Shown here: positions 1-64,000 of the stretch, in pieces
How the letters are laid out: each line of letters opens with the position of its first letter
Position numbering within the stretch: position 1 is the first letter of the stretch
Assembly: GCF_019977735.1 (NCBI RefSeq)
Contig: NZ_AP025018.1
Location: 5,336,580-5,400,579, forward strand
Origin: Calothrix sp. PCC 7716
GTDB lineage: Bacteria; Cyanobacteriota; Cyanobacteriia; Cyanobacteriales; Nostocaceae
DNA: 64,000 bases
Direction of reading: 5' to 3'
Made by a program: the position numbers and the translations under genes
The notes under the pieces: generated by a model
Told to the model about the DNA's origin: nothing
What the model saw: the letters and a program-made list of their open reading frames with translations, nothing else
The model's database searches: none

Positions 1-350
1 AAAGTAAATTCTGTACCTAAAAGTTGAAGTATAGTGCTGCGAGGACGAAGCAGCAAACGGTCAAAATCACCATTTTTTATAAATCGCCACATTGAGTCAA
101 ACCCTCTTCCAAGAGCATCGGCAGTGGCAAAAGATATGTTAATTACTCCGTAAAATAAAGCAACTTCTGGTAATTGCCATGTACCAATACTATTAAAACG
201 AGCAAAAAGTGCCCAAATGCCAAAGAAATCTATTACAGTTATTAGTAGATGTCCAACAAGTTGAAGGAAGAAAGACGCTTTGTACTGCAATTGCGATTTA
301 AATGATATAGAAATATATCGTTTGTAAAGGTAAAAAGTATTCATAGTCAT
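1..350 (-). CDS. ABC-2 type exporter permease, partial at left edge
   Basis: The gene runs off the left edge; about 116 N-terminal residues are visible. It begins MTMNTFYLYKRY and continues with hydrophobic stretches and an RLLLRPRST segment, like the neighbouring permease. The start ATG (350-348) overlaps the TGA stop of the upstream permease (349-347) as ATGA, so the two are probably translationally coupled; a second in-frame ATG follows at 344. Known of the family: two related permeases and one ATPase form an inner-membrane exporter, as in cyanobacterial viologen-exporter-type (VepABC-like) ABC-2 systems. The substrate here is unknown. The assignment as second permease rests on operon position and similarity to its neighbour. 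Confidence 0.75.
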   Translation of the reverse strand, partial: MTMNTFYLYKRYISISFKSQLQYKASFFLQLVGHLLITVIDFFGIWALFARFNSIGTWQLPEVALFYGVINISFATADALGRGFDSMWRFIKNGDFDRLLLRPRSTILQLLGTEFT

Positions 351-1165
351 CCCCCTTGAATTATCAGCTTTTTTACACCACGGTTGACTAGTAGGCGCCC
401 AAGAATAATAAAAACCAAAATCCAGAAAGCTTGATGTAGCAATACACTAGGTAGCGAATTAAATGGAAGATTACCAGTAAAAAGGCGAAAAGGTTTATCA
501 ACTAGTCCAGAAAATGGAAGTGCATTGAGCAAAGGTTTTAGCCATTCAGGGAAAAGTGGCAGAGGCACAATCATACCAGAAAAAACAATAATAAGAGGGG
601 GAAGGAAATTATTAACTCCATCGCCGGAAATTGTCCACATCATTGATACTGTGAAAAGCATTGTTAATGCAGATGAGAGAAGAATGGCGCCAATAAAAGA
701 GATTACAAAGGCAATGAAAGCAGCAAACGATGGTGAAAATGTAAGCGACCACTGCCCAATTCCAACAAGGGGAAATACAAACGCTGTTATACATAGTAGA
801 GGAACAGCACGGAGAATAATAGGCGCCGTGCGAAGTGCCAGTGCGCGAGTTAACCAGAAATTGTAAAGGTCTGTGGGTCGAAGTAAGTCGTATCCTACGG
901 CGCCGGAACGTATTAATTCTTGAATGTCTTTATCTCCACCCCAAGGAACTACTGCAAATAAAAATGCTTGTCCTAACCATATATATGCTACGGTTTCACG
1001 AAAAGTTATAGGTTGAGCAGAAGTGGTATGGGTGAAGAATGCTTCTAAGACCATGACTTTTACAAAACCCCAAAAAAACTGGGTTGCAACTCCTGCTAGA
1101 GCAGCTGTACGGTATTGAAGTAGGAGTGCAAACCTAGCAATAAACAGTGACCAGTAAGCGTTCAT
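347..1165 (-). CDS. ABC-2 type exporter permease
   Basis: A 272-residue integral membrane protein with about six hydrophobic helices and no signal peptide. It has the family-typical cytoplasmic loop after the second helix (GGDKDIQELIRSGAVGYDLL, then RPTDLY). It lies 83 bases after the ATPase gene on the same strand and overlaps the next permease by 4 bases, giving an ATPase-permease-permease operon. Role by family: half of the translocation channel of an ABC-2 exporter moving a drug-like or cationic compound, or another small substrate, out of the cytoplasm. The substrate cannot be read from the sequence. The 83-base gap carries two copies of a 15-base palindrome. Confidence 0.85.
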   Translation of the reverse strand: MNAYWSLFIARFALLLQYRTAALAGVATQFFWGFVKVMVLEAFFTHTTSAQPITFRETVAYIWLGQAFLFAVVPWGGDKDIQELIRSGAVGYDLLRPTDLYNFWLTRALALRTAPIILRAVPLLCITAFVFPLVGIGQWSLTFSPSFAAFIAFVISFIGAILLSSALTMLFTVSMMWTISGDGVNNFLPPLIIVFSGMIVPLPLFPEWLKPLLNALPFSGLVDKPFRLFTGNLPFNSLPSVLLHQAFWILVFIILGRLLVNRGVKKLIIQGG

Positions 1166-1168
1166 TCT

Positions 1169-1249
1169 AGAAACCGGGTTTCTTTATGGATAAATTGTAA
1201 TGCAAACAAGATTTGTCTGCGACAATGAATGCGTAGAAACCCGGTTTCT
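1169..1249. repeat. Two copies of the AGAAACC-N-GGTTTCT palindrome
   Basis: Positions 1169-1175/1177-1183 and 1235-1241/1243-1249 each form a perfect 7-base inverted repeat around one central base (G in the first, C in the second, so the copies are in opposite orientation). The second reaches the TAA stop of the ATPase gene (1251-1249). A third copy lies at 34565-34579. These look like dispersed short palindromes. In transcript form each would make a small hairpin between the ATPase and permease cistrons and could tune relative expression; that function is inference. Confidence 0.7.
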
Positions 1250-2232
1250 TAAGATTCTGCATTTGCATATAGTTCAGCAACTATTTCCTCAATTGGTGGA
1301 TTTTCTACAAAAAGGTCTTCTACTTCGTGCTTTGAGGTAACATGAGCAATTAGAGATGCAGCAGATATTTTGATTGGGTCGAAGGCAAGTGTTACGGTGC
1401 GACCTTCTTTAGAGATAATACTAACCCCTTCTTGCTGAAACAAAAAATCATCATTTGCCAGATGTATTTTTAAGTAACGACGTGAGGAAACTTGAGAACG
1501 AAGCTTTGCTAAGGAACCATCACAAAGAATCTCACCTCCACCTATAATAATTACCCGTTCGCATAGTGCTTCGATATCATCCATGTCGTGGGTGGTGAGG
1601 ATGGTAGTTACTTGATGCGCTTTATTAAGAGTTTTTATAAATTTTCTCACGGCAAGCTTTGAAACTGCATCAAGTCCTATAGTCGGTTCATCAAGAAAAA
1701 GAATATCAGGTCTGTGAAGCATTGCTGCGGCAAAGTCACACCGCATCCTTTGACCAAGACTTAATTGCCTGACGGGAGTATTAAGAAAACTTTCAAGCGC
1801 AAGCAAATCTATCATTTCATCGCGCGTCTTTGTATATTCTAAATTTGGAACACGATAAATATCTCGAAGCAAATCGAAAGACTCAATAACTGGTAAGTCC
1901 CACCATAACTGTGTTCGCTGACCAAACACAACTCCAATACGACCCACATGTTTAATTCTATCTTTCCAAGGAGTTCGACCGTTAATTATACATTTTCCAC
2001 TGGTAGGTACTAAAATACCACTTAGAATTTTAATTGTAGTTGATTTTCCGGCGCCATTTGGACCAATGTAACCAACAAGTTCCCCTTGCTCAAGCGAGAA
2101 GGAAACACCCTTCAATGCATAAACTTCCTTGGTTTTGCGCTGCACAAACCCTCGTATAGAACTAAGCACTCCAGAGGTACGTTCGGATACGAAGAAGCTT
2201 TTCTTAAGGTCTTCGACAAATATGTGAGACAT
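1249..2232 (-). CDS. ABC exporter ATP-binding protein (ABC-2 class)
   Basis: About 327 residues from the ATG at 2232 (MSHIFVEDLKK); the frame is open to a TTG at 2277, but that extension falls inside a GTTGGGT/ACCCAAC hairpin repeat and is poorly supported. Walker A GPNGAGKST lies near residues 57-65, the signature LSLGQ near 157-161, Walker B ILFLDEP near 177-183, and the H-loop is in LTTHDMDDIE. The conserved FGQRTQLWWDLP segment of this ATPase class is present. It drives the two permeases encoded downstream. The last ~80 residues are the variable C-terminal part of the subfamily. Confidence 0.88.
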   Translation of the reverse strand: MSHIFVEDLKKSFFVSERTSGVLSSIRGFVQRKTKEVYALKGVSFSLEQGELVGYIGPNGAGKSTTIKILSGILVPTSGKCIINGRTPWKDRIKHVGRIGVVFGQRTQLWWDLPVIESFDLLRDIYRVPNLEYTKTRDEMIDLLALESFLNTPVRQLSLGQRMRCDFAAAMLHRPDILFLDEPTIGLDAVSKLAVRKFIKTLNKAHQVTTILTTHDMDDIEALCERVIIIGGGEILCDGSLAKLRSQVSSRRYLKIHLANDDFLFQQEGVSIISKEGRTVTLAFDPIKISAASLIAHVTSKHEVEDLFVENPPIEEIVAELYANAES

Positions 2233-2320
2233 ATACGTTTGTTGTTTTTTGTTGGGTTCCGCATTCGCTACACCCAACCTACATATGCTACATATATATG
2301 TTACATGTTACATGTTGAGT

Positions 2321-2689
2321 TTATACCTCAAAAGGATTCAACAACTGTAAGCCTTCGATCCATTGAAAGTCTTTAATGTTTCGCGTAACTAGCTTTAAAT
2401 TATGCATCAACGCAGTCCCCGCAATTATGGCATCCCCTAAGCTCATGCGTCGTATCTGACGTAACATAACTGCTTGGTCTAGTACGGGTTGGGAAATAGG
2501 GATAACCAACGATACTGAGAAAAATTCTTCAAGAAACTGTTTTTCTACTACGGTCAGACGATGATAGCCTAATGTTTCAACATAACTTAAAGATGAAACA
2601 GCAGGCTCGTTTTCTGCAATAAACTCACGTAACCAAGCATTCTCTGCCTGAGTAGCATAAATAATAATATTACTATCTAAAAGCATCAT
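2321..2689 (-). CDS. PIN-domain ribonuclease toxin (VapC-like)
   Basis: 122 residues, the usual VapC length. Acidic PIN residues are recognisable: D5 in LLDSNI, E38 in SYVETLG, D86 in SLGDAIIAGTA, and the C-terminal VTRNIKDF motif near 101-108. Known role: Mg-dependent endoribonuclease toxin held inactive by its antitoxin. The start overlaps the stop of the upstream small gene by 4 bases, the classic antitoxin-toxin arrangement. No mutation of catalytic positions was seen, so it is probably functional. Confidence 0.85.
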   Translation of the reverse strand: MMLLDSNIIIYATQAENAWLREFIAENEPAVSSLSYVETLGYHRLTVVEKQFLEEFFSVSLVIPISQPVLDQAVMLRQIRRMSLGDAIIAGTALMHNLKLVTRNIKDFQWIEGLQLLNPFEV

Positions 2690-2952
2690 TCATTTCGACC
2701 TGGAAGTTCCCGATCTTGTCGCATATCTTGCTGCCAAACTACTGGATCAATTCCTGCAAAAGCTTGTGCTTCTGCCAGCTTTTCCAAGGCTGCTGCCATC
2801 CGTTGTCCACGCCCCTTTGTCTGTTGCACTGGCTCTTCTTCCAAAATAGTGACTAACACTTGCACCGGGCTATTGTTTCCCAAATTGCCCCGCGCTTCCT
2901 CTGCCCATTCCAACGAGTCGCCCCTTAAGGTTGCTCTAAACGTCTGTAGCAT
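2686..2952 (-). CDS. Putative antitoxin partner of the PIN toxin
   Basis: 88 residues, beginning MLQTFRATLRGDSLEW. The first ~50 residues (through VQVLVTILEEE) resemble the short N-terminal part of cyanobacterial DUF2281/AbrB-like antitoxins that often precede VapC. The C-terminal half is charged and includes LEKLAEAQAFAGIDPVVWQQDMR-type sequence, likely the toxin-wrapping helix. The function is inferred mainly from its 4-base overlap with the PIN gene. No convincing DNA-binding fold can be named by eye. Confidence 0.65.
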   Translation of the reverse strand: MLQTFRATLRGDSLEWAEEARGNLGNNSPVQVLVTILEEEPVQQTKGRGQRMAAALEKLAEAQAFAGIDPVVWQQDMRQDRELPGRNE

Positions 2953-3107
2953 AACTTTGCCGTACTGTTGCTTCTTTAAATTTATTATAACTGTACTAAA
3001 TCTGGAACGCTATTAGTATTAATTTTAGAATAATCGCTTATCGCTTGGTGCGACTAATACTTCTTGTTTTATTTGTTGGGTTTCCGCGCTAACGTTGCCA
3101 ACTTACG

Positions 3108-3357
3108 TTATACGTCGAGTTCCTAGTATTGCTAATGCGACACCCGCAAGTATTACCACTGCGCTTACTAATTCTAATGGTAATGGGACTTCTTTAAATA
3201 TTAGATATCCAAGTAGACTGGCACCTATTGGTTCAAACAATTTTACATGTGTACTATAATTGGTGACATGACACGTGTGGCCCAGTTAAAGCTTGTGTGT
3301 CCGATTAATTGCGGAATCAGTGCCATTCCTGTGATTTACGTGGTGTCAAACTTGTAG
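3108..3357 (-). pseudogene. Decayed, internally deleted copy of the DMT transporter gene
   Basis: This stretch repeats the 3' end of the intact EamA/DMT gene (5131-6051) at roughly 90% identity by eye up to GCGGAATCAGTGCCATT. It then jumps directly to sequence equivalent to about 5850-5881 (CCTGTGATTTACG...). Some 500 bases are missing between the two parts, with a shared ATT at the junction. A small indel near 3250 further breaks the frame. The GGCGCC of the intact gene (near 5247) reads GGCACC here (near 3209). It is not expected to encode protein. Confidence 0.8.
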
Positions 3358-3754
3358 CATTGCTCTACAACTTATTGAAAACAAAGCTTGTGATGTGTTA
3401 ATGCTTCGGTATAACATGGCGCATCGTAAAATAGAAGATGATGTTCTACCTGCTGCTTATTCATCCGAAATTCCCGTAGTGGTATTTACTTGTACACGTT
3501 GGGGTTCATTACTTGCAGGACATCCCAACTGGCACTCCTTACCAGCAACTGCTGCTGACTGTTACCGTTATGCTTTACATAATCAAGCAGTTAACCTTGC
3601 TTTAACCGCTCCGCAATCAGTTTCTCAATTAGAAGAAAATCTTTCTGTGTTGAATGCACCTAAATTATCTACTCAAAAAGTACAACAGTGGCAATCATAT
3701 GCCGCCCTCATTTATGGAACTGGACAAGATGCATTCGATACTCAATGGATTTAA
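3350..3754 (+). pseudogene. C-terminal fragment of an aldo/keto reductase (fragment A)
   Basis: The reading frame ...SIALQLIENKACDVLMLRYN through IYGTGQDAFDTQWI matches the C-terminal part of a cyanobacterial aldo/keto reductase-like oxidoreductase. The N-terminal barrel with the nucleotide and catalytic residues is missing. The 119-residue open frame starting at 3395 is therefore a remnant, fused upstream to the broken DMT copy. A shorter relic of the same gene end lies at 6932-7023. Confidence 0.65.
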
Positions 3755-3817
3755 TTAGGTTTGTATTGTAAGAACATTGGCGCCTCAAAACTTGATTACT
3801 TCGTGCGAACCACTAGT

Positions 3818-3880
3818 TTATTTTTCTTGGTATTCTTTAGGCGTAATTCCTGTGAGTAACTGAAACTGCAATCCTGATAT
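3818..3880 (-). pseudogene. Possible C-terminal relic of an AraC-type regulator
   Basis: Read on the minus strand, this short stretch encodes ISGLQFQLLTGITPKEYQEK followed by a stop. That resembles the last helix of the AraC HTH domain (LTGITPKEY is the family end motif). Nothing upstream continues the gene. It is one of several gene ends stranded in this rearranged block. The evidence is 20 residues only, so the call is tentative. Confidence 0.35.
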
Positions 3881-3911
3881 CTTAGTGACTTGTCACTGCA
3901 ATTAGTTTATG

Positions 3912-4508
3912 TTAGTTTATGCTTTTTACTGGTGTTAATAACCCTAAATTTGCTAATGCTTTTGTTGCTATTTCTGACACATAACAATTTTCCGAATCTA
4001 AAGCATCAATCCAAACTTGACGTAATCTAGGACGATTTAGTTCAAGAAGTGAATCAACAGCAGGTATTTTTACATAATCATCTTCATCTTGAAGTAATGT
4101 TATTAAGGCATCAACAGCTTCCTCTGCATTATAATGCTTAAGTTGCCTAGCAACTTCTTGCCTAGGTCGTCTTGAACGTTTTTCACGGTTAACTTCATCA
4201 ATGAGACAATTAAGAATTTCAGAGCTTTGATACTCACCTAACGCAGATAGTGCATCCGCACGCACTTCCTCATCATTATCGTTTTTAACTAAATTAATTA
4301 GATAGGGTATCGCACAGCTATCTTGAATTTCTCCTAAATTACAAGCCGCAGTTGACCGTACTCCTGGCTCTGAGTCCGACAACAAGGGAAGTATAATTTC
4401 TAGAGAATTACTTGGCTTTAATGTACCTATTTTATCCAACGCTAATTCCCTAATTTCAGAATTTGGGTTTTTCAAATCTTCTAAAATAACTGACATTTCA
4501 TTTAACAT
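3912..4508 (-). CDS. HEAT-repeat protein, possible immunity partner
   Basis: 198 residues from the ATG at 4508 (MLNEMSVILEDL), chosen because GAGGAA sits 6 bases upstream; the frame is open to a TTG at 4520. It is made of about five HEAT/PBS-lyase-like helical repeats (LALDKIGTL, STAACNLGEI, ADALSALGEY, VDALITLLQDEDDYVK, ATKALANLG). No signal peptide or catalytic motif was seen. HEAT repeats usually mediate protein binding. It follows directly after a likely ADP-ribosyltransferase-fold toxin gene with only a 14-base gap from that gene's stop to this ATG, so an immunity or antitoxin role is plausible but inferred. It could also be an ordinary scaffold protein. Confidence 0.7.
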   Translation of the reverse strand: MLNEMSVILEDLKNPNSEIRELALDKIGTLKPSNSLEIILPLLSDSEPGVRSTAACNLGEIQDSCAIPYLINLVKNDNDEEVRADALSALGEYQSSEILNCLIDEVNREKRSRRPRQEVARQLKHYNAEEAVDALITLLQDEDDYVKIPAVDSLLELNRPRLRQVWIDALDSENCYVSEIATKALANLGLLTPVKSIN

Positions 4509-4522
4509 AGATTTCCTCAAAT

Positions 4523-5026
4523 TTATGAAAAATTATTAATTATGATTAAAATTTCTTCGGGTAGTTGTCCTTCTATAAGAACTTCTCCATTTTTCTCCAT
4601 GTCATCTCTAACTGCCTGAGCGCGCTTGCTAATTTTACGTTTTTGCTGTAACATGACGTTCTCAACGGATTCAGGAGTATACACCTTTATTTTACCTTCA
4701 CTTTCTAGATGCTTAATGGTATCCCAGCTAACTTTTATGATAATCCTCTTTTTGGTAAAAAATATAGCACCCCGATTTCCTGGCATTTTTATTCTTTCTG
4801 AGAAAGATATATATCTGCTAGTTTGATAACTTTCTTTTTTACTAACATGTTCCCAAGGAGTTTGGATATCTGCTTCTTCTGCTTGTTTACTATCTATTTC
4901 AAGCCCTAGAGAACCACCTCTGTATTCATCGTCACCACGAAAGATATAACGAGAAGCAGAATTATCAGCTTGTTTTACTTCTACGTTTGGGTTCATTATG
5001 TCACTTTTGTCTTCATGACTGGTCAT
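4523..5026 (-). CDS. Putative ADP-ribosyltransferase-like toxin domain protein
   Basis: 167 residues (ATG at 5026; an alternative ATG at 4996). It reads like a free-standing toxin domain. RYIFRGDDEYRGG near residues 26-38 resembles the first-strand Arg motif, SRYISFSER near 70-78 followed by GAIFF resembles the S-x-S strand, and GEVLIEGQLPEE near the C-terminus resembles the Glu motif of R-S-E ADP-ribosyltransferases. The motif assignment is my inference from spacing and sequence flavour. No secretion signal or repeat-bearing delivery domain is attached. The HEAT-repeat gene follows 14 bases downstream. If the motif reading is wrong, it is an uncharacterised protein. Confidence 0.5.
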   Translation of the reverse strand: MTSHEDKSDIMNPNVEVKQADNSASRYIFRGDDEYRGGSLGLEIDSKQAEEADIQTPWEHVSKKESYQTSRYISFSERIKMPGNRGAIFFTKKRIIIKVSWDTIKHLESEGKIKVYTPESVENVMLQQKRKISKRAQAVRDDMEKNGEVLIEGQLPEEILIIINNFS

Positions 5027-5130
5027 ATTGGATTAGTTGCTTTGTTCCATATAAATTTTGTTAACTACCATAGTCCTCTAAAAGCTGTTCTACTTATATC
5101 CATTAAGTTACAAAAGTTTATCACCAATGT

Positions 5131-6051
5131 CTATGCTGCACGGCGAGTACCTAGTATTGCTAATGCGACACCTATGAGAATTACCACTGCGCTTACTAAT
5201 TCTAATGGTTTAGGAACTTCTTTAAATATTAGATATCCAAGTAGACTGGCGCCTATTGGTTCAAATAATAGTACAAGTGTCACTATAATTGGTGACATCA
5301 CACGTGTGGCCCAGTTAAAGCTTGTGTGTCCGATTAATTGCGGAATCAGTGCCATTAATGCGATGTAAAAATACACTTGGCTTGGATAATTAATATAGCT
5401 GGCGCCTACAAAAAAAGGTACAGGTAAAAGTACTAAAGCTGAAGTTGTATAAGCGACTGTGATGTATTTACTTATACTTAATCCTCTTCGTTGTGATTCT
5501 CTGCCAAGTAGCAGGTAAAAACTCGCTGCCCATGATGCTACTAAAGCTAAAAAGTTACCTAACAATGGTTGACTAGATGTATCTATACTTGAACTGCTTA
5601 AACTAATCGTAATTCCCCCAGCAAGGGCAATGCCAATGCCTAATAAAGTCAGGAAAGTTGGTTTTTCTTTCAACCAAAGCCAAGATATAAATGTTACCCA
5701 AATAGGATTAGTAGTAACTAACGTAGTAGAAGCAGTAATAGAAGTATAAGTTAATGAAGTAATCCAAGTCGCAAAATGTAAAGCTAGACAAAACCCGGCG
5801 CCTACTGCATAGTAAAAAGCAGTATAATTCAAATCTGCCTGTTGCTGTAATTCCTGTGATTTACGCGGTGTCAAACTTGTAAGCAGCAAAATTAGCGATG
5901 CAAGACTCAAGCGAGAAGCAGCTATTACCAAGCTAAACCCGACGTTGTACACGGACGCAGACTCAAATGCTAGTCGGATAAATATAGCAGAAGTAGAGAC
6001 AGCAAGTACACCAAGAGTTAATACTAAAGCAATCTTCCAAGTTGGAACCAT
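5131..6051 (-). CDS. EamA/DMT-family transporter
   Basis: 306 residues with about ten hydrophobic helices in two EamA halves, the usual length and topology of drug/metabolite transporters. Family features include the amphipathic start of helix 1, SASIFIRLAF, and the end of each half (LALVASWAASFYLLLGRESQ; PIIVTLVLLFEPIGASLLGY). Likely an inner-membrane exporter or permease for a metabolite; the substrate is unknown. It is divergent from the methyltransferase gene, with 70 bases between starts. A broken second copy of its 3' end lies at 3108-3357. Confidence 0.85.
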   Translation of the reverse strand: MVPTWKIALVLTLGVLAVSTSAIFIRLAFESASVYNVGFSLVIAASRLSLASLILLLTSLTPRKSQELQQQADLNYTAFYYAVGAGFCLALHFATWITSLTYTSITASTTLVTTNPIWVTFISWLWLKEKPTFLTLLGIGIALAGGITISLSSSSIDTSSQPLLGNFLALVASWAASFYLLLGRESQRRGLSISKYITVAYTTSALVLLPVPFFVGASYINYPSQVYFYIALMALIPQLIGHTSFNWATRVMSPIIVTLVLLFEPIGASLLGYLIFKEVPKPLELVSAVVILIGVALAILGTRRAA

Positions 6052-6121
6052 ATTTTACCATCGCACTGCTGTATAATTTTAGCTTAAGTAGAAAAATATA
6101 TTACTAAACATACGAAACACT

Positions 6122-6931
6122 ATGAATAATGCATTTCAGCAATTCGTACTCTACCTTGTTGATTCTCCCTTGAAAAAACTGATTTGGAAAAGATGGTACA
6201 ACCTACTTACATCAAATGTGGCGAACAATAAAATAACTTTTATGAATTATGGGTATGTGGATTTAGAACAGGATATCAAGCCATTATTGAGTGATTATGA
6301 ACAGGAAGAGCTTTATAGCGCTCAACTTTATCATCATGTTGCTAATGCTATTTCAATAAATGGATTAGATGTTCTGGAAGTCGGATGTGGACGTGGAGGT
6401 GGTTCTTCATATATTACCCGCTACTTACATCCCAAAACAATGACAGGAGTTGATTTTTCTGAACGTAATATTAAATTTTGCCAAAAAAATCATGTTATTC
6501 CACAGCTAAATTTTTGCATAGGGGATGCAGAATCATTAGAGTTTGCGGATTGTTCGTTTGATGCTGTCGTCAACGTTGAATCATCACATTGCTATGCTTC
6601 GATTGAAAATTTCTTTTCTGGAGTTTATAGAGTTCTTCGTCCCAATGGTCACTTTTTGTTCGCTGACTTTCGCTCAAAAGACGAAATTGATAATATAAAA
6701 GGTTTGTTACAATCATCTGGGTTTAAAATTTTAAAGTATGAGATAATTACGGATAATGTTGTTAAAGCTATGGATTTAGATAATGAAAGAAAATTAACAT
6801 TAATTAAGCAAAATGGTTCCAAGTATTTACAAGAACTATTAAGTTGGTTTGCTGGATGTCAAGAAAGTCCTATTTATAAAGCACTCAAAAATCGAGATGT
6901 TGAATACTTTTGCTATGTTTTACAAAAGTAA
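6122..6931 (+). CDS. Class I SAM-dependent methyltransferase
   Basis: 269 residues. The SAM-binding motif I, VLEVGCGRGGGSSY, lies near residue 85. The motif II region IGDAESLEFADCSFDAVVNVESSHCY and the post-motif RVLRPNGHFLFADFR are also clear. It resembles small-molecule or lipid methyltransferases (phthiotriol methyltransferase-like, UbiE/Coq5 fold). The substrate is unknown. The stop codon abuts the relic aldo/keto reductase fragment at 6932, so the last residues may derive from the recombination junction. Confidence 0.8.
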   Translation: MNNAFQQFVLYLVDSPLKKLIWKRWYNLLTSNVANNKITFMNYGYVDLEQDIKPLLSDYEQEELYSAQLYHHVANAISINGLDVLEVGCGRGGGSSYITRYLHPKTMTGVDFSERNIKFCQKNHVIPQLNFCIGDAESLEFADCSFDAVVNVESSHCYASIENFFSGVYRVLRPNGHFLFADFRSKDEIDNIKGLLQSSGFKILKYEIITDNVVKAMDLDNERKLTLIKQNGSKYLQELLSWFAGCQESPIYKALKNRDVEYFCYVLQK

Positions 6932-7023
6932 CATCCTAACTGGCATTCCTCACTACCAACTGCCGCAGACTGTTACCCTTATTTATGGAACTGGGCAAGA
7001 TGCATTCGATATACAGTGGATTG
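6932..7023 (+). pseudogene. C-terminal relic of the aldo/keto reductase (fragment B)
   Basis: CATCCTAACTGGCATTCC... parallels fragment A from about 3522 (HPNWHS, PTAADCY). It then skips about 130 bases to the IYGTGQDAF-IQWI end of the gene, with the deletion joined at TTACC/CTTATTTATGG. The frame is broken and the original stop is lost (TGGATTGAATTG instead of TGGATTTAA). It starts one base after the stop of the methyltransferase gene. Two remnants of one gene end thus bracket the 3.4-7.0 kb block. Confidence 0.7.
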
Positions 7024-7614
7024 AATTGAGGTTTTTTAGCAACCACCAACATCAACATCCACAGAAAATCTTTCTCAACCCACCTCAACAACTCAAACAC
7101 AATTCATTAAAGCACAAGAATGAGTAAAAGGTGTGGGTTGGCGAACCCACATGACTTTTCAGCTAAAAGGCGCCTGAACAAAGAACAGCGGATATGTGGG
7201 CAGATAAGGAGTCAAGCATGAAAGAAGCTGGTAGAACTTTCACCTACATCTTTCTTTTAGTTCAATAGTTCTTAAGTACAATCTCTTGATAAAATAGTAA
7301 CATAGAAACAAGTCTATAGTTACACTTGGTTGGTGAACGCAAATAAACAACAGTGCAAATAGCACCAAGCATGTGTTAAGTAAATTGAAGCTAATAAGAG
7401 CATATTAAAGTTTGATTGAGCAATACAAAGTAAAGGTAAAAAGGACTGGCGCCGTATTACCGTTAGAAAATGAGAATTATCTCATGAAATTTTCATATAT
7501 ATCTCATAAATAAAAGTATATATTAATACTTATGTTGAGCAGAAGCTCAATAAAGCCTAGTTTTAAATGATACTAAGCGCTTAGTTGTGTAACCCTAATT
7601 TGTGGAGAATAAAT
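7024..7614. other. AT-rich intergenic region before the RTX gene
   Basis: About 590 bases without a credible gene. It contains two GGCGCC sites (near 7170 and 7449), a long AT-rich stretch at 7470-7560 and a 14-base palindrome just upstream of the RTX gene. Its size suggests that the promoter and regulatory sites of the secretion cassette lie here. No -10/-35 pair could be assigned with confidence. Confidence 0.5.
7572..7585. promoter_or_regulatory. 14-base palindrome ACTAAGCGCTTAGT
   Basis: A perfect 14-base palindrome centred between 7578 and 7579, about 30 bases upstream of the chosen RTX start. It has the size of a dimeric-regulator operator. No regulator is encoded next to it, and no second copy was noticed, so the role is conjecture. 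Confidence 0.35.
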
Positions 7615-8223
7615 ATGGCGACAATAGTTGGTAACGATAGTGACAATCGCTTAAGAGGAACATCTACTGCAGATACAATTCGTGGAAGAGATGGAAATGA
7701 CATTCTTGAAGGACTTGGAGGCATTGACACTCTTTTAGGTGGTAAAGGTGATGATTATCTTTTTGGTGGTGCGGGTGCTGATATATTGTCTGGTGATGGA
7801 GAAACATCTGCAACGAGCCAACCTGAGAAGGGAAGTGACATTCTTGTAGGTGGTTCTGCTTCTGACATCTTATATGCTTGGGGAGACGATATTTTGGTGG
7901 GAGGAGGTTCCAACCAATATAATGCTCAGTTGCTTACTGACTTACAAAATGACCCCTTCGCTACTGTTATTACGGCAGATAAGCAAGCAGATACTTTCGT
8001 TGCTGTCAACAAAGATGGGGTTGGCTATTCCTTGACTATTGCTGATTATGAAGTTGGTATAGACAAGATTGACCTAAGTGACTTTGGAGTTTCGGGTGTT
8101 GCTGACTTTGCTGACATCCAAGACAAAGGAAGTTACTTTGAAGCCAAGACTTCTGAGGTTGGTGGTGCAGAACTTGTACTACGAATTAATGTTGACCCAG
8201 CGTCTTTAACTTACATCGCTTAA
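7615..8223 (+). CDS. Small RTX-type calcium-binding protein, likely T1SS substrate
   Basis: 202 residues from ATG 7615 (MATIVGNDSDN), chosen because GGAG lies 8 bases upstream; the frame opens further back at 7585. Residues ~20-60 hold tandem RTX nonapeptides (GRDGNDILEG, GGKGDDYLFGGAGADIL) and a second set sits near 75-95 (GSDILVGG). The rest is Asp/Gly-rich, with a C-terminal beta-rich tail typical of uncleaved type I secretion signals. There is no N-terminal signal peptide. It directly precedes a parvulin-like gene, an ABC exporter and HlyD, so it is probably their cargo. It is short for an RTX protein, and no toxin or enzyme domain is visible. Confidence 0.8.
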   Translation: MATIVGNDSDNRLRGTSTADTIRGRDGNDILEGLGGIDTLLGGKGDDYLFGGAGADILSGDGETSATSQPEKGSDILVGGSASDILYAWGDDILVGGGSNQYNAQLLTDLQNDPFATVITADKQADTFVAVNKDGVGYSLTIADYEVGIDKIDLSDFGVSGVADFADIQDKGSYFEAKTSEVGGAELVLRINVDPASLTYIA

Positions 8224-8232
8224 TGTAAACTT

Positions 8233-8262
8233 TGTAGAGACCGTGAATTTCCGGTCTCTACA
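8233..8262 (+). terminator. TGTAGAGACCG hairpin after the RTX gene
   Basis: An 11-base perfect stem (8233-8243 with 8252-8262) around an 8-base loop, 9 bases after the RTX stop codon. It belongs to the dispersed GTAGAGAC hairpin family of this window. There is no U-run after it, so it may attenuate or protect the RTX mRNA 3' end rather than act as a full intrinsic terminator. Confidence 0.55.
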
Positions 8263-8322
8263 TTCGAGTATTGTTCAGGTTGCCGTGTTTGATAGTGCCA
8301 AAATGGTGTTGAGGAAAAAACT

Positions 8323-9048
8323 ATGAATGTACCCACCATACAAATCGGAGAGACAACTATTCATGCACTAGAGTTACCGAAGTTGTTAAATCGCTATCAG
8401 ATTATGCCACAGGTTTGGCGTGGTGTTGTAATCGATCAAGCGATTGCTGATATTTCTTGTACAGAGTCGGAATGTGCGCTTGCAATTCAAGAGTTTGAAC
8501 GACGTTATCATATTGCATCGGTGGAAGCAAAACAAGCTTGGTTGCAAAATCATGGTATGAGTTTGGAGGAGATGGAAGAGTTAGCGATTCGCAATTGGAA
8601 AATATATCAATTTAAAAAAGAAAACTTTAGCCATAAGGTTGATTCTTATTTTTTAAAAGTTAAAGCAAATTATGACCGAGCAGTTTATTCGTTGATTCGC
8701 TTAAAAGACAGTGGATTAGCTTTTGAAATTTATTTTAGACTTCAAGGTTCGGAACAGTCATTTGCTGAATTAGCGCGCGAATTTTCTGAAGGTCTTGAGG
8801 CTTATACTGGTGGTGTAATAGGTCCTGTGACATTGGCACAAACTCATCCACATCTAGCAAGAATATTAACCGCTAGTAAACCCGGTCAACTTTGGGCGCC
8901 TAATCAGATCGAAGGTTATTTTGTTATTGTTCGCTTGGAACAATTTTTACCTGCACGGTTGGATGATATAATGCAACGCAAATTGCTTGATGAATTATTC
9001 GATATGTGGGTTAATGAGCAAGTTAGAAGTACTTATAAAAGCAATTAA
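8323..9048 (+). CDS. Parvulin/SurA-like peptidyl-prolyl isomerase of a T1SS cassette
   Basis: 241 residues. The N-terminal ~110 residues are helical, like the chaperone arm of SurA/PrsA proteins (LPKLLNRYQIMPQVWRGVVI). A PpiC/rotamase core follows near residues 120-215, with FAELAREFSEG, GGVIGPV, HPHLARIL and PNQIEGYFVIVRLE motifs. It has no signal peptide, so it is probably cytoplasmic. Such genes accompany HlyB/HlyD exporters in cyanobacteria. A role in keeping the RTX cargo export-competent is inferred. It is followed 33 bases later by the ABC gene on the same strand. Confidence 0.8.
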   Translation: MNVPTIQIGETTIHALELPKLLNRYQIMPQVWRGVVIDQAIADISCTESECALAIQEFERRYHIASVEAKQAWLQNHGMSLEEMEELAIRNWKIYQFKKENFSHKVDSYFLKVKANYDRAVYSLIRLKDSGLAFEIYFRLQGSEQSFAELAREFSEGLEAYTGGVIGPVTLAQTHPHLARILTASKPGQLWAPNQIEGYFVIVRLEQFLPARLDDIMQRKLLDELFDMWVNEQVRSTYKSN

Positions 9049-9081
9049 AAGCAATTTTAATTTAGTGAAAGGATTATAGTA

Positions 9082-12042
9082 ATGACTTCGGGCATAATAA
9101 TGTCTACACAAGCTGATAGTATCTTAGAATTTCTTGCTGGCATTTCACCTTTTGATCGCCTGCCAAAAAACGTATTAATAACATTAGCCACGCAAGTAGA
9201 GTTATTACGCTATCGCATTGGACAGGTAATATTAAATCGGGAGGTCATGCCAGAATATGTGAGCATTGTTTATCAAGGTCAAGCACGTCTTTTAGGTTAT
9301 GACCCACGCAATCAGAAAGCTAACACTCTAAAATTGCTTACTTCGGGAGAAATGTTTGGTTGGGTTAGTTATCTGCGAGAGATACCTTGCGAAACAGTCA
9401 TTGCTTCCACAGAAGTTATTTGTTTAAATATAGATAGTCAATATTTTAACAATTTAATTGAGCAGAATTCAGTTTTGTTTAATGAACTAAATAGTTCCGC
9501 TGCATTAATCGAAGTGTATGATTTATTAGGAGAGGAATTAAGTAGGCAAGCAGATGCAGAAACAGATTTGGTAAAACTAGCTCAAAATCTGATTGAAAAT
9601 AATCAACTAAAAATTAAAACAGGACACAAATTTTCTGCTCAAAAATTAAATTCAGAATATTTATGGTTAGTTAGCAGTAGCTCACAGAAAGAATTTGTGA
9701 TTGCAAGTCGTTTTGAATGTAGGGATACAACATCAAAAATTTCTACTAGAGGAAATTTACGCTTGTTAGGTGTACGTCATGATGCGATAAATATGATTTC
9801 TAAATTTACTCCATCAGCATCGACATCTATAGATGTAACCAATGTTCCTTACGCACCGGATGTTAATCACTCAGCATTGCAACCTTTAGAGGATGAAAAT
9901 AACCCCAAAAATTATCCTTATGTAAAAGGTAGAGGTAAAGAAGAAGCTACTTTAGCTTGTTTCCAAATGTTGAGTAAGTTTTTTAATATCCCTTTCCGTC
10001 GGGATATGTTAAAGAAAATTATTGCAAAGCAAATGGGTAGTTTCTCGCTACAATTTTGCGCTGCGGTTGCGGAGTTGATGGGTTTAACGACTCAAATGGT
10101 GAAGGTTCCGGCAACTGCGGTAGGTAAATTCCAACCTCCGGTGATGATTGCTTATCAAGATAGTTTTGCAATTATTTATAAAAGTAATGTCAATGAATTA
10201 GTCATCGCAATTCCAGAAATTGGTGTAGTACATCGCAAAATTATTGATTTTATCGATACTTGGGGAAGTGAAGGAACTGTTTTACTACTACAACCAACCA
10301 AAAATACTCCCCAATCTCACTTTAGCTTGCGATGGTTTATACCCGCACTGCAACGCTATCGCAAAGTTTTAATCGAAGTTCTAATTGCTTCGATGGTAGT
10401 ACAAATATTTGGGCTAGTCAACCCTCTAGCAACGCAAGTAATTATTGATAAAGTAATTGTTGGAAATAGCCCGGATAGTTTAGAAGTATTTGGAATATTC
10501 TTGCTTGTTGTTGCAGTTGTTGAAGCTGTATTAACTGCAATCCGCACGCAATTATTTGTAGATACTACCAATCGAATCGATTTATCTCTAGGTACGGAGG
10601 TTATTAATCATCTACTGCGGTTGCCATTATCTTACTTTGAACGTCGTCCGGTAGGGGAATTAGCAACTAGGGTACACGAACTAGAAAATATTCGCTCTTT
10701 TTTAACAGGTACAGCTTTGACTGTTGTGATGGATGCAATATTTTCTATCATTTACATCTTAGTGATGTTGATGTACAGTCCAATATTAACAGTTGTTGCA
10801 TTAGCTACTATACCCCTGTTTGCTTTACTTAACTTGATGGTATCACCAATTATTCGCCGACAGTTAAATCATAAAGCTGAATGTAATAGCGATACCCATT
10901 CTTATCTTGTGGAAATTATGGGAGGTATGCAAACAGTCAAAGCGCAAAACTTGGAAATGCGAGCGCGTTGGAAATGGCAAGAGAAATATGCACGTTATAT
11001 TAGCGCTGGATTTAAAATTATCTCAACACAAACTACAGCAAGCTCTATCAGTAGTTTTTTAAATAAATTCTCAAATTTATTAGTCTTGTGGGTTGGAGCT
11101 TTTTTGGTACTCAATCAACAATTAACTTTAGGACAATTAATTGCCTTTCGGATTTTGGGAGGATATGTCACGACTCCCTTATTACGTTTAGTTCAACTAT
11201 GGCAAAATTTTCAAGAAACGGCATTGTCTTTACAGCGACTCAGCGATATTTTAGATACACCTCAAGAAACTCAAAGTGATGCTCAAAATATATTAATGCC
11301 TACGATTGTAGGTAATGTTTGCTACGATAACCTTTCCTTTAGCTTTAAACATGGAGGTACTTTACAATTATGTAATATTAACCTCAAAATACTCGCAGGC
11401 TCTTTTGTTGGAATAGTTGGACAAAGTGGTTCGGGTAAGAGTACCTTATTGAAATTACTACCTCGACTTTATGAACCCCAAGCTGGACAAATATCTATAG
11501 ATGGTTACGATATTAGCAAGGTGGAATTGTATTCTTTACGAAGTCAAATTGGTGTGGTTCTCCAAGACACCCTATTATTTGAGGGTACTATTCGCGATAA
11601 CATTGCTCTTGCCTATCCTGATGCTAGTGATGATGAAATTATTGCAGCAGCAAAAGTTGCATTTGCTCATGATTTTATTATGAACTTACCTCAAGGCTAC
11701 AATACCAAAGTTGGGGAACGTGGTTCGAGTTTATCTGGTGGACAGAGACAGAGAGTCGCAATCGCGCGAACGGTACTACAAAATCCACAGATTTTGATAT
11801 TAGATGAAGCAACCAGTGCATTAGACTATAATGCAGAAGCCCAAGTTTGTCGCAATTTAGCCGAAGCTTTTAAAGATAAAACAGTATTTTTTATTACTCA
11901 TCGTCTGACAACAATACGTAACGCGGACATGATTTTAATGATGGATGCTGGTGTAATTGTCGAGCAAGGTACGCACGATGATTTAATGTCTCGGCAAGGT
12001 TATTACTACTGTCTTTATAAACAGCAAGACGCACAAATTTAA
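9082..12042 (+). CDS. T1SS ABC exporter with CNMP-binding and degenerate C39 domains (HlyB type)
   Basis: 986 residues; ATG 9082 has AAAGGA 8 bases upstream. Domain order: cyclic-nucleotide-binding domain at about 15-140, linker, C39-like domain at about 280-400, six-helix ABC membrane domain at about 425-710, then the ATPase. Walker A GQSGSGKST is near 780, signature LSGGQ near 884, Walker B ILILDEATSALD near 904, and the H-loop is in FITHRL. In the C39 region the catalytic Cys is replaced (EEATLAC where the family has D/E-C-G) and the His strand reads QDSFAIIY. It is therefore probably a non-cleaving docking domain, as expected for RTX cargo. It pairs with the HlyD gene 8 bases downstream. 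HetC-like exporters share this layout. Confidence 0.88.
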   Translation: MTSGIIMSTQADSILEFLAGISPFDRLPKNVLITLATQVELLRYRIGQVILNREVMPEYVSIVYQGQARLLGYDPRNQKANTLKLLTSGEMFGWVSYLREIPCETVIASTEVICLNIDSQYFNNLIEQNSVLFNELNSSAALIEVYDLLGEELSRQADAETDLVKLAQNLIENNQLKIKTGHKFSAQKLNSEYLWLVSSSSQKEFVIASRFECRDTTSKISTRGNLRLLGVRHDAINMISKFTPSASTSIDVTNVPYAPDVNHSALQPLEDENNPKNYPYVKGRGKEEATLACFQMLSKFFNIPFRRDMLKKIIAKQMGSFSLQFCAAVAELMGLTTQMVKVPATAVGKFQPPVMIAYQDSFAIIYKSNVNELVIAIPEIGVVHRKIIDFIDTWGSEGTVLLLQPTKNTPQSHFSLRWFIPALQRYRKVLIEVLIASMVVQIFGLVNPLATQVIIDKVIVGNSPDSLEVFGIFLLVVAVVEAVLTAIRTQLFVDTTNRIDLSLGTEVINHLLRLPLSYFERRPVGELATRVHELENIRSFLTGTALTVVMDAIFSIIYILVMLMYSPILTVVALATIPLFALLNLMVSPIIRRQLNHKAECNSDTHSYLVEIMGGMQTVKAQNLEMRARWKWQEKYARYISAGFKIISTQTTASSISSFLNKFSNLLVLWVGAFLVLNQQLTLGQLIAFRILGGYVTTPLLRLVQLWQNFQETALSLQRLSDILDTPQETQSDAQNILMPTIVGNVCYDNLSFSFKHGGTLQLCNINLKILAGSFVGIVGQSGSGKSTLLKLLPRLYEPQAGQISIDGYDISKVELYSLRSQIGVVLQDTLLFEGTIRDNIALAYPDASDDEIIAAAKVAFAHDFIMNLPQGYNTKVGERGSSLSGGQRQRVAIARTVLQNPQILILDEATSALDYNAEAQVCRNLAEAFKDKTVFFITHRLTTIRNADMILMMDAGVIVEQGTHDDLMSRQGYYYCLYKQQDAQI

Positions 12043-12050
12043 AATAAATT

Positions 12051-13550
12051 ATGGCTATTCAAACCAACTTTGACAAACCTATATTATTAGAACAATCTCC
12101 TATTTGGTCGCGATTAATTGCTTGGAGTATATTTGGAATTACAGTTTTTTCAATTGTCTGGGCTTCGGTTTTTCAAATCGAAGAATCAGTTCCCGCTGCT
12201 GGTAAACTAGAACCGAAAAGCACCGTACAAGAAGTTCAAGCACCTGTTGGTGGTGTGGTTAAAGAAATTCATGTAAAAGAAGGCAAAGCTGTTCAAAAAG
12301 GTGAGATACTAATTAGTTTAGAGCAAACTTCTTCTCAAGCACAATTGCTTGCTCTCAAGCAAACTCGTCGCGCGCTTTTACAACAAAGAAATGCTCTTCA
12401 ACAAGAAACTAATTTTTATCGAATTCGCTTGCAAGAATCGTTATATTCGTCAGGTGTAATTCAAAACAATACCCAACTAACAATCAAACCAGAATTATCT
12501 TTTTTAATGAAAAGTCGAGCTACATATGTCAGCGAAAATCAATTATATCGCAGTCAATTGAATGGTGAAATTTTAGTTAATTTAACATCCGAACAGAAAT
12601 TACGACTACAAAATCGACAAATTGATTTATCTTCTCGGATAGAAGATGCTAAATTAACAACAGGACAAGTAAAACAAGAACTCTTACAAATACAAGCACA
12701 GCTAAGTAGTGCTAAAGAACTTTTGACAATCAATCAAGGTATTTTAAATAGATTTAAACCTTTGGCAAAAATTGGGGCAATTTCCCAAATTCAATATTTA
12801 AAACAGCAGCAGGATGTTAGCACAAAACTGGCTGAAGCTACTCGCTTAACTAAAGAAGAACAAAAACTCCAGTTAGAACTAACTCGAACGAACCAAAAAT
12901 TACGCGGTACGGTAGCAGCATCACAAGAAGATTTGCTATTACGAATTACCAATAATGATAAAAATATCGCTGAAATCGATACTCAAGTATCCAAAGTAAT
13001 TTTAGAGAATCAAAAACGTATCTATGAGTTGAATAGTCAAATTAGCGAGATAGATAGTAAACTAATTCAAGCTCAAGAAACTTTAAAATATCAAAAAATT
13101 ATTGCCCCAATATCAGGCTCAATTTTTGAGCTAAAAGCAAAATCTCCTGGGTTTGTTGCAAATTCTAGCGAACCAATCTTAAAAATTGTTCCAAAAGATA
13201 ACTTAATTGCCAAAGTCTATATTACCAACCGAGATATTGGTTTTATTCGTAATGGTAAAAAAGTAGATGTGAGAATAGATTCGTTTCCCTTCCAAGAATA
13301 TGGTGATGTTAAAGGCGAATTAATTGAGATAGGTTCTGATGCTTTACCTCCAGACCAACTATATCCTTACTGGCGCTTTCCTGCAAAAGTTCGCTTAGAT
13401 AGACAAGCTTTATTAATTCATAACCGCCAAGTTATGTTGCAGTCAGGAATGTCAATTAACGCTAATATTAAATTACGAAAAAGAAGCGTGATAAGTATTT
13501 TTACAGATTTTATTTTTAAAAAAGCAGAAAGCTTAAAATTTGTACGTTGA
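12051..13550 (+). CDS. HlyD-family periplasmic adaptor (membrane fusion protein)
   Basis: 499 residues. One transmembrane helix lies near 20-45 (LIAWSIFGITVFSIVWASVF). The split lipoyl domain is seen as EVQAPVGGVVKEIHVKEGKAVQKGE near 63-88 and KIIAPISGSIFELKAKSPGFV near 347-368. Between them lies a long coiled coil rich in Gln/Leu. The beta-barrel ends with GDVKGELIEIGSDALPPDQLYP, typical of T1SS adaptors. It connects the ABC exporter to a TolC-type outer-membrane channel encoded elsewhere. It is the last gene of the cassette; no terminator with a U-run was seen after it. Confidence 0.88.
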   Translation: MAIQTNFDKPILLEQSPIWSRLIAWSIFGITVFSIVWASVFQIEESVPAAGKLEPKSTVQEVQAPVGGVVKEIHVKEGKAVQKGEILISLEQTSSQAQLLALKQTRRALLQQRNALQQETNFYRIRLQESLYSSGVIQNNTQLTIKPELSFLMKSRATYVSENQLYRSQLNGEILVNLTSEQKLRLQNRQIDLSSRIEDAKLTTGQVKQELLQIQAQLSSAKELLTINQGILNRFKPLAKIGAISQIQYLKQQQDVSTKLAEATRLTKEEQKLQLELTRTNQKLRGTVAASQEDLLLRITNNDKNIAEIDTQVSKVILENQKRIYELNSQISEIDSKLIQAQETLKYQKIIAPISGSIFELKAKSPGFVANSSEPILKIVPKDNLIAKVYITNRDIGFIRNGKKVDVRIDSFPFQEYGDVKGELIEIGSDALPPDQLYPYWRFPAKVRLDRQALLIHNRQVMLQSGMSINANIKLRKRSVISIFTDFIFKKAESLKFVR

Positions 13551-13658
13551 TGTACATGTTGAAAGGGCTGGCAGTGCCCACTCTACTAATAAAGAAGCTT
13601 TTTATGTAAGAAAATTAATGCGCGCGACCATAGGCGCCAGAAGAATAGCAACACATTG

Positions 13659-14048
13659 CTAGCTGCATAAAGTTTGTTTATCATATTTATCTCTTGCCGC
13701 TTCTACTGCATCAAAATTTTGATTTGACCAATCACATAATGATTTGAGTACCTCATTTAAGCTTTCTCCCAATGGCGTTAAAGAATACTCTACTATTGGT
13801 GGAACTACTGGATAGGCTTTTCTGCTCACCAACCCATTGCGTTCTAAATCTCGCAAGCTTTTCGTTAGCATTCGCTGAGAAATATTACCGATTTCGCGTT
13901 GTAATTCCCCGTAGCGTTTCGTCCCTTTTGAGAGTACGTACAAAACTGCCACAACCCATTTATCGGCAACCAATTCGAGCGTTTGTCGTAAGAAAGGATG
14001 GTTATCTAGCACATTTGAAGATATATTTACCTTCGACTCTCCACTCAT
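13659..14048 (-). CDS. HxlR-family winged-helix regulator
   Basis: 129 residues. The HxlR pattern is clear: LELVADKWVVAVLYVLSKG (helix 1), RYGELQREIGNISQRMLTKSLRDLERNGLVSRKAY (recognition helix and wing), VEYSLTPLGESL near the C-terminus. Family members are dimeric regulators responding to redox or quinone-like and electrophilic compounds. It is divergent from an Old Yellow Enzyme gene, with 126 bases between the starts and a perfect palindrome 12 bases upstream of its start. Autoregulation and control of the OYE gene are likely. Confidence 0.87.
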   Translation of the reverse strand: MSGESKVNISSNVLDNHPFLRQTLELVADKWVVAVLYVLSKGTKRYGELQREIGNISQRMLTKSLRDLERNGLVSRKAYPVVPPIVEYSLTPLGESLNEVLKSLCDWSNQNFDAVEAARDKYDKQTLCS

Positions 14049-14060
14049 TCAATCTCCCCC

Positions 14061-14082
14061 ATACATACATTTTTGTATGTAT
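14061..14082. promoter_or_regulatory. Probable HxlR operator: ATACATACA-N4-TGTATGTAT
   Basis: A perfect 9-base inverted repeat (14061-14069 and 14074-14082) with a TTTT spacer, located between the divergent HxlR and Old Yellow Enzyme genes. HxlR regulators commonly bind TAC/GTA-containing palindromes in such divergent promoters. The position supports repression of both genes and release by an OYE substrate. Confidence 0.65.
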
Positions 14083-14174
14083 AGCAGTTTTTTGTTCGTA
14101 CTTGTCAATCTTAAACAATGATTTGATAATTAAATCAATGCAAAGCTATATTTTTAAAGCTATTGAGGTTTTTT

Positions 14175-15269
14175 ATGAGCGAACGCAATCTTTTTTCATC
14201 GGTTCAGCTTGGTGAACACCGTCTGGCAAATCGGATAGTGATGGCTCCCATGACGCGGTTGCGAGCTGTGAGTTCAATACCGAATGCAATAATGGCAGAG
14301 TATTACCGTCAACGAGCATCTGCTGGACTAATAATCACGGAATGCACAATGGTGGCGCCCATGAGCAATGGATACATCAACTGTCCGGGTATTTATTCGC
14401 CTGAGCAAGTAGCAGGCTGGCAACAGGTGACTGATGCTGTCCATGAAGCTGGTGGCAAAATTTTTCTACAACTTTGGCATTCCGGTCGGATTTCTCATCC
14501 TGCGCTACTCAATGGGGAGTTGCCTGTAGCACCCAGCGCGATAGCACCTGTGGGAACGCTACATACCCCAGTCGGAAAAGTCACAATGGAAACTCCGCGC
14601 GCGCTAGAAACCGAGGAAATAGCTGGTATTATTGAGCAATTTCGTCAAGCTGCAAAAAACGCGATGCAAGCAGGATTTGATGGTGTGGAGCTACATGGAG
14701 CATTTGGTTATTTAATCGACCAATTCCTACAAGATGGCTCCAATCAACGAACTGACCGCTATGGAGGTTCGATTGAAAATCGCGCTCGCTTTCTTTTAGA
14801 AGTTGTGGAAGCCGTTTGTCAAGTATGGGGTGGAGGGCAAGTTGGAATTAAGCTATCTCCTAGCAATACGTTTTACGGAATACGTGATTCCAATCCTGTC
14901 GCAACGTTCAGCTATGTAATCCAACAACTCAATCAATTCAATCTGGCTTATATCCATTTAATGGAGCCAAATGAAGACGACATCAAAACAGAAAATGTGA
15001 TCAAATCGGTGCTAAAAACCTTTCGTCCCTTCTATTCTGGCTTAATTATCACAAACGGAAATTACGACAAAAGCAAAGGCAATCAAGTTCTTTTGAGCAA
15101 CGAAGCTGATTTAGTTTCCTTTGGCAGACCCTTTATTGCAAACCCCGATTTACCCCATCGGTTTGTGCTTGATGCACCTTTGAACGAGGTAAATTTTGCA
15201 ACTATTTATGGTAAAGGCAATCAAGATTTAGAACAAGGGTACACAGATTATCCTCTTCTAGCAAGATAA
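14175..15269 (+). CDS. Old Yellow Enzyme family ene-reductase
   Basis: 364 residues from ATG 14175, chosen because GAGG lies 6 bases upstream; a TTG at 14163 is in frame. OYE signatures: ANRIVMAPMTRLRA near 17-30, LWHSGRISHP near 98-107, and DGVELHGAFGYLIDQFLQDG with the substrate-binding H/GAFGY pair near 170-190, then RTDRYGGS and NRARFLLE. FMN-dependent NAD(P)H reductase of activated alkenes (quinones, enals, nitro compounds), cytosolic. Near its C-terminus the family phosphate-binding region reads LVSFGRPFIANPDLP, intact. Paired with a divergent HxlR regulator, it probably serves electrophile detoxification. Confidence 0.9.
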   Translation: MSERNLFSSVQLGEHRLANRIVMAPMTRLRAVSSIPNAIMAEYYRQRASAGLIITECTMVAPMSNGYINCPGIYSPEQVAGWQQVTDAVHEAGGKIFLQLWHSGRISHPALLNGELPVAPSAIAPVGTLHTPVGKVTMETPRALETEEIAGIIEQFRQAAKNAMQAGFDGVELHGAFGYLIDQFLQDGSNQRTDRYGGSIENRARFLLEVVEAVCQVWGGGQVGIKLSPSNTFYGIRDSNPVATFSYVIQQLNQFNLAYIHLMEPNEDDIKTENVIKSVLKTFRPFYSGLIITNGNYDKSKGNQVLLSNEADLVSFGRPFIANPDLPHRFVLDAPLNEVNFATIYGKGNQDLEQGYTDYPLLAR

Positions 15270-15545
15270 CTCTCGCCACATCCCCGTCATGTAGTAAGTG
15301 TCACTAATTTTGATGGGGCAATATTTTCTAAAACCGTGACGTTCGTAGAACGAAATATTGCGAGCATTAGAAGAAACAAGATAACAAGGAAGTCGATTTT
15401 CATCTGCGTAATCGAGGACGGGTATAATTAAATCTTGACCGATACCCTTTCCCCGCGCGGATGGTTTTAAGCCAAGAAAAAACACTTCACAATGACTTTG
15501 CTGTGGTTCGTGATTACCAACTTGTTCTATTAGATGTTGAAAACG
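15258..15545 (-). pseudogene. Truncated GNAT acetyltransferase (C-terminal half)
   Basis: The frame reads RFQHLIEQVGNHEPQQSHCE then VFFLGLKPSARGKGIG, YLVSSNARNISFYERHGF and ends at 15258. This is the acetyl-CoA-binding half of a GNAT protein (R-G-K-G-I-G motif A, N-x-x-x-Y motif B). The N-terminal half is missing: going upstream, the frame merges at about 15545 into the end of a transposase remnant. A GTG at 15485 could initiate a 75-residue product, but it would lack half the fold. Its 3' end overlaps the OYE stop by 12 bases, convergently. Confidence 0.65.
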
Positions 15546-16165
15546 TTGAGCGGATTCTTCTCCAGCAAGCTTGGTAAGAGTTGGAGAATACGTTCGCGTT
15601 GCTCACCCATAACTATCAACCACATTGGTTTCCAAACAGCGCAACCAGTATCATCAGTAACATTAACCCTCACTAAAGTAAATGGGCATTTATACATTTG
15701 TTCTTCTTTAGTCCCCCTCATTAACATATGGTGCCAAGCGTCAAGGGTTACTGTGAATTGACGACCTTTCTTGGTAATACTTTGGATTTGTGTTGTTTTG
15801 TCGGGTGGGTGCCAAGTCTGTTCATTAGCCAGGTCAAAGCGTTCGCCAAATTTTTTTGGACACCCACGTTTCTTGTCTTCTTGTTGTGCAGGTGGCGCAG
15901 AGTAAAAAATTCGATTACTACGAACTCTGGCAATTACAACCAAGTTTTTGTGTTTGGACGCATCAAATAGGAATGAGCGTTGACTATAAATACTATCCGC
16001 AACTAGTATAGATAGCTCTACAGGAGAAGCAGCACCGTTTGAGTTACTAGCTAAAGCATCAATTAAATCAATAATACTATCACTGTATGACTTAAATAAT
16101 TTACATAAATGTTGTCGGAAAGAACGGAATTGCGCTATTAATTGATTATGATTTATCATTTCCAT
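15530..16165 (-). mobile_element. Transposase remnant with internal deletion
   Basis: 211 residues beginning MEMINHNQLIAQFRSFRQHL and containing ADSIYSQRSFLF, NLVVIARVRSNRIFYSAPP, HHMLMRGTKEEQM and WKPMWLIVMG. These are landmarks of a DDE transposase family common in cyanobacteria (IS701-like by memory). Intact proteins are about twice as long. Here the stretch after SPVELSI jumps straight to LVADSIYSQ, and the C-terminal DDE part is gone. No inverted repeats or target duplication were found. It sits against a truncated GNAT gene. Confidence 0.65.
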
Positions 16166-16471
16166 AGCTCATCAGTAGATTTAGTACATAGTTCGCCTTA
16201 ATAATACTATGTATTGAGAGACTGATAGCTATTTTTATAACTGCACTCAGTACTATTGTTCGTATTAGGTCATATTAATGTTCAGCGAAATTAATAAAAT
16301 AAACTGAGAAGCATAAATAAGAATAATTGGAATGGTACTCATAACATTAGTACGTAAGCAAAGTTTTTTGTCCAAATTTATCGTGAATAATGTACCAATA
16401 CGAATTATGGTGCCTAATGCCGATTTCAGGGATATATAGTAAAATTATCCGAAAGACTAATATTTATTTTT
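16166..16471. other. Intergenic region without recognisable genes
   Basis: About 306 AT-rich bases between the transposase remnant and the broken SRPBCC gene. No open frame, hairpin or repeat family member was recognised. It probably holds the former promoter of the downstream gene pair. Confidence 0.4.
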
Positions 16472-16897
16472 ATGACAACTTTCACAATAGAGAAATCATT
16501 ATTTATTAATGTATCAAAAAACGTACTTTTTGATGCACTGACAAGCTGAGACAAAATTGTTCAATACTATCCCTTAAAAGAAGTTACATCAACATGGAAA
16601 GTAGGTAGTGAGATTATCCTTAAGGGGAGTAATGGTAACGAAGATTTTACAGATTACGGGAAAATTGAAATCTTGGCGCCTAATGAAAAATTTCAATATA
16701 CCTACTGGAGTGATAATCATGGAACAGAGAGGACACCAGAAAACCATTTGACTATATGTTATACGCTTCATCAAGCTGAGAATAGAACAAATCTCAAATT
16801 AGAACACAAAAATTTGAAGTCCGAGAAAATGTATTTAGAAATGCTCAACGTTTGGGATTTTTTACTATCTAACCTCAAAAACTTTCTGGAAGCATAA
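16472..16897 (+). pseudogene. SRPBCC (AHSA1/START-like) protein gene with an in-frame TGA
   Basis: From ATG 16472 the frame reads MTTFTIEKSLFINVSK...FDALTS, then TGA at 16547-16549, and continues in the same frame as DKIVQYYPLKEVTSTWKVGS through LSNLKNFLEA to 16897. The whole is about 141 residues, the size of an AHSA1-like SRPBCC domain, with only this single stop. Either the gene is freshly inactivated or the base is a sequencing error. It ends 6 bases before the CPBP gene, suggesting an old operon. Confidence 0.7.
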
Positions 16898-16903
16898 TCA
16901 AAA

Positions 16904-18436
16904 ATGACATTCAAGCGTTTAGTCCTGATAATTCTTACTATAGGAGCCGTTGCATTATTGACTCTGAATTTACTGAGTAGTTTTTTAGAGCCTCAATTTC
17001 AAAGCCGTTTAGAGCTTTATCAAACTGATATTACTCTCCAAGCGCAAGAGTGGAAACTATCAGGTAAGAATGAAACCGTTTTTAAACAGTTACAAGCTGC
17101 TATTATTGGCGATAAACCCTTGGAAACTGCCATACAGAGATATCAAGGGGTGCGAAATGAAGTTAAAACGACTTTAAAACAAGTTAAACAAAATTTAGAA
17201 CAAGCGAAACAATTATCAACACAATCGCCTTTACATAAAGAAAGTGACTCTTTGGAGCTACTTGCAAAGATTCGCGAACAAGAATACTTACTTTCCGAAT
17301 TAGATTTGCGCTTGGGTATTTTACAAGCAAAACTTGGGCAAGTTGATGCTGCAAAACAAACTTGGAAACAAGTGCAGCAAAATCAAGATACCAATTCTAA
17401 ATTAAAGTTAACTGCTGCTTTACTAACGGAATTATGGAACCAACCCTCAACTCTCGAATCTACGGCGCCGGAGTTGATAAAAGAGAATCTAGATAGTTGG
17501 TTTCGCGATACTACCCTTCTACTACTATATCAATCGCAACAGTCAAAGCAAGAACTTTCTGCTTTACAAGCAGCACAACAATCACGTGCGAAACAAGCTT
17601 TATATAAATTAGCTATGGTTACTGGCATACCAGAACTGGGATCTATTATTGGTTTGGGATTACTGCTATTGTTAATTGGACAACGCTTAATTAAAGGAAA
17701 AGATTCTTTATTCGCGCAAAACGCTGATTTAGCTTGGACTACACCTTGGGATGTCGAAACCATTTTACAAGTGCTAGTCGTCGGTTTTTTCTTTATGGGG
17801 CAAATAGTAGTACCCATACTACTACAAATGCTTCCCGCTTCTCATCCTGCAACGAACGTTAGAATCCAAGCGCTTGATGTTCTAATTAGTTATGTTCTTT
17901 TAGCCCTAGCTGCACTTTCTGTACTGTTTTTCTCCCTTAAACCCTTTACCCCTCTTCCCGAAAACTGGTTTCGCTTCCGCTTATTGGACTCATGGTTCTT
18001 TTGGGGACTGGGCGGTTATTGCGTCGCGTTACCGATTGTAGCAATTATTTCATATATAAATCAGCAAATATGGAGAGGGCAAGGTGGGAGTAATCCTTTA
18101 CTACAAATAATCTTAGAGAGTCGAGACAACGTGGCTTTGAGCATATTTTTCTTAACGGCAGGTATAATGGCGCCTGTTTTCGAGGAAATTTTTTTTCGAG
18201 GGTTTTTGTTACCTTCTTTGACCCGTTACATGTCCGTATGGTCGGCAATTATTATTAGTAGTTTTTTATTTGCCATCGTTCACTTCAACTTATCAGAGGT
18301 TCTGCGTCTAACAGCATTAGGGATAGTTTTAGGCATTGTTTACACTCGCTCGCGCAACCTGCTTGCCCCAATGTTACTTCACAACTTATGGAATAGCGCC
18401 ACTTTAGCCACTTTATTCGTCTTTGGTAGTAGATAA
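16904..18436 (+). CDS. CPBP-family intramembrane glutamic protease
   Basis: 510 residues. An N-terminal membrane anchor (residues 5-25), a ~220-residue Gln-rich soluble region and then about eight transmembrane helices. The CPBP/Abi signature is present: EEIFFRGFLLP near 428-438 (EExxxR motif), FAIVHFNL near 463-470 (catalytic His) and HNLWNS near 495. Known role: membrane endopeptidase of the Rce1/CPBP type, with substrates mostly unknown in bacteria. The large soluble N-terminal part is typical of cyanobacterial members. It lies 6 bases after the broken SRPBCC gene. Confidence 0.88.
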   Translation: MTFKRLVLIILTIGAVALLTLNLLSSFLEPQFQSRLELYQTDITLQAQEWKLSGKNETVFKQLQAAIIGDKPLETAIQRYQGVRNEVKTTLKQVKQNLEQAKQLSTQSPLHKESDSLELLAKIREQEYLLSELDLRLGILQAKLGQVDAAKQTWKQVQQNQDTNSKLKLTAALLTELWNQPSTLESTAPELIKENLDSWFRDTTLLLLYQSQQSKQELSALQAAQQSRAKQALYKLAMVTGIPELGSIIGLGLLLLLIGQRLIKGKDSLFAQNADLAWTTPWDVETILQVLVVGFFFMGQIVVPILLQMLPASHPATNVRIQALDVLISYVLLALAALSVLFFSLKPFTPLPENWFRFRLLDSWFFWGLGGYCVALPIVAIISYINQQIWRGQGGSNPLLQIILESRDNVALSIFFLTAGIMAPVFEEIFFRGFLLPSLTRYMSVWSAIIISSFLFAIVHFNLSEVLRLTALGIVLGIVYTRSRNLLAPMLLHNLWNSATLATLFVFGSR

Positions 18437-18497
18437 TAATAGTGTAAAGACTATCGATTATAGGGCTTACTCGTTCATAGAGACTACTTATTTTTCT

Positions 18498-19304
18498 TTA
18501 ATTAGCGGCAACTTCTGCAAGCGAAACCTTACCAGCAATCATTAATTCTTTGGCTGTGTCAATTCTTTGTTTAATTACATATTGATGCGGTGCCAAACCA
18601 GTAGATTGTTTAAACAGAGTAGCAAAATAATTAGGGCTAACCTGAGCTATTGTTGCTAATTCCACCAAAGTTAGTTCTTCATTAATATGGGCTTTAATAT
18701 ATTCTAAAACTTGTTTCAACTTTGTTTTAGGCAAACCAGCAGTTATAATCTGAATGGGTTTGCGCGCGCAGTAGTGCCGTAATAAATGCGCTGTCAGCGT
18801 TGTCACTAGGGAATCTATATATAATCTTTCCCCGAAGAAGGAAACTTCTAATTCGTTTTTCAAGGCAATCCCCAGACTATGGAGCAACGCATCTTGCAAA
18901 GCGAATTGGGGCAACAGTTCCACATGCTCTATCATTATTTCTTTTGCCTGTCGCTCTAAAATTACTGGGTCTAAGCATAACGCCAAATACGAGTGTTCTT
19001 TATCCCAACAAGCACTGGAAATTGTTTTTGCTGGGACAATAATTACATCTTCAATTCTCATTCGTGCTTCCTGAAAATATCCCTCAGTTACCTGCTCTAC
19101 ATGGGTATTCGGCAAAACATGCGTATTGATTAAAATTAAATGCTGTTGGCTTGTATTTTTGGATAGCTCTGCGGGTTGGTGGTGAAAGTGTAACAATTCA
19201 ACCCCTTGAGACAAAGTAGAGTGTAGCAAAAGCTTGGCACCCAAAGCTTTCATCTCGTCTTCGCTAGTACAATCAATACTTTGAATTTCAGGGTTAGATG
19301 ACAT
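18498..19304 (-). CDS. AraC-family regulator with truncated second HTH
   Basis: 268 residues from ATG 19304 (a TTG codon lies just before it). The N-terminal ~165 residues are a cupin-like sensor region. The first AraC helix-turn-helix is intact (LTLVELATIAQVSPNYFATLFKQ), followed by LAPHQYVIKQRIDTAKELM. The protein stops at SLAEVAAN, where the family continues for about 35 more residues with the second HTH. The missing part was not found downstream. DNA binding is probably impaired, so this may be a recent pseudogene. Confidence 0.7.
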   Translation of the reverse strand: MSSNPEIQSIDCTSEDEMKALGAKLLLHSTLSQGVELLHFHHQPAELSKNTSQQHLILINTHVLPNTHVEQVTEGYFQEARMRIEDVIIVPAKTISSACWDKEHSYLALCLDPVILERQAKEIMIEHVELLPQFALQDALLHSLGIALKNELEVSFFGERLYIDSLVTTLTAHLLRHYCARKPIQIITAGLPKTKLKQVLEYIKAHINEELTLVELATIAQVSPNYFATLFKQSTGLAPHQYVIKQRIDTAKELMIAGKVSLAEVAAN

Positions 19305-19526
19305 CAACCGACCAGAAAAAATTTTTGATTACTTTATTATTATCGTAATCCTCATGATAAGTAGGCGCCAATCTTAAATCTTTCTTGCTCCCACCTCTGT
19401 GTCTCTTCACTGCGTTCGAGGGCAAGCCTTTTGTATCTCGGTGGTAGAAAAGACGCTAGTTCGGCTATTAAAGGTAATAAGTTATGTAATACTATACTAC
19501 AAAATCGACCAAGAAGTATTTATGTA

Positions 19527-20168
19527 TTATTTTATTAAATATTGCTGTGCCCAAAGCACGGCTTGAATGCGGTCGCGAACTCCTAATTCCCGTAGAATTT
19601 GATTAATATAGCCTTTTACAGTTCCTTCTGTAATATATAGTGTTCGAGCAATTTCTTGATTATTTTTGCCTTGCCCTACTAATCGTAAAACTTCTAACTG
19701 GCGCCTGCTCAAATGGGTTAAACATTCTGGCTCAGAGCTAGGTGTTACCGTTGGCTTTAGTTGAGCAAATACCTTGGGGGCAATTGTTGGACCAAGTTGG
19801 CTATATCCCTGATTTACGGAACGAATGGCTGCTGCTATTTGTTCGGATGGGGTACGCTTGAGTAAATAACCCAAAGCACCGGCTTGTAATGATTGATACA
19901 CGTATTCGTCGTTTTCAAAGGTTGTTAAAACCAGAATCCGAATCCAGGGATAACGTTGGTGTATCTGACGAGTTGCCACTACACCATCGGTTTGAGGCAT
20001 TCGCACATCCATTAAAATAACATCAGGTTGGAGTGTTTGAGCAAGTTCGATTGCAATTTGCCCATCTTGAGCTTGTCCCACGACTTCAAAATCTGGTTCT
20101 GCCAGCAGCAAGTCGGTCAACCCTTGCAAAAATAAAGCTTGGTCGTCAACTAGTAGAAGTTTAATCAT
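19527..20168 (-). CDS. NarL/LuxR-type response regulator
   Basis: 213 residues. Receiver domain with acidic pocket DD (8-9), phosphoacceptor D54 in ILMDVRMP, Thr in VLTTFEND and Lys in LLKRTP. The C-terminal LuxR HTH near residues 150-210 (LSRRQLEVLRLVGQGKNNQEIARTL). It follows its cognate histidine kinase after a 5-base gap, so they form a two-component operon. Target genes are unknown; the divergent P450 gene beyond the kinase is a candidate by position. Confidence 0.92.
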   Translation of the reverse strand: MIKLLLVDDQALFLQGLTDLLLAEPDFEVVGQAQDGQIAIELAQTLQPDVILMDVRMPQTDGVVATRQIHQRYPWIRILVLTTFENDEYVYQSLQAGALGYLLKRTPSEQIAAAIRSVNQGYSQLGPTIAPKVFAQLKPTVTPSSEPECLTHLSRRQLEVLRLVGQGKNNQEIARTLYITEGTVKGYINQILRELGVRDRIQAVLWAQQYLIK

Positions 20169-20173
20169 AAGCT

Positions 20174-21364
20174 TTACGCTTGGGGCAGAATAATTTGAAG
20201 TTTGGTTCCTTGGCTACAACCGCTAGAAATAGAGAATTTTCCACCTAATAGTTGCACCCGTTCTCCAATTCCTTTAATTCCAAATCCTTTTTGAGGCTGA
20301 GTAACGTCAAATCCTTGACCATCATCTCGCAATTCTAAAACGATGCCATCAGTTGTAACCTCACCCCTCAACCAAATTTGTGAAGCTTGAGCATGGCTTT
20401 GAATATTCATTAAACCTTCTTTGAAAATACAGTAAATTTGATGGCTCGTTTGTAAAGGTAATGATGGCAAGTTGATATCCCACTGCATTCGCCAAGTTTG
20501 ATGCTGCTTCATTTGCTCTATCAATGTCATCAAAGCTTGATTCAAATCAAACTGCGGTTGACGCATTGTTTGCAGTGCTTGATCAATTTCTCCAATACAT
20601 TGATTTGCTAGAGTTTTGGCTGTGTCTATTGCTTGGTAAACTTTCTCAAAATTGCGATGGCGCCATTTTTGAGCTACTGCTAACTGCATATCTAGATTTG
20701 TGAGAGTGTGACCAATTGAGTCGTGTAAATCACGAGCAATGCGTGCGCGCTCTAAATCAGCAGCAAGTTGCTCAACCTGTTGTGCTAAAAGTTCCGCACG
20801 ATAACGACTTTTTTGTTCCGCTAAAATTGCAAAAATCGCCAGAATTACAAACGCACTTCCCCCTAAATAACTCTCTAGGTCACTTAAGGCTAATTGAATT
20901 GGTTGACGAAAATCAATACCCAAACTGTTTAGCATTCGGAGATTATAGGGTAACGCCCAGTACTCGCTAATGAAATAAATCGAACCAAACAATGCCGCAT
21001 TAAAGATAACCTGCCTTTGGCTTAATAAAAAGCAACTTTTTGCGATATATAAATACAGAAAAAGTTCTAAATCAACTCCCAGCGCAATTCCAGTTATCGA
21101 AAGTAACATTCCAACACAGACGTACATCCAACGTTGAACCAAACAACGCTGTGAAGGTAGCACAAAGCTTAATAGAGCAAAAATACTAATAAAAGCGATT
21201 GGTCTAAGGGCAAAAGCTAGGGGAAGACCGAACCAGCCGTTTAACCCGTTGGCTAAAATGTAAACTGCAATCAGTGTCCATTCGATGCTGAACAACAACC
21301 GATGTGCCGAACGGATGGATAAATCAGGATGTAAAATGTTAAGCTTTGCGTGAATCGCTGTCAT
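20174..21364 (-). CDS. NarL-type sensor histidine kinase with multi-helix membrane domain
   Basis: 396 residues from ATG 21364; the frame extends to a TTG at 21376. Residues ~20-190 form about six transmembrane helices with little periplasmic sequence, suggesting sensing within the membrane. The HisKA_3 phosphoacceptor is His ~214 in RIARDLHDSIGH. The HATPase motifs are present: N-box KEGLMNIQSHA, G1 DDGQGF, G2 GFGIKGIGER. Likely partner of the response regulator encoded 5 bases downstream. The signal is unknown. Confidence 0.9.
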   Translation of the reverse strand: MTAIHAKLNILHPDLSIRSAHRLLFSIEWTLIAVYILANGLNGWFGLPLAFALRPIAFISIFALLSFVLPSQRCLVQRWMYVCVGMLLSITGIALGVDLELFLYLYIAKSCFLLSQRQVIFNAALFGSIYFISEYWALPYNLRMLNSLGIDFRQPIQLALSDLESYLGGSAFVILAIFAILAEQKSRYRAELLAQQVEQLAADLERARIARDLHDSIGHTLTNLDMQLAVAQKWRHRNFEKVYQAIDTAKTLANQCIGEIDQALQTMRQPQFDLNQALMTLIEQMKQHQTWRMQWDINLPSLPLQTSHQIYCIFKEGLMNIQSHAQASQIWLRGEVTTDGIVLELRDDGQGFDVTQPQKGFGIKGIGERVQLLGGKFSISSGCSQGTKLQIILPQA

Positions 21365-21518
21365 TGCGACCACCAATAAATTAAGGATTGCCCTCAGTTT
21401 ATCAAAATAATCTTGACTTTGAGTACATAACCCAGGTTATATTTTTTTACTAACCATAGAGACTATAAGCTTTACAGGAGCGGATGTTAGGGTTAGCTTA
21501 TGAATCTAGGAGATAATT

Positions 21519-22847
21519 ATGAGCAAAGATTTACTAACCTTGCCACATCCTGATGAACGTACTGTTATGGAGGGTTACAGCCAAAATCCTTTGGATTTTT
21601 TTAAGAACTGTGCGCGTGAGTTTGGAGAAATTGTCCCAGTTCAATTAGAAGATGACCTAATTTGCTTACTGACAAACCCTGAGCATATTACGGAAGTTTT
21701 GAAGAACCGTGTCTTATTTGTCAAAGGTAAGGATTTGCAAATACTACATAGATTTCTTGGCAATGGATTAATTACAAGCGAGGGAGATTTTTGGCAACGG
21801 CAGCGACGGCTAACCCAGCCTGTATTTCATCAGCAACGTATCGAAGATTATGGCGCCGTGATGGTGGAGTATACTGCACGGATATTGCAAACGTGGCGTG
21901 AGGATGAGGTTCGGGATGTATATAATGACATGATGCGCCTCACATTTAACATTGTGATGAAAACCCTTTTTGACCAGGACATGACGGATAATGAGGCGAA
22001 TCAAATTCTTTATTCTGTAGAAGAAGCAATGAATTGGTATGAAACTCAATCTGTGACAAACTATGCAGATCAAGGGGAATTGACACCCGCCGATATTCGG
22101 TATCAAAGCGCAATGGAGCAACTAGATCAAGCAATGTATGCCATGATTCAGCAACGTCGCGAACAAGGTGAGATGAAACGTGATCTACTCTCGATGTTAA
22201 TGCAAGTGCAAGACGCAGACGACGGCAGCAAAATGAGCGACCTTCAATTACGAGATGAAGCTGCATCCTTAATAACGGCAGGACATGAAACCACATCAAA
22301 TACACTATCTTGGACGTGGATGCTACTCGCACAGCATCCACAAGTTCGAGAAAAACTGACTCAAGAGTTAAAAACAGTTCTTGATGGGCGCCTTCCTACG
22401 CTTGAGGATTTACCGAGCCTAGTTTACACCACCATGATTATTAAAGAGTCAATGCGACTATATCCTGCTGTCACCGATTTGAGTCGAGAAGCAACCCAAG
22501 ATTGTGAAATTGGTGGCTACTTTATTCCAAAAGGTTGCACGCTGATAATGAGTCAGTGGGTCATGCACCGAGACCCCCGCTATTTTGAAGACCCTGAAGT
22601 TTTTATTCCAGAGCGCTGGGAAAACGACATCGAAAAGCAAATTCCCCGTGGTGTTTACTTCCCGTTTGGTGATGGCCCGCGTTTCTGTATCGGTAAAAGT
22701 TTTGCAATGATGGAAGCAGTGTTGATATTGGCAACAATTGCTCAAAAATGGAAGCTAGAACTGGCGCCGGATTGTAAGATTGAACTTCAGCCTTCCATTA
22801 CCTTACGCCCCAAACACGGTATTAAAGTGATACTGAAGCAAGTATAG
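21519..22847 (+). CDS. Cytochrome P450 (CYP110-like)
   Basis: 442 residues, a complete bacterial P450. AGGAG lies 6 bases upstream of the ATG. I-helix AGHETTS at 254-260, K-helix ExxR E310-R313, PERW near 365-368, and the heme loop FGDGPRFCIG with the thiolate Cys near 390. Soluble (no N-terminal anchor). The sequence resembles cyanobacterial CYP110-type enzymes that oxidise fatty acids, alkanes or terpenes; the substrate is not readable. It is divergent from the histidine kinase gene, about 150 bases apart. It uses host ferredoxin partners, since none is encoded nearby. Confidence 0.9.
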   Translation: MSKDLLTLPHPDERTVMEGYSQNPLDFFKNCAREFGEIVPVQLEDDLICLLTNPEHITEVLKNRVLFVKGKDLQILHRFLGNGLITSEGDFWQRQRRLTQPVFHQQRIEDYGAVMVEYTARILQTWREDEVRDVYNDMMRLTFNIVMKTLFDQDMTDNEANQILYSVEEAMNWYETQSVTNYADQGELTPADIRYQSAMEQLDQAMYAMIQQRREQGEMKRDLLSMLMQVQDADDGSKMSDLQLRDEAASLITAGHETTSNTLSWTWMLLAQHPQVREKLTQELKTVLDGRLPTLEDLPSLVYTTMIIKESMRLYPAVTDLSREATQDCEIGGYFIPKGCTLIMSQWVMHRDPRYFEDPEVFIPERWENDIEKQIPRGVYFPFGDGPRFCIGKSFAMMEAVLILATIAQKWKLELAPDCKIELQPSITLRPKHGIKVILKQV

Positions 22848-22913
22848 GCAAAGATAGCCCAAACATTTCAAATTATTATGCCCTTGTTCATTAATTGGTA
22901 GGACAATTAGGGA

Positions 22914-23420
22914 TTATTGATTGTATAAACCATAGCTTGACTTAATGTGCCATTGTTGGCTAACTCTTTCTAGATAAAGTATGCTTCCAAAATCATGGGC
23001 GCCTGGAGAATAGACGTATATCTGTATTATTGCTTGCGAAAAATTGGGGGAAAATCCCGGTCGAGTCAGTCTGTTAAAGCTACGATATGGATAATTTTTA
23101 TTTACATTACATTGATTATATTCTGCTTCAGAAATTAGAGTGAGTTGATGGTTCTCCACCAATGATGTTAATAAACATCTTTGATTGTTGATTGACACCC
23201 AATCATTGTAAGTTTCTTTTTGCAAGTTATATGAACCTTGGAAAAAAGAGCCACAAGGCGATAATTTCGGAAAAAAGATGTTATCAAAATAAAAGTTTTT
23301 TCTTTCTCTATCTTTAAATACAATCTCAATAGATGTTTCAATTAAAAATTCTCCTTCCATACCATAAGTTTTATCTTTAATTACAGTCGATAAAACTTCT
23401 ATCTCATGTTGCAATCTCAT
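22914..23420 (-). CDS. Hypothetical protein
   Basis: 168 residues, no family recognised. It has no clear signal peptide or membrane segment. It is rich in aromatic residues and Asn and has three Cys (SPCGSFF, NQRCLL, NQCNVN). The C-terminus FGSILYLERVSQQWHIKSSYGLYNQ looks like a beta-strand-rich end. One GGCGCC site lies inside. It is a single gene convergent with the P450 gene. Confidence 0.55.
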   Translation of the reverse strand: MRLQHEIEVLSTVIKDKTYGMEGEFLIETSIEIVFKDRERKNFYFDNIFFPKLSPCGSFFQGSYNLQKETYNDWVSINNQRCLLTSLVENHQLTLISEAEYNQCNVNKNYPYRSFNRLTRPGFSPNFSQAIIQIYVYSPGAHDFGSILYLERVSQQWHIKSSYGLYNQ

Positions 23421-23496
23421 ATTTTTATTTAAAGTAAACGCAATATTACCGTTTATTATAGCAACAAAATATAAAGTCAGTATGCATTTATTTTAA

Positions 23497-23513
23497 ATAC
23501 ATACAGTATGTAT
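23497..23513. promoter_or_regulatory. Palindrome ATACATAC-A-GTATGTAT
   Basis: Perfect 8-base arms (23497-23504 and 23506-23513) around one base, 76 bases upstream of the start at 23420. The arms match those of the HxlR operator candidate at 14061-14082, but the spacer is shorter (1 versus 4 bases when measured on the 9-base arms). It could bind a related regulator; the same protein is less likely because of the changed spacing. Confidence 0.4.
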
Positions 23514-23666
23514 GCCAATTTAGAAAGACTGTATAAACCTGAACTTACATTTAGATTGTACACGTATTTTATATCGTGATTACTTCGATTCGATTTTACT
23601 TACCGAAATATAGAGAAGCCATTTTGGGCTAGATAAGTTGAGGTTAGTTCATGATGGAAATGAGCG

Positions 23667-23693
23667 TAGAGACGGTCTTATAAAACGTCTCTA
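23667..23693 (+). terminator. TAGAGACG hairpin followed by a T-rich tract
   Basis: Stem 23667-23674 with 23686-23693, loop of 11 bases, then TTTTGTTTTTTC on the plus strand. Structurally an intrinsic terminator for plus-strand transcription, though no plus-strand gene ends just upstream. It is a member of the GTAGAGAC hairpin family. Confidence 0.5.
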
Positions 23694-23796
23694 TTTTGTT
23701 TTTTCTAATCTTTTTCTTTATAATTGGTACTTTTTCCTCAAAACTGGGTAATCTAAGTTTGGTAGAAAGCAATAATTGTTATAACAAAAACTAACC

Positions 23797-24012
23797 GTGA
23801 AGAAAAAACCTGATTTATATCAATTTACCGCTAGATTTGGCTGTGGCTTCCTATTTGGCATTTTCGCTGGTACCAGCTGCTTTTTTGTCTTTGGCGCCAA
23901 TACTATGGCAGCTTTATTTTGGGGATGGATTTTTGTCTCGCTGATATTTGGTTTACTGTCAGTAATCTTTGGTGAGCGTTTTTGGACAAAAATATTTCGC
24001 TGGTTTGTTTAG
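23797..24012 (+). CDS. Small two-helix membrane protein
   Basis: 71 residues with a GTG start at 23797 and no strong ribosome-binding site. Two hydrophobic helices (about 13-35 and 38-58) rich in Gly and Phe, with basic residues before helix 1 and at the C-terminus. Similar small membrane proteins are common in cyanobacteria. The function is unknown. A GGCGCC site lies inside the gene. Confidence 0.5.
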   Translation: MKKKPDLYQFTARFGCGFLFGIFAGTSCFFVFGANTMAALFWGWIFVSLIFGLLSVIFGERFWTKIFRWFV

Positions 24013-24066
24013 CTGTATTATTAACTCATTAGTAAATCAAATTTCAATATAATACTTGAAAACTTT

Positions 24067-24582
24067 ATGAATTTGCAAATTCGATTATCAAAGCCTGAAG
24101 ATTTAGATAATATTTTAAAACTGCAAGCAGATTCTCTCAGAGCGTTATCACCATGCTACAATTCAAGTCAAGTTGAATCTTTGATAAGAAGTCAGGGATT
24201 AGCTCGGCGTAATTCGGATGAAATTGTATTTGTAGCAGAGCAGAATTCCGAGATAGTAGGCTTTTCGTGCTTGATTTCAAATGATTCTCGGATTGGCGGT
24301 ATATTTGTACATCCCAATTTTATCCGTCAAGGTATTGGAACAGATTTACTTGATGCTATTGAAAAAGTAGCCATCAAGAATCAATGCAAAGTAATTGACG
24401 TAACATCATCTTTAGCAGCAGTCAAATTTTATCAAGCTAACGGTTATCAAACAATCCGTGAATCAGGCTTTTTTTCTGAAGCAGCAGTTTGGGTACCTTG
24501 CGTAAATTTATCAAAGAAATTAGCCGAGCAAACTGAATTAGAGGATTTGTGTCTCTGGTTGAAAAGAATTTTCTTCTTTTAA
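24067..24582 (+). CDS. GNAT family N-acetyltransferase
   Basis: 171 residues. Motif A is GGIFVHPNFIRQGIGTDLLDAIE near 78-100 (R/QxxGxG/A acetyl-CoA loop), followed by the FYQANGYQ motif near 122-129. The N-terminus IRLSKPEDLDNILKLQADSLRAL is typical. It acetylates an unknown small amine or protein N-terminus. Single gene. Confidence 0.85.
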   Translation: MNLQIRLSKPEDLDNILKLQADSLRALSPCYNSSQVESLIRSQGLARRNSDEIVFVAEQNSEIVGFSCLISNDSRIGGIFVHPNFIRQGIGTDLLDAIEKVAIKNQCKVIDVTSSLAAVKFYQANGYQTIRESGFFSEAAVWVPCVNLSKKLAEQTELEDLCLWLKRIFFF

Positions 24583-24775
24583 CTGAATATATCTGGAGAC
24601 TTAGCGAAGGTAGCTATAGTTGATTTAATGGCAAGTTTGCAACGCGATGTAATGGTCGAATGAAATAATCGTAATTTGTAATTTTCATAAGATTAGGATA
24701 TTTTTTGCGTTTTTAGGCAAGACAAATAATTTAGCAAGTTAGTATATTTTCAATAGAAGTTTTTTGAGAAGTAAT

Positions 24776-25291
24776 ATGGACAAATATTTAATTCCGATAT
24801 CCACGTTATTTATTGGATTAAACGGTATTATTGCTATTATGCTTTCATATATTGTTGCAGCAGAGCGGACAAAAACAAGAATTTGGCATGGAGAGTCAAA
24901 AGAGGATATATTAAAGCAACCAGATGCGCTTGCAAATCCAAATGCATGGGCAGCTTTTGTGGAAGATATGACTCAAAATTTTCTGTCATCGGCAACAATT
25001 GATGATGGAGCTTTACAACGAAAAGTTCGCGCTCATGCTAATTTTACAGAATACGTACCTTTGGCATTACTTTTCATCATTGCACTTGAGTTAATGCACT
25101 CAAACATTTGGCTACTCTGGCTTTTAGGAGTAAGTTTGACTGTAGCCAGAATAGCTCACGCTTGGGGTTTAATCAATACTTATGGTTCTTCTCCTGGACG
25201 AGCTTTTGGCTTTTTTCTCACCTGGTTTGTTTACATTTTTGGCAGCTTAGGTTGTATATACTATGCTTTACTCAGTCTACTTTATAACTAA
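24776..25291 (+). CDS. MAPEG-family membrane protein
   Basis: 171 residues from ATG 24776 (a TTG four codons earlier is in frame). Four hydrophobic helices and the MAPEG core RAHANFTEYVPLALL near 95-110 (glutathione-binding region) followed by ARIAHAWGL. It is somewhat longer than usual: an insertion between helices 1 and 2 (residues ~30-85) contains HGESKEDILKQPDALANPNA. Family role: glutathione-dependent transferase or peroxidase in membranes. Substrate unknown. Confidence 0.8.
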   Translation: MDKYLIPISTLFIGLNGIIAIMLSYIVAAERTKTRIWHGESKEDILKQPDALANPNAWAAFVEDMTQNFLSSATIDDGALQRKVRAHANFTEYVPLALLFIIALELMHSNIWLLWLLGVSLTVARIAHAWGLINTYGSSPGRAFGFFLTWFVYIFGSLGCIYYALLSLLYN

Positions 25292-25439
25292 TTATGATTT
25301 CATTCGATAACCTCCTCATGAGGCATTGGAGTATTACTTACTATGCTTGATGAGAAAAGAGTACTCTTTCGAGGACTAATCAAACATTGTTCTCTATCGT
25401 ATTTTGAGTATATAAATCACAAACGAGAGTAGTCAAGCA

Positions 25440-26243
25440 ATGAGTCGGCAATCGAGAATTGGAACCTATGAATGGTGCGAACAGAACAATGGGCAGCTTA
25501 ACCGAAGTGAAAAGTTTGAACTAGTACGAATGTTAATTCGTTCTCAGTTAGAAAATTTGTTAGAAAAGTTAGCATACAATTCCGGGATGAAGAGCGAGCG
25601 TTTTTTACGAATTGATGCCAATGCCATTACACTACCAGATTCCAAAATTGCACTTGAAGCAGAGTTACTAGCAAAGAATAGTTTTACCGATGCACAACTC
25701 AATCATGGCTACCGTACCTATTTTTGGGGTTCATTGCTCGGTCAAGCAGGCTTATTGCAGCCAGACTCTGAACTGCTTTTTGTTGGTAGTATCCTGCATG
25801 ATTTAGGACTTTCTCAACTACATATTAAGCAAGCTTGCACTTGTTGTTTTTCAATAAACGGCGCCAGACTAGCACATCAGTTTGCAATTTTACAGGGTTG
25901 GGATGCTCATCGTGCTAAAACGCTCTATGAGACGATATCTCTACATCTGAACCCAATCGTCGATGTGGCAATTGATGGAGTTGAAGCTAAACTGTTGAAA
26001 GATGGGGCAACGATGGATGTGATTGGTGTGCGCTTTCATTGTCTCCCAAGCGGCGCCATTCAGACAGTTCACGCTCAATTTCCTAGAATCGGATTTCGAG
26101 AAGAGATTTTGGCATCTATTAATAATGTTCCCCATGCTCAAGATTCACGCCCTCAATTTCTCAGTCGAGGATTTAGTATTCTTGCTGCGAGAAATCCTCT
26201 GGATAGGAGAAAATTTAACTCCATCAGTCAAACCAGAAGGTGA
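25440..26243 (+). CDS. HD-domain phosphohydrolase-like protein (cyanamide hydratase-like)
   Basis: 267 residues. Metal-binding HD elements: NHGYRTYFWG near 88-97 (first His), the ILHDLGLS pair near 117-124, and further His in LAHQFAILQGW, LYETISLHLNP and VRFHCLP. This pattern resembles bacterial relatives of fungal cyanamide hydratase. The N-terminal 55 residues are extra and charged. The substrate is unknown; probably a metal-dependent hydrolase in the cytosol. It lies 77 bases before the QueC-like gene on the same strand. Confidence 0.75.
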   Translation: MSRQSRIGTYEWCEQNNGQLNRSEKFELVRMLIRSQLENLLEKLAYNSGMKSERFLRIDANAITLPDSKIALEAELLAKNSFTDAQLNHGYRTYFWGSLLGQAGLLQPDSELLFVGSILHDLGLSQLHIKQACTCCFSINGARLAHQFAILQGWDAHRAKTLYETISLHLNPIVDVAIDGVEAKLLKDGATMDVIGVRFHCLPSGAIQTVHAQFPRIGFREEILASINNVPHAQDSRPQFLSRGFSILAARNPLDRRKFNSISQTRR

Positions 26244-26320
26244 AGTTCTTGTAATATTTGTAGCATTTTAGTTATATTATAATCAAGTATGGCTTCAACC
26301 TTCCAGAATACGAAAATCAA

Positions 26321-26965
26321 ATGAAGAACAGCCTTATTTTATACTCAGGTGGCATGGATTCCACGGTGCTTCTTTACGACAAAAGAGAGGAAATAGCTCT
26401 TGCTGTGAGTTTTAATTATGGAAGCAAGCATAATGAACGTGAATTATATTTTGCTTCGTTGAACACAAAAAAGTTAGGTATTGAACACGTCAAGTTAGAT
26501 TTGAGTGACATAATCGGGAGACATTTTTCATCGCATCTGCTCAAAACAGGTGGAGAAATACCTGATGGGCATTATCAAGAACCGATTATGAAGCAAACAG
26601 TAGTACCATTCAGAAATGGAATTATGCTTTCCATTGCTGTAGGATTAGCCGAAAGTCGGGGATTAAAAAAGATTTACTTAGCAAATCATTTTGGAGACCA
26701 CGCTATTTACCCTGATTGTACATCTGCCTTCATCGAGCCGTTTAAAGAAGCAGCAAAAGCAGGTACATACGAGAAAATAGAAATTGTTTCTCCTTATGTT
26801 TCAATAACTAAACGTGACATAGCTTTAATTGGGAAAGACCTTAATGTTCCGTTTAAATATACCTGGAGTTGCTATAAGGGTAAAGAACATCACTGCGGTA
26901 AATGCGGAACTTGTGTTGAAAGAATAGAGGCTTTGGAAGGTTTTGATGAAACTGTTTATGCTTGA
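26321..26965 (+). CDS. queC: 7-cyano-7-deazaguanine (preQ0) synthase, QueC-like
   Basis: 214 residues. PP-loop SGGMDS near residues 9-14, then AVSFNYGSKHNERE. PFRNGIMLSIA near 95-106 and NHFGDHAIYPDC near 126-137 are QueC motifs. The C-terminal zinc site is seen in SCYKGKEHHCGKCGTC. It converts 7-carboxy-7-deazaguanine to preQ0 with ATP and ammonia, the queuosine precursor step. No other queuosine gene or DNA-modification (dpd) gene lies nearby. Neighbours read in the same direction. Confidence 0.85.
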   Translation: MKNSLILYSGGMDSTVLLYDKREEIALAVSFNYGSKHNERELYFASLNTKKLGIEHVKLDLSDIIGRHFSSHLLKTGGEIPDGHYQEPIMKQTVVPFRNGIMLSIAVGLAESRGLKKIYLANHFGDHAIYPDCTSAFIEPFKEAAKAGTYEKIEIVSPYVSITKRDIALIGKDLNVPFKYTWSCYKGKEHHCGKCGTCVERIEALEGFDETVYA

Positions 26966-27037
26966 AGACTTATAATTGCCTATGCTATAATCCATATTGT
27001 TGAAATCCTGAGTAGTAAACAGTTGCGAAAAGGAACT

Positions 27038-27703
27038 ATGGAATTTATCACACCTAAAGTAAAAATCTGCTGCATAAGCAGTGTAGAAGAAGCCAAATTA
27101 GCTATAAAATACGGCGCCTCAGCAATTGGTCTTGTCTCAGAAATGCCTTCGGGACCAGGTGTTATCTCTGAAGAACTAGCATCCAAGATAGCTACGACCA
27201 TACCAGCAAACATTGCCTCATTCCTGTTAACTAGTAAGCAAAATGCTTTAGATATCATCGAACAGCAGCGATACGTCGGCGCCAACACATTACAAATAGT
27301 AGACCGTTTAACACACGGGAATTATAAAGACCTACGTGAAGCATTGCCAGGTATTAATTTAGTACAAGTGATTCATGTAAATGATAAAGAATCTATTTCT
27401 GAAGCTTTGAGAGTGGCGCCGGATGTTGACGCTATTTTACTTGACTCCGGCAACCAAAACCTACCAATTAAATTACTTGGGGGAACAGGACGCGCGCATG
27501 ATTGGTCAATTAGTCGTCGTATAGTTGAACTTGTAAACAAGCCTGTTTTTCTCGCTGGTGGTTTGAACCCAGAAAATGTACGTGGCGCCGTTGAACAAGT
27601 TAGACCACATGGACTAGATATTTGTAGTGGTGTGCGTACTAATAATAAGCTCGATGAACGTAAATTAGAAGCATTTTTTGAGCAAGTAGATAGTTTTAGG
27701 TAA
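27038..27703 (+). CDS. Phosphoribosylanthranilate isomerase (TrpF)-like protein
   Basis: 221 residues from ATG 27038, chosen because AAAAGGA precedes it; an in-frame TTG at 27023 is weaker. TIM-barrel TrpF pattern: KVKICCISSVEEAKLAIKYGASAIGLV near 6-33, LLGGTGRAHDWSI near 150-162, VFLAGGLNPENV near 175-186 and GLDICSGVR near 198-206. The family catalytic Cys (KICC) and Asp region (ILLDSG) are present. It is not in a trp operon here, so it may be a paralogue with another amadori-type substrate. Four GGCGCC sites lie within 500 bases. Confidence 0.75.
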   Translation: MEFITPKVKICCISSVEEAKLAIKYGASAIGLVSEMPSGPGVISEELASKIATTIPANIASFLLTSKQNALDIIEQQRYVGANTLQIVDRLTHGNYKDLREALPGINLVQVIHVNDKESISEALRVAPDVDAILLDSGNQNLPIKLLGGTGRAHDWSISRRIVELVNKPVFLAGGLNPENVRGAVEQVRPHGLDICSGVRTNNKLDERKLEAFFEQVDSFR

Positions 27704-27776
27704 TAACCCAGCGCTACCAACAATTACAAGCTTATCTACCAACTCTGGAAACTTTAGTCTTTATAATAAAACTAAT

Positions 27777-28442
27777 CTAAAAAATAGATTTACCAAATAT
27801 ATGAGCAACACAGTCAGCTATAAGTAACAAGCCAAGGGACACTAAAATAAATTTCATTATTTTTGGAAACCATTTAGTTACTGATTGATGAATTCTTTGT
27901 AATAAAGTTGCAGCATTATTACGAAATATCAAATAAATTATCAGTAAGACAATTAAAGGCAAAACAAAAATTAAGTTGTAAAAAGCGATAACGGTCATTA
28001 GCTGTGGTAGTTCAAGGTTTTCACGGGTAATTCTTTCTATCGCAGCTAAATATGGTAATGCAGTTGGCGCCTCTAAAAATGCGATGGTTGCCCCTAGAAT
28101 AAATGCACTACCTGGTGACAGTGATTTGGGACGTTTTGCTTGTGGTTGGTTCAAAAACTTGTTGAGGTTACAACCCAAGAAAATAAGTGCGGTGCCAATC
28201 AAGAATTGTAGTACATATATTACATCACCTAATTGTGTAAATATATGCCGAAAAACTTGAGAGATTCCGAAGCTGAGTAAAACTCCGGCAACCCAACTTG
28301 CTGTAAAATCTCCAGCGATAAACGTAATAGCGCGAGCAACAGGCTTTGGTGTACTTAATAAATAAATTTGTACTGCCATTGCATTTGGATTAATGCTATC
28401 AACCAAGGCAATTGTCGCAATTGAAATCAGCAGGTTAATCAT
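27777..28442 (-). CDS. GAP/LysE-superfamily membrane transporter
   Basis: 221 residues, six hydrophobic helices. The N-terminal LVDSINPNAMAVQIYLL is the characteristic S-x-N-P motif of the GAP (Sap/SfLAP) branch of the LysE superfamily, and FLEAPTALPYLAAIERI in the second half is also typical. Family members move small molecules or glycolipids across the inner membrane; the substrate is unknown. Convergent with the TrpF-like gene. Confidence 0.75.
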   Translation of the reverse strand: MINLLISIATIALVDSINPNAMAVQIYLLSTPKPVARAITFIAGDFTASWVAGVLLSFGISQVFRHIFTQLGDVIYVLQFLIGTALIFLGCNLNKFLNQPQAKRPKSLSPGSAFILGATIAFLEAPTALPYLAAIERITRENLELPQLMTVIAFYNLIFVLPLIVLLIIYLIFRNNAATLLQRIHQSVTKWFPKIMKFILVSLGLLLIADCVAHIFGKSIF

Positions 28443-28487
28443 TACATCTTCCTTAAAGCTTGTTCATTAAAAGTTATTTAGCAAAAT

Positions 28488-28964
28488 TCAACTTTCAAGC
28501 TTTACATAAATTTCTGTCGGATGTGATTGTGCCCATTCTATATCCCACGGGGTAAATCCCAAACTTTGGTACAAGGAAGCAGCGACTTCATTTTCCTTAC
28601 GATAACTTGTTGCAATTATCTCAACATTGGGATGTAACTTTAGGCGCCGAATTATCTCTATCATAGTTGCTCGTCCATAACCCTGACGTTGATATTTATA
28701 ATCAATCATCAGACGCATTATAAATCCAACACCACCTACATCAATTTCATACATGATAAACCCAAGCATTGGCGCCTGTGGTTGTTCATAACCACATACG
28801 CTAGCATCATAAACGGCAAAAGGAAAGAGGTTAGTATCAACATACGCTTCTGCAAGAGATTGTGCATTTGTCGCAACTAAACTTTTCTGCGAATTATCGA
28901 CTTGGAGGTTAAGACATTCTTTGAGATTATCGCGCGTTATTTTACGCAAATGAACTTTTACCAT
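28488..28964 (-). CDS. GNAT N-acetyltransferase (diamine-acetyltransferase-like)
   Basis: 158 residues. Starts VKVHLRKITRDNLKECLNL, then PMLGFIMYEID, motif A IMRLMIDYKYQRQGYGRATM near 85-104, and VAASLYQSLGFTP near 130-142. The pattern resembles spermidine/diamine acetyltransferases (PaiA/BltD-like). It probably acetylates a polyamine or small amine. It lies 45 bases upstream of the GAP-family gene on the same strand, possibly co-transcribed. Confidence 0.82.
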   Translation of the reverse strand: MVKVHLRKITRDNLKECLNLQVDNSQKSLVATNAQSLAEAYVDTNLFPFAVYDASVCGYEQPQAPMLGFIMYEIDVGGVGFIMRLMIDYKYQRQGYGRATMIEIIRRLKLHPNVEIIATSYRKENEVAASLYQSLGFTPWDIEWAQSHPTEIYVKLES

Positions 28965-28988
28965 GAATGTGCTTGTCCATTTCTATTA

Positions 28989-29134
28989 CTACCAAGTTGC
29001 AATCAATTGTTCAATTTCAGCTTGTGCTTCGTTGATTCCTTGCTTTTGTCTATTATCTCCTAAATCTAAACCATTTGCATGAATAAATTTAATATTTGTC
29101 ACACCAATAAACTCGAACGCTCGACGTAAAGCAG
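28989..29134 (-). pseudogene. C-terminal relic of an FMN-dependent azoreductase
   Basis: On the minus strand the stretch reads ALRRAFEFIGVTNIKFIHAN then GLDLGDNRQKQGINEAQAEI and ends QLIATW before a stop at 28991-28989. This matches the end of AzoR-type NADH-azoreductases. The remaining ~150 residues are absent; upstream sequence is unrelated. Confidence 0.65.
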
Positions 29135-29221
29135 GTCAAAACAAAGTGCGTATTCTTGCATCAAAGATAAATAAATAACCATATAGCCAGTTACTTTTGA
29201 TTTGTAAAAAATGGTATTTAC

Positions 29222-29256
29222 GTAGAGACCGTATTAATCTAGGTTGTGGTCTCTAC
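29222..29256. repeat. GTAGAGACC hairpin
   Basis: Stem 29222-29230 with 29248-29256 and a 17-base loop. A member of the GTAGAGAC hairpin family, located between two gene relics. Confidence 0.6.
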
Positions 29257-29290
29257 AATCTAAATTTTCACGAATATTTAGGAATGCTAT

Positions 29291-29416
29291 TTGAGTCTTG
29301 AGGTACAGCAGCCAGCTGTGTCAAAATTAGAGCGCAGGCAAAATTTGGAATTAAATACACTTCGAGCAGTTGTTAATGCTTTGGGTGGAACTATAGAAGT
29401 TATTGTCAGGATATAA
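29291..29416 (+). pseudogene. Relic of an XRE/HigA-type antitoxin
   Basis: The frame LSLEVQQPAVSKLERRQNLE then LNTLRAVVNALGGTIEVIVRI with stop at 29414-29416 matches the recognition helix and C-terminus of short XRE-family antitoxins of the HigA type. The first HTH helices and a start codon are missing. No partner toxin is nearby. Confidence 0.5.
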
Positions 29417-29507
29417 AACGACATACATTCTGTATGAAGAAATATCATCACGAGGCGCCCAAAGTCAACACCCTAGTTCATACCCCTCGTTTCACACAAA
29501 TTGGCGG

Positions 29508-29535
29508 GTAGAGACCGTATTAACCCGGTCTCTAC
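29508..29535. repeat. GTAGAGACCG hairpin
   Basis: Ten-base perfect stem (29508-29517 with 29526-29535) and 8-base loop. It is followed at 29553-29572 by a 20-base sequence that is the exact reverse complement of 1211-1230. Confidence 0.65.
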
Positions 29536-29552
29536 AAGGTCTGGAATGACGT

Positions 29553-29572
29553 ATTCATTGTCGCAGACAAAT
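29553..29572. repeat. 20-base dispersed repeat shared with 1211-1230 (inverted)
   Basis: ATTCATTGTCGCAGACAAAT here is the exact reverse complement of 1211-1230. In both places it lies next to a hairpin repeat (the AGAAACC palindrome at 1235 and the GTAGAGAC hairpin at 29508), so it is probably part of a larger, eroded dispersed element. Confidence 0.6.
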
Positions 29573-29642
29573 CGTTGTCATGATGGGTGCCACCCTCGAA
29601 TCGCCAGCAGTATCATAAGAGGATTGGGTTGGGAGATTAAAT

Positions 29643-30629
29643 TTACAAATTAACGGCGCTCATATGGATAGCAGGATAACGTTCACCGGCGGCTACACCT
29701 TTGGGTGCAACTGCATCAATTTGCGCTAACTCATTTTGTGTTAATACAATTTCAGTTGCTGCTATATTCTCTTCCAAATTTTTAAGGCGTGTAGTTCCAG
29801 GGATTGGTACAATGTCATTACCCTGTGATAACAACCAAGCTAACGCAAGCTGACTAGGAGTAACATTTTTCTGAGATGCTATTTTTTTAACTTCCTCAAC
29901 TAATTCCAAATTTTTGTAGAAGTTCTCTCCTTGAAAACGAGGAGAAATACGGCGAAAATCATCGGGAGCAAAATCATCTGGACTTTTAATGGCGCCTGAA
30001 AGAAACCCTCTTCCCAACGGGCTATATGCAACAAACCCAATCCCCAATTCTCGTGTCGTTGCTAAAATATCATCTTCGGGTTCACGACTCCACAATGAGT
30101 ACTCCGTCTCCAACGCACTAATTGGATGCACTGCATGTGCTTTACGAATTGTTGCAGAATTTGCTTCTGACATACCCAAATACCGGACTTTACCCTGTTG
30201 CACTAACTCTGCCATTGCGCCAATAGTTTCTTCTATAGGCACCGTCGGGTCAACTCGATGCTGATAATACAAATCTATTACATCAACTCCCAGACGTTGT
30301 AGCGAAGCATCGCAAGCTTGGCGGACATACTCTGGTTTGCCACTCACTCCTAAAAAACCACCATCTTCACTGCGAACATTACCAAACTTAGTTGCCACAA
30401 TTACTTTATCTCGATAATCTTTAATTGCTCGACCAACTAATCGCTCATTGGTAAACGGTCCATACATATCTGCTGTATCCAACATCGTTACACCCAAATC
30501 AAGCGCGCGGTGAATCGTATTAATTGAATCTTGTTCCGAAGCGGCGCCGTAAAATTCAGACATACCCATACAACCAAGTCCCAATTCCGAAACTGTTAAT
30601 CCTTGATTGCCTAGTTTGCGAGTTTTCAT
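29643..30629 (-). CDS. Aldo/keto reductase
   Basis: 328 residues from ATG 30629, chosen because GGGAG lies about 6 bases upstream; the frame extends 14 codons further. AKR landmarks: [12 protein letters not shown] near 15-26, catalytic D in DTADMYGP near 51-58 with Y56, K in IVATKFG near 83-89, H in YYQHRVDP near 125-132, and the C-terminal [19 protein letters not shown] motif. NADPH-dependent reductase of aldehydes or ketones, cytosolic. It sits downstream of a TetR gene on the same strand, and two operator-like repeats precede its start, so it is likely a repressed detoxification enzyme. Confidence 0.9.
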
Positions 30630-30654
30630 AAAATTCTCCCTGGTGTTTATTTTT

Positions 30655-30669
30655 TGGACTAAATAGTAC
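30655..30669. promoter_or_regulatory. TetR operator candidate 1 (TGGACTAAATAGTAC)
   Basis: It lies 26 bases upstream of the aldo/keto reductase start. It shares the TGGAC-N-AAAT-N-GTAC pattern with 30691-30705 and with the palindrome upstream of the TetR gene. Confidence 0.6.
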
Positions 30670-30690
30670 AATGAAAGTCAAAAAAGAAAA

Positions 30691-30705
30691 TGGACGAAAT
30701 GGTAC
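30691..30705. promoter_or_regulatory. TetR operator candidate 2 (TGGACGAAATGGTAC)
   Basis: Second direct copy, starting 36 bases from the first (between three and four helical turns), in the 92-base gap between the TetR and reductase genes. Both copies are followed by AATGA. Confidence 0.6.
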
Positions 30706-30721
30706 AATGAGCAATAAAAAA

Positions 30722-31336
30722 TTATGCAGCTTTTTTTAAAGCTTTGGCGCCAATCATTATTAGCATTGTCGTTTCTAAACGCCTTAGTAGCTCAGGTTCG
30801 TTTCGCACCTTAGCTTGTAATTGAAGACCGAGAGCAAAAGCATAAAGGTCTTCAGCCATAGCACGAGGGTCAATATTTGAGTCAATTAAACCTTCATGTT
30901 TAGCATCCCGTAGCGCTTGCTCTATATAGCGAGTAATTCGCCCAAACAAACGCTGTATTTGAAGACGCATATCCTCATCAATCAAACTTAACTCAGCCCC
31001 AGCAAGCATATACGGACAACCAGGAACTTTTCCGGTTTCATCAGCAAGAGAGCGCATTCCATTTTCCACATAGGCACAGAAATTTGCCAAGCGTTCCAAA
31101 GGTGGAAGTAGTGCTGAGAACATTCGGTTATATTCAGGTGCAATCTTTTGCCAGTGCGCTTCGTAAGCTGCCACAGCCAGTTCACTTTTATTTTTAAAAA
31201 AGTGATAGAAGCTACTCTTACTAATTTTTCCAGCCTTACAGATATCGTCAACGGTAACGTTTCCGTAACTGCTTGCCCAAATAAGTTTAAGTGCTATATC
31301 TAGTAGTCTCTGGCGTGTGGCATGTTGTTTGTTCAT
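30722..31336 (-). CDS. TetR-family repressor
   Basis: 204 residues. N-terminal HTH: LLDIALKLIWASSYGNVTVD then DICKAGKISKSSFYHFFKNK near 10-50. The C-terminal ligand domain has Cys in GCPYMLAGAELS, as in the YxaF/AcrR-like group that regulates redox enzymes. It is upstream of the aldo/keto reductase gene and flanked by three similar operator-like sequences, indicating autorepression plus control of the reductase. The inducer is unknown. Confidence 0.9.
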   Translation of the reverse strand: MNKQHATRQRLLDIALKLIWASSYGNVTVDDICKAGKISKSSFYHFFKNKSELAVAAYEAHWQKIAPEYNRMFSALLPPLERLANFCAYVENGMRSLADETGKVPGCPYMLAGAELSLIDEDMRLQIQRLFGRITRYIEQALRDAKHEGLIDSNIDPRAMAEDLYAFALGLQLQAKVRNEPELLRRLETTMLIMIGAKALKKAA

Positions 31337-31350
31337 AACAGTAGTATATC

Positions 31351-31365
31351 GGACTATTTCGTCCA
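31351..31365. promoter_or_regulatory. TetR operator candidate 3 (GGAC-N6-GTCC palindrome)
   Basis: It lies 14 bases upstream of the TetR start codon. On the minus strand it reads TGGACGAAATAGTCC, matching the two copies before the reductase in 11 or more of 15 positions, and here the half-sites are a perfect inverted repeat. Confidence 0.65.
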
Positions 31366-31396
31366 GTATTAATCCTTCTTAAGAAAGAGATCGTCA

Positions 31397-31503
31397 TACA
31401 GCAGATTTCAGGTATATGAGGTACACAAATAATGCCCAAAACCTTGTAGAGACGCGACATGTCGCGTCTCTACATGTACCGCATTAACACAAAATCTGCT
31501 GTA
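31397..31503. mobile_element. 107-base nested palindromic element (MITE-like)
   Basis: Ends are a perfect 12-base inverted repeat (31397-31408 TACAGCAGATTT, 31492-31503). Inside, GGTACA/TGTACC pair, and the centre is a perfect 30-base palindrome (31445-31474, arms of the TGTAGAGACGCGACA type). The whole could fold into one long hairpin. A half copy lies near 36061-36101. Non-coding, probably a non-autonomous dispersed element. Confidence 0.65.
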
Positions 31504-32067
31504 TAAAGCTTAAGATTTTACTTTTAGTGGTCTAGCAAATTCGATAACGTTGCCGCTGTTAACCCCAGAAGCCAAAATATAATATTTAACTTCCTCTGTG
31601 TTCTCCGTGTCTCTGTGGTAAAAAATAGACTTATTGTCAAACAGGCTTTCCGGCCTGTTCCACAAGATAGAAAATAAAGCTTGACATGTTAACTAATCTA
31701 AGGTAATACTAAAAACAAGTAGTAAATTAATTTTTGATTATGTTTACCAAGCGCCTACCTCTACAAGTAACTTCTAGCCATCTACTAGGGCTAGGGCTAC
31801 TACTATGCCTTGGTTAAGTATTTGCACATTTAAATATTAAATGATTTTTGTAATCCTTGTAGAGACGCGATGAATCGCGTCTCTACATCCAAAATTTATG
31901 TTATCAACATTGGAGCTATTTATGCCATTGAATCTATCGCTTAAGGTATTGTTGCGACTAATTACGGGTTGCCAGGTTTGGTTTTGGTGGCAATCTGTCA
32001 GCCCTATTTTTACAAAACTCGCCACAATATCTTGTCATTACAGAAATTATCGAAAAAGGAATTCACG
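31504..32067. other. Intergenic region before the leuA-like gene
   Basis: About 560 bases without a supported gene. It contains a CTCTGTG-type dispersed repeat near 31590-31620 and a GTAGAGAC hairpin at 31858-31887. An open frame reaches upstream to 31969 from the leuA-like gene but lacks a ribosome-binding site there. No T-box or leucine-rich leader peptide was recognised. Confidence 0.45.
31858..31887. repeat. TGTAGAGACGCGA hairpin
   Basis: 13-base perfect stem (31858-31870 with 31875-31887) and a TGAA tetraloop. It lies about 180 bases upstream of the leuA-like start. Member of the GTAGAGAC hairpin family. Confidence 0.7.
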
Positions 32068-33786
32068 ATGTTAACTAATCCTACGTCTAAATATCGTCCG
32101 TTTGCTCCTGTTAACTTACCTGACCGCGCGTGGGTTAACCAAACAATTACCAAAAGTCCAATTTGGTTGAGTACCGACTTACGCGATAGTAACCAAGCGT
32201 TGATTGAACCAATGGATATTACCCGCAAGTTGCGTTTGTTCAATCTGTTGATACGCATAGGTTTTAAAGAAATCGAAGTTGGGTTTCCTTCTGCTTCACA
32301 GACTGAGTTTGATTTTATTCGACATCTCATAGAAGAGAACTTAATTCCTGATGATGTAACTATTCAGGTATTAACTCCCGCGCGCTCGGAATTGATACAT
32401 CGAACTTTTGAGGCATTGCACGGCACCAAAAAGGCAATAGTACATTTGTACAACGCCACATCACCAGTATTTCGACGCACTGTTTTTAATTTAGACCGTG
32501 CAGGAACTATTAATTTGGCAACTTCGGCAGCAAAGTTATTTAACGAGCTTGCCGCACAGCAACCAGAAACTAATTGGCAGTTTCAATATTCACCAGAGAC
32601 GTTTACAGCTACCGAACTCGATTTTGCAGTTGATATCTGCAATGCTGTATTGGATGTATGGCAACCAACAGAGCAGCATAAAGCGATTATTAATTTACCT
32701 GCAACGGTGGAAGTATCAACACCAAATATATTTGCCGACCAAGTGGAGTGGATGCATCGTAACTTAAGGCGCCGCAATAGTCTGATATTGTGTGTTCATA
32801 CTCATAACGACAGAGGTTGTGGTATTGCGGCTGCTGAATTGGCACTTTTGGCAGGCGCCGAAAGGGTAGAAGGGTGTTTATTTGGTAATGGTGAGCGTAC
32901 TGGTAATGTAGATTTGGTAACTTTGGCATTGAATCTTTATACTCAGGGTATTCATCCAGGTTTGGATTTTTCTAATATTAACGAAGTCGCGCGCGTTGCT
33001 GCGGAGTGTACGCAACTGCCAATACATCCACGTCATCCTTATGTTGGAGATTTGGTATTTACTGCGTTTTCAGGTTCACACCAAGATGCAATTAGAAAAG
33101 GGTTTGCAGTGCAGGCGCCTGATACAATTTGGGAAGTACCTTATTTACCGCTTGACCCTGCTGATGTTGGTCGTACATATGAGTCGGTAGTCCGAGTCAA
33201 TAGTCAATCAGGAAAGGGTGGAATTACATTTTTACTCGAACGTGATTTTGGTATAGCGTTACCTCGACGGTTGCAAATCGAATTTAGTCGAGTTGTGCAG
33301 CAAGTCATGGATAGTAGTGGTAAGGAATTATCTTCTCAGGATTTATGGCAGTTGTTTGAACAAGAGTATTTGTATGGTGAGGCAGCATTGAGATATGTGT
33401 CGCATCAAGTTTATACTGCTGATGACGGTACACAAATGCTGTCTGCGAAGTTGCAGGTTGATGGGGAAGTTATTGAAATTTGCGGTAAAGGTAATGGACC
33501 TATTGATGCTTTTGTCAATGCTTTGGGTATTGGAGTGGAGATTCTCCATTATGAAGAGCATTCACGTAACTTGGGTAGTAATGCTGATGCTGTAGCGTAT
33601 GTGGAAATGAGTAATGATTTTATGAGCGGGAGTTTATTTGGTGTGGGAATTAACTCTAATATAGTCACTGCTTCGATACTGGCTATTATTAGTGGTGTAA
33701 ACCGTGTTTGGAGGTCTGTTGATGCTGAGGTAAGAATTGAGCAGTTGATGAAGTTGAAAGATTATACGTCTGTAGTGAGGGGTTAA
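32068..33786 (+). CDS. leuA: Alpha-isopropylmalate synthase, long (fungal/actinobacterial-like) class
   Basis: 572 residues from ATG 32068, preceded by AAAAAGGA at 7 bases, which decides the start. It opens with [20 protein letters not shown], then [20 protein letters not shown] (HMGL active-site DLRDxNQ), and has [13 protein letters not shown] with the H-x-H metal ligands near 236-248 and [22 protein letters not shown]. The C-terminal leucine-feedback domain is present ([28 protein letters not shown]). It condenses acetyl-CoA with 2-ketoisovalerate, the first step to leucine. This class is about 40 residues longer than, and distinct from, the usual cyanobacterial LeuA, so it may be a second copy or serve specialised metabolism. 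Confidence 0.88.
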
Positions 33787-33958
33787 GTTATTTACCAGCA
33801 AGGATGCTCCGAACTTTGCCAGAAGAATAATCTCCCGGCAAGTTCTCTCCACCCCACAAGAAATTTTAGAATATTTGTTTTTGCTCACTTGTTATTAATA
33901 GTAAGTTTTACAATTACTAGGTCTAGTGCAGCAGCAAGCGTAATTTCAGGAAAATTTT

Positions 33959-34450
33959 ATGAACACAATTATCTATAGACCACCGAAGCTTGGAGACGAG
34001 TACCAAATTAGTGGTTGCATGTGGGCTTCTGCGGATTTGTGGGAACTTACAGATGGAACACCAGAAAGTGTTGCCGAATGGGAACTAATTTGTAACCCAG
34101 AAGAATTAAGAGATAGAATTTTGAGTGACCAGAAAACGCTAGTTGCTACGTGGAACGGGATAGCTGTTGGTTTTATTGCATTTAAAAGAGGCAATCATTT
34201 GTCGTTGCTGTTCGTCCGAAGAGAATTTTCTGGGCAAGGAATTGGTAGAGAACTTTTTACCCGATGCACCAATGATCTTAATGAAGTCACTGTTAATGCC
34301 GCTAGGGCTGCGGTAGGCTTTTACCAGAAAGTAGGATTTATTCAAAGCGGCGATAGCTTCTTATATAAAGGAATATGGGGTACACCAATGAAGTGGGTTA
34401 ATAATTCGGTGAACCAGATGCACACCCCACATACCGACAGCAAAAGATAA
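33959..34450 (+). CDS. GNAT family N-acetyltransferase
   Basis: 163 residues. Motif A: LSLLFVRREFSGQGIGRELF near 81-100 (QGIG acetyl-CoA loop), then VNAARAAVGFYQKVGFIQSGD near 112-132. The N-terminus IIYRPPKLGDEYQISGCMWASADLWELTDG is an extra recognition region. Substrate unknown. Single gene. Confidence 0.83.
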   Translation: MNTIIYRPPKLGDEYQISGCMWASADLWELTDGTPESVAEWELICNPEELRDRILSDQKTLVATWNGIAVGFIAFKRGNHLSLLFVRREFSGQGIGRELFTRCTNDLNEVTVNAARAAVGFYQKVGFIQSGDSFLYKGIWGTPMKWVNNSVNQMHTPHTDSKR

Positions 34451-34564
34451 CGGCGCCACAAATTTATATTTTCTTTATATAAATCGACAAAGATTATTGC
34501 ATAAAAGCTGAATTACAAACTTATAGCTCAGTAGTCATGCTTGAGCTGGCATAACACTGCTCAA

Positions 34565-34579
34565 AGAAACCCGGTTTCT
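34565..34579. repeat. AGAAACC-C-GGTTTCT palindrome
   Basis: Third copy of the 15-base palindrome seen at 1169 and 1235, here 46 bases upstream of the secreted two-repeat protein gene. Confidence 0.65.
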
Positions 34580-34624
34580 TGTAGCTTGACTTGTAAGTTT
34601 ACTTTTGTAAGAGAATTAATCAAA

Positions 34625-35236
34625 ATGAAAATTAAGCATTTTTATCCAGTTTCAAGTTTATTAATCGCAGGATTGGTATTATCGAATTTTGGTACTGTTT
34701 CCGCCTCTATTAATAGCTCTCAAACATTACAGCAACTTAACAGCAATACTCGAGGTGGTATCCAAAAAATTGCAGCTAACCCAGAAGACTGTATTGCCTT
34801 CAACCCAAGTAATACTGCTGTTAAGCAAGTTAACGGTAGCTGGAAAATAGTTGAGAATGGGAATCACTGGATGTTTGACTTTGGCGCCGAAAAAGACGAG
34901 GCGATACGCGCATTCCAAGTTATCAAGCAATACGGAGTGAATAAATCTTGCTTCGTTGGGCGCCCACAACCATCATTTAAATATCTACTTAAAAATAATA
35001 ATGCCCCAGTTGGCGCCATCAGAGGAGAAGATTGTGTGGCATTTAACCCTGCAACAACAACCTTAAGCAAAATCAATAACCGTTGGAAAATTGTAGATGG
35101 TAGTCACTGGATGTTTGACTTCAACACCAATGAAGCAGAAGCCAAACAATCTTTAGAGATTATTAAAAAATATAAGTTCACCCGTTCCTGCTTCGTTGGT
35201 AGACCTGACCCTAGCTTTACCTACTTGCGTAAATAA
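34625..35236 (+). CDS. Secreted protein with two WKIV/HWMFDF/CFVGRP repeats
   Basis: 203 residues from ATG 34625; the frame upstream is open but has no signal peptide at its end. A Sec signal peptide is clear (KHFYPVSSLLIAGLVLSNFG then TVSASI). Then two ~68-residue repeats follow: EDCIAFNPSN...WKIVENGNHWMFDFG...KSCFVGRPQPSFKYL and EDCVAFNPAT...WKIVDGSHWMFDFN...RSCFVGRPDPSFTYL. Each repeat has two Cys, which could form a disulfide. Similar modules occur in secreted bacterial proteins next to enzymes; a binding role (polysaccharide or protein) is a guess. Three GGCGCC sites lie inside. Confidence 0.75.
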   Translation: MKIKHFYPVSSLLIAGLVLSNFGTVSASINSSQTLQQLNSNTRGGIQKIAANPEDCIAFNPSNTAVKQVNGSWKIVENGNHWMFDFGAEKDEAIRAFQVIKQYGVNKSCFVGRPQPSFKYLLKNNNAPVGAIRGEDCVAFNPATTTLSKINNRWKIVDGSHWMFDFNTNEAEAKQSLEIIKKYKFTRSCFVGRPDPSFTYLRK

Positions 35237-35583
35237 CGTATCATCAACCAATAATACTGCCAGGAATTGCAAATCCCTGGCAATTTCAATATTCACCGGA
35301 AACGTTTACAGCAAATTTTGGCAACCCAACCGCGATTTTTTTACATTTGTGATTACTCCTGATTGGCTTAAATAATTTAGTTATTCACGATAGCGGAGTA
35401 ATAAAATTACAACCGATATCCAATGATGAATAGCAAAATATCCTTCTTGGACTTGTCAACCAGTATTCAAACATAACCAAATTTACAGAGATTACTTTAT
35501 GGCATTAAATACATCAAAATTTACCCAAATTATCATTTCTCTGCTAGTTAGTACTGCTCCTATTAAGAAAGGGAATTTATCCT
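35237..35583. other. Intergenic region with a scrap of leuA-like sequence
   Basis: About 350 bases, no gene seen. Positions 35278-35312 match 32575-32609 of the leuA-like gene with 3 mismatches in 35 bases (same [12 protein letters not shown] reading). This suggests a short duplicated fragment. The remainder is AT-rich and featureless. Confidence 0.5.
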
Positions 35584-36033
35584 ATGTCTATTAAAGCATT
35601 TAGCGGAAAGTTCGCCTTTCTTAGCAATTTTTGGTCTTGCAAAATAATATTTGAAGGCATTGAATTTCCAAGCGTTGAACATGCTTTTCAAGCCGCCAAA
35701 ACAACCAAACCGTCGGAGCGTGAACTGGTACGTTTAGCTGCAACACCAGTCAAAGCCAAGCGCATTGGGCGCCAGGTGACACTTCGAGATGATTGGGATA
35801 AGGTGAAGATTGAAATTATGCACGGTTTTTTGTTACAGAAATTTAGCCAGGATGAGATGCTGCGAGAGATGCTTTTGAGTACAGATGATACAGAATTAAT
35901 TGAAGGCAACACTTGGGGTGATAAATTTTGGGGCGCAGTGCTAGAAAATGGCAAATGGGTAGGTCGCAATGAACTGGGTAAGCTATTGATGAGTGTGCGT
36001 TCTGAAATTCGCGCAGAAGTTACTGATGAGTAA
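35584..36033 (+). CDS. NADAR-family protein (YbiA-like N-glycosidase)
   Basis: 149 residues. NADAR landmarks: SGKFAFLSNFWSCKIIFEGI near 6-25, FPSVEHAFQAAKT near 27-39 with the conserved E-H-x-x-Q, LRDDWDKVKIEIM near 73-85, LLQKFSQDEMLREMLLST, LIEGNTWGDKFWG near 101-113 and GRNELGKLLM near 122-131. The family cleaves riboflavin intermediates or ADP-ribosyl-type N-glycosidic bonds; some members reverse ADP-ribosylation or sit in NAD-linked conflict systems. AAGGGA lies upstream of the start. No partner gene is obvious. Confidence 0.88.
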   Translation: MSIKAFSGKFAFLSNFWSCKIIFEGIEFPSVEHAFQAAKTTKPSERELVRLAATPVKAKRIGRQVTLRDDWDKVKIEIMHGFLLQKFSQDEMLREMLLSTDDTELIEGNTWGDKFWGAVLENGKWVGRNELGKLLMSVRSEIRAEVTDE

Positions 36034-36060
36034 TTATGGTATAAGTAAGCTTAAGTATAT

Positions 36061-36101
36061 GCAGCAGATTTCCTTTTAATGCGCTATATGTAGAGACGCG
36101 A
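36061..36101. repeat. Half copy of the nested palindromic element
   Basis: GCAGCAGATTT...TAATGCG...TGTAGAGACGCGA matches the reverse complement of the right half of the 31397-31503 element (its order CAGCAGATTT, TAATGCG, GTAGAGACGCGA is conserved). The second half is missing here. It lies between the NADAR and TpsB genes. Confidence 0.55.
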
Positions 36102-36134
36102 TTATATAGTATCAATTTCAATATCAGTATTATT

Positions 36135-37877
36135 ATGTATCATAAATCATTTATTTCTTGGCATGGCATTGAAACTCAGAGCTTATTTGTGATTTTTTTA
36201 TTCTTATTTTCTTTTCCTACAATTGCTCAAACAGTTCCAGTTCAAACATTGCAAGATAAACCCAATCCAAATATCGACCGTTTCCCCCAACCTGTTCCCA
36301 GTCCTACACCTCTTCCGGAGAATGAGGCGCCAACTATATTGCCTCCACAGGTAAAACCGGCACCAGAGGAAACAGATACAAATAGTAGTATCATTGTACG
36401 TAAGATAGAGGTAACAGGTAATACTGTATTCAACCCATATATTATTGAAAGCATCGTCAACAAGAGCGAAAATCGTTCTGTAAGTTTAAAAGAACTTAGA
36501 GGAGTTGCTGATGCAATTACCAAGTTATATTTACAAAAGGGCTACATTACATCGAGGGCTGTGTTAGTAGACCAGGAAATAAAAGATGGTGTAGTTCAAA
36601 TTCGGGTTATTGAGGGTTCTTTAGAAAAAATTGAGATAGAAGGTAATCGACGTTTAAACTCATCTTATATACGCGAGCGCATTCAGTTAGGTACAAAAAT
36701 ACCACTCAACCAACTTCAAATTGAAAACCAACTCAGGTTGCTAAGAGTTGACCCAATGTTAAGTAATATTGAGGCGACTTTACGACCGGGTACTAATTTA
36801 GGTGAAAGTATTCTTACAGTTAAAGTAGAGGAGGCGCCTAATTTTAATACATTTTTTGGTGTTGATAACTATTCATCTCCGAGTGTTGGCTCGGAAAGGT
36901 TTGGTGGGGGTTTTAATTATCGTAATGTTACAGGAATTGGCGACCAATTTAGTGCTTCATACTATCGTTCTACCACAGGTGGGTTCAATGTATTTGACTT
37001 GAATTACCAAGTTCCGATTAATCCTAAAAATGGAACTATCAGGTTAAGGTATGCACCGAGTGATAGTAAAATTACTGCTTCTGAATTTGCTGATTTTAAT
37101 ATTACCTCTGATAGTCAACTATATGAAGTTAGTTTTCGCCAACCATTAACCCGCACCCCCAGCGAAGAATTTGCTTTATCTTTAGCATTTACCTTGCAAA
37201 ATGGTCAAACTTTTTTAGGAGGTACACCTACACCCTTTGGTGAGGGGCCTGATAGCCAAGGTAACAGTCGTACTAGAATAATCAAATTTGGACAAGATTA
37301 TATTAAACGAGACTTGCAAGGAGCATGGGCTTTGCAATCACAATTTAATCTTGGTTTAGGTATTTTCGATGCGACGATTAATTCTGGCTCAAAGCCAGAT
37401 GGACGTTTCTTTAGTTGGTTAGGGCAAGTACAGAGGGTACAAAGGTTAAGTAAAAATAATTTATTAATAGCTCAAGCTGAGTTACAACTCACGACAGATA
37501 GTTTACTTAGCAACCAACAATTTTATCTAGGTGGGGGACAATCTCTACGGGGTTATCGACAAAATGCTCGTTCTGGAGACAATGGTTTTCGTGTTTCTGT
37601 AGAAGACCGAATTACCATTTTTGATGGTACAGATGGAACTTCATCTTTACAATTGGCGCCTTTTATTGAGATGGGTGCAGTTTGGAACCATCCTGATAAT
37701 CCGAATAAACTCAACAATCAAACTTTTCTCAGCGCTGCTGGTTTGGGATTAATCTTACAACCCACACCAAATACTTTTATCCGACTCGATTATGCTGTTC
37801 CCTTTATAAAACTTGACGATAAAGGTACAAACGCTCAAGATGAAGGCTTCTTTTTCAGCGTTGGTTATAATCCTTAA
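36135..37877 (+). CDS. Two-partner secretion outer-membrane transporter (TpsB, ShlB/FhaC/HecB family)
   Basis: 580 residues. A signal peptide near 15-32 (SLFVIFLFLFSFPTIAQT), a Pro-rich linker, a POTRA domain near 80-160 (IIVRKIEVTGNTVFNPYIIE ... VQIRVIEGSLEKIEIEGNRRL), a second POTRA-like part, then a 16-strand-type barrel ending with FFFSVGYNP, an outer-membrane C-terminal signature with aromatic residues. The FHA-like exoprotein gene lies 2.7 kb away on the opposite strand and is its likely cargo. The gene is convergent with the TPR-CHAT gene, with 5 bases between stops. Confidence 0.9.
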   Translation: MYHKSFISWHGIETQSLFVIFLFLFSFPTIAQTVPVQTLQDKPNPNIDRFPQPVPSPTPLPENEAPTILPPQVKPAPEETDTNSSIIVRKIEVTGNTVFNPYIIESIVNKSENRSVSLKELRGVADAITKLYLQKGYITSRAVLVDQEIKDGVVQIRVIEGSLEKIEIEGNRRLNSSYIRERIQLGTKIPLNQLQIENQLRLLRVDPMLSNIEATLRPGTNLGESILTVKVEEAPNFNTFFGVDNYSSPSVGSERFGGGFNYRNVTGIGDQFSASYYRSTTGGFNVFDLNYQVPINPKNGTIRLRYAPSDSKITASEFADFNITSDSQLYEVSFRQPLTRTPSEEFALSLAFTLQNGQTFLGGTPTPFGEGPDSQGNSRTRIIKFGQDYIKRDLQGAWALQSQFNLGLGIFDATINSGSKPDGRFFSWLGQVQRVQRLSKNNLLIAQAELQLTTDSLLSNQQFYLGGGQSLRGYRQNARSGDNGFRVSVEDRITIFDGTDGTSSLQLAPFIEMGAVWNHPDNPNKLNNQTFLSAAGLGLILQPTPNTFIRLDYAVPFIKLDDKGTNAQDEGFFFSVGYNP

Positions 37878-37882
37878 TGTTA

Positions 37883-40531
37883 TTAATTTGCCTCACCTAC
37901 TAAGGTAAACCCAGCCCAATCTAATGGCTCAAAATCAAACTTCATCAGTTGCAGCATAGCTTTTCTTAATGCTACAGCTTTATCAGGGTTTTGCTGTAAT
38001 TCCTGATAAAAAGCAATCATTAATAGTCTTGTTTTCTCATCAGGAACAGTCCATAAAGATACTAATATACTGGGTGTTCCTGCGGAGATAAAAGCGCGCG
38101 AAAGTCCAATTACTCCATCTCCGGTAATTCTTCCTACACCCGTATCGCAAGCACTCAAAACCACTAACGAAGCGACCAAACGCAAATCAAAAATTTCTGC
38201 CGCAGTCAGTAAACCATCATCTTGATCTGAAGGAGCTAAAGCAATCGCTCCCGGTATTCCTAAGCCCTGTAATGATGAGCTAGTATTAGAACTGCGATAC
38301 TCTAAAAGTCCGTGGGTTGCTAAATGTATAAGCTTTGCTTGAGATAATTGCTTTTTTATAGCTGTTTTAGTTGCTTTAGAACCAATCATTGCTTCTTGCT
38401 GGAACATTTTTGCTATTTCTATTGCTTCTGCTTCCGATTCTGGTAATACAGCTAGCTGTTGAGGTTTTTCCCCATTTATAGATACTGTAGGCATAGTTGG
38501 ATTGCCCACTATTAAAGGTTTTAAATTAGTTAGATTTTGCTTTGCTAAACTATTTTTTTGCTTACGAGTTAAATCTAATACTTGAATCGCTGGAGCGGTA
38601 AGAATCGTATGTTTTTCAATTAAATATTTACCTTCAGCATCTTGCAGTGCAGCGAAGGGAGTTAAAAATAATGATTCTTGAGGTATAAAAATTACACGCT
38701 CATTTTCATCTTTTGGTAACAAATCTGAAATTGGTTCAATCAGAAATTTGTGCAGTTTACGGAGTCCAATATAACTTGAATTTTTTTCTTCTCCTAACTT
38801 CAAAATATTTTGCCTCTGCTGCTCACATACAATACCTTGAACCAAACAGCGACTGGCGGTAACTAAATCATCAAGGGTTAAATTATGCTTCCATAATGGT
38901 TTTAAATCAACTTTGCGAAATGAAATTTTACCCGTTGGTTTTACTACCCAAATAAATAATTCTGAACCTCTCCCGCGTTGTTTCCCCAAAAACTTAAAGT
39001 CATCATCAGGGACAATTGAATATTCAACTAAGGTTGCATTTTGCTGACGAGCAATTTCTTTAATTTGGTTTACAGAAGGAAAATTGGTATTGATTGAGTT
39101 TTTATCTTCCGAGAATCTACCAGCAAGTAATTCCACAAAAGCACGCGCGCGTCCTCGTTCTGTAGCTTCTAAAGCTGCTTCTGGTTTATTTGCAGCTACT
39201 AAAATTTGTTGCAATAAATTGTAGGAATGAACTTGAGTATCAAAAATTGATACCTTGTAAGTATCGCTAAGTCCCGGTCTCATTCCATCTAAAACTTCGA
39301 CAGCATCACGAAGCGTCTTTTCTGCTTCCTCAAGTTTTCCCGCAGTATATAAAACATGTCCTAGATTATTTAACCCCATCGCTTGAGCTTCCGGGTCTCC
39401 AATTTCCCTGGCAATAGCTAAACTATTTTTCAAATACTCAATAGCTTGGGGATAGTCTTTTAAATCTTCGTGTGCTAATCCCAAACTTCCTAAAGCTTCC
39501 AATTCCCGTTGCTTGTTCTTTATCTGTCGCGCGAGTTGAAGACTCTGTTGATAATTGTTAATTGCTTTGTCTAATTTTCCCAAAAAATGGTATGTAGAAC
39601 CCAAATTAATCAATGTACTTGTTTGACCCGTAATATCATTTATAGAAGAGCTAATTTTGAAACTGGTTTGAAAAGTCGCAATCGCTTTTTCGTACTGACC
39701 TTGATTAGCATAAATTTGACCTAGATTACTAAGAGTTTTACCCTCTTCTCCTTTATTATTAACCTCACGAGCAATTTGCAAACTTTTTTCATAGGATACA
39801 ATTGCACTATCATAGTCCCCTAAAGCTTCATACACATTTCCTAAGTTTTTAAAAACTATTCCCTCATTCTTACGATTTCCTAGCACCCTAAGAATGTCTA
39901 ACGATTGTTTATTTGCTTCAATAGCTTGAATATAATTACCCAATGTTTTGTAAGCAATGGCTAAATTAGCCAGAATAGCTCCTTCATCTATTTTATTACC
40001 AGTTTCACGCACCAAAATTAAAGCTTGTTGATTATATTGAACAGCTTTGATAAATTTAGTTTGTTTAGCGTAGATTTTTGCAAGATTTATTAGAATTGCT
40101 GTTTCTGCTGATTTATCTTTCAGTTCTCGCGTTAGAGTCAGGTATTGTTGTAAATAAGTAATTGTTTGGGGATAATTTTGTATTTGCTGGTTTACGACAA
40201 TTAAGTTTTTTAAAGTGCTTGCAGTTGCTTGCTTGTCATCTAACTCAAGATATATTTTTAAAGTCTGTTGCCATAATTTTATAGCTTCTGGTAATTGATT
40301 TGCTTGATACTTTTTTAAAGCTTCTTCAGATAATTTTTCTGCTTTGATGTGATGCGATTGAGAGTCTCCTTTACTTACTAGAAAAGTTATTTGGGAATGT
40401 TCAGAAATAAAAACACTACTGAAGTTTGTGATTATAGCATCCTTAATTGATTTGTAAAAAACATTATGTTGATGTAACGAACCGCAAAGGACGCAAAGGA
40501 CGCAAAGGTAAGAAAAGAAAAGAAGAAACAT
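37883..40531 (-). CDS. TPR-CHAT protein (caspase-like protease domain)
   Basis: 882 residues from ATG 40531. About ten tetratricopeptide repeats cover residues 65-430 (LINLAKIYAKQTKFIKAVQYNQQAL-type units). A CHAT domain fills the last ~330 residues with the His of HLATHG near 740 and the Cys of LSACDTG near 795, the caspase-type dyad, both intact. It ends with LDWAGFTLVGEAN, the usual CHAT end. Residues 2-19 (FLLFFSYLCVLCVLCGSL) are hydrophobic and encoded by a dispersed CGCAAAGGA repeat, so the annotated N-terminus may be wrong or repeat-derived. Known: CHAT proteases are activated by partners and cut target proteins. It is last in a four-gene minus-strand cluster with TpsA, DUF928 and CHAT-CHASE2 genes. 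Confidence 0.88.
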   Translation of the reverse strand: MFLLFFSYLCVLCVLCGSLHQHNVFYKSIKDAIITNFSSVFISEHSQITFLVSKGDSQSHHIKAEKLSEEALKKYQANQLPEAIKLWQQTLKIYLELDDKQATASTLKNLIVVNQQIQNYPQTITYLQQYLTLTRELKDKSAETAILINLAKIYAKQTKFIKAVQYNQQALILVRETGNKIDEGAILANLAIAYKTLGNYIQAIEANKQSLDILRVLGNRKNEGIVFKNLGNVYEALGDYDSAIVSYEKSLQIAREVNNKGEEGKTLSNLGQIYANQGQYEKAIATFQTSFKISSSINDITGQTSTLINLGSTYHFLGKLDKAINNYQQSLQLARQIKNKQRELEALGSLGLAHEDLKDYPQAIEYLKNSLAIAREIGDPEAQAMGLNNLGHVLYTAGKLEEAEKTLRDAVEVLDGMRPGLSDTYKVSIFDTQVHSYNLLQQILVAANKPEAALEATERGRARAFVELLAGRFSEDKNSINTNFPSVNQIKEIARQQNATLVEYSIVPDDDFKFLGKQRGRGSELFIWVVKPTGKISFRKVDLKPLWKHNLTLDDLVTASRCLVQGIVCEQQRQNILKLGEEKNSSYIGLRKLHKFLIEPISDLLPKDENERVIFIPQESLFLTPFAALQDAEGKYLIEKHTILTAPAIQVLDLTRKQKNSLAKQNLTNLKPLIVGNPTMPTVSINGEKPQQLAVLPESEAEAIEIAKMFQQEAMIGSKATKTAIKKQLSQAKLIHLATHGLLEYRSSNTSSSLQGLGIPGAIALAPSDQDDGLLTAAEIFDLRLVASLVVLSACDTGVGRITGDGVIGLSRAFISAGTPSILVSLWTVPDEKTRLLMIAFYQELQQNPDKAVALRKAMLQLMKFDFEPLDWAGFTLVGEAN
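40483..40509. repeat. Three tandem CGCAAAGGA units
   Basis: Three 9-base units (40483-40491, 40492-40500, 40501-40509, the last with one change). This is a familiar cyanobacterial dispersed repeat. On the minus strand it encodes the CVLCVLCG part of the predicted TPR-CHAT N-terminus. Confidence 0.75.
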
Positions 40532-40600
40532 TTTAGAAATGATTTGGGGTTGCTATATAAAAGTAGTGTTACCACTTTACTCTAAATAATCATTGCTTCT

Positions 40601-43198
40601 TTAAGGCACTACTTTCAGGATATTATTTTTATCATTTGTTGTCTTACATGGGTCATTTTTTCGTGGTTGGGAGTTATTCGTTGCATTTCCCCCACGAGTA
40701 TTTTCTCCACGGTTGAAAGCTATGGTTGAATTTTGTGGAGAACAAACATCATTTTTTTCGTCTTGATTTAATTGACGTTGGACAATTTGTCCGTCGGGAG
40801 AATTTTGATTATTTGATGTTCCATTGCCAGAAGAAACATCGGTTTTAGGTTTGGGAACAGTTACTACATTAATATCGGAACTTCCCTCTAAAAATGTATC
40901 ACCAAAAGCGCCGTATAGACTAGCATCAACTCCCCCCTTTTTAACAATCAACCCAGCTGTAAAACTTTCATCTGGTGAAATATTGTTAGCATCAAAAGCA
41001 ACACTGTTAACAGTTACAGGTCTATCTGGGACAGGGTTCCCATTTTCGTCAACAAAAATAATTTGACCAATATCGTCTTTACCTTTAAAGAAAACTCTTC
41101 GTCCATCAGCTTTGACTCGGTATATAGTATTTCCATTCGCATCTTTTTCAACACCAACCCCTTCAGTGAATTTTATTCCACCATGTTGAATATTTATATT
41201 CCCTTGGGCTTGAATACTAACTGGAACTTCACTAGGCCCAGTAAAAGTAAATGAACTTAAGAAAGTATCTTTTGCTTGAAATGTATCGGCAGCATTAATA
41301 CCTATACTGCCGAAAGGAACGCGAATAGTATTAACTGTAATTTTTCCAGTTTCTGAAGATAGAAATGCAAAATCATTTATCCTACCAAATCCATCTGATG
41401 ATATTACTCTTAAATTTTCTATATTAATATTTTTGGCGCCAGAAAGTGTAGTATTACCAGCATTTATATCACCTCTAACTAAGATACCACCTTCTGAAGA
41501 ATTCAAAATCAGCGGACTATTTATACCGTTGAAAGAACCATCCAATATAAAATTTCCTAAAGAAAGATTTCCATTTACATTAATATCATTTTTGGCAGAG
41601 AGAATCACGGGACCCAAAATCTCACTGCTCGCTGGTTCAATAGTAATATTTCCGACTGTAATATTTCCTGCTGATATAGAAGTATTCGTACTAGAAAAAG
41701 TTGTTGTATCAATAGAAGTTGGAGAAATAGTTGCTGGATTGCGTAATTCGCTCAACCCTGCTCGCAAAATCAACGATGAGCTATTTTTTAATGTGGCAAT
41801 ATCTGGGTCTGTTCCTACTAAAGAAGCATTTGGTTGTGTAATTTCAATATCACCACCTATAATACTGCCTTTAGCTTCTACTTTTAGAGAAGAACCTTTA
41901 TAATTACCAAAACTTACATCACCATTAGAGCTTATTATCCCTTGAGAATTAGTTCCAACTGGGCTGAGAAAAGTAGAACTGAAATTACCTGCCCCACCAG
42001 ATAAATTCTGCACAGAAAAATTTTTACCTGTAATAAAACGAGCATTACCACTAATTGTACCATCGCTGACTAAATCAAGATTACCGCCTGCCTGAAAGAT
42101 GGATTTCTCATTAGCTAACTGAATATTAATATTTTGATTTCCTTGAACTTTTAAGTTTGCTCCCGTTTGCAAAATAAAGAATTCGTCAAACCCCGCACCA
42201 TCAAATAAATTTATAGTATCTTTAGCTAATAAGTTCAAATTTCTAGATGTTGTTAACCCCTGTCCCGATTGACCAACAGAAATTAAATTACGACTCGATG
42301 ATAGTGTGGCATTTCCAGCATCAAGACTATCTACTACTAAATCGCCATTTTCTATTTTTAAACCTGAACCAGTCAGTTTTACTGTATCTCCACTGATTGT
42401 TAAACCCGTTGCATTTGTAACTCCTCCACCCGTTAATAATGCGGGGAGAGATAAAATAGGTAACGACCAATTATTCGGTAAACTAGGTGCTGTGGAGACT
42501 GGTTGAGTTTCGAGACTCAAAATATTTCCTGGCTGTGTAATTTTAACTATACTTTCTCCAGATACAGTCGCAACCGTTACCTGCCCTCCGGGAGCGCTGA
42601 GTCCCCTTGTATTAACAACAGTACCACCAAGAAGAGTTAAATTTTGTCCCGGTTTTATAGCTAAATTACCAAACCCATCAATGGCGATAGCTCCCGGTTG
42701 ACTCATGGTAAATGCAAATGAACTGGGTTCTCCAATCAAATCAGCGTAATTATTTACACCAAAACCATTAAACCACTTATTCCCAAACCCAATTCCGTTC
42801 GCGGTTGTTGCAGTAAAAGACCCAGGAACATCTAACCTGGCGCCAGAACCAAATATAATCCCTGCTGGGTTCATTAAATATAAGTTAGCATTGCTACCCG
42901 TAACTTTAATTAACCCATTAATTACCGAAGCATCTCCACCAGTAACTCTTCCTAAAATATTCTTAGTACCAGGATTCGTCACAAAGTCTGCAATTTGATT
43001 TTCATTTAATCCAAACTTTTGCAGACTGTGAAATACATTCTTATCAATTTGAGTGCCACCTGTAATAGTAAAAGTATTTCCACTTTGATTAACAACAGTA
43101 TTCGCATCACCAGGCGCCGTTGTAATCTGTGCTTGTGCTTTTGGTAATAATATAGATGTGACAATGAAGAAACTAAGTAAATGAAATATTAATTTCAT
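40601..43198 (-). CDS. Two-partner secretion exoprotein (TpsA, filamentous-hemagglutinin type)
   Basis: 865 residues. Sec signal peptide at 1-23 (LIFHLLSFFIVTSILLPKAQAQ). The TPS domain follows at about 24-280, with VNQSGNTFTITGGTQIDKNVFHSL-type start and the diagnostic NPAGIIFGSGARLDVPGSF near 110-128 (NPxGI motif). The remainder is a repetitive beta-helix rich in Asn, Gly, Ser and Ile. The C-terminus is polar, with Asn-rich stretches (GTSNNQNSPDGQ). It is probably secreted through the TpsB at 36135-37877 and displayed on or released from the cell. No enzymatic or toxin domain was found at the C-terminus. Confidence 0.9.
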   Translation of the reverse strand: MKLIFHLLSFFIVTSILLPKAQAQITTAPGDANTVVNQSGNTFTITGGTQIDKNVFHSLQKFGLNENQIADFVTNPGTKNILGRVTGGDASVINGLIKVTGSNANLYLMNPAGIIFGSGARLDVPGSFTATTANGIGFGNKWFNGFGVNNYADLIGEPSSFAFTMSQPGAIAIDGFGNLAIKPGQNLTLLGGTVVNTRGLSAPGGQVTVATVSGESIVKITQPGNILSLETQPVSTAPSLPNNWSLPILSLPALLTGGGVTNATGLTISGDTVKLTGSGLKIENGDLVVDSLDAGNATLSSSRNLISVGQSGQGLTTSRNLNLLAKDTINLFDGAGFDEFFILQTGANLKVQGNQNINIQLANEKSIFQAGGNLDLVSDGTISGNARFITGKNFSVQNLSGGAGNFSSTFLSPVGTNSQGIISSNGDVSFGNYKGSSLKVEAKGSIIGGDIEITQPNASLVGTDPDIATLKNSSSLILRAGLSELRNPATISPTSIDTTTFSSTNTSISAGNITVGNITIEPASSEILGPVILSAKNDINVNGNLSLGNFILDGSFNGINSPLILNSSEGGILVRGDINAGNTTLSGAKNINIENLRVISSDGFGRINDFAFLSSETGKITVNTIRVPFGSIGINAADTFQAKDTFLSSFTFTGPSEVPVSIQAQGNINIQHGGIKFTEGVGVEKDANGNTIYRVKADGRRVFFKGKDDIGQIIFVDENGNPVPDRPVTVNSVAFDANNISPDESFTAGLIVKKGGVDASLYGAFGDTFLEGSSDINVVTVPKPKTDVSSGNGTSNNQNSPDGQIVQRQLNQDEKNDVCSPQNSTIAFNRGENTRGGNATNNSQPRKNDPCKTTNDKNNILKVVP

Positions 43199-43299
43199 GG
43201 CACTGATATTTAAAAAATTGCTTGAGCATTAAAAACGGGGTTCCTTGGTACATATACGTAGTTGACACTAAAATTATGCAATAATTTTACAAAACTTCA

Positions 43300-44091
43300 C
43301 TATTCAACCAACGGTTGCTTGGCAATATCGCTCAAGCCAATACTTTCGAGTAAACTCACCCAAGTCTCAACCAGCTCTTTATTTTCTGGTTCCTGTTGTC
43401 GTAATCTTGCCAATGTATTAAAAGCATCAAACCAAATACCCTCTGTGGCATATAATTCAACTTGTTTGCGAGGTTCAGCGGCATTAATTTTTTGGTTTAA
43501 TCCACTCAATGTAACTCGTCGCACAACACCTTCTACCCGGAGTGAAGGAATTGGTTTTTGCGGTTCGCAGTAGATATTAAAGAACCAGCGATAATTTTTA
43601 TTTGCTTCTAATGGTTTGACTGTTTCAGGAAGAGAAACGGAGATAATACCTGGTTTACTTGGCAATTTAACCGCTGATTGATAAATTATTTTCTTGGACT
43701 CCTCATCTTGGAGAAGAAATTCTGTTGGAAAAGAATACTTGTTGGTGAAGGGAACGTAAAAAGGGAACTGAGGACGCAAGCTAGTGGTTAATCCCCAAAC
43801 ATTTTCCTTTACGTGTTCCGTTTGCCCCAATTTTACAGTTTTTTGTGTAAAAGGCACTAAAGCAGTTAAGTTTGTTTCGACATCTGGGCAAGGGCCTCTG
43901 CGTCCACCACCACGAGAACGTCCACCAACTGCTCTTCCTGGTGGTGGTGCTGGTAAGGTAAATTTAATTTTTTGGTTTTGTTTATTTGAGTAAGCAGGTT
44001 CTATGTGTAAAAACCCGTTATAGGGAATAAAAATTATAGAACTAAGAATCAATATTAAACTAGCTTTTACTGGCAGCCAAACAAAATTCAT
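43300..44091 (-). CDS. DUF928 protein
   Basis: 263 residues from ATG 44091, chosen because GAGGA lies 8 bases upstream (an in-frame GTG at 44106 overlaps that site). An N-terminal membrane segment or signal (WLPVKASLILILSSIIFIP), then the DUF928 opening FTLPAPPPGRAVGGRSRGGG, LTALVPFTQKTVKLGQTE, NPQ/TS region and YRWFFNIYC. It is probably exported to the periplasm. DUF928 proteins recur in cyanobacteria beside CHAT, CHASE2 and TPS genes; the function is unknown. The gene is 101 bases before tpsA on the same strand. Confidence 0.82.
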   Translation of the reverse strand: MNFVWLPVKASLILILSSIIFIPYNGFLHIEPAYSNKQNQKIKFTLPAPPPGRAVGGRSRGGGRRGPCPDVETNLTALVPFTQKTVKLGQTEHVKENVWGLTTSLRPQFPFYVPFTNKYSFPTEFLLQDEESKKIIYQSAVKLPSKPGIISVSLPETVKPLEANKNYRWFFNIYCEPQKPIPSLRVEGVVRRVTLSGLNQKINAAEPRKQVELYATEGIWFDAFNTLARLRQQEPENKELVETWVSLLESIGLSDIAKQPLVE

Positions 44092-44127
44092 CGATTTAGT
44101 CCTCACAAATTAATTATTACTCTTACT

Positions 44128-44156
44128 CCCCCCTTAATAAGGGGGGTTGGGGGGGA
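44128..44156. repeat. CCCCCCTTAATAAGGGGGG dispersed repeat
   Basis: A C6-TTAATAA-G6 palindrome followed by TTGGGGGGGA, between the CHAT-CHASE2 and DUF928 genes. Related copies lie at 61588-61618 and 61678-61710. It is a common cyanobacterial intergenic repeat and could form a strong hairpin in the operon mRNA. Confidence 0.7.
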
Positions 44157-44202
44157 TTTAATTATTTGCAGCTTCATATTAAATTGATATAAAAATAAAA
44201 AC

Positions 44203-46560
44203 TCATAATTTACCTTTAAGAATGACGAAAATACTTACACTTGTTGTTCCCACTAAAGCTATCGCAGATGGTACAAATGCTATCCAAGTGCCTTGAATTA
44301 ACATATAAAAACAAACTCCATAGAGAATTCCGCAACTCAGCAACAAAGCTAAAGATATTTTAGGAAGCAGGTGCTTGCCTAATAGTGGATTGTAGCAATA
44401 TACACCTGCTAACCCTCCAACGATAGACCAGCACAAAATCCAAGCTGTATCACTCCACGGTGATAATACTCCTATTAGTGGACGTTTGTCTAATACACTA
44501 CTCAGTATTTGACTAACCATATGAGCTTGTACCTCAACCCCTGGCATTTGGTTTTGTAAAAGTCTTCCATAGGGGGTTTGCCACCTATCTTCGGCGCCAC
44601 TTTTAGTTATACCAATTAATACAATTTTATTTTCAATAAATTTTTTGAGGGCAGTAGGATTATCCTCAGCAGCAGCAAACAGTTGTCTTAATGTTAATTT
44701 TTGAGCAACATCATTACCCGCGCGATAGTTCAACATGATTTGTTCGCTGTTGGCATCAATACTTTGATAACCACCACCATGTGATTGCAACCTCTGAAAA
44801 ACGACATTACCAATCTGCCAGTTTTTACCATCAGCAGTCAAATTAGTTTGAATATTATGAACTTGCAATAGATAGCGAGAAGCTAGTTGTAAACTCAAAG
44901 CATAAGATGCCTGACAATGAGAATTTGCCTCTGGGTTCATCGACAATAACTGGCGCCGCAATACATTATCGGTGTCGTCTACAAAGTCACTAAATCCTAA
45001 GCGCTCTACAGGAATTTCTTGAGGAGGACGCACACCATAAGGGTCAAATTTTGTACTGCTAACTTTACAAATACCTACCAAATTATCAGTATTTTTTAAA
45101 TTTGCAATCAGATTCTGATGTTGGGGATTGGTATTAAAATCGCGGTAAATATCTAAACCAATTACACTCGGCTTGTATTGCTGTAAAATTCCTAATAAGC
45201 GTTCTAAGGATTTATCGGAAAGGGAAACTCCCTTCAGTTCTTCTCCTTTTTGTCGTTGGGCTTCAACATCACTATCATCTATTGTTACAATTAATAGACG
45301 CTCGTCAATTCCTTCGCTGGGTCGCAATTTCATCATCTGGTCGAATGCTGGCAACTCTAGTGCTTGCAATAATCCAAACCAACGCATTCCACTCACCAAG
45401 CTAGTTACTAATAAACTAGATATAACTAAATTTATCAATCCTCGCTTTGTAAATACATTATTGTTACCCACTGCATTTGGAATTGCAATCATATTTTGCC
45501 AAGTTAAAGGCACTTCTGCTTGATGTTGATATATTGTTGGCAACCAACTTGCACAGGGAAATTTACTTTCTAATCCTTGCAAACGTTCCCTTGCTTCTCG
45601 TAAAGCTTTATAAAGAGGTTCGCCAATCACAAATGCTTTCAAAAAATATTTTAAGAACTCTTGAGCAACTTTATCTGGGACAATTTCCCGCATCACAATC
45701 AAATAAGGTATTTGCAAATCAATAAGCTCTTTTGCTAATCCTAAACCATCGCAGGAATTAAAAATTGCTAATTGTAAACCATTATCTACAGCTTTTTTGA
45801 GAGCATATTTTAACTGGCTAATTGTTAAACTGTCATTTTGGTTAATATATATTTGCCCCGTTTCACCGTTGGCTTGACTAGAACTATGTCCTGCAAAAAA
45901 AAGTATTTGCCAGCTTTCTTCCCACAGCTGCTCTGTCAACTCACTGCGAGGTGGTTCCACCATAAAATTGATATTCGCATTTGGTAATTCCGTTAATAAT
46001 TTTCGATCTGCTTCAATATCAATTCCCGTACTGTTGCCCAAAATGGCAAGAATTTTGACAGCACTTGTAGGTTTTACTTCTCGAATTATCCGGTCATAAT
46101 TAACAGGACTTAATGCTACTTCTACCTTGGAATAACGCTCCAGCATATCCCATAAATGCCAAGGTAATTTTTGCAATTGGTTGTCTTGAGTTTGAATCAA
46201 TACCTGCAAATCATCATTTGGCAGTAACTTTTCTAACCATTTTTCGCGGATAGGTAGAAAAGAAGGTGATTTTAGCCAATCGTTAAGTTGCTGATTGACG
46301 ATTTTTGCTGCCGTCAAACATTCTTCATCTGCTGAACGTTTAGTTCTTCCGGTGGAAATACTAACAGGTCTTCCCACCCAATCCAGATTACGGTATATGC
46401 CTTGCCAACGCTGATAACTTTGTGGTAGAACTTCATTGCTAGGAAGCTCACCCATAATTTCCGTTGAAGGTGGAGTATTTTCCTCTCCAATTTGAAAAGT
46501 AACAGGGAAACCCTCTTTAAAGCTACCCTTTCCAAACTTTAAAACAACCAATTTACCCAC
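44203..46560 (-). CDS. CHAT-CHASE2 membrane protein
   Basis: 785 residues with a GTG start at 46560 (AAGGGA about 9 bases upstream). The N-terminal CHAT domain, at about 50-355, has His ~225 in FFAGHSS and Cys ~270 in IFNSCDG, an intact caspase-type dyad. A transmembrane helix follows near 375-395 (LINLVISSLLVTSLVSGM). The CHASE2 sensor, at about 400-690, has PAFDQMMKLRPSEGIDERLL and VIGLDIYRDF. Three helices end the protein. CHASE2 is an extracytoplasmic sensor usually fused to kinases or cyclases; here the output would be the cytoplasmic protease-like domain. It is first of four co-directional genes. Confidence 0.88.
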   Translation of the reverse strand: MGKLVVLKFGKGSFKEGFPVTFQIGEENTPPSTEIMGELPSNEVLPQSYQRWQGIYRNLDWVGRPVSISTGRTKRSADEECLTAAKIVNQQLNDWLKSPSFLPIREKWLEKLLPNDDLQVLIQTQDNQLQKLPWHLWDMLERYSKVEVALSPVNYDRIIREVKPTSAVKILAILGNSTGIDIEADRKLLTELPNANINFMVEPPRSELTEQLWEESWQILFFAGHSSSQANGETGQIYINQNDSLTISQLKYALKKAVDNGLQLAIFNSCDGLGLAKELIDLQIPYLIVMREIVPDKVAQEFLKYFLKAFVIGEPLYKALREARERLQGLESKFPCASWLPTIYQHQAEVPLTWQNMIAIPNAVGNNNVFTKRGLINLVISSLLVTSLVSGMRWFGLLQALELPAFDQMMKLRPSEGIDERLLIVTIDDSDVEAQRQKGEELKGVSLSDKSLERLLGILQQYKPSVIGLDIYRDFNTNPQHQNLIANLKNTDNLVGICKVSSTKFDPYGVRPPQEIPVERLGFSDFVDDTDNVLRRQLLSMNPEANSHCQASYALSLQLASRYLLQVHNIQTNLTADGKNWQIGNVVFQRLQSHGGGYQSIDANSEQIMLNYRAGNDVAQKLTLRQLFAAAEDNPTALKKFIENKIVLIGITKSGAEDRWQTPYGRLLQNQMPGVEVQAHMVSQILSSVLDKRPLIGVLSPWSDTAWILCWSIVGGLAGVYCYNPLLGKHLLPKISLALLLSCGILYGVCFYMLIQGTWIAFVPSAIALVGTTSVSIFVILKGKL

Positions 46561-46834
46561 ATTTATTTCCCTTCGCTACCAACACGCAGTTTAACTAAGC
46601 TTACTATGTAACATTTTCACGGACAACTTTTCCTGGTGATGAATAGACGAGGTTTGGCTGCTGGTTCCGATGGCGAGCGCGTCAAACTCAAGGCTGCTCA
46701 AGGAATCGCAATCGCAACAAAAAAATTTGAGTAAATTTCGGAATAATGTGTTTTTCTCATTTGTTGTTGAAAGTGAGAGCGAACAGCAGTTCGCCACATT
46801 CAGAAAAAATTGCTTTTTTTAGAGAGAAATATTT
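46561..46834. other. Intergenic region, divergent promoters
   Basis: 274 bases between the divergent CHAT-CHASE2 and secreted-protein genes. A 68-codon frame on the minus strand (46797-46591) has no recognisable protein character. It probably contains promoters for both directions. Confidence 0.4.
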
Positions 46835-47314
46835 ATGATTCGTAAAATCAATACCTTTACTCGTCATTTGAGTGCCGTTGCTATAAGCATTGTTACAATA
46901 GGCATCTTCTCAGGCGCCGCTCTGGCAGAGACAAATGTTGTGGTTCGGATGACTACAGGGTCTGACGATCTGCGGGGTGGTAACAATGCATACATGACTC
47001 TTAACTTAGAAAGTGGAGCAAGCACTTCTGAAGTAAGGCTCGGTGGTGGCTTTGGTCAAAACAGTGCTGTTCGACGAACAGCTACTTTTAGAGAAACGGT
47101 TTCATTAGATCAAATCAGGAGTATCACTATTCGCCACGATGGTTCTCCTCGCTCAGGCCATCCCTTCGATGGGTACGACAATTGGGACTTGCAAAGGATT
47201 TCCGTCTCCTTAAATGGTAGAAATATTTACAACTCCGTCAACGATCCAGGTAGAAGTCGTTTTGTGCATCGATTTACAGGAAATGCTCGCCAAATTGTCT
47301 TGCCCCGTCAATGA
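46835..47314 (+). CDS. Secreted protein with PLAT-like beta-sandwich
   Basis: 159 residues. The Sec signal peptide ends near residue 31 (IVTIGIFSGAALAE). The mature part reads VRMTTGSDDLRGGNNAYMTL, TVSLDQIRSITIRHDGSPRS and GYDNWDLQRISVSLNGRNIY. This is the pattern of PLAT/LH2-like lipid- or protein-binding beta-sandwich domains seen in secreted bacterial proteins. No catalytic residues. Single gene; probably extracellular or periplasmic. Confidence 0.7.
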   Translation: MIRKINTFTRHLSAVAISIVTIGIFSGAALAETNVVVRMTTGSDDLRGGNNAYMTLNLESGASTSEVRLGGGFGQNSAVRRTATFRETVSLDQIRSITIRHDGSPRSGHPFDGYDNWDLQRISVSLNGRNIYNSVNDPGRSRFVHRFTGNARQIVLPRQ

Positions 47315-47491
47315 TTTTAATCTTGATTTCTCAACAATTTAGTTTGTAGGGTGCAAAATCAATCATTCCTATAAGATTATAAGTTGTTTGATTGTTATTG
47401 CTTGCACCCTCCTTATTAAAGTAACTGCTTTCTCATAGCATTCTATGTAACGAACCACATTTTGGTCGGGTCATACTCTTATTTTTTAAAT

Positions 47492-47875
47492 ATGAGTTTA
47501 GATGCTTTTACAGCAGTACTAATTGACTTTTGTATAAATGTATTACACTGTCAACATGATGAACAAAAATAGTCTGCATTAAAATCTTTGGTAACTGAAT
47601 GCGGCTTAATTTTCCCCTTTGAAAGGACTTGTTTTATATGCGGGCGCCCAATTAAACTTTCTTTAGATAACCAAAATCGTCTCCATGCTGAAGGTGAAGC
47701 AGCAGTTGAATTTGCTGATGGGAATAAGCTTTACTTTTTTGAAAATGTTCCCTTACCGGAAAAATATGGGGTAGTTCATCCCCAAGAATGGTCTGAAGAA
47801 TGGTTAGAAGAAGAACCGAGTGATGCAGTAAGAGAATTGCTGTCTAAAGTCATTCGTAAGCGTCCAACTAACTAA
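47492..47875 (+). pseudogene. DUF6745-like gene with in-frame TAG
   Basis: The frame starts MSLDAFTAVLIDFCINVLHC at 47492, meets TAG at 47570-47572 and continues in the same frame as SALKSLVTECGLIFPFERTC, FICGRPIKLSLDNQNRLHAE, FFENVPLPEKYGVVHPQEW, with stop at 47875. This part resembles DUF6745 proteins of cyanobacteria. Apart from the amber codon the frame is open. A TTG at 47588 could restart a 95-residue product. Function unknown. Confidence 0.5.
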
Positions 47876-48010
47876 TATCTTCAGAGTCTGCACAGTTATA
47901 CTGTCTCGTACTGACTACAAAAAGAATTTTTTATTCGTAACTGCATAATCAATCACCTTCATACATAGTAGATGATGGTGGTAATTATCCCAATAATCAG
48001 GAGTTAAATC

Positions 48011-48293
48011 ATGCTAGGCAACTTAAAGCTTCTACCTTCATTGCGAATAGTTCTAGTTGGAACTTTCGCGTTTATCCCTACTTGATAGTAGGACATTAGC
48101 CAATCATTATATTCAGCAGTTAGAGAAAGCTGGTTGGGAAAAGATTGATAATGGACAAAGCAACTCATCTTCTTGGAGTACATGGAAATTTAAGGATGAA
48201 AAAGGCCAAAATTGGCAGGGTCTAATGAGCTTTACACGGGTTGAAGGAAAACCAGACCAATATTTTGCAAATTTAAAAGCATTGCAGCTATAA
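48011..48293 (+). pseudogene. Small unknown gene broken by a frameshift
   Basis: ATG 48011 opens MLGNLKLLPSLRIVLVGTFA with a stop shortly after. Another frame continues as LLDSRTLANHYIQQLEKAGW, EKIDNGQSNSSSWSTWKFKD and ends FANLKALQL at 48293. The two parts read as one signal-peptide-bearing protein of about 93 residues, split by a frameshift near 48060-48080. Family not recognised. Confidence 0.45.
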
Positions 48294-48318
48294 GAATCTG
48301 GTCGGGTACATCTTTAAA

Positions 48319-50352
48319 ATGTCTAAAATAAAATCTGTCTTACATCTGAGTATGAGTAAAAATTTTAAATTTAAAATTACTTACTGTATTGTCTGGACTA
48401 CACTATTTTCGCTAATTCAATTCGTTTTACCTGTGGCTGCACAAATAAAAAAATCAAACGAGATAAGTGAGACACAAGTTAAAAACTCTACTAATAAATG
48501 TCAATTTACAGGGCATTTTAATCATATTAACTCCGTGAATATTACTCCTGATGGTAGAAAATTTATCACTGCTAGTTACGACAATAATATCAAATTATGG
48601 GATATTTCTACAGGCGCCTTACTTCACACATTTCGAGGTGCAGGAAGTATTGCTTTAATAAGTCCTGATGGTAAAACCCTTATCAGTGCTAGTAACGATA
48701 AAACTATCAAGTTATGGGATATTGGTACTAAAAAATTAATTCGTACATTAGAAGGGCACTCTGAGCAAGTTAGTTCCCTTGCTATAAGTTTTGATAGCAA
48801 AACCCTAATTAGTGGTAGTTGGGATAAAACTATCAAATTATGGGATATTTCTACAGGAAAATTATTCCGTAGGCTCAGAGGACATTCTGAGTGGGTTAAT
48901 TATGCAATCATTACCCCTGATGGCACCACCGTTATTAGTAGTAGCTCTGACAAAACTATTAAACTATGGGATATTAAGACCGCACGAGAAATTCGCACAC
49001 TCAAAGGAAATGTTTCTATTTCTAAGTTAGCCATTAGTGCAGATGGCAAGACTCTTTTTGGTGGTAGTGACGATGGTAATATTAAAGTGTGGGATATAGA
49101 AACTGGAAAGGAAACCCGCATACTTAAAGGGCATTCTGAAAGGATAGAATCATTAAATATTAGCTTAAATGGAGAAACTTTAGTTAGCGGCGCCTGGGAT
49201 GGTTCTGTTAAACTATGGAATATCAAAACAGGAAAGTTAATCCGCACATTTCGTAAATCTATCCAACAACCAGAAATATCGCAGCAATTACCCAAAAATC
49301 CTCCAAGTGGCATAGCTATAAGTTATAATGCTAATTTAGATACTACTACAGCAATTAGCCCAGATGGGAATACTCTTGTTAGTGCAAGCGATGATATTCA
49401 ACTTTGGGATGTAAAAACTGGGAAGCAAATTCTTAGCATTGAGGGACACCTTGATTGGTTTCAATATGTTACCATCAGTTCAGATAATCAAACATTGGTG
49501 AGTTTAAATTCTGACAATACTATAAATATATGGGATAAAATTAGCGTTAAAAAAATTAGGACAATCAAGGATAATTGGGTTCGTTCTGTTGCTATTAGTC
49601 CTGACCAAAAGACATTAGTTACAGGTGGTTGGGATAATAAGGTAATAAAATTATGGGATATTCAAACAGGAAAGTTAATCCGTACATTTGAGGATGGCGG
49701 GGTTGATTCTGTCGCTATCAGTCTAGATGGTAACATCCTTATTAGTGCAAGTGACGAAAATATTAAATTACGCGATATTCTTACTGGTAAACTAATACAC
49801 ACACTCAAAGAGCATTCTTTCCAAGTTAATGCAATTGTAATCGGTAACAATGGTGATACTCTTGTCAGCAGTAGCACAGGTGACGAAATTAAAGTTTGGG
49901 ATATTGGAACTGGGAAGTTAATTCGTACTTTGAAGGAAACCAATATAGACGAACGTATCAATAATTCTCAAGATGTAATTTTACTTACTTCTATTGCTAT
50001 CAGCCCAAATAGTCCCATCGTTGCCAGTGGTTATAGTGATGGGACAATAATGCTACAGAATGCTAACACCGGACAAAATATTCACACACTCAAGAGTCAT
50101 ATTGGTGGAGTTTCTGCCTTAGCTATCAGTCCAGATGGAAATAATCTCGTCAATAGTACCTATGATAACAGCATACAAGTTTGGGATATTCCTACTGGGC
50201 AGCTAATCCATACATTAAAAGGACATCTCTATAATATTTCTTCTGTAGCTATCAGTTCCGATGGTAAAACTTTAGTCAGCAGTAGCTATGATAACACGAT
50301 GAAAATGTGGGACATGAATAATGGCAAGTTACTGCACACATTTTGTAACTAG
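48319..50352 (+). CDS. Secreted WD40-repeat protein
   Basis: 677 residues. An N-terminal hydrophobic signal near 20-45 (YCIVWTTLFSLIQFVLPVAA), then about 13-14 WD40 units from residue 60 to the end, with repeats such as SDKTIKLWDIGTKKLIRTLE, GHSEQVSSLAISFDSKTLIS and SYDNTMKMWDMNNGKLLHTF. This suggests two seven-bladed propellers. No kinase, protease or other domain is attached. The likely role is an extracytoplasmic protein-interaction platform. The gene lies 27 bases before a P450 remnant. Confidence 0.88.
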   Translation: MSKIKSVLHLSMSKNFKFKITYCIVWTTLFSLIQFVLPVAAQIKKSNEISETQVKNSTNKCQFTGHFNHINSVNITPDGRKFITASYDNNIKLWDISTGALLHTFRGAGSIALISPDGKTLISASNDKTIKLWDIGTKKLIRTLEGHSEQVSSLAISFDSKTLISGSWDKTIKLWDISTGKLFRRLRGHSEWVNYAIITPDGTTVISSSSDKTIKLWDIKTAREIRTLKGNVSISKLAISADGKTLFGGSDDGNIKVWDIETGKETRILKGHSERIESLNISLNGETLVSGAWDGSVKLWNIKTGKLIRTFRKSIQQPEISQQLPKNPPSGIAISYNANLDTTTAISPDGNTLVSASDDIQLWDVKTGKQILSIEGHLDWFQYVTISSDNQTLVSLNSDNTINIWDKISVKKIRTIKDNWVRSVAISPDQKTLVTGGWDNKVIKLWDIQTGKLIRTFEDGGVDSVAISLDGNILISASDENIKLRDILTGKLIHTLKEHSFQVNAIVIGNNGDTLVSSSTGDEIKVWDIGTGKLIRTLKETNIDERINNSQDVILLTSIAISPNSPIVASGYSDGTIMLQNANTGQNIHTLKSHIGGVSALAISPDGNNLVNSTYDNSIQVWDIPTGQLIHTLKGHLYNISSVAISSDGKTLVSSSYDNTMKMWDMNNGKLLHTFCN

Positions 50353-50378
50353 AATATACAAAAATCATGGAGGGCAAA

Positions 50379-50894
50379 ATGAAAAGTCCAACAAATTATC
50401 AACATTTACCTCCTGGTCCCAAAGGTCAATTAATTGGGCTTTTTAAACTAAATCAAATCAACCATCCGTTGCATCCGTTGCCAGCTTTGACCCTCACTTG
50501 CATTATTCTAGAGACAATGCGACTTTATCCCCCAGTTTGGGCGATGCCTCAAACCATTGCTACCGAATGCAAAATAGGCGCCTACCCTGTAAAAAGGGGG
50601 CATGGATTATTAGCCTGCCAATGGATTGTTCATCGTGACGCGCGTTGGTTTAGCAACCCAGATACTTTTAATCCCGAACGCTGGGACAATGATTTAGCCA
50701 AGCGTCTGCCAAGTTTTGCTTATTTCCCCTTTGGTGGTGGCACCAGAGTTTGCGTAGGTAAAGCCTTTGCCATGATGGAAACTGTGAGCGTATTGGCAAC
50801 CATCGCTCAAACCTATCGCTTTACACTGGTTTCTGAACAACCAATACAACCTTGGGCTTCTCTAACACTTCGTCCTCAACAACCGAAGTTGTGA
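50379..50894 (+). pseudogene. Cytochrome P450 remnant with large internal deletion
   Basis: 171 residues from ATG 50379 (GGAGGG just upstream). The first ~20 residues are the P450 N-terminal PPGPKG region. They jump directly to the K-helix ETMRLYPPVWAMPQTIATEC, then PERW and the heme loop FPFGGGTRVCVGKAFAMME. About 270 residues including the I-helix are missing, yet the frame is preserved. It cannot form a P450 fold. Its heme-loop half differs from the intact P450 at 21519, so it is not a copy of that gene. Confidence 0.75.
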
Positions 50895-51061
50895 TTTTGT
50901 TGATTAGATTTAAGGTCTGAGACGGCGCCTTTGTACAATCTATCTAAATAGTGAATTCATTTATTAACCTACGATGAAGCAACCTCTTTCTAGAGAAAGA
51001 TTTATGCAGTAAGCCAGATGAAGTAAAAATGAAATGTCAAATGTAACAATAATTGTATCCG

Positions 51062-51508
51062 ATGAAACTAAATTACTTAACAAAAGGGCTTTCGACGATA
51101 GGACGCTGGATAGCTACAACTCTATTTTGTGTATCAGCATTCACCTTTGTTTGGCAGGGTGCTTATTTTTCAAACACCACAGCATTAGCTTCTCAGAATC
51201 AAATTTTAATCGCATCAAGAGACGCAGCTGATCAAGCTCAAGAAGCAGCTAGTGAAACCAAAGGAAAATCTAAAGGTTTTGTTGAAAATACAAAAGATTT
51301 CGTCAAGGATGCTGCAAAGAGCAACGCTTCTAAAGTAGACAACGCAACAGATAACGATAACCCTATTGCGCGTAAAGCTAAGAGCGATGCAGCTACAATT
51401 CAGGAAAGAGCAGAGGAAGATGCTGCTAAAACTGAAAAAGCTATAGACAAAAATGTAGGTGCAGTTCAACGCACTATTGAAAACATCAAAGACGCTTTTA
51501 GCAATTAG
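51062..51508 (+). CDS. Exported LEA-like/CsbD-like hydrophilic protein
   Basis: 148 residues from ATG 51062. A signal peptide or anchor spans residues ~12-42 (GRWIATTLFCVSAFTFVWQG, ending ALA). The rest is Lys/Ala/Glu/Asp-rich helix (ADQAQEAASETKGKSKGFVE, AATIQERAEEDAAKTEKAID), like group 3 LEA or CsbD-type stress proteins. It probably protects the periplasm or envelope under desiccation or salt stress; this is inferred from composition. Single gene followed by a hairpin terminator. Confidence 0.65.
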   Translation: MKLNYLTKGLSTIGRWIATTLFCVSAFTFVWQGAYFSNTTALASQNQILIASRDAADQAQEAASETKGKSKGFVENTKDFVKDAAKSNASKVDNATDNDNPIARKAKSDAATIQERAEEDAAKTEKAIDKNVGAVQRTIENIKDAFSN

Positions 51509-51533
51509 TATTCCATTTTATTAATTCCGCGCT

Positions 51534-51567
51534 AATGTAGAGGCTGAATATATTCGGTCTCTACATT
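51534..51567 (+). terminator. ATGTAGAG...CTCTACAT hairpin
   Basis: About 14 pairs (two G-T wobbles) with a TATA loop, followed by TATTTATTTT, 26 bases after the stop of the LEA-like gene. It fits an intrinsic terminator. It belongs to the GTAGAGAC hairpin family, with a compensated stem. Confidence 0.6.
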
Positions 51568-51609
51568 ATTTATTTTACTTATCAAAATTTATAATTAAGT
51601 CATAAAAAA

Positions 51610-53823
51610 TTAAGGCGTGGATGTTGGTGTTGCTGTCGGTGTTGCCGTCGCTGTTGGTGTTGGTGTTGGAGATGGTGACAATGTTGGAGTCACCGTTGGT
51701 ATTGGTGTTAATGTTGGTGTTAATGTTGGTGTTAATGTTGGTGTTGGTGTTGGCGCGACAGGGTCAGTAGCAGAAATATTAAGCGAATAACCTAAATCTT
51801 GTGAACCAGTAGAAACTACAACAAACTCATAAAATCCATCTTCAGGTAATATTAGTGATAAACTGCGCTGTGTTGAGTCTTCTAAAAATCTTTGACTACC
51901 GCTTGGTGAATATGCTGATAGCAAAACTTTACTGTTAGCATTTAGTTTCAAATCTAACTGTTGATTTTTTGCAAGGCTAGCGATAAATACTCTACCATCA
52001 CCTGGTTTGAGCGTACCACCCGAAGAAGTACTTGTGGCGCCGGGAGCAAATGTAAGTTTTCTAAATGCGCTGCCAGCTAAAATAGCAGTTAGTTTATCGT
52101 TGACGAACCCTTGCCAAACTTGTCCAATAGGTTGGTCAATAAAGTTTTTACCGCGTTGTTCAGGAAATTGTCGATAGAATGCAGCGTCTCCTAAATCGTA
52201 AAGCGAACGACTACCTACATTAATCTTATTAACCTCTATTTTCCAACGGTCACGTTCCGCAGCAGTAAAAGTACCGAGTTTTTGGCGTGAGTCTGTACTT
52301 AATGGAGAAAGCTTTTCTAAAACGCTTGCTGCTGTTTCATCCCATTTAGCTCGTAAAGCTGCATCAGAAGGAGCATCACTCAATGAACGTCCTTTTTGGC
52401 TAGGGTTTTTATCCCAAAAAAGTTGATTGACTAAATTTACATAGAAATTAAAGTCTATACTTAATTGCTGGCGCCGCGTTTTTAATCTTTCTTTTCTTGC
52501 TCTTTCTTCTGGTGAGTAGTTAGCTTCGGGGTCTGTAGGTTGGTTATTAGTAGGAGTTGGACTACCTGAAGCAATTGGTTGTGTTGTACCGTTACCAGAT
52601 ATATTGGGTGAACCTATCAAGTTTTTCGCACCCCATACACTAGCACCAACAACACTAGCAGTAACTATTAATGCAACGGCAACTTTTCCAGGTGTCCACC
52701 AAGGTGCGGGAGCAGGAATTGGAGATGGGGGACTACTAGCAATTCTTTGTGCTGTTTCTTGAGAAATTGGAGAATTAGAGGGAGATACAGCTACTGTTGC
52801 TTTTGTACCCTCTTGTTGTGGTGGTAACTGTGTTGGTGGAAAGTCTGTAGATGGATATTGCGTGGCAGGATAATTAATAGGTGAGTTGAGTGCTAACATT
52901 ACTTGTCTTGCATTTTGATAACGTTCACCCGGAACTGGCGCCAACATTCTATCAAGCATTTGCCCAAAATTAGGAGTTAAATCAACTTCCCGGCGCCATT
53001 GCCAAGTTAAGTTGTAGTTATCAATAAGTTCCTGCGGTTGTTTTCCTGTGAGCAATACTAATAGCGTTACTGCTAGTGCATACAAATCACTATGCGGTTC
53101 AACAATACCCGTTTGCATTTGTTCTGGAGGAGCATAACCAATTTTACCTAGCAGTGTCGCCGGCGAAGAAGCAATGTTTCCACCAGTTTCATAGTACTGC
53201 GAGGCAACAGCAGCAACAACTTGTTTAACACCACCAAAATCTATAAGTATAGGTAATTGGTCTTGTGAGCGTAGAATTAAATTATCAGGAGATATATCAC
53301 GATGAATTACACCCATCGAGTGAATATAATCTAAAACAGGTAAGATTTGCTGCAATAATACCTTGACTTCTGCCTCACTAAACCGCATACCCTGCATTAA
53401 GCGAGTGTCTAGTAACGAACGATAAGTTTGTCCCTCAACATAATCTTGAACTATAAATAAATACTCTTTACCACCCAAGTTGCTGCGAAACAGTTCACGA
53501 AAACGTGGAATTTGCGGATGTTGAAGTTTATATAAAACCGTAGCTTCGCGTTGAAACAACTCTTCAGCTTTTTGCAAAACGTAAGCTGTTTGAACTTGCG
53601 GTGAAAATTCTTTGATAACACAAAGTTCGCGAAAGCGGTTGATATCCTCAGCTAAGTAAGTTTTTCCAAACCCACCCTGTCCAATTTGCCGTACAACTAA
53701 ATAGCGTTCTCCCAAAGCAACCCCCGGTTGAATACTTAGCTGCACTCCAGTTTCCATTTTTTCACCACAATGCAAGCAAAATTTACTACCTGCCGGGTTT
53801 TCGTGTCCTTTGGAACAATACAT
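51610..53823 (-). CDS. Membrane serine/threonine protein kinase with zinc ribbon and PPC domain
   Basis: 737 residues. A Cys4 zinc ribbon at 2-20 (YCSKGHENPAGSKFCLHCGE). The kinase, at about 37-300, has GQGGFGKTYLAED, K in CVIKEF, IHRDISPDNLIL and DFGGVKQ. A Pro/Thr-rich linker is followed by one transmembrane helix near 380-400 (VAVALIVTASVVGASVWGA). Outside lies a ~120-residue domain (VNQLFWDKNPSQKGRSL ... FPEQRGKN), a PPC-like beta-sandwich (FIASLAKNQQLDLKLN ... YEFVVVSTGSQDLGYSLNIS) and a Thr-Pro repeat tail. It is the downstream member of a tandem kinase pair. Targets unknown. Confidence 0.88.
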   Translation of the reverse strand: MYCSKGHENPAGSKFCLHCGEKMETGVQLSIQPGVALGERYLVVRQIGQGGFGKTYLAEDINRFRELCVIKEFSPQVQTAYVLQKAEELFQREATVLYKLQHPQIPRFRELFRSNLGGKEYLFIVQDYVEGQTYRSLLDTRLMQGMRFSEAEVKVLLQQILPVLDYIHSMGVIHRDISPDNLILRSQDQLPILIDFGGVKQVVAAVASQYYETGGNIASSPATLLGKIGYAPPEQMQTGIVEPHSDLYALAVTLLVLLTGKQPQELIDNYNLTWQWRREVDLTPNFGQMLDRMLAPVPGERYQNARQVMLALNSPINYPATQYPSTDFPPTQLPPQQEGTKATVAVSPSNSPISQETAQRIASSPPSPIPAPAPWWTPGKVAVALIVTASVVGASVWGAKNLIGSPNISGNGTTQPIASGSPTPTNNQPTDPEANYSPEERARKERLKTRRQQLSIDFNFYVNLVNQLFWDKNPSQKGRSLSDAPSDAALRAKWDETAASVLEKLSPLSTDSRQKLGTFTAAERDRWKIEVNKINVGSRSLYDLGDAAFYRQFPEQRGKNFIDQPIGQVWQGFVNDKLTAILAGSAFRKLTFAPGATSTSSGGTLKPGDGRVFIASLAKNQQLDLKLNANSKVLLSAYSPSGSQRFLEDSTQRSLSLILPEDGFYEFVVVSTGSQDLGYSLNISATDPVAPTPTPTLTPTLTPTLTPIPTVTPTLSPSPTPTPTATATPTATPTSTP

Positions 53824-53840
53824 ATAAATTTAATAGTTAA

Positions 53841-54028
53841 AAGTGCTGAGTGCTGAGTGCTGAGTATTGAGAAACAGAGTTAAGAGTTAAGAGTTAGGAG
53901 TTAAGATTTAGAAGTTCAAAGTTAGAAGTTCAAAGTTAGAGCAATTATATTTATAACTCATAACTTTACACTTAGCACTCAGCACTCAGCACTCAGCACT
54001 CATTACTCAGCACTCATTACTCAGCACT
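53841..54028. repeat. Heptamer tandem repeats (TGCTGAG / TCAGCAC) between the kinases
   Basis: Positions 53841-53870 hold tandem GTGCTGA units and 53971-54028 hold about seven ACTCAGC-type units in the opposite orientation; GTTAAGA-type heptamers fill 53877-53955. Such short tandemly repeated repetitive (STRR) heptamers are typical of filamentous cyanobacteria. The two inverted blocks could pair into a long hairpin between the kinase genes. Confidence 0.8.
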
Positions 54029-55733
54029 AATTTGATTCCAGTTTACTCACCTTATCTGCTGCAATTGCATACCAAATTTGACCAAATGTTGGTTGGTTGA
54101 GTTTCCCACGTCGTTGTCCTGGGAACAAGTCATCAAATTTACGGTTGGTATCGGTGTTGAGTTGTTTTATTGTATAGTTCCCAAAATCACCATCAGAAGC
54201 TCTTTGCTCCCATTCTTGATAATCTTGCCCTCCATAGCTTCCCAGCTTTTGGCGTGCAGTGCTACTGAGTTTAGCTTGTTCTAATTTATCTAGTAGCTCT
54301 TGTCCAATACTTACCCATTGTTGACGTAACGCTTCATCTTCGGCGCCAGTGCCTAAATTTCGACCTTGTAATTGTGGGTTTCTAGAGTAAAAAATATAAT
54401 TAACCGTTTGAGTAAAGAAGCCTTCGGGAATTTGTAATGATGCGCGGCGACTAGCTATATTACCATTACGGCTGGCGCCATTGCTTCCAGTGTTTGTGGT
54501 GGTTTCAGAAGAAGAATCTGAATTACCACCACCAGGTAAACTAGGTAAGGAAATGCTAGGCAGTGATATAGATGATACACCTTTGACTACAGCATTAACT
54601 ACTCCCCAAGTTCCAGCACAAACTAAAACTATCGCGGTTGTAGTTACAGCGCTGACAGCAAATGGACGCATCCACATAGGTAACGGCAACGCTTGAACAG
54701 CCATCTGTGTTCTAGAATGCAAACTACCTGCCCGTCGTGCAGGCGCCGCTATCATTGTTTTAATTTTTGTAATATTTGTATTGGTTTTGTTCACAGCAGG
54801 TGCAGATGCGGGTGAGAGTTTTTGTAAATCTTTTATAACTTGTTCTGCGTTTTGATAGCGGTCGCTTGGTTTATATGCGAGCGTTTTTTTTAATATTTTT
54901 TCTAGTCCTTGGCTGACCTTTATGTCTGTACCCCAGCGCCATGTGCCTTGGTAGCTATCGTAGAGGTTTTGTGGTTCTTTGCCGGTGAGAAGCACTAAAG
55001 TGCTTACAACGAGTGAATATAAATCGCTACAAGGAAAGGCTTTTCCTTGACGTAGTTGTTCTTCGGGTGCGTAACCTTTTTTGCCCAATAAAGTTCGGTT
55101 GGCGCCTAGTTGCGTCATCCAAAACCCTTGCGAAGCGGGGACTTGCTTAACTCCACCAAAGTCTATTAGTACAGGTAGATTATCAGAACTCCGTAAAATT
55201 ATATTATCAGGAGAAATATCACGGTGAATTACATCCCTAGAATGGATATAGTGCAATACAGGTAACATTTTATTTAGTAAAGAAATAATTTCTTCCTCAC
55301 TAAAGCCATTTTGTCCATGAGAAAGACGCTTATCTAATAAATCCCAGTAAGTGTCACCCTCAATATAATCTTGCACTAAAAAGAAAAAGTCCTTTTGTCC
55401 AAACTTAGTAGAGAGCGAAGCATGAAATTTAGGAATCTGTGAATGTTGCAGTTTTTTAAGAACATTTGCTTCGCGTTCAAACAATTCTTTAGCTTTTTGG
55501 ATGTCTTCTGGTTTTTCCACCTGGGGTGCAAACTCTTTGAGTACACATATTTGGTTTAACTGAGAATCTTCAGCCAAATAAGTACGTCCAAACCCACCTT
55601 GCCCTAACTGACGTAAAATTTTATAGCGACCAGTAATAATCTCCCCTTGCGGTAGTGGCAAAGACTCACCGCATTGGATACAAAAACGATTACCATTAGT
55701 ATTCGCGTGTTGTTTGCTGCAATAGATGTGCAT
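54027..55733 (-). CDS. Membrane serine/threonine protein kinase with zinc ribbon
   Basis: 568 residues, a paralogue of the next kinase. Cys4 ribbon at 4-22 (YCSKQHANTNGNRFCIQCGE). The kinase, at about 33-290, has GQGGFGRTYLAED, CVLKEF, IHRDISPDNIIL and DFGGVKQ. The transmembrane helix lies near 355-378 (FAVSAVTTTAIVLVCAGTWG). Outside is a Ser/Gly linker and the domain FFTQTVNYIFYSRNPQLQGR ... FPGQRRGK ... AADKVSKL shared with the other kinase. It lacks the PPC domain and TP tail. It is upstream on the same strand, separated by heptamer repeats. Confidence 0.88.
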   Translation of the reverse strand: MHIYCSKQHANTNGNRFCIQCGESLPLPQGEIITGRYKILRQLGQGGFGRTYLAEDSQLNQICVLKEFAPQVEKPEDIQKAKELFEREANVLKKLQHSQIPKFHASLSTKFGQKDFFFLVQDYIEGDTYWDLLDKRLSHGQNGFSEEEIISLLNKMLPVLHYIHSRDVIHRDISPDNIILRSSDNLPVLIDFGGVKQVPASQGFWMTQLGANRTLLGKKGYAPEEQLRQGKAFPCSDLYSLVVSTLVLLTGKEPQNLYDSYQGTWRWGTDIKVSQGLEKILKKTLAYKPSDRYQNAEQVIKDLQKLSPASAPAVNKTNTNITKIKTMIAAPARRAGSLHSRTQMAVQALPLPMWMRPFAVSAVTTTAIVLVCAGTWGVVNAVVKGVSSISLPSISLPSLPGGGNSDSSSETTTNTGSNGASRNGNIASRRASLQIPEGFFTQTVNYIFYSRNPQLQGRNLGTGAEDEALRQQWVSIGQELLDKLEQAKLSSTARQKLGSYGGQDYQEWEQRASDGDFGNYTIKQLNTDTNRKFDDLFPGQRRGKLNQPTFGQIWYAIAADKVSKLESN

Positions 55734-55839
55734 AGCGCAGTAAGGACAATTAAGGGGGTTTTTAGTAAATTGCTACAACGTTGAGCGTTGCTATTACGGA
55801 AATATCACTTTTTACCATCAAATTACTACATTGACAACT

Positions 55840-57351
55840 ATGATTAATCCAGAAGAAAAAAAACAGTATGCTATTCAGGCATTTTTAGATTTTTTAAATA
55901 CCCCCTTGGATACTCGACTTCAGCAACATAGTGACATCAAACCGACAGACGCAGCTTTAAAGCTATTTAATAATGTCGCTGCAATCGTGCCCGCATACAA
56001 GACCTTCCTATCACAAAACGGGATTAATCCTGCCAACATTCAAACAGAGAGCGATTTTCAAACGCTTCCACCCCTAACAAAGCAAAACTACTTACAAAAA
56101 CATTCTTTACCAGAATTATGTCGCTATGGACAAATCGAAACCAGCGACATGATAGCAGCATCTTCAGGTTCAACAGGTAAACCAACATATTGGTGTAGAT
56201 TTTTTGCAGACGAATTAGAAATTACCACACGCTTCGAGCAAATCTTTCACGATAGCTTTTTCGCTGATACCCGTCGCACTCTTGCAGTTATTTGTTTTAC
56301 CCTCGGTACTTGGGTAGGTGGAATGTTCACAGCTAACTGCTGTCGCTACCTTGCAATCAAAGGCTATCCAATTACAGTTATTACTCCCGGTAATAATAAA
56401 GAGGAAATATTACGTGTTGTCTCGGAACTCGGCGCCAACTTTGAGCAAGTCGTTTTATTAGGGTATCCACCATTCCTCAAAGACGTAATAGATACAGGGA
56501 TTGCGCGCGGTGTAGAGTGGCGCCAGTACAACATTAAACTAGTAACAGCAGGAGAAGTATTCAGCGAAGAATGGCGAAGTTTAGTAGCAGAAAGAATAGG
56601 TTCACAAAACCCCTGCTATGATTTTGCATCATTATATGGAACCGCCGATGCAGGAGTATTAGGCAACGAAACACCATTATCTATATGTATTCGTAGATTT
56701 TTAGCCGAAAACCCCGAAGCAGCACGCGCATTATTTGGAGAATCACGTTTACCCACACTTGTCCAATATGACCCAATTAGTCGCTTTTTTGAAGTAGAAG
56801 ACGGCGCCCTACTTTTTTCTGGCAACAATGGCATTCCACTAATTAGGTATAATATTTTAGATAACGGTGGAATAATTACTTACGATGCCATGCTAGAATT
56901 CTTAGCAAAATGTGGGTTTGATGTAGCACAGGCATCTTGCCTGTGCAGTCAAAGAGGCATCAGAAACCTACCATTCGTGTACGTATTCGGACGCTCAAAC
57001 TTCACAGTCTCATACTTCGGCGCCAACATATACCCAGAAAACGTTACAGTAGGTTTAGAAGTACCAGAAATTAGAGAATGGGTAACAGGAAAATTTGTTT
57101 TACAAGTAATAGAAGACAGTGATAAAAATAGGCATTTAACTGTCACCGTAGAACTGGCGCCAAATATTGAAGCAAGCGCTGATAAAAAACAAGCAATAAC
57201 AACATCTATATTGACACAACTAAGGCGCCTTAATAGCGAATTTGCAAATTACGTACCTGCCGAATATCAGGCACCGCAGGTTACTTTAAAATTACATGGT
57301 GATGCCGAATATTTTCCTGTGGGTGTGAAACATAGGTATACACGCGCGTAG
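55840..57351 (+). CDS. Adenylate-forming ligase (phenylacetate-CoA ligase-like)
   Basis: 503 residues from ATG 55840; an in-frame TTG lies three codons earlier. AMP-binding motifs: ASSGSTGKPTYW near 107-118 (P-loop) and SLYGTADAGVLGNET near 263-277. NNGIPLIRYNILDNGG near 327-342 carries the ADP-binding Asp region. It ends VKHRYTRA. It activates an acid as adenylate or CoA ester; similar proteins are often in natural-product contexts, but no cluster is present here. Residues near 363-370 (AQASCLC) come from a palindromic repeat inserted in frame. Codon context shows many GGCGCC sites (six). Confidence 0.8.
   Translation: MINPEEKKQYAIQAFLDFLNTPLDTRLQQHSDIKPTDAALKLFNNVAAIVPAYKTFLSQNGINPANIQTESDFQTLPPLTKQNYLQKHSLPELCRYGQIETSDMIAASSGSTGKPTYWCRFFADELEITTRFEQIFHDSFFADTRRTLAVICFTLGTWVGGMFTANCCRYLAIKGYPITVITPGNNKEEILRVVSELGANFEQVVLLGYPPFLKDVIDTGIARGVEWRQYNIKLVTAGEVFSEEWRSLVAERIGSQNPCYDFASLYGTADAGVLGNETPLSICIRRFLAENPEAARALFGESRLPTLVQYDPISRFFEVEDGALLFSGNNGIPLIRYNILDNGGIITYDAMLEFLAKCGFDVAQASCLCSQRGIRNLPFVYVFGRSNFTVSYFGANIYPENVTVGLEVPEIREWVTGKFVLQVIEDSDKNRHLTVTVELAPNIEASADKKQAITTSILTQLRRLNSEFANYVPAEYQAPQVTLKLHGDAEYFPVGVKHRYTRA
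56926..56946. repeat. Palindromic repeat inside the ligase gene
   Basis: GCACAGGCA-TCT-TGCCTGTGC: perfect 9-base arms with a TCT loop, inside the open frame. The same family with the same loop recurs at 62464-62481 in an intergenic position, so this looks like a repeat that inserted into the coding sequence without breaking the frame. Confidence 0.75.
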
Positions 57352-57370
57352 TAATCCCCCCAACCCGTAA

Positions 57371-57387
57371 GGTGGGCAGTGCCCACC
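57371..57387 (+). repeat. GGTGGGCA-G-TGCCCACC palindrome
   Basis: Perfect 8-base arms, 20 bases after the ligase stop codon. A related but imperfect sequence is near 13568-13582. It may act as a 3' hairpin for the ligase mRNA. Confidence 0.6.
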
Positions 57388-57539
57388 ATTTTCTACAGCA
57401 AAGTCTTTCACATTATAAAATCAAAAAATCTGGGGTAGCTTGCGTGCTTAATATAAACATAAATAATTTACCACACAAAGCCAAGATTGCTATATAATTA
57501 GTACAAACGTAAGTCAGGTACAAGTCAGGCAGGTAAAAT

Positions 57540-57773
57540 ATGCTGCAATCAATAGAAGGAGTATATAAGCAAGGTAACATACAACTTTCTGAATTACCGG
57601 AGGACGTATCAGAAAGCCGTGTAATTGTAACTTTTTTAGAACCACAAAAAGCCCAAAAACCTAAGCGTATGATTAGCTTTGGCATGTTCTCTGGGGATAA
57701 ACAATCAACAGAAGAAGATTTTCAAATCGCCGAATTTCAAGGAGATAGCGAAGACAGCTTAGATTGGTCATAA
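57540..57773 (+). CDS. Antitoxin of a PIN-toxin module (DUF2281/AbrB-like)
   Basis: 77 residues. The N-terminal VEG/IEGVYKQGNIQLSELPED near 4-22 followed by SRVIVTFLEP is the short swapped-hairpin-like start of cyanobacterial antitoxins. The C-terminal half is acidic (STEEDFQIAEFQGDSEDSLD), as expected for the toxin-binding tail. The PIN gene follows after 6 bases. DNA binding and autoregulation are inferred. Confidence 0.75.
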   Translation: MLQSIEGVYKQGNIQLSELPEDVSESRVIVTFLEPQKAQKPKRMISFGMFSGDKQSTEEDFQIAEFQGDSEDSLDWS

Positions 57774-57779
57774 AATAGT

Positions 57780-58178
57780 ATGAAATATGTTATTGATACT
57801 CATGCTGTAATTTGGTTTTTTGAAGGTAACCCCCGATTAGGTATAAATGCTAAGGCAATTCTTTCTAGTCCTGATTCCCAATTAGTTCTTCCAGCAACTG
57901 CTTTAGCTGAGGCTGTTTGGATTGTTGATAGAGGAAAAACTTCTATACCTTCGGTAAATGATTTACTTTCCGCGCTTGAAGAAGACTATCGTATAGTTGT
58001 TTATCCTCTTAATAAAGAGGTGATTGAAAAAACAATATACTTATCTGCGATTAATGAAATGCATGATAGACAAATTGCTGCAACTGCATTAGTTTTGGCA
58101 AGCACAGGTGAAAATGTAAAATTACTGACCTGTGATTTGAATATTACCAACTCTGGTTTAGTTCCTATTGTTTGGTAA
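57780..58178 (+). CDS. PIN-domain toxin (VapC family)
   Basis: 132 residues. PIN acidic residues: D6 in YVIDTHAVIWF, E42-type in TALAEAVWIVDRG, D98-type in EMHDRQIAATAL and D119-type in LLTCDLNITNSGLV. It resembles the COG3744-like PIN group with an N-terminal DTHxxIW motif. Ribonuclease toxin paired with the upstream antitoxin. No catalytic residue is missing. Confidence 0.85.
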   Translation: MKYVIDTHAVIWFFEGNPRLGINAKAILSSPDSQLVLPATALAEAVWIVDRGKTSIPSVNDLLSALEEDYRIVVYPLNKEVIEKTIYLSAINEMHDRQIAATALVLASTGENVKLLTCDLNITNSGLVPIVW

Positions 58179-58219
58179 TGTATTGTATGTCTCTGTAGCC
58201 AAGTTCCAATGTCCCCCTA

Positions 58220-58600
58220 CTACCATACAAACCTCATATCTAAAGCAAAACCTGGTAGTACATCCTCTCCTGATAATGTTGCAGGAGAATCTAATATTTC
58301 TACTTCTTGTCCCAAGCGATAAATTTCTACACGATGATTTTTTCTGTCTATTAAGCAACCTAATCTAACTTTTGCTGACATATATTCGCGCATTTTAGCT
58401 TGAGTTTCACTCAAACTATCAGATGGGGACATTAACTCCAACACAAAGTCAGGAGCAATAGGGGGAAATTTTTCTCGTTCTCTAGGTGTAAGTGCATTCC
58501 ATCTGTCTATTTGTATCCATTGCCGCAACCACTCAATTAGCGCTTCTTGTGCAGGTGACACATTAAAATTTTGACGTTTTGTTTCTCCTGCTTGGCTCAT
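58220..58600 (-). pseudogene. Uma2-family nuclease-fold protein, truncated
   Basis: 126 residues. The C-terminal half of the Uma2/DUF820 fold is clear: RWNALTPREREKFPPIAPDF, VLELMSPSDSLSETQAKMRE, GCLIDRKNHRVEIYRLGQEV and LSGEDVLPGFALDM. The catalytic D (PDFVLE) and E survive. About 60 N-terminal residues of the usual protein are missing, with a compressed start (SQAGETKRQNFNVSPAQEAL), so it is probably inactive. These genes are abundant in cyanobacteria, and their role is unknown. Confidence 0.65.
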
Positions 58601-58795
58601 CGCGGTTATAATTATATGAGTATATTATGAGTATAGCTTACTCATCAGACTCGTATTAATTTATTGTTAGCAATCAATATGGACTGGGTACTAAGGGCGC
58701 CCATTCCATTTAATTGAACAGACTGCTCTTGACATCGACAATGCAATTGCATTACCATAATTTGTGAAATCTGGCTGACAAACTTAGAAGTATTT

Positions 58796-59125
58796 ATGGT
58801 TAGAGATTTAATTGAAGCGGAATCAACGCTTACCGACCGATACCAAACTACGATTCCTGATAGTGTGCGAAAAGCTTTAGGCTTAAATAAACGCGATAAA
58901 ATTAATTACGCCATTCAGCCAAATGGTCAAGTTATCATCTCAAAGGCAGAACAGCTAGAGGATGACCCTGTGCTTGGAAAGTTTCTAGATTTTATTGTTG
59001 AAGATATTAAAAAAAATCCGACTCATATTCAGCCTATAAACTCTGCTTTGGTTAACCGTGTTCAGTCCTTAGTTGCCAATGTTGAGTTTGATATTGATGC
59101 ACCACTATCTGATGAGGATGAGTAA
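58796..59125 (+). CDS. prlF: PrlF-type antitoxin (AbrB fold)
   Basis: 109 residues. SpoVT-AbrB domain: ESTLTDRYQTTIPDSVRKAL then GLNKRDKINYAIQPNGQVII near 8-50, as in PrlF/SohA. The acidic C-terminal tail (VEFDIDAPLSDEDE) is suited to binding the toxin. It is followed after 2 bases by the YhaV-type toxin gene, the standard order of this type II module. Confidence 0.85.
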   Translation: MVRDLIEAESTLTDRYQTTIPDSVRKALGLNKRDKINYAIQPNGQVIISKAEQLEDDPVLGKFLDFIVEDIKKNPTHIQPINSALVNRVQSLVANVEFDIDAPLSDEDE

Positions 59126-59127
59126 AG

Positions 59128-59637
59128 TTGTCTACAAGCGAACCATTGGTAATTAACGGGTGGAGTATTTTTGCTCATCCGCTTTTCCTAGACCAATTTG
59201 AAGAACTTTTGACATCTGTTAAACTTCTCCGGCAAAATGACCCCCAAAATTACCATAAGAAAAATGCTGCAAAACGTTTAGCAGCTATAGCTAAACTTGC
59301 ATTTGAAGTTATTCCTCAAGACCCAACGCGCAGTGAGTACCGTCAAGGCAACACTTTAGGCACCGAGTACAAACATTGGTTCAGAGCGAAATTTTTTCAA
59401 CAGTATCGATTGTTTTTTAGATATCACCAAGAAAGTAAGATTATAGTATTTGCTTGGGTCAATGATGAAGACTCGAAGCGCGCTTATGGCAGCAAGACAG
59501 ACGCTTACCAAGTGTTCAAAAAAATGCTTGAAAACGACCATCCTCCAGATGATTGGAATGCCCTCCTTAAAGAGGCACAAGCTGAATCTAAGCGTTTAGA
59601 ACAAGATTACGATAAGCTTGAAGAAGAAGATTTTTAA
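59128..59637 (+). CDS. yhaV: YhaV-type ribonuclease toxin
   Basis: 169 residues with a TTG start two bases after the antitoxin stop. YhaV features: LVINGWSIFAHPLFLDQFEE near 6-25, IPQDPTRSEYRQGNTLGTEY near 78-97, WFRAKFFQQYRLFFRY near 99-114, and FAWVNDEDSKRAYGSKTDAY near 122-141. Ribosome-associated mRNA endoribonuclease of the RelE superfamily, neutralised by PrlF. The gene looks intact. Confidence 0.88.
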   Translation: MSTSEPLVINGWSIFAHPLFLDQFEELLTSVKLLRQNDPQNYHKKNAAKRLAAIAKLAFEVIPQDPTRSEYRQGNTLGTEYKHWFRAKFFQQYRLFFRYHQESKIIVFAWVNDEDSKRAYGSKTDAYQVFKKMLENDHPPDDWNALLKEAQAESKRLEQDYDKLEEEDF

Positions 59638-59836
59638 ATTTTTGTGCCTGCTACTAGAAGACAATACACATAATCACTCATTGCTTTGGTCTGGTTTGAG
59701 ATTAACTTTTTGCTCTCGCATCCTATCTATAATCTGTTTTTCTGCCACTTCTAAGTGAGTAAGTCCTAATAGTGTTTCTTGTTTCTTTTTTCAGGTTGGA
59801 GATTGGAAGTTGATAGGCTGTTTCCACGCTCTTTGG

Positions 59837-60853
59837 CTATGAGGAAAAATATGCTCTTGGTGTTTGACCAGTCCAACGTTTGAAAGCGCGATGAAAAGCA
59901 CTTGGTTCCGAAAAACCTAGTAGAAACGCAACATCATGAATTGATGTATCTGGTTTTTTAAGATACCGTAGCGCTAATTCTTTGCGTGTATTATCTAAAA
60001 GCTGTTGGTATGAAGTTCCTTCGGTTTGAAGTTCTCGTTGTAAGTTGCGAACGCTTATAGTTAAACTACGCGCGATTAATTCGATTGACGGTACTTCTCC
60101 CTTTAAATGATTTGTAATTTCTCGAACCACTTGATAGCTGTAAGTATTTTCATTACTAAGAGCAAAAAGCATTGCTTGAGCATGTTGCTCAAAAGCTAAA
60201 AGCAGCGAAGGATTAGCAGAAACGACCGACCACTCCAAACAAGCTGCGTCAAAAACTAGTTGATTTTTTGATTGGGAGAAATAAACTGGCGCCTCAAAAA
60301 TACGCTGATGTTCAGATATATTATCGGGACTGTTATATTGAAACCAAACTTCTCTGGGACAAAGAGATTTACCTGTTAGTGTTTTAGCAGCAGTCAGTAA
60401 AGCTGAAAAACTTGCTTCAATTGGTTGTCGAGGTTCTTCTACTAAATAGTTTTTGAGATGATTTACAATTTCCCACTCACACACTACTTGTCCTCGCGAG
60501 ACATTATAATGCATTGATACACCTTGACTAAACAAGCACATATAGCGAGAAAGCTTGTCAAGCACCTGTCCGAACGTTTGGCAGTTAAATAATACGTAGC
60601 CAACAATGCCAATAACTGACAGATTAAATTTTTCTCCCATATGTAAACCAATATCAGCATCACCAGTCTGCTTGACAACTTCGTGCCATAGAGCTAGGTT
60701 GGTTTCCCCAGAAACATAACTATCTGGCATTGTCAACAAACTGGGGTCAATACCAGCAGCAGCACACAAGCGGTTAGTATCAATGCCATGTACTGCTGCT
60801 GCGTATTGTACAGAGTTGCGAATTAAAGATATAGAGAAGGTTGCTTCTTTCAT
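59837..60853 (-). CDS. AraC-family regulator (arabinose-binding-like N-terminus, OruR/ArgR type)
   Basis: 338 residues; GAGGAGAG precedes the ATG. The N-terminal ~200 residues have the PF12625-like start (YAAAVHGIDTNRLCAAAGID, DADIGLHMGEKFNLSVIGIV). The C-terminal double HTH is intact: IELIARSLTISVRNLQRELQ, GTSYQQLLDNTRKELALRYL and HDVAFLLGFSEPSAFHRAFK with RWTGQTPRAY. It is divergent from the cupin gene with 144 bases between starts and probably controls the cupin-DUF4386 pair. The effector is unknown. Confidence 0.88.
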   Translation of the reverse strand: MKEATFSISLIRNSVQYAAAVHGIDTNRLCAAAGIDPSLLTMPDSYVSGETNLALWHEVVKQTGDADIGLHMGEKFNLSVIGIVGYVLFNCQTFGQVLDKLSRYMCLFSQGVSMHYNVSRGQVVCEWEIVNHLKNYLVEEPRQPIEASFSALLTAAKTLTGKSLCPREVWFQYNSPDNISEHQRIFEAPVYFSQSKNQLVFDAACLEWSVVSANPSLLLAFEQHAQAMLFALSNENTYSYQVVREITNHLKGEVPSIELIARSLTISVRNLQRELQTEGTSYQQLLDNTRKELALRYLKKPDTSIHDVAFLLGFSEPSAFHRAFKRWTGQTPRAYFSS

Positions 60854-60997
60854 CTCTCCTCAAGCATTTTTCAGAATGGCACATCGAATCAATTTTATGG
60901 CGCCGTCGGTCAACTTCTAATTAAAACAACCGAATATCTTTAAGTTATTAGAACTGCAACACCATCAACAACTTACATCAACAGGAGTTTTAAGAAC

Positions 60998-61582
60998 ATG
61001 ACATCATATATTGACTCTACCAAACTTGCTTATCAATCTGGCACCGAAGCAATTAAAAACCCAGTTACGGGAGACAGTATGGTTGTTTTGCTGTCAACCC
61101 ACGAAAGCGGTGGAAATTTGTTTACAGCTAAGTTTACCCTACCACCAGGTTCATATGGTACACCTCTGCACTACCATAACAATCTTTTAGAAACATTTGA
61201 GGTATTAAGCGGCGCCTTGGAAATGGAATTAGGTGAAAAGGGAAATATTAAAGTTTTACGACCTGGAGAAGTAGTGTATGTTCCTGCTGGCATGTATCAC
61301 AGTTTCCGTAATAGCTCTGATAAAGAAGTTGTATTTGTATCTAGTGTACATCCGGCAGGGGAATTTGAACAATTTATTCGGGCAATGTATGGTTTAGCTA
61401 TTGATGGAAAAGTTAGCCCTTCTGGGATGCCAAAAAATCTTCTGCATTTTGCTTTAATTATTCAAAAAGCTGACCTTGTTCTTGCTGGACTACCTGTATT
61501 TCTTCAAAAGGTAATTATTGGAAGTTTAGCTGCGCTTGCTCGTTTATTAGGAATGGAAAATTCATTAAGCAAATATTGGTGA
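60998..61582 (+). CDS. Cupin-domain protein
   Basis: 194 residues. Cupin motif 1: PLHYHNNLLETFEVLSGALE near 57-76 (two His and Glu metal ligands); motif 2: PGEVVYVPAGMYHSFRN near 90-106. The C-terminal 70 residues are helical and partly hydrophobic (LVLAGLPVFLQKVIIGSLAA), more than a minimal cupin. It may bind a metal and act as a small dioxygenase, isomerase or sensor. It is divergent from an AraC regulator and upstream of DUF4386. Confidence 0.82.
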   Translation: MTSYIDSTKLAYQSGTEAIKNPVTGDSMVVLLSTHESGGNLFTAKFTLPPGSYGTPLHYHNNLLETFEVLSGALEMELGEKGNIKVLRPGEVVYVPAGMYHSFRNSSDKEVVFVSSVHPAGEFEQFIRAMYGLAIDGKVSPSGMPKNLLHFALIIQKADLVLAGLPVFLQKVIIGSLAALARLLGMENSLSKYW

Positions 61583-61587
61583 TTTGA

Positions 61588-61710
61588 TCCCCCCAACCCC
61601 CCTTAATAAGGGGGGCTAAGAGTAGCCTCTTTTCTTGTTCCCCCTTAAAAAAGCTAAAAGTTGTTTCTTTTCTTGTTCCCCCCCTTATTAAGGGGGGCTA
61701 GGGGGGATTT
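61588..61710. repeat. Cluster of CCCCCC/GGGGGG dispersed repeats
   Basis: Two copies of the C6-TTAnTAA-G6 repeat (61588-61618, 61678-61710) flank two imperfect copies of CTTTTCTTGTTCCCCC (from 61629 and 61669). The block fills the gap between the cupin and DUF4386 genes; the palindromes could terminate or attenuate transcription. Confidence 0.7.
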
Positions 61711-61744
61711 TTCAGATTTAATCTATTTTACTAGTAAGGAAATC

Positions 61745-62467
61745 ATGAATCGCACACAACTTTTTCGAGCCACAGGAATCTTATTTGTTATATTTGCTGT
61801 TTCGATTAATATTCCTTATTGGCTATTAACTAAAAATTTTGAGTACGATGATATCTTACGGCGCCCTCCTGAGTACGTACTTACTCGCTTCCACGCAGGT
61901 GGAACAGGACTGATTTTAACATGGTTTGCCTTTGCAATATTAGCTTTACTATTTATCCCAGCTAGTACTTTGCTGCAAAAACTGCTGTCTCGCGAAGATA
62001 CTCCTTATTTGGCAACTGCAACTTTAATGGGTGTTATTTCTGGTGTACTTCAAGCTGTTGGATTAATGCGTTGGGTATTTGTAATTCCTGTATTAGCTAA
62101 AATATATGTTAACCCAACCGCTACTGATTCGACTCGTGCAGCCGTTCTCGTTGTTTTTCAAGCAGTACATCAGTATGGCGGTGTTGTAATTGGTGAGCAA
62201 CTAGGGCAAACGCTACTAGTTGGCTGGACAATAGGAGTAGGAATAGCAATGTTGCAATCTTCGGTATTTAAACCGTGGGTTGGGTGGATGGGTTTGGCAA
62301 GCGTTCCACTATGGATTTTAGGACAAAGTGAGTTTTTTGCAACAGTTATTGAACGCGCACCAGTTTTAGAAACGGCGCCTATTGGGTTTATGCTATGGGA
62401 AATGTGGCTAATTGTTGTTGGTGTTTTCTTACTGCGAAAAAATGGAGGGCGGCGAATTGTAGCATAG
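61745..62467 (+). CDS. DUF4386 membrane protein
   Basis: 240 residues from ATG 61745 (AAGGA about 5 bases upstream). The open frame reaches 61661, but that part is encoded by the C/G-rich repeat. Six hydrophobic helices; ATGILFVIFAVSINIPYWLL near 7-26, YVLTRFHAGGTGLILTWFAF, and VFQAVHQYGGVVIGEQLGQT near 135-154, consistent with DUF4386. Function unknown; often regulated with stress genes. Probably co-transcribed with the cupin. Confidence 0.75.
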   Translation: MNRTQLFRATGILFVIFAVSINIPYWLLTKNFEYDDILRRPPEYVLTRFHAGGTGLILTWFAFAILALLFIPASTLLQKLLSREDTPYLATATLMGVISGVLQAVGLMRWVFVIPVLAKIYVNPTATDSTRAAVLVVFQAVHQYGGVVIGEQLGQTLLVGWTIGVGIAMLQSSVFKPWVGWMGLASVPLWILGQSEFFATVIERAPVLETAPIGFMLWEMWLIVVGVFLLRKNGGRRIVA

Positions 62468-62481
62468 GCGTCTCGCCTGTG
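62464..62481. repeat. CATAGGCG-TCT-CGCCTGTG hairpin repeat
   Basis: AGGCG/CGCCT arms with a TCT loop, extended by a T-G wobble and two pairs. It overlaps the DUF4386 stop codon. Same repeat family as 56926-56946. Confidence 0.55.
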
Positions 62482-62551
62482 CAGTGATTACAAGTAATTA
62501 ATTTTACCACAGAGACGCAGAGGACTACTAGAGTTGAGGTAGCAATTCTTT

Positions 62552-63604
62552 TTATAAGAGTGTTTTTAACCAATAATTTTCTAATGCCTGGTTAATTCTT
62601 TCTCTTGAGTATTCGTCCTTTAAAGAATAATATTCGAGATATGAAACGATTGCTTGTCTTTCCTCTTGGTTAAAATGTGAAAACTTTCTTGTTGCTATTT
62701 CATACCAATTAAAGTCATCTTTACTCTCAAATTCCTCGTCAACTAACCCGTATGTTAGATGGAACACTGCGTCAGTATTAGACCAAGCTCCTTCGATTTC
62801 AGGTATGATTAAATCGGCAATCAGGAAGGCACTTAGAAAGTATCTAAATCCTTCATCAGTGAAAAAGCTTAAAGCTGCGGAGTTTCTAGCAAGAAAATCC
62901 GGGTGAAGTGTTTTCCAATTTAATCCTCGAAACTCCATTGCATACTCTGCTGGCTCATCACCCAAGTCTGAGCCGCAAAGGCTATTATCTTCCGGATATG
63001 GAGTTTTTTCAAAAGCTGCGTTAATTTGCTGTTGAAGTTCTCTTACTTGTGGGTCTTTAGAAAGTGGATACTGGTAATTATGGAGAATTCGATAAAACTC
63101 TTCACTTTTTACTTGAGCCGGATGTGTTTGTTTATTCCAACCCCATCTCAAAGCCTGCGCGCTCAAAAATTTCAATTGAGGTAGTGTGTCAAAGACTAGC
63201 CCTAAAAACGAGCAAACTGCTTTATACTGTTCTGAGCTAAACAGCGAGGTCTGATACTCAAAGTCTTCATCCTTACCACAATAATATAAACTATGAAAGC
63301 TAGGATTTAAACTAAAAACTGTTGAATAAATAAGGTCGTTATCTTCTGAAAAATTAGAAAGGCATTTAGTTAATAGAGACGGTAGATAATAACGATAACC
63401 CTCAGCGCTTAAATAACAAAACGAAGACCATTCTTCCACCAAAAATTTTTGTTCGAGACTCAACCAGTTTTTACCGACAAGCTTTTGTCCTATTTTCTGT
63501 TCCTCCTCCCAATCAGCAGTAGACGATCTTAATAAATTTTCCAGCTTTGGTACTTCTAGCCAGGAAAATGCATCAATTATTTCTTGTCCAACTTTATCAA
63601 TCAT
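62552..63604 (-). CDS. DUF6714 protein, duplicated domain
   Basis: 350 residues made of two related halves. The first has LSAEGYRYYLPSLLTKCLSN and YSTVFSLNP; the second has FTDEGFRYFLSAFLIADLII, HLTYGLVDEE and FSHFNQEERQAIVSYLEYYS. The EGFRYFL and sheet/helix order match DUF6714 proteins, which are usually single-domain. Rich in aromatic and acidic residues, cytosolic. Function unknown; some such proteins occur with polymorphic-toxin immunity genes. The first half is more diverged. Confidence 0.65.
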   Translation of the reverse strand: MIDKVGQEIIDAFSWLEVPKLENLLRSSTADWEEEQKIGQKLVGKNWLSLEQKFLVEEWSSFCYLSAEGYRYYLPSLLTKCLSNFSEDNDLIYSTVFSLNPSFHSLYYCGKDEDFEYQTSLFSSEQYKAVCSFLGLVFDTLPQLKFLSAQALRWGWNKQTHPAQVKSEEFYRILHNYQYPLSKDPQVRELQQQINAAFEKTPYPEDNSLCGSDLGDEPAEYAMEFRGLNWKTLHPDFLARNSAALSFFTDEGFRYFLSAFLIADLIIPEIEGAWSNTDAVFHLTYGLVDEEFESKDDFNWYEIATRKFSHFNQEERQAIVSYLEYYSLKDEYSRERINQALENYWLKTLL

Positions 63605-63684
63605 CTTTTTACCCTATTGCACCTTGAATCATTCCAATTGCTACAACCGCAACCAGCATAATTCCGCAATTTTATTTCATATTT

Positions 63685-63885
63685 CTAGTTTTTTGAATTG
63701 GCGCCAGTATCGTTGTAACAAGCAGTACGCTCATCAAAGGCGCCCGTACCGTTGATTTGTGCTTTAAATTGCTCGTTTAGTTTCAGTGCTTGTTTAGTGC
63801 CTTCAGCATCCAAAATAGTGGTATGATTACAATTTTGTATTCGCCCCCCGCTAGGTAGCTCCGAAGGGCGAATATTGAAGTCCAA
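63685..63885 (-). CDS. Small hypothetical protein
   Basis: 66 residues with a TTG start and no clear ribosome-binding site; an in-frame stop lies just upstream. It contains ILDAEGTKQALKLNEQFKAQ and NGTGAFDERTACYNDTG. Composition looks protein-like, but the family is unrecognised. It may be the tail of a decayed gene. Two GGCGCC sites are inside. Confidence 0.3.
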   Translation of the reverse strand: MDFNIRPSELPSGGRIQNCNHTTILDAEGTKQALKLNEQFKAQINGTGAFDERTACYNDTGANSKN

Positions 63886-63894
63886 GCTATCTCA

Positions 63895-64000
63895 CTAGAT
63901 AAAAATACTTGAGCCAGGAAAAAGCTCTCCTTCTACGACTGGTGGTACTAGAAAAATTCCTCCAGCGCGCACCGTTAAAAACCTATCCATTCCAGGTAGC
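63895..64000 (-). CDS. Unidentified protein, C-terminal end only
   Basis: An open frame entering from the right edge (LPGMDRFLTVRAGGIFLVPP, VVEGELFPGSSIFI, stop at 63897-63895). Only about 34 residues are visible. No family can be named; the gene body lies outside the window. Confidence 0.35.
   Translation of the reverse strand, partial: LPGMDRFLTVRAGGIFLVPPVVEGELFPGSSIFI

What the first reader, a model, noticed from the sequence alone, without database searches (positions are those of the whole stretch)
36135..46560. Candidate system: TpsB, TpsA, DUF928, TPR-CHAT and CHAT-CHASE2
Five neighbouring genes encode an outer-membrane TpsB, a secreted FHA-like TpsA, an exported DUF928 protein, a TPR protein with an intact CHAT protease dyad and a membrane protein joining CHAT to a CHASE2 sensor. 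All four minus-strand genes are co-directional and meet tpsB head-on 5 bases apart. I recall these families co-occurring in cyanobacteria, with no described joint function. An envelope-sensing, caspase-like proteolytic pathway controlling or processing a surface exoprotein is a coherent hypothesis.
Basis: partly seen in the sequence, partly recalled or inferred. Interest (0 to 1): 0.75.

Follow-up and report, generated by a model that had tools for sequence, protein, structure and literature searches.

The report
Cyanobacterial envelope-sensing caspase-like module
Five neighbouring genes in a large cyanobacterium belong to a repeatedly copied gene module in which a membrane sensor and its helper protein outside the inner membrane are linked to caspase-like proteases and a secreted surface protein; the module looks real and widespread, but what it senses and cuts has not been tested.

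Summary
The five genes are real and their neighbourhood is far from chance. The 12.4-Mb genome holds 20 DUF928 genes. Within 10 kb, 19 have CHASE2, 16 a strong CHAT match and 13 a TPS exoprotein gene, against shuffled means of 1.0, 1.2 and 1.4. In 60 DUF928 regions from 33 other cyanobacterial genomes the counts are 38, 21 and 19; in 20 control regions they are zero.

Most likely: DUF928 is the periplasmic subunit of CHASE2 receptors. The window's receptor signals by cytoplasmic CHAT proteolysis, while a second, usually exported CHAT acts beside secreted TpsA.

The parts
36135..37877 (+). TpsB: ShlB/FhaC-type outer-membrane transporter with POTRA_2, convergent with the other four genes
37883..40531 (-). 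TPR-CHAT protein, caspase/separase-like dyad H740/C795; 20-25% identical to 29 TPR-CHATs of other DUF928 loci; N-terminus reads through a repeat
40601..43198 (-). TpsA: secreted filamentous-haemagglutinin-like exoprotein with signal-like N-terminus and TPS domain
43300..44106 (-). DUF928: exported Ig-like plus helical (TPR-like) protein; proposed periplasmic subunit of the CHASE2 receptor. A start at ATG 44091 (MNFVW...) is an alternative
44203..46560 (-). CHAT-CHASE2 receptor: N-terminal, predicted cytoplasmic CHAT (H225/C270), TM-like segment 374-392, CHASE2 386-717, TM-like segments at the C-terminus

Best explanation
The locus is one of about 20 copies, in this Calothrix-like genome, of an envelope-signalling module. 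Its core is DUF928 plus a CHASE2 receptor: DUF928 is exported and works as the periplasmic co-sensor that docks on the extracytoplasmic CHASE2 domain. The cytoplasmic end of the receptor is interchangeable. In the window it is a caspase-like CHAT domain that, when the receptor switches, cleaves a cytoplasmic target. In most relatives the best candidate target is DUF1822, encoded just upstream of CHAT-CHASE2 and often just after a sigma-like gene, and proposed here to hold the sigma factor back; in the window it would have to be supplied in trans. The regulated cargo is a secreted exoprotein (TpsA, through a TpsB that may be shared) with a second, usually exported, TPR-CHAT protease that acts on the exoprotein or on the sensor in the periplasm. 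Shown: gene content, clustering, DUF928-CHASE2 adjacency, exchange of outputs, operon-like order with DUF1822 and sigma in relatives, intact dyads. Predicted: DUF928 fold and export signals. Inferred: DUF928 binding to CHASE2, DUF1822 as anti-sigma substrate, TPR-CHAT acting on TpsA.
Against: No binding, cleavage or expression data. 22 of 60 DUF928 regions outside the own genome have no CHASE2 within about 10 kb, among them all seven taken from three small genomes (G014, G085, G089). Within the eight own-genome CHAT-type pairs the distance correlation is not significant (r 0.14, p 0.28), and shared ancestry inflates the larger correlations. MtxA is not among the 50 rows that Foldseek itself lists, none of which reaches E 0.001; it comes first only after re-alignment. 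Profile searches of the PDB with DUF928 listed no MtxA entry, so the link is fold only, and the mtxA deletion had no visible phenotype under the conditions tried (PMC4439547). The window lacks DUF1822 and sigma beside its CHAT-CHASE2, as does the HK-06 orthologue (L181). The window's TPR-CHAT may have lost its export signal. The shorter sigma-like family matches Pfam only weakly (1 of 14 members to Sigma70_r2 at E 0.0013, 1 of 14 to Sigma70_r4_2).
Confidence: 0.55

Rival explanations
1. One reading: both CHAT proteins form one pathway that directly processes or controls TpsA at the surface.
For: TPR-CHAT and TPS genes co-occur at DUF928 loci (25 of 80 regions with both), TPR-CHATs usually have a signal-like N-terminus (30 of 36), and CHAT proteins with, to my eye, signal- or lipoprotein-like starts lie near long exoprotein-like genes in Sphingobium and Niveispirillum plasmids.
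Against: CHAT of CHAT-CHASE2 is predicted cytoplasmic, so it should not meet exported TpsA; CHAT is replaced by kinases or cyclases at loci that keep TPR-CHAT and TPS (histidine-kinase type: TPR-CHAT at 7 of 7, TPS at 4 of 7).
Confidence: 0.2
2. Conflict or programmed-death system: CHAT-CHASE2 is a caspase-type immune sensor, and TPS proteins and TPR-CHAT are defence or competition effectors, multiplied like other variable immunity genes.
For: Kaur et al. (PMC8195603, passages) place EACC2-caspase proteins with variable C-termini, ECF sigma and DUF1822 among systems of apoptosis and immunity; copy number is high (20 DUF928 matches); some copies are on plasmids of other cyanobacteria.
Against: Of the five proteins only TPR-CHAT matched PADLOC, to TPR models and, at E 0.004-0.008, to three others; TpsA matched only TPS-domain models in Pfam and NCBIfam; outputs include ordinary two-component and cyclase signalling.
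Confidence: 0.15
3. The clustering reflects co-duplication and hitch-hiking of expanding families in large cyanobacterial genomes rather than joint function.
For: CHAT, TPS and CHASE2 are all abundant here (79, 50 and 30 matches); TpsB linkage is near background; in three small genomes none of seven DUF928 regions has CHASE2.
Against: Adjacency is also seen in genomes of 3.5 and 3.8 Mb (L135, L143), output domains are swapped while DUF928-CHASE2 stays, shuffled means are about 1 of 20, and CHAT, CHASE2 and TpsB are together in another phylum.
Confidence: 0.1

Closest known systems
EACC2-caspase systems with ECF sigma and DUF1822 (Kaur et al. 2021, PMC8195603; passages seen)
   Same: A caspase-superfamily domain fused to a variable C-terminus that can be CHASE2, with an ECF sigma-factor gene and DUF1822 in many of the neighbourhoods.
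   Different: The words DUF928 and hemagglutinin do not occur in the held main text; the window locus lacks sigma and DUF1822; the link to TPS and exported TPR-CHAT is not in the passages seen.
MtxA with its CHASE2-cyclase neighbour in Magnetospirillum (PMC4439547; abstract, passages and two sections seen)
   Same: Exported Ig-like plus TPR protein encoded next to a CHASE2 receptor gene; best fold match of the DUF928 model after re-alignment.
   Different: No sequence match listed; extra N-terminal region; cyclase output; no CHAT or TPS mentioned in the parts seen.
BiofilmReg operon of Burkholderia contaminans (PMC5192318; abstract and passages seen)
   Same: Periplasmic partner protein plus CHASE2 receptor plus response regulator; the strain with the interrupted regulator gene lacks biofilm production.
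   Different: The partner is LysM-FecR, not DUF928; histidine-kinase output; no CHAT in the operon described.
Craspase: Cas7-11, Csx29 (TPR-CHAT), Csx30, CASP-sigma (PMC10028731; passages seen)
   Same: A CHAT protease cutting an inhibitor that holds a sigma factor is the mechanism proposed here by analogy.
   Different: RNA-guided and cytoplasmic; here the trigger would be a membrane receptor; no Csx30 entry was listed for DUF1822, which does not exclude a relation.
HetF (heterocyst/cell-division CHAT protein)
   Same: Cyanobacterial CHAT protein; weak NCBIfam match of CHAT-CHASE2 (34.2 bits).
   Different: Far below the curated cut-off of 1200 bits; no CHASE2-DUF928 arrangement (recalled).

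Membership tests
Two-partner secretion (type Vb) | TpsA with N-terminal TPS domain and signal peptide | tested here: met
   PF05860 E 6.7e-41, NCBIfam adhes_NPXG 2.6e-21; N-terminus MKLIFHLLSFFIVTSILLPKAQA (judged by eye)
Two-partner secretion (type Vb) | TpsB with POTRA and ShlB/FhaC barrel, genetically linked | tested here: met
   PF03865 and PF08479, convergent 5 bases from the operon end
EACC2-caspase / ECF sigma / DUF1822 systems | constant N-terminal EACC2 plus caspase module | tested here: inconclusive
   Conserved N-terminal stretch followed by CHAT in 21 aligned proteins; no EACC2 model appeared in the libraries used
EACC2-caspase / ECF sigma / DUF1822 systems | variable C-terminus such as CHASE2 | tested here: met
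   PF05226 E 1.4e-63
EACC2-caspase / ECF sigma / DUF1822 systems | sigma and DUF1822 genes beside it (in many, not all, members according to the paper's passage) | tested here: not met
   Absent in the 20-kb region around the window's DUF928 (L084; nearest DUF1822 match about 220 kb away) and at the HK-06 orthologue; present in relatives (DUF1822 in 69 and sigma-like in 48 of 79)
MtxA-like CHASE2 partner proteins | exported Ig-like plus TPR two-domain fold | tested here: met
MtxA-like CHASE2 partner proteins | sequence relationship to MtxA | tested here: inconclusive
   PDB profile searches with A4 (E up to 1) and A1 (E up to 10) listed no MtxA entry
Craspase-like CHAT/anti-sigma/sigma switch | CHAT cleaves an anti-sigma protein | not testable with these tools
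   Only gene order and intact dyads are available
HetF | NCBIfam equivalog NF045509 above cut-off | tested here: not met
   34.2 bits against 1200

The most novel reading that the evidence does not exclude
CHASE2 receptors, whose ligands are unknown, generally work with a dedicated periplasmic subunit: DUF928 in cyanobacteria, MtxA or FecR-type proteins in proteobacteria. Cyanobacteria have plugged this receptor into a caspase-like, sigma-releasing cascade that governs secreted adhesins accompanied by a second caspase-like protease exported to the periplasm, repeated about 20 times in one genome as parallel, insulated surface-sensing channels.
Probability: 0.35. Interest if true: 0.85.

Novelty: new variant of a known kind. 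Interest (0 to 1): 0.68.

Why it matters
It gives a first testable role to DUF928 (one paper in the held library names it) and to the CHASE2 sensor, whose signals one paper seen here calls unknown (PMC5192318), by proposing that they form one receptor. It also suggests that caspase-like proteases in cyanobacteria act in ordinary envelope signalling and on exported proteins, not only in cell death or phage defence. The exchange of CHAT for kinases and cyclases on the same receptor is a natural experiment suggesting that CHAT serves as a signal output.

Tried and rejected

Rows dropped and choices made: for I used 38 of 79 CHAT matches (those of 100 bits or more, less one fragment), 29 of 30 CHASE2 matches (second piece of a broken gene left out), 49 of 50 TPS matches (one below cut-off) and all 10 POTRA_2 matches. 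Two of 80 regions (L089, L114) were left out of the pair count because my ORF picker did not keep their DUF928 ORF; of the other 78, 23 had no CHASE2. The 60 regions were picked by hand from the listed matches to spread over 33 of the 36 other DUF928-bearing genomes (whose match list was itself cut); the 20 control regions sit at arbitrary round positions in 11 of those genomes and gave three TPR-only matches and one receiver-like match, but none of the module's families. The local HMMs were retrained once on the same regions. Export signals were called by a home-made rule, with DUF1822 (0 of 19), CHAT-CHASE2 (1 of 23) and sigma-like proteins (1 of 14) as negatives.
Full report
OBSERVATION. 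All five genes are present where stated and match their families well above Pfam cut-offs. Four genes run on the minus strand with gaps of 96 (CHAT-CHASE2 to DUF928), 101 (DUF928 to TpsA) and 69 bases (TpsA to TPR-CHAT), and tpsB converges on them with 5 bases between stop codons. Both CHAT dyads are intact. The nearest named relative found is Calothrix sp. HK-06, whose locus has the same five genes, with CHAT-CHASE2 96% identical.

IS IT MORE THAN CHANCE? The genome (12.4 Mb) has 20 DUF928 matches. Within 10 kb, 19 have CHASE2, 16 a strong CHAT match, 13 a TPS domain and 2 a TpsB POTRA; 1000 random placements gave means of 0.97, 1.24, 1.38 and 0.29 and maxima of 5, 5, 7 and 3. In 60 DUF928 regions (about 10 kb each side) from 33 other cyanobacterial genomes, CHASE2 is in 38, TPR-CHAT in 21, TPS in 19, TpsB in 14 and DUF1822 in 11; 20 control regions from 11 of the same genomes have none of these five, though three had TPR-only matches and one a receiver-like match. 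DUF928 occurs in 37 of 117 genomes drawn from the phylum; all 37 also have CHASE2, which is itself in 107 of 117. Outside DUF928 neighbourhoods only 3 of 31 TPS genes lie near a strong CHAT match, against a random expectation of 1.8, so in this genome the TPS-CHAT link belongs to this module.

WHAT IS CONSTANT AND WHAT VARIES. Of 55 DUF928-CHASE2 pairs, 46 are within 700 nt on the same strand. The CHASE2 proteins of the 55 differ in output: CHAT 21, cyclase 13, histidine kinase 7, HATPase only 5, GGDEF 3, AAA_35 3, unassigned 3; among the 46 adjacent pairs 20, 12, 7, 5, 1, 0 and 1 (with Pfam checks of examples). TPR-CHAT and TPS accompany several of these types, not only the CHAT type. Distances between DUF928 proteins follow those between their CHASE2 domains (r 0.66 over 44 pairs; 0.57 over 14 pairs in one genome; p 0.0005 for each), but not significantly among the eight CHAT-type pairs of this genome (r 0.14, p 0.28). 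Against the pairing: 22 of the 60 other regions have no CHASE2, including the seven from three small genomes, G014, G085 and G089.

THE CHAT-CHASE2 OPERON. DUF1822 lies upstream on the same strand at 59 of the 79 (median gap 143 nt), with a sigma-like gene upstream of it at 34 (median 19.5 nt). The longer sigma-like family matches Sigma70_r4 at E 0.01 or better in 11 of 11 members scanned. The shorter one matches sigma models only weakly (1 of 14 to region 2, 1 of 14 to region 4), with one PDB profile match, SigK, at E 0.016. The window locus and its HK-06 orthologue lack both genes; the nearest of the genome's 22 DUF1822 match rows is about 220 kb away.

COMPARTMENTS. Export-signal-like N-termini were found in 30 of 36 TPR-CHATs, 72 of 85 DUF928 and 27 of 34 TPS proteins, against 0 of 19 DUF1822, 1 of 23 CHAT-CHASE2 and 1 of 14 sigma-like proteins, by a home-made rule. 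So two CHAT proteins usually serve two sides of the membrane. The window's TPR-CHAT is an exception to watch: it failed the rule (L084 row), is only 20-25% identical to 29 TPR-CHATs of other loci, its ORF starts within a CAAAGGACG repeat, and at the place of the HK-06 signal-like N-terminus it has an in-frame stop. Its export is uncertain.

ANOTHER PHYLUM. In Sphingobium plasmids a CHAT gene (Pfam 3e-50), a CHASE2-cyclase, a small protein with, to my eye, a signal-like start, a ShlB-type TpsB and a protein of about 2100 residues follow one another. The last has no Pfam match; its N-terminus looks TPS-like to my eye. A Niveispirillum plasmid has a long repetitive protein, a CHAT protein with a lipoprotein-like start and CHASE2 in a row (no annotation in the record). 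I examined two of the 12 Sphingobium records and the one Niveispirillum record.

MECHANISM. I read DUF928 as the periplasmic co-sensor of CHASE2, with interchangeable cytoplasmic outputs; in the window the output is proteolysis by CHAT. In relatives the gene order sigma, DUF1822, CHAT-CHASE2, DUF928 suggests that CHAT removes DUF1822 from the sigma factor, by analogy with Csx29, Csx30 and CASP-sigma (PMC10028731, passages). TpsA and the exported TPR-CHAT are the proposed regulated output, TPR-CHAT perhaps trimming TpsA or generating the sensed signal. Steps from binding onward are inference.

KNOWN OR NEW. Kaur et al. (PMC8195603, passages) already describe EACC2-caspase proteins with variable C-termini including CHASE2, many with ECF sigma and DUF1822 genes. 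A 2017 WD40 study (PMC5587647, passage) notes one Nostoc cluster with CHASE2 and DUF928. In the held library, searches for DUF928, DUF1822, CHAT with CHASE2, CHAT domain with two-partner secretion, and CHASE2 with haemagglutinin, CHAT domain or FecR listed no paper whose title or abstract start describes the DUF928-CHASE2 pairing as a rule, the MtxA likeness or the TPS/TPR-CHAT link; most papers of subscription journals are not held. I therefore call it a new variant of a known kind.

Noticed in passing
window 40466-40531: The TPR-CHAT ORF begins inside a CAAAGGACG-type repeat that reads as a hydrophobic leader; the HK-06 orthologue has a signal-like N-terminus followed by a different insert.
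   Followed up: partly
L096 6800-13216 (G000:C1 about 5416200-5422615): A second CHASE2-DUF928-TPR-CHAT cluster, of the HATPase type and with a receiver-like protein, lies outside the window; its DUF928 is about 39 kb from the window's.
   Followed up: partly
L098 10538-14680 (G000:C1 about 9467700-9471900): The CHASE2 gene beside one DUF928 copy is broken into two pieces with several stops.
   Followed up: no
L125 and L146: Runs of three DUF928 genes occur in two other genomes.
   Followed up: no
window 46835-47314: A 159-residue protein with, to my eye, a signal-like N-terminus and no Pfam match is divergent from CHAT-CHASE2, where relatives have DUF1822 and sigma.
   Followed up: no
window 35584-36033: NADAR-family protein (TIGR02464 98.9 bits, cut-off 73.7) next to tpsB.
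   Followed up: no
L264 1-7971 and L265 435-9129: Plasmids of Gloeothece citriformis PCC 7424 (typed conjugative) and Picosynechococcus sp. PCC 7003 carry versions of the module.
   Followed up: partly
L217 8884-9897: The DUF1822 model shows an alpha/beta N-terminal part, low-confidence stretches and a strand-rich C-terminal part with Ig-like matches, not TPRs.
   Followed up: partly
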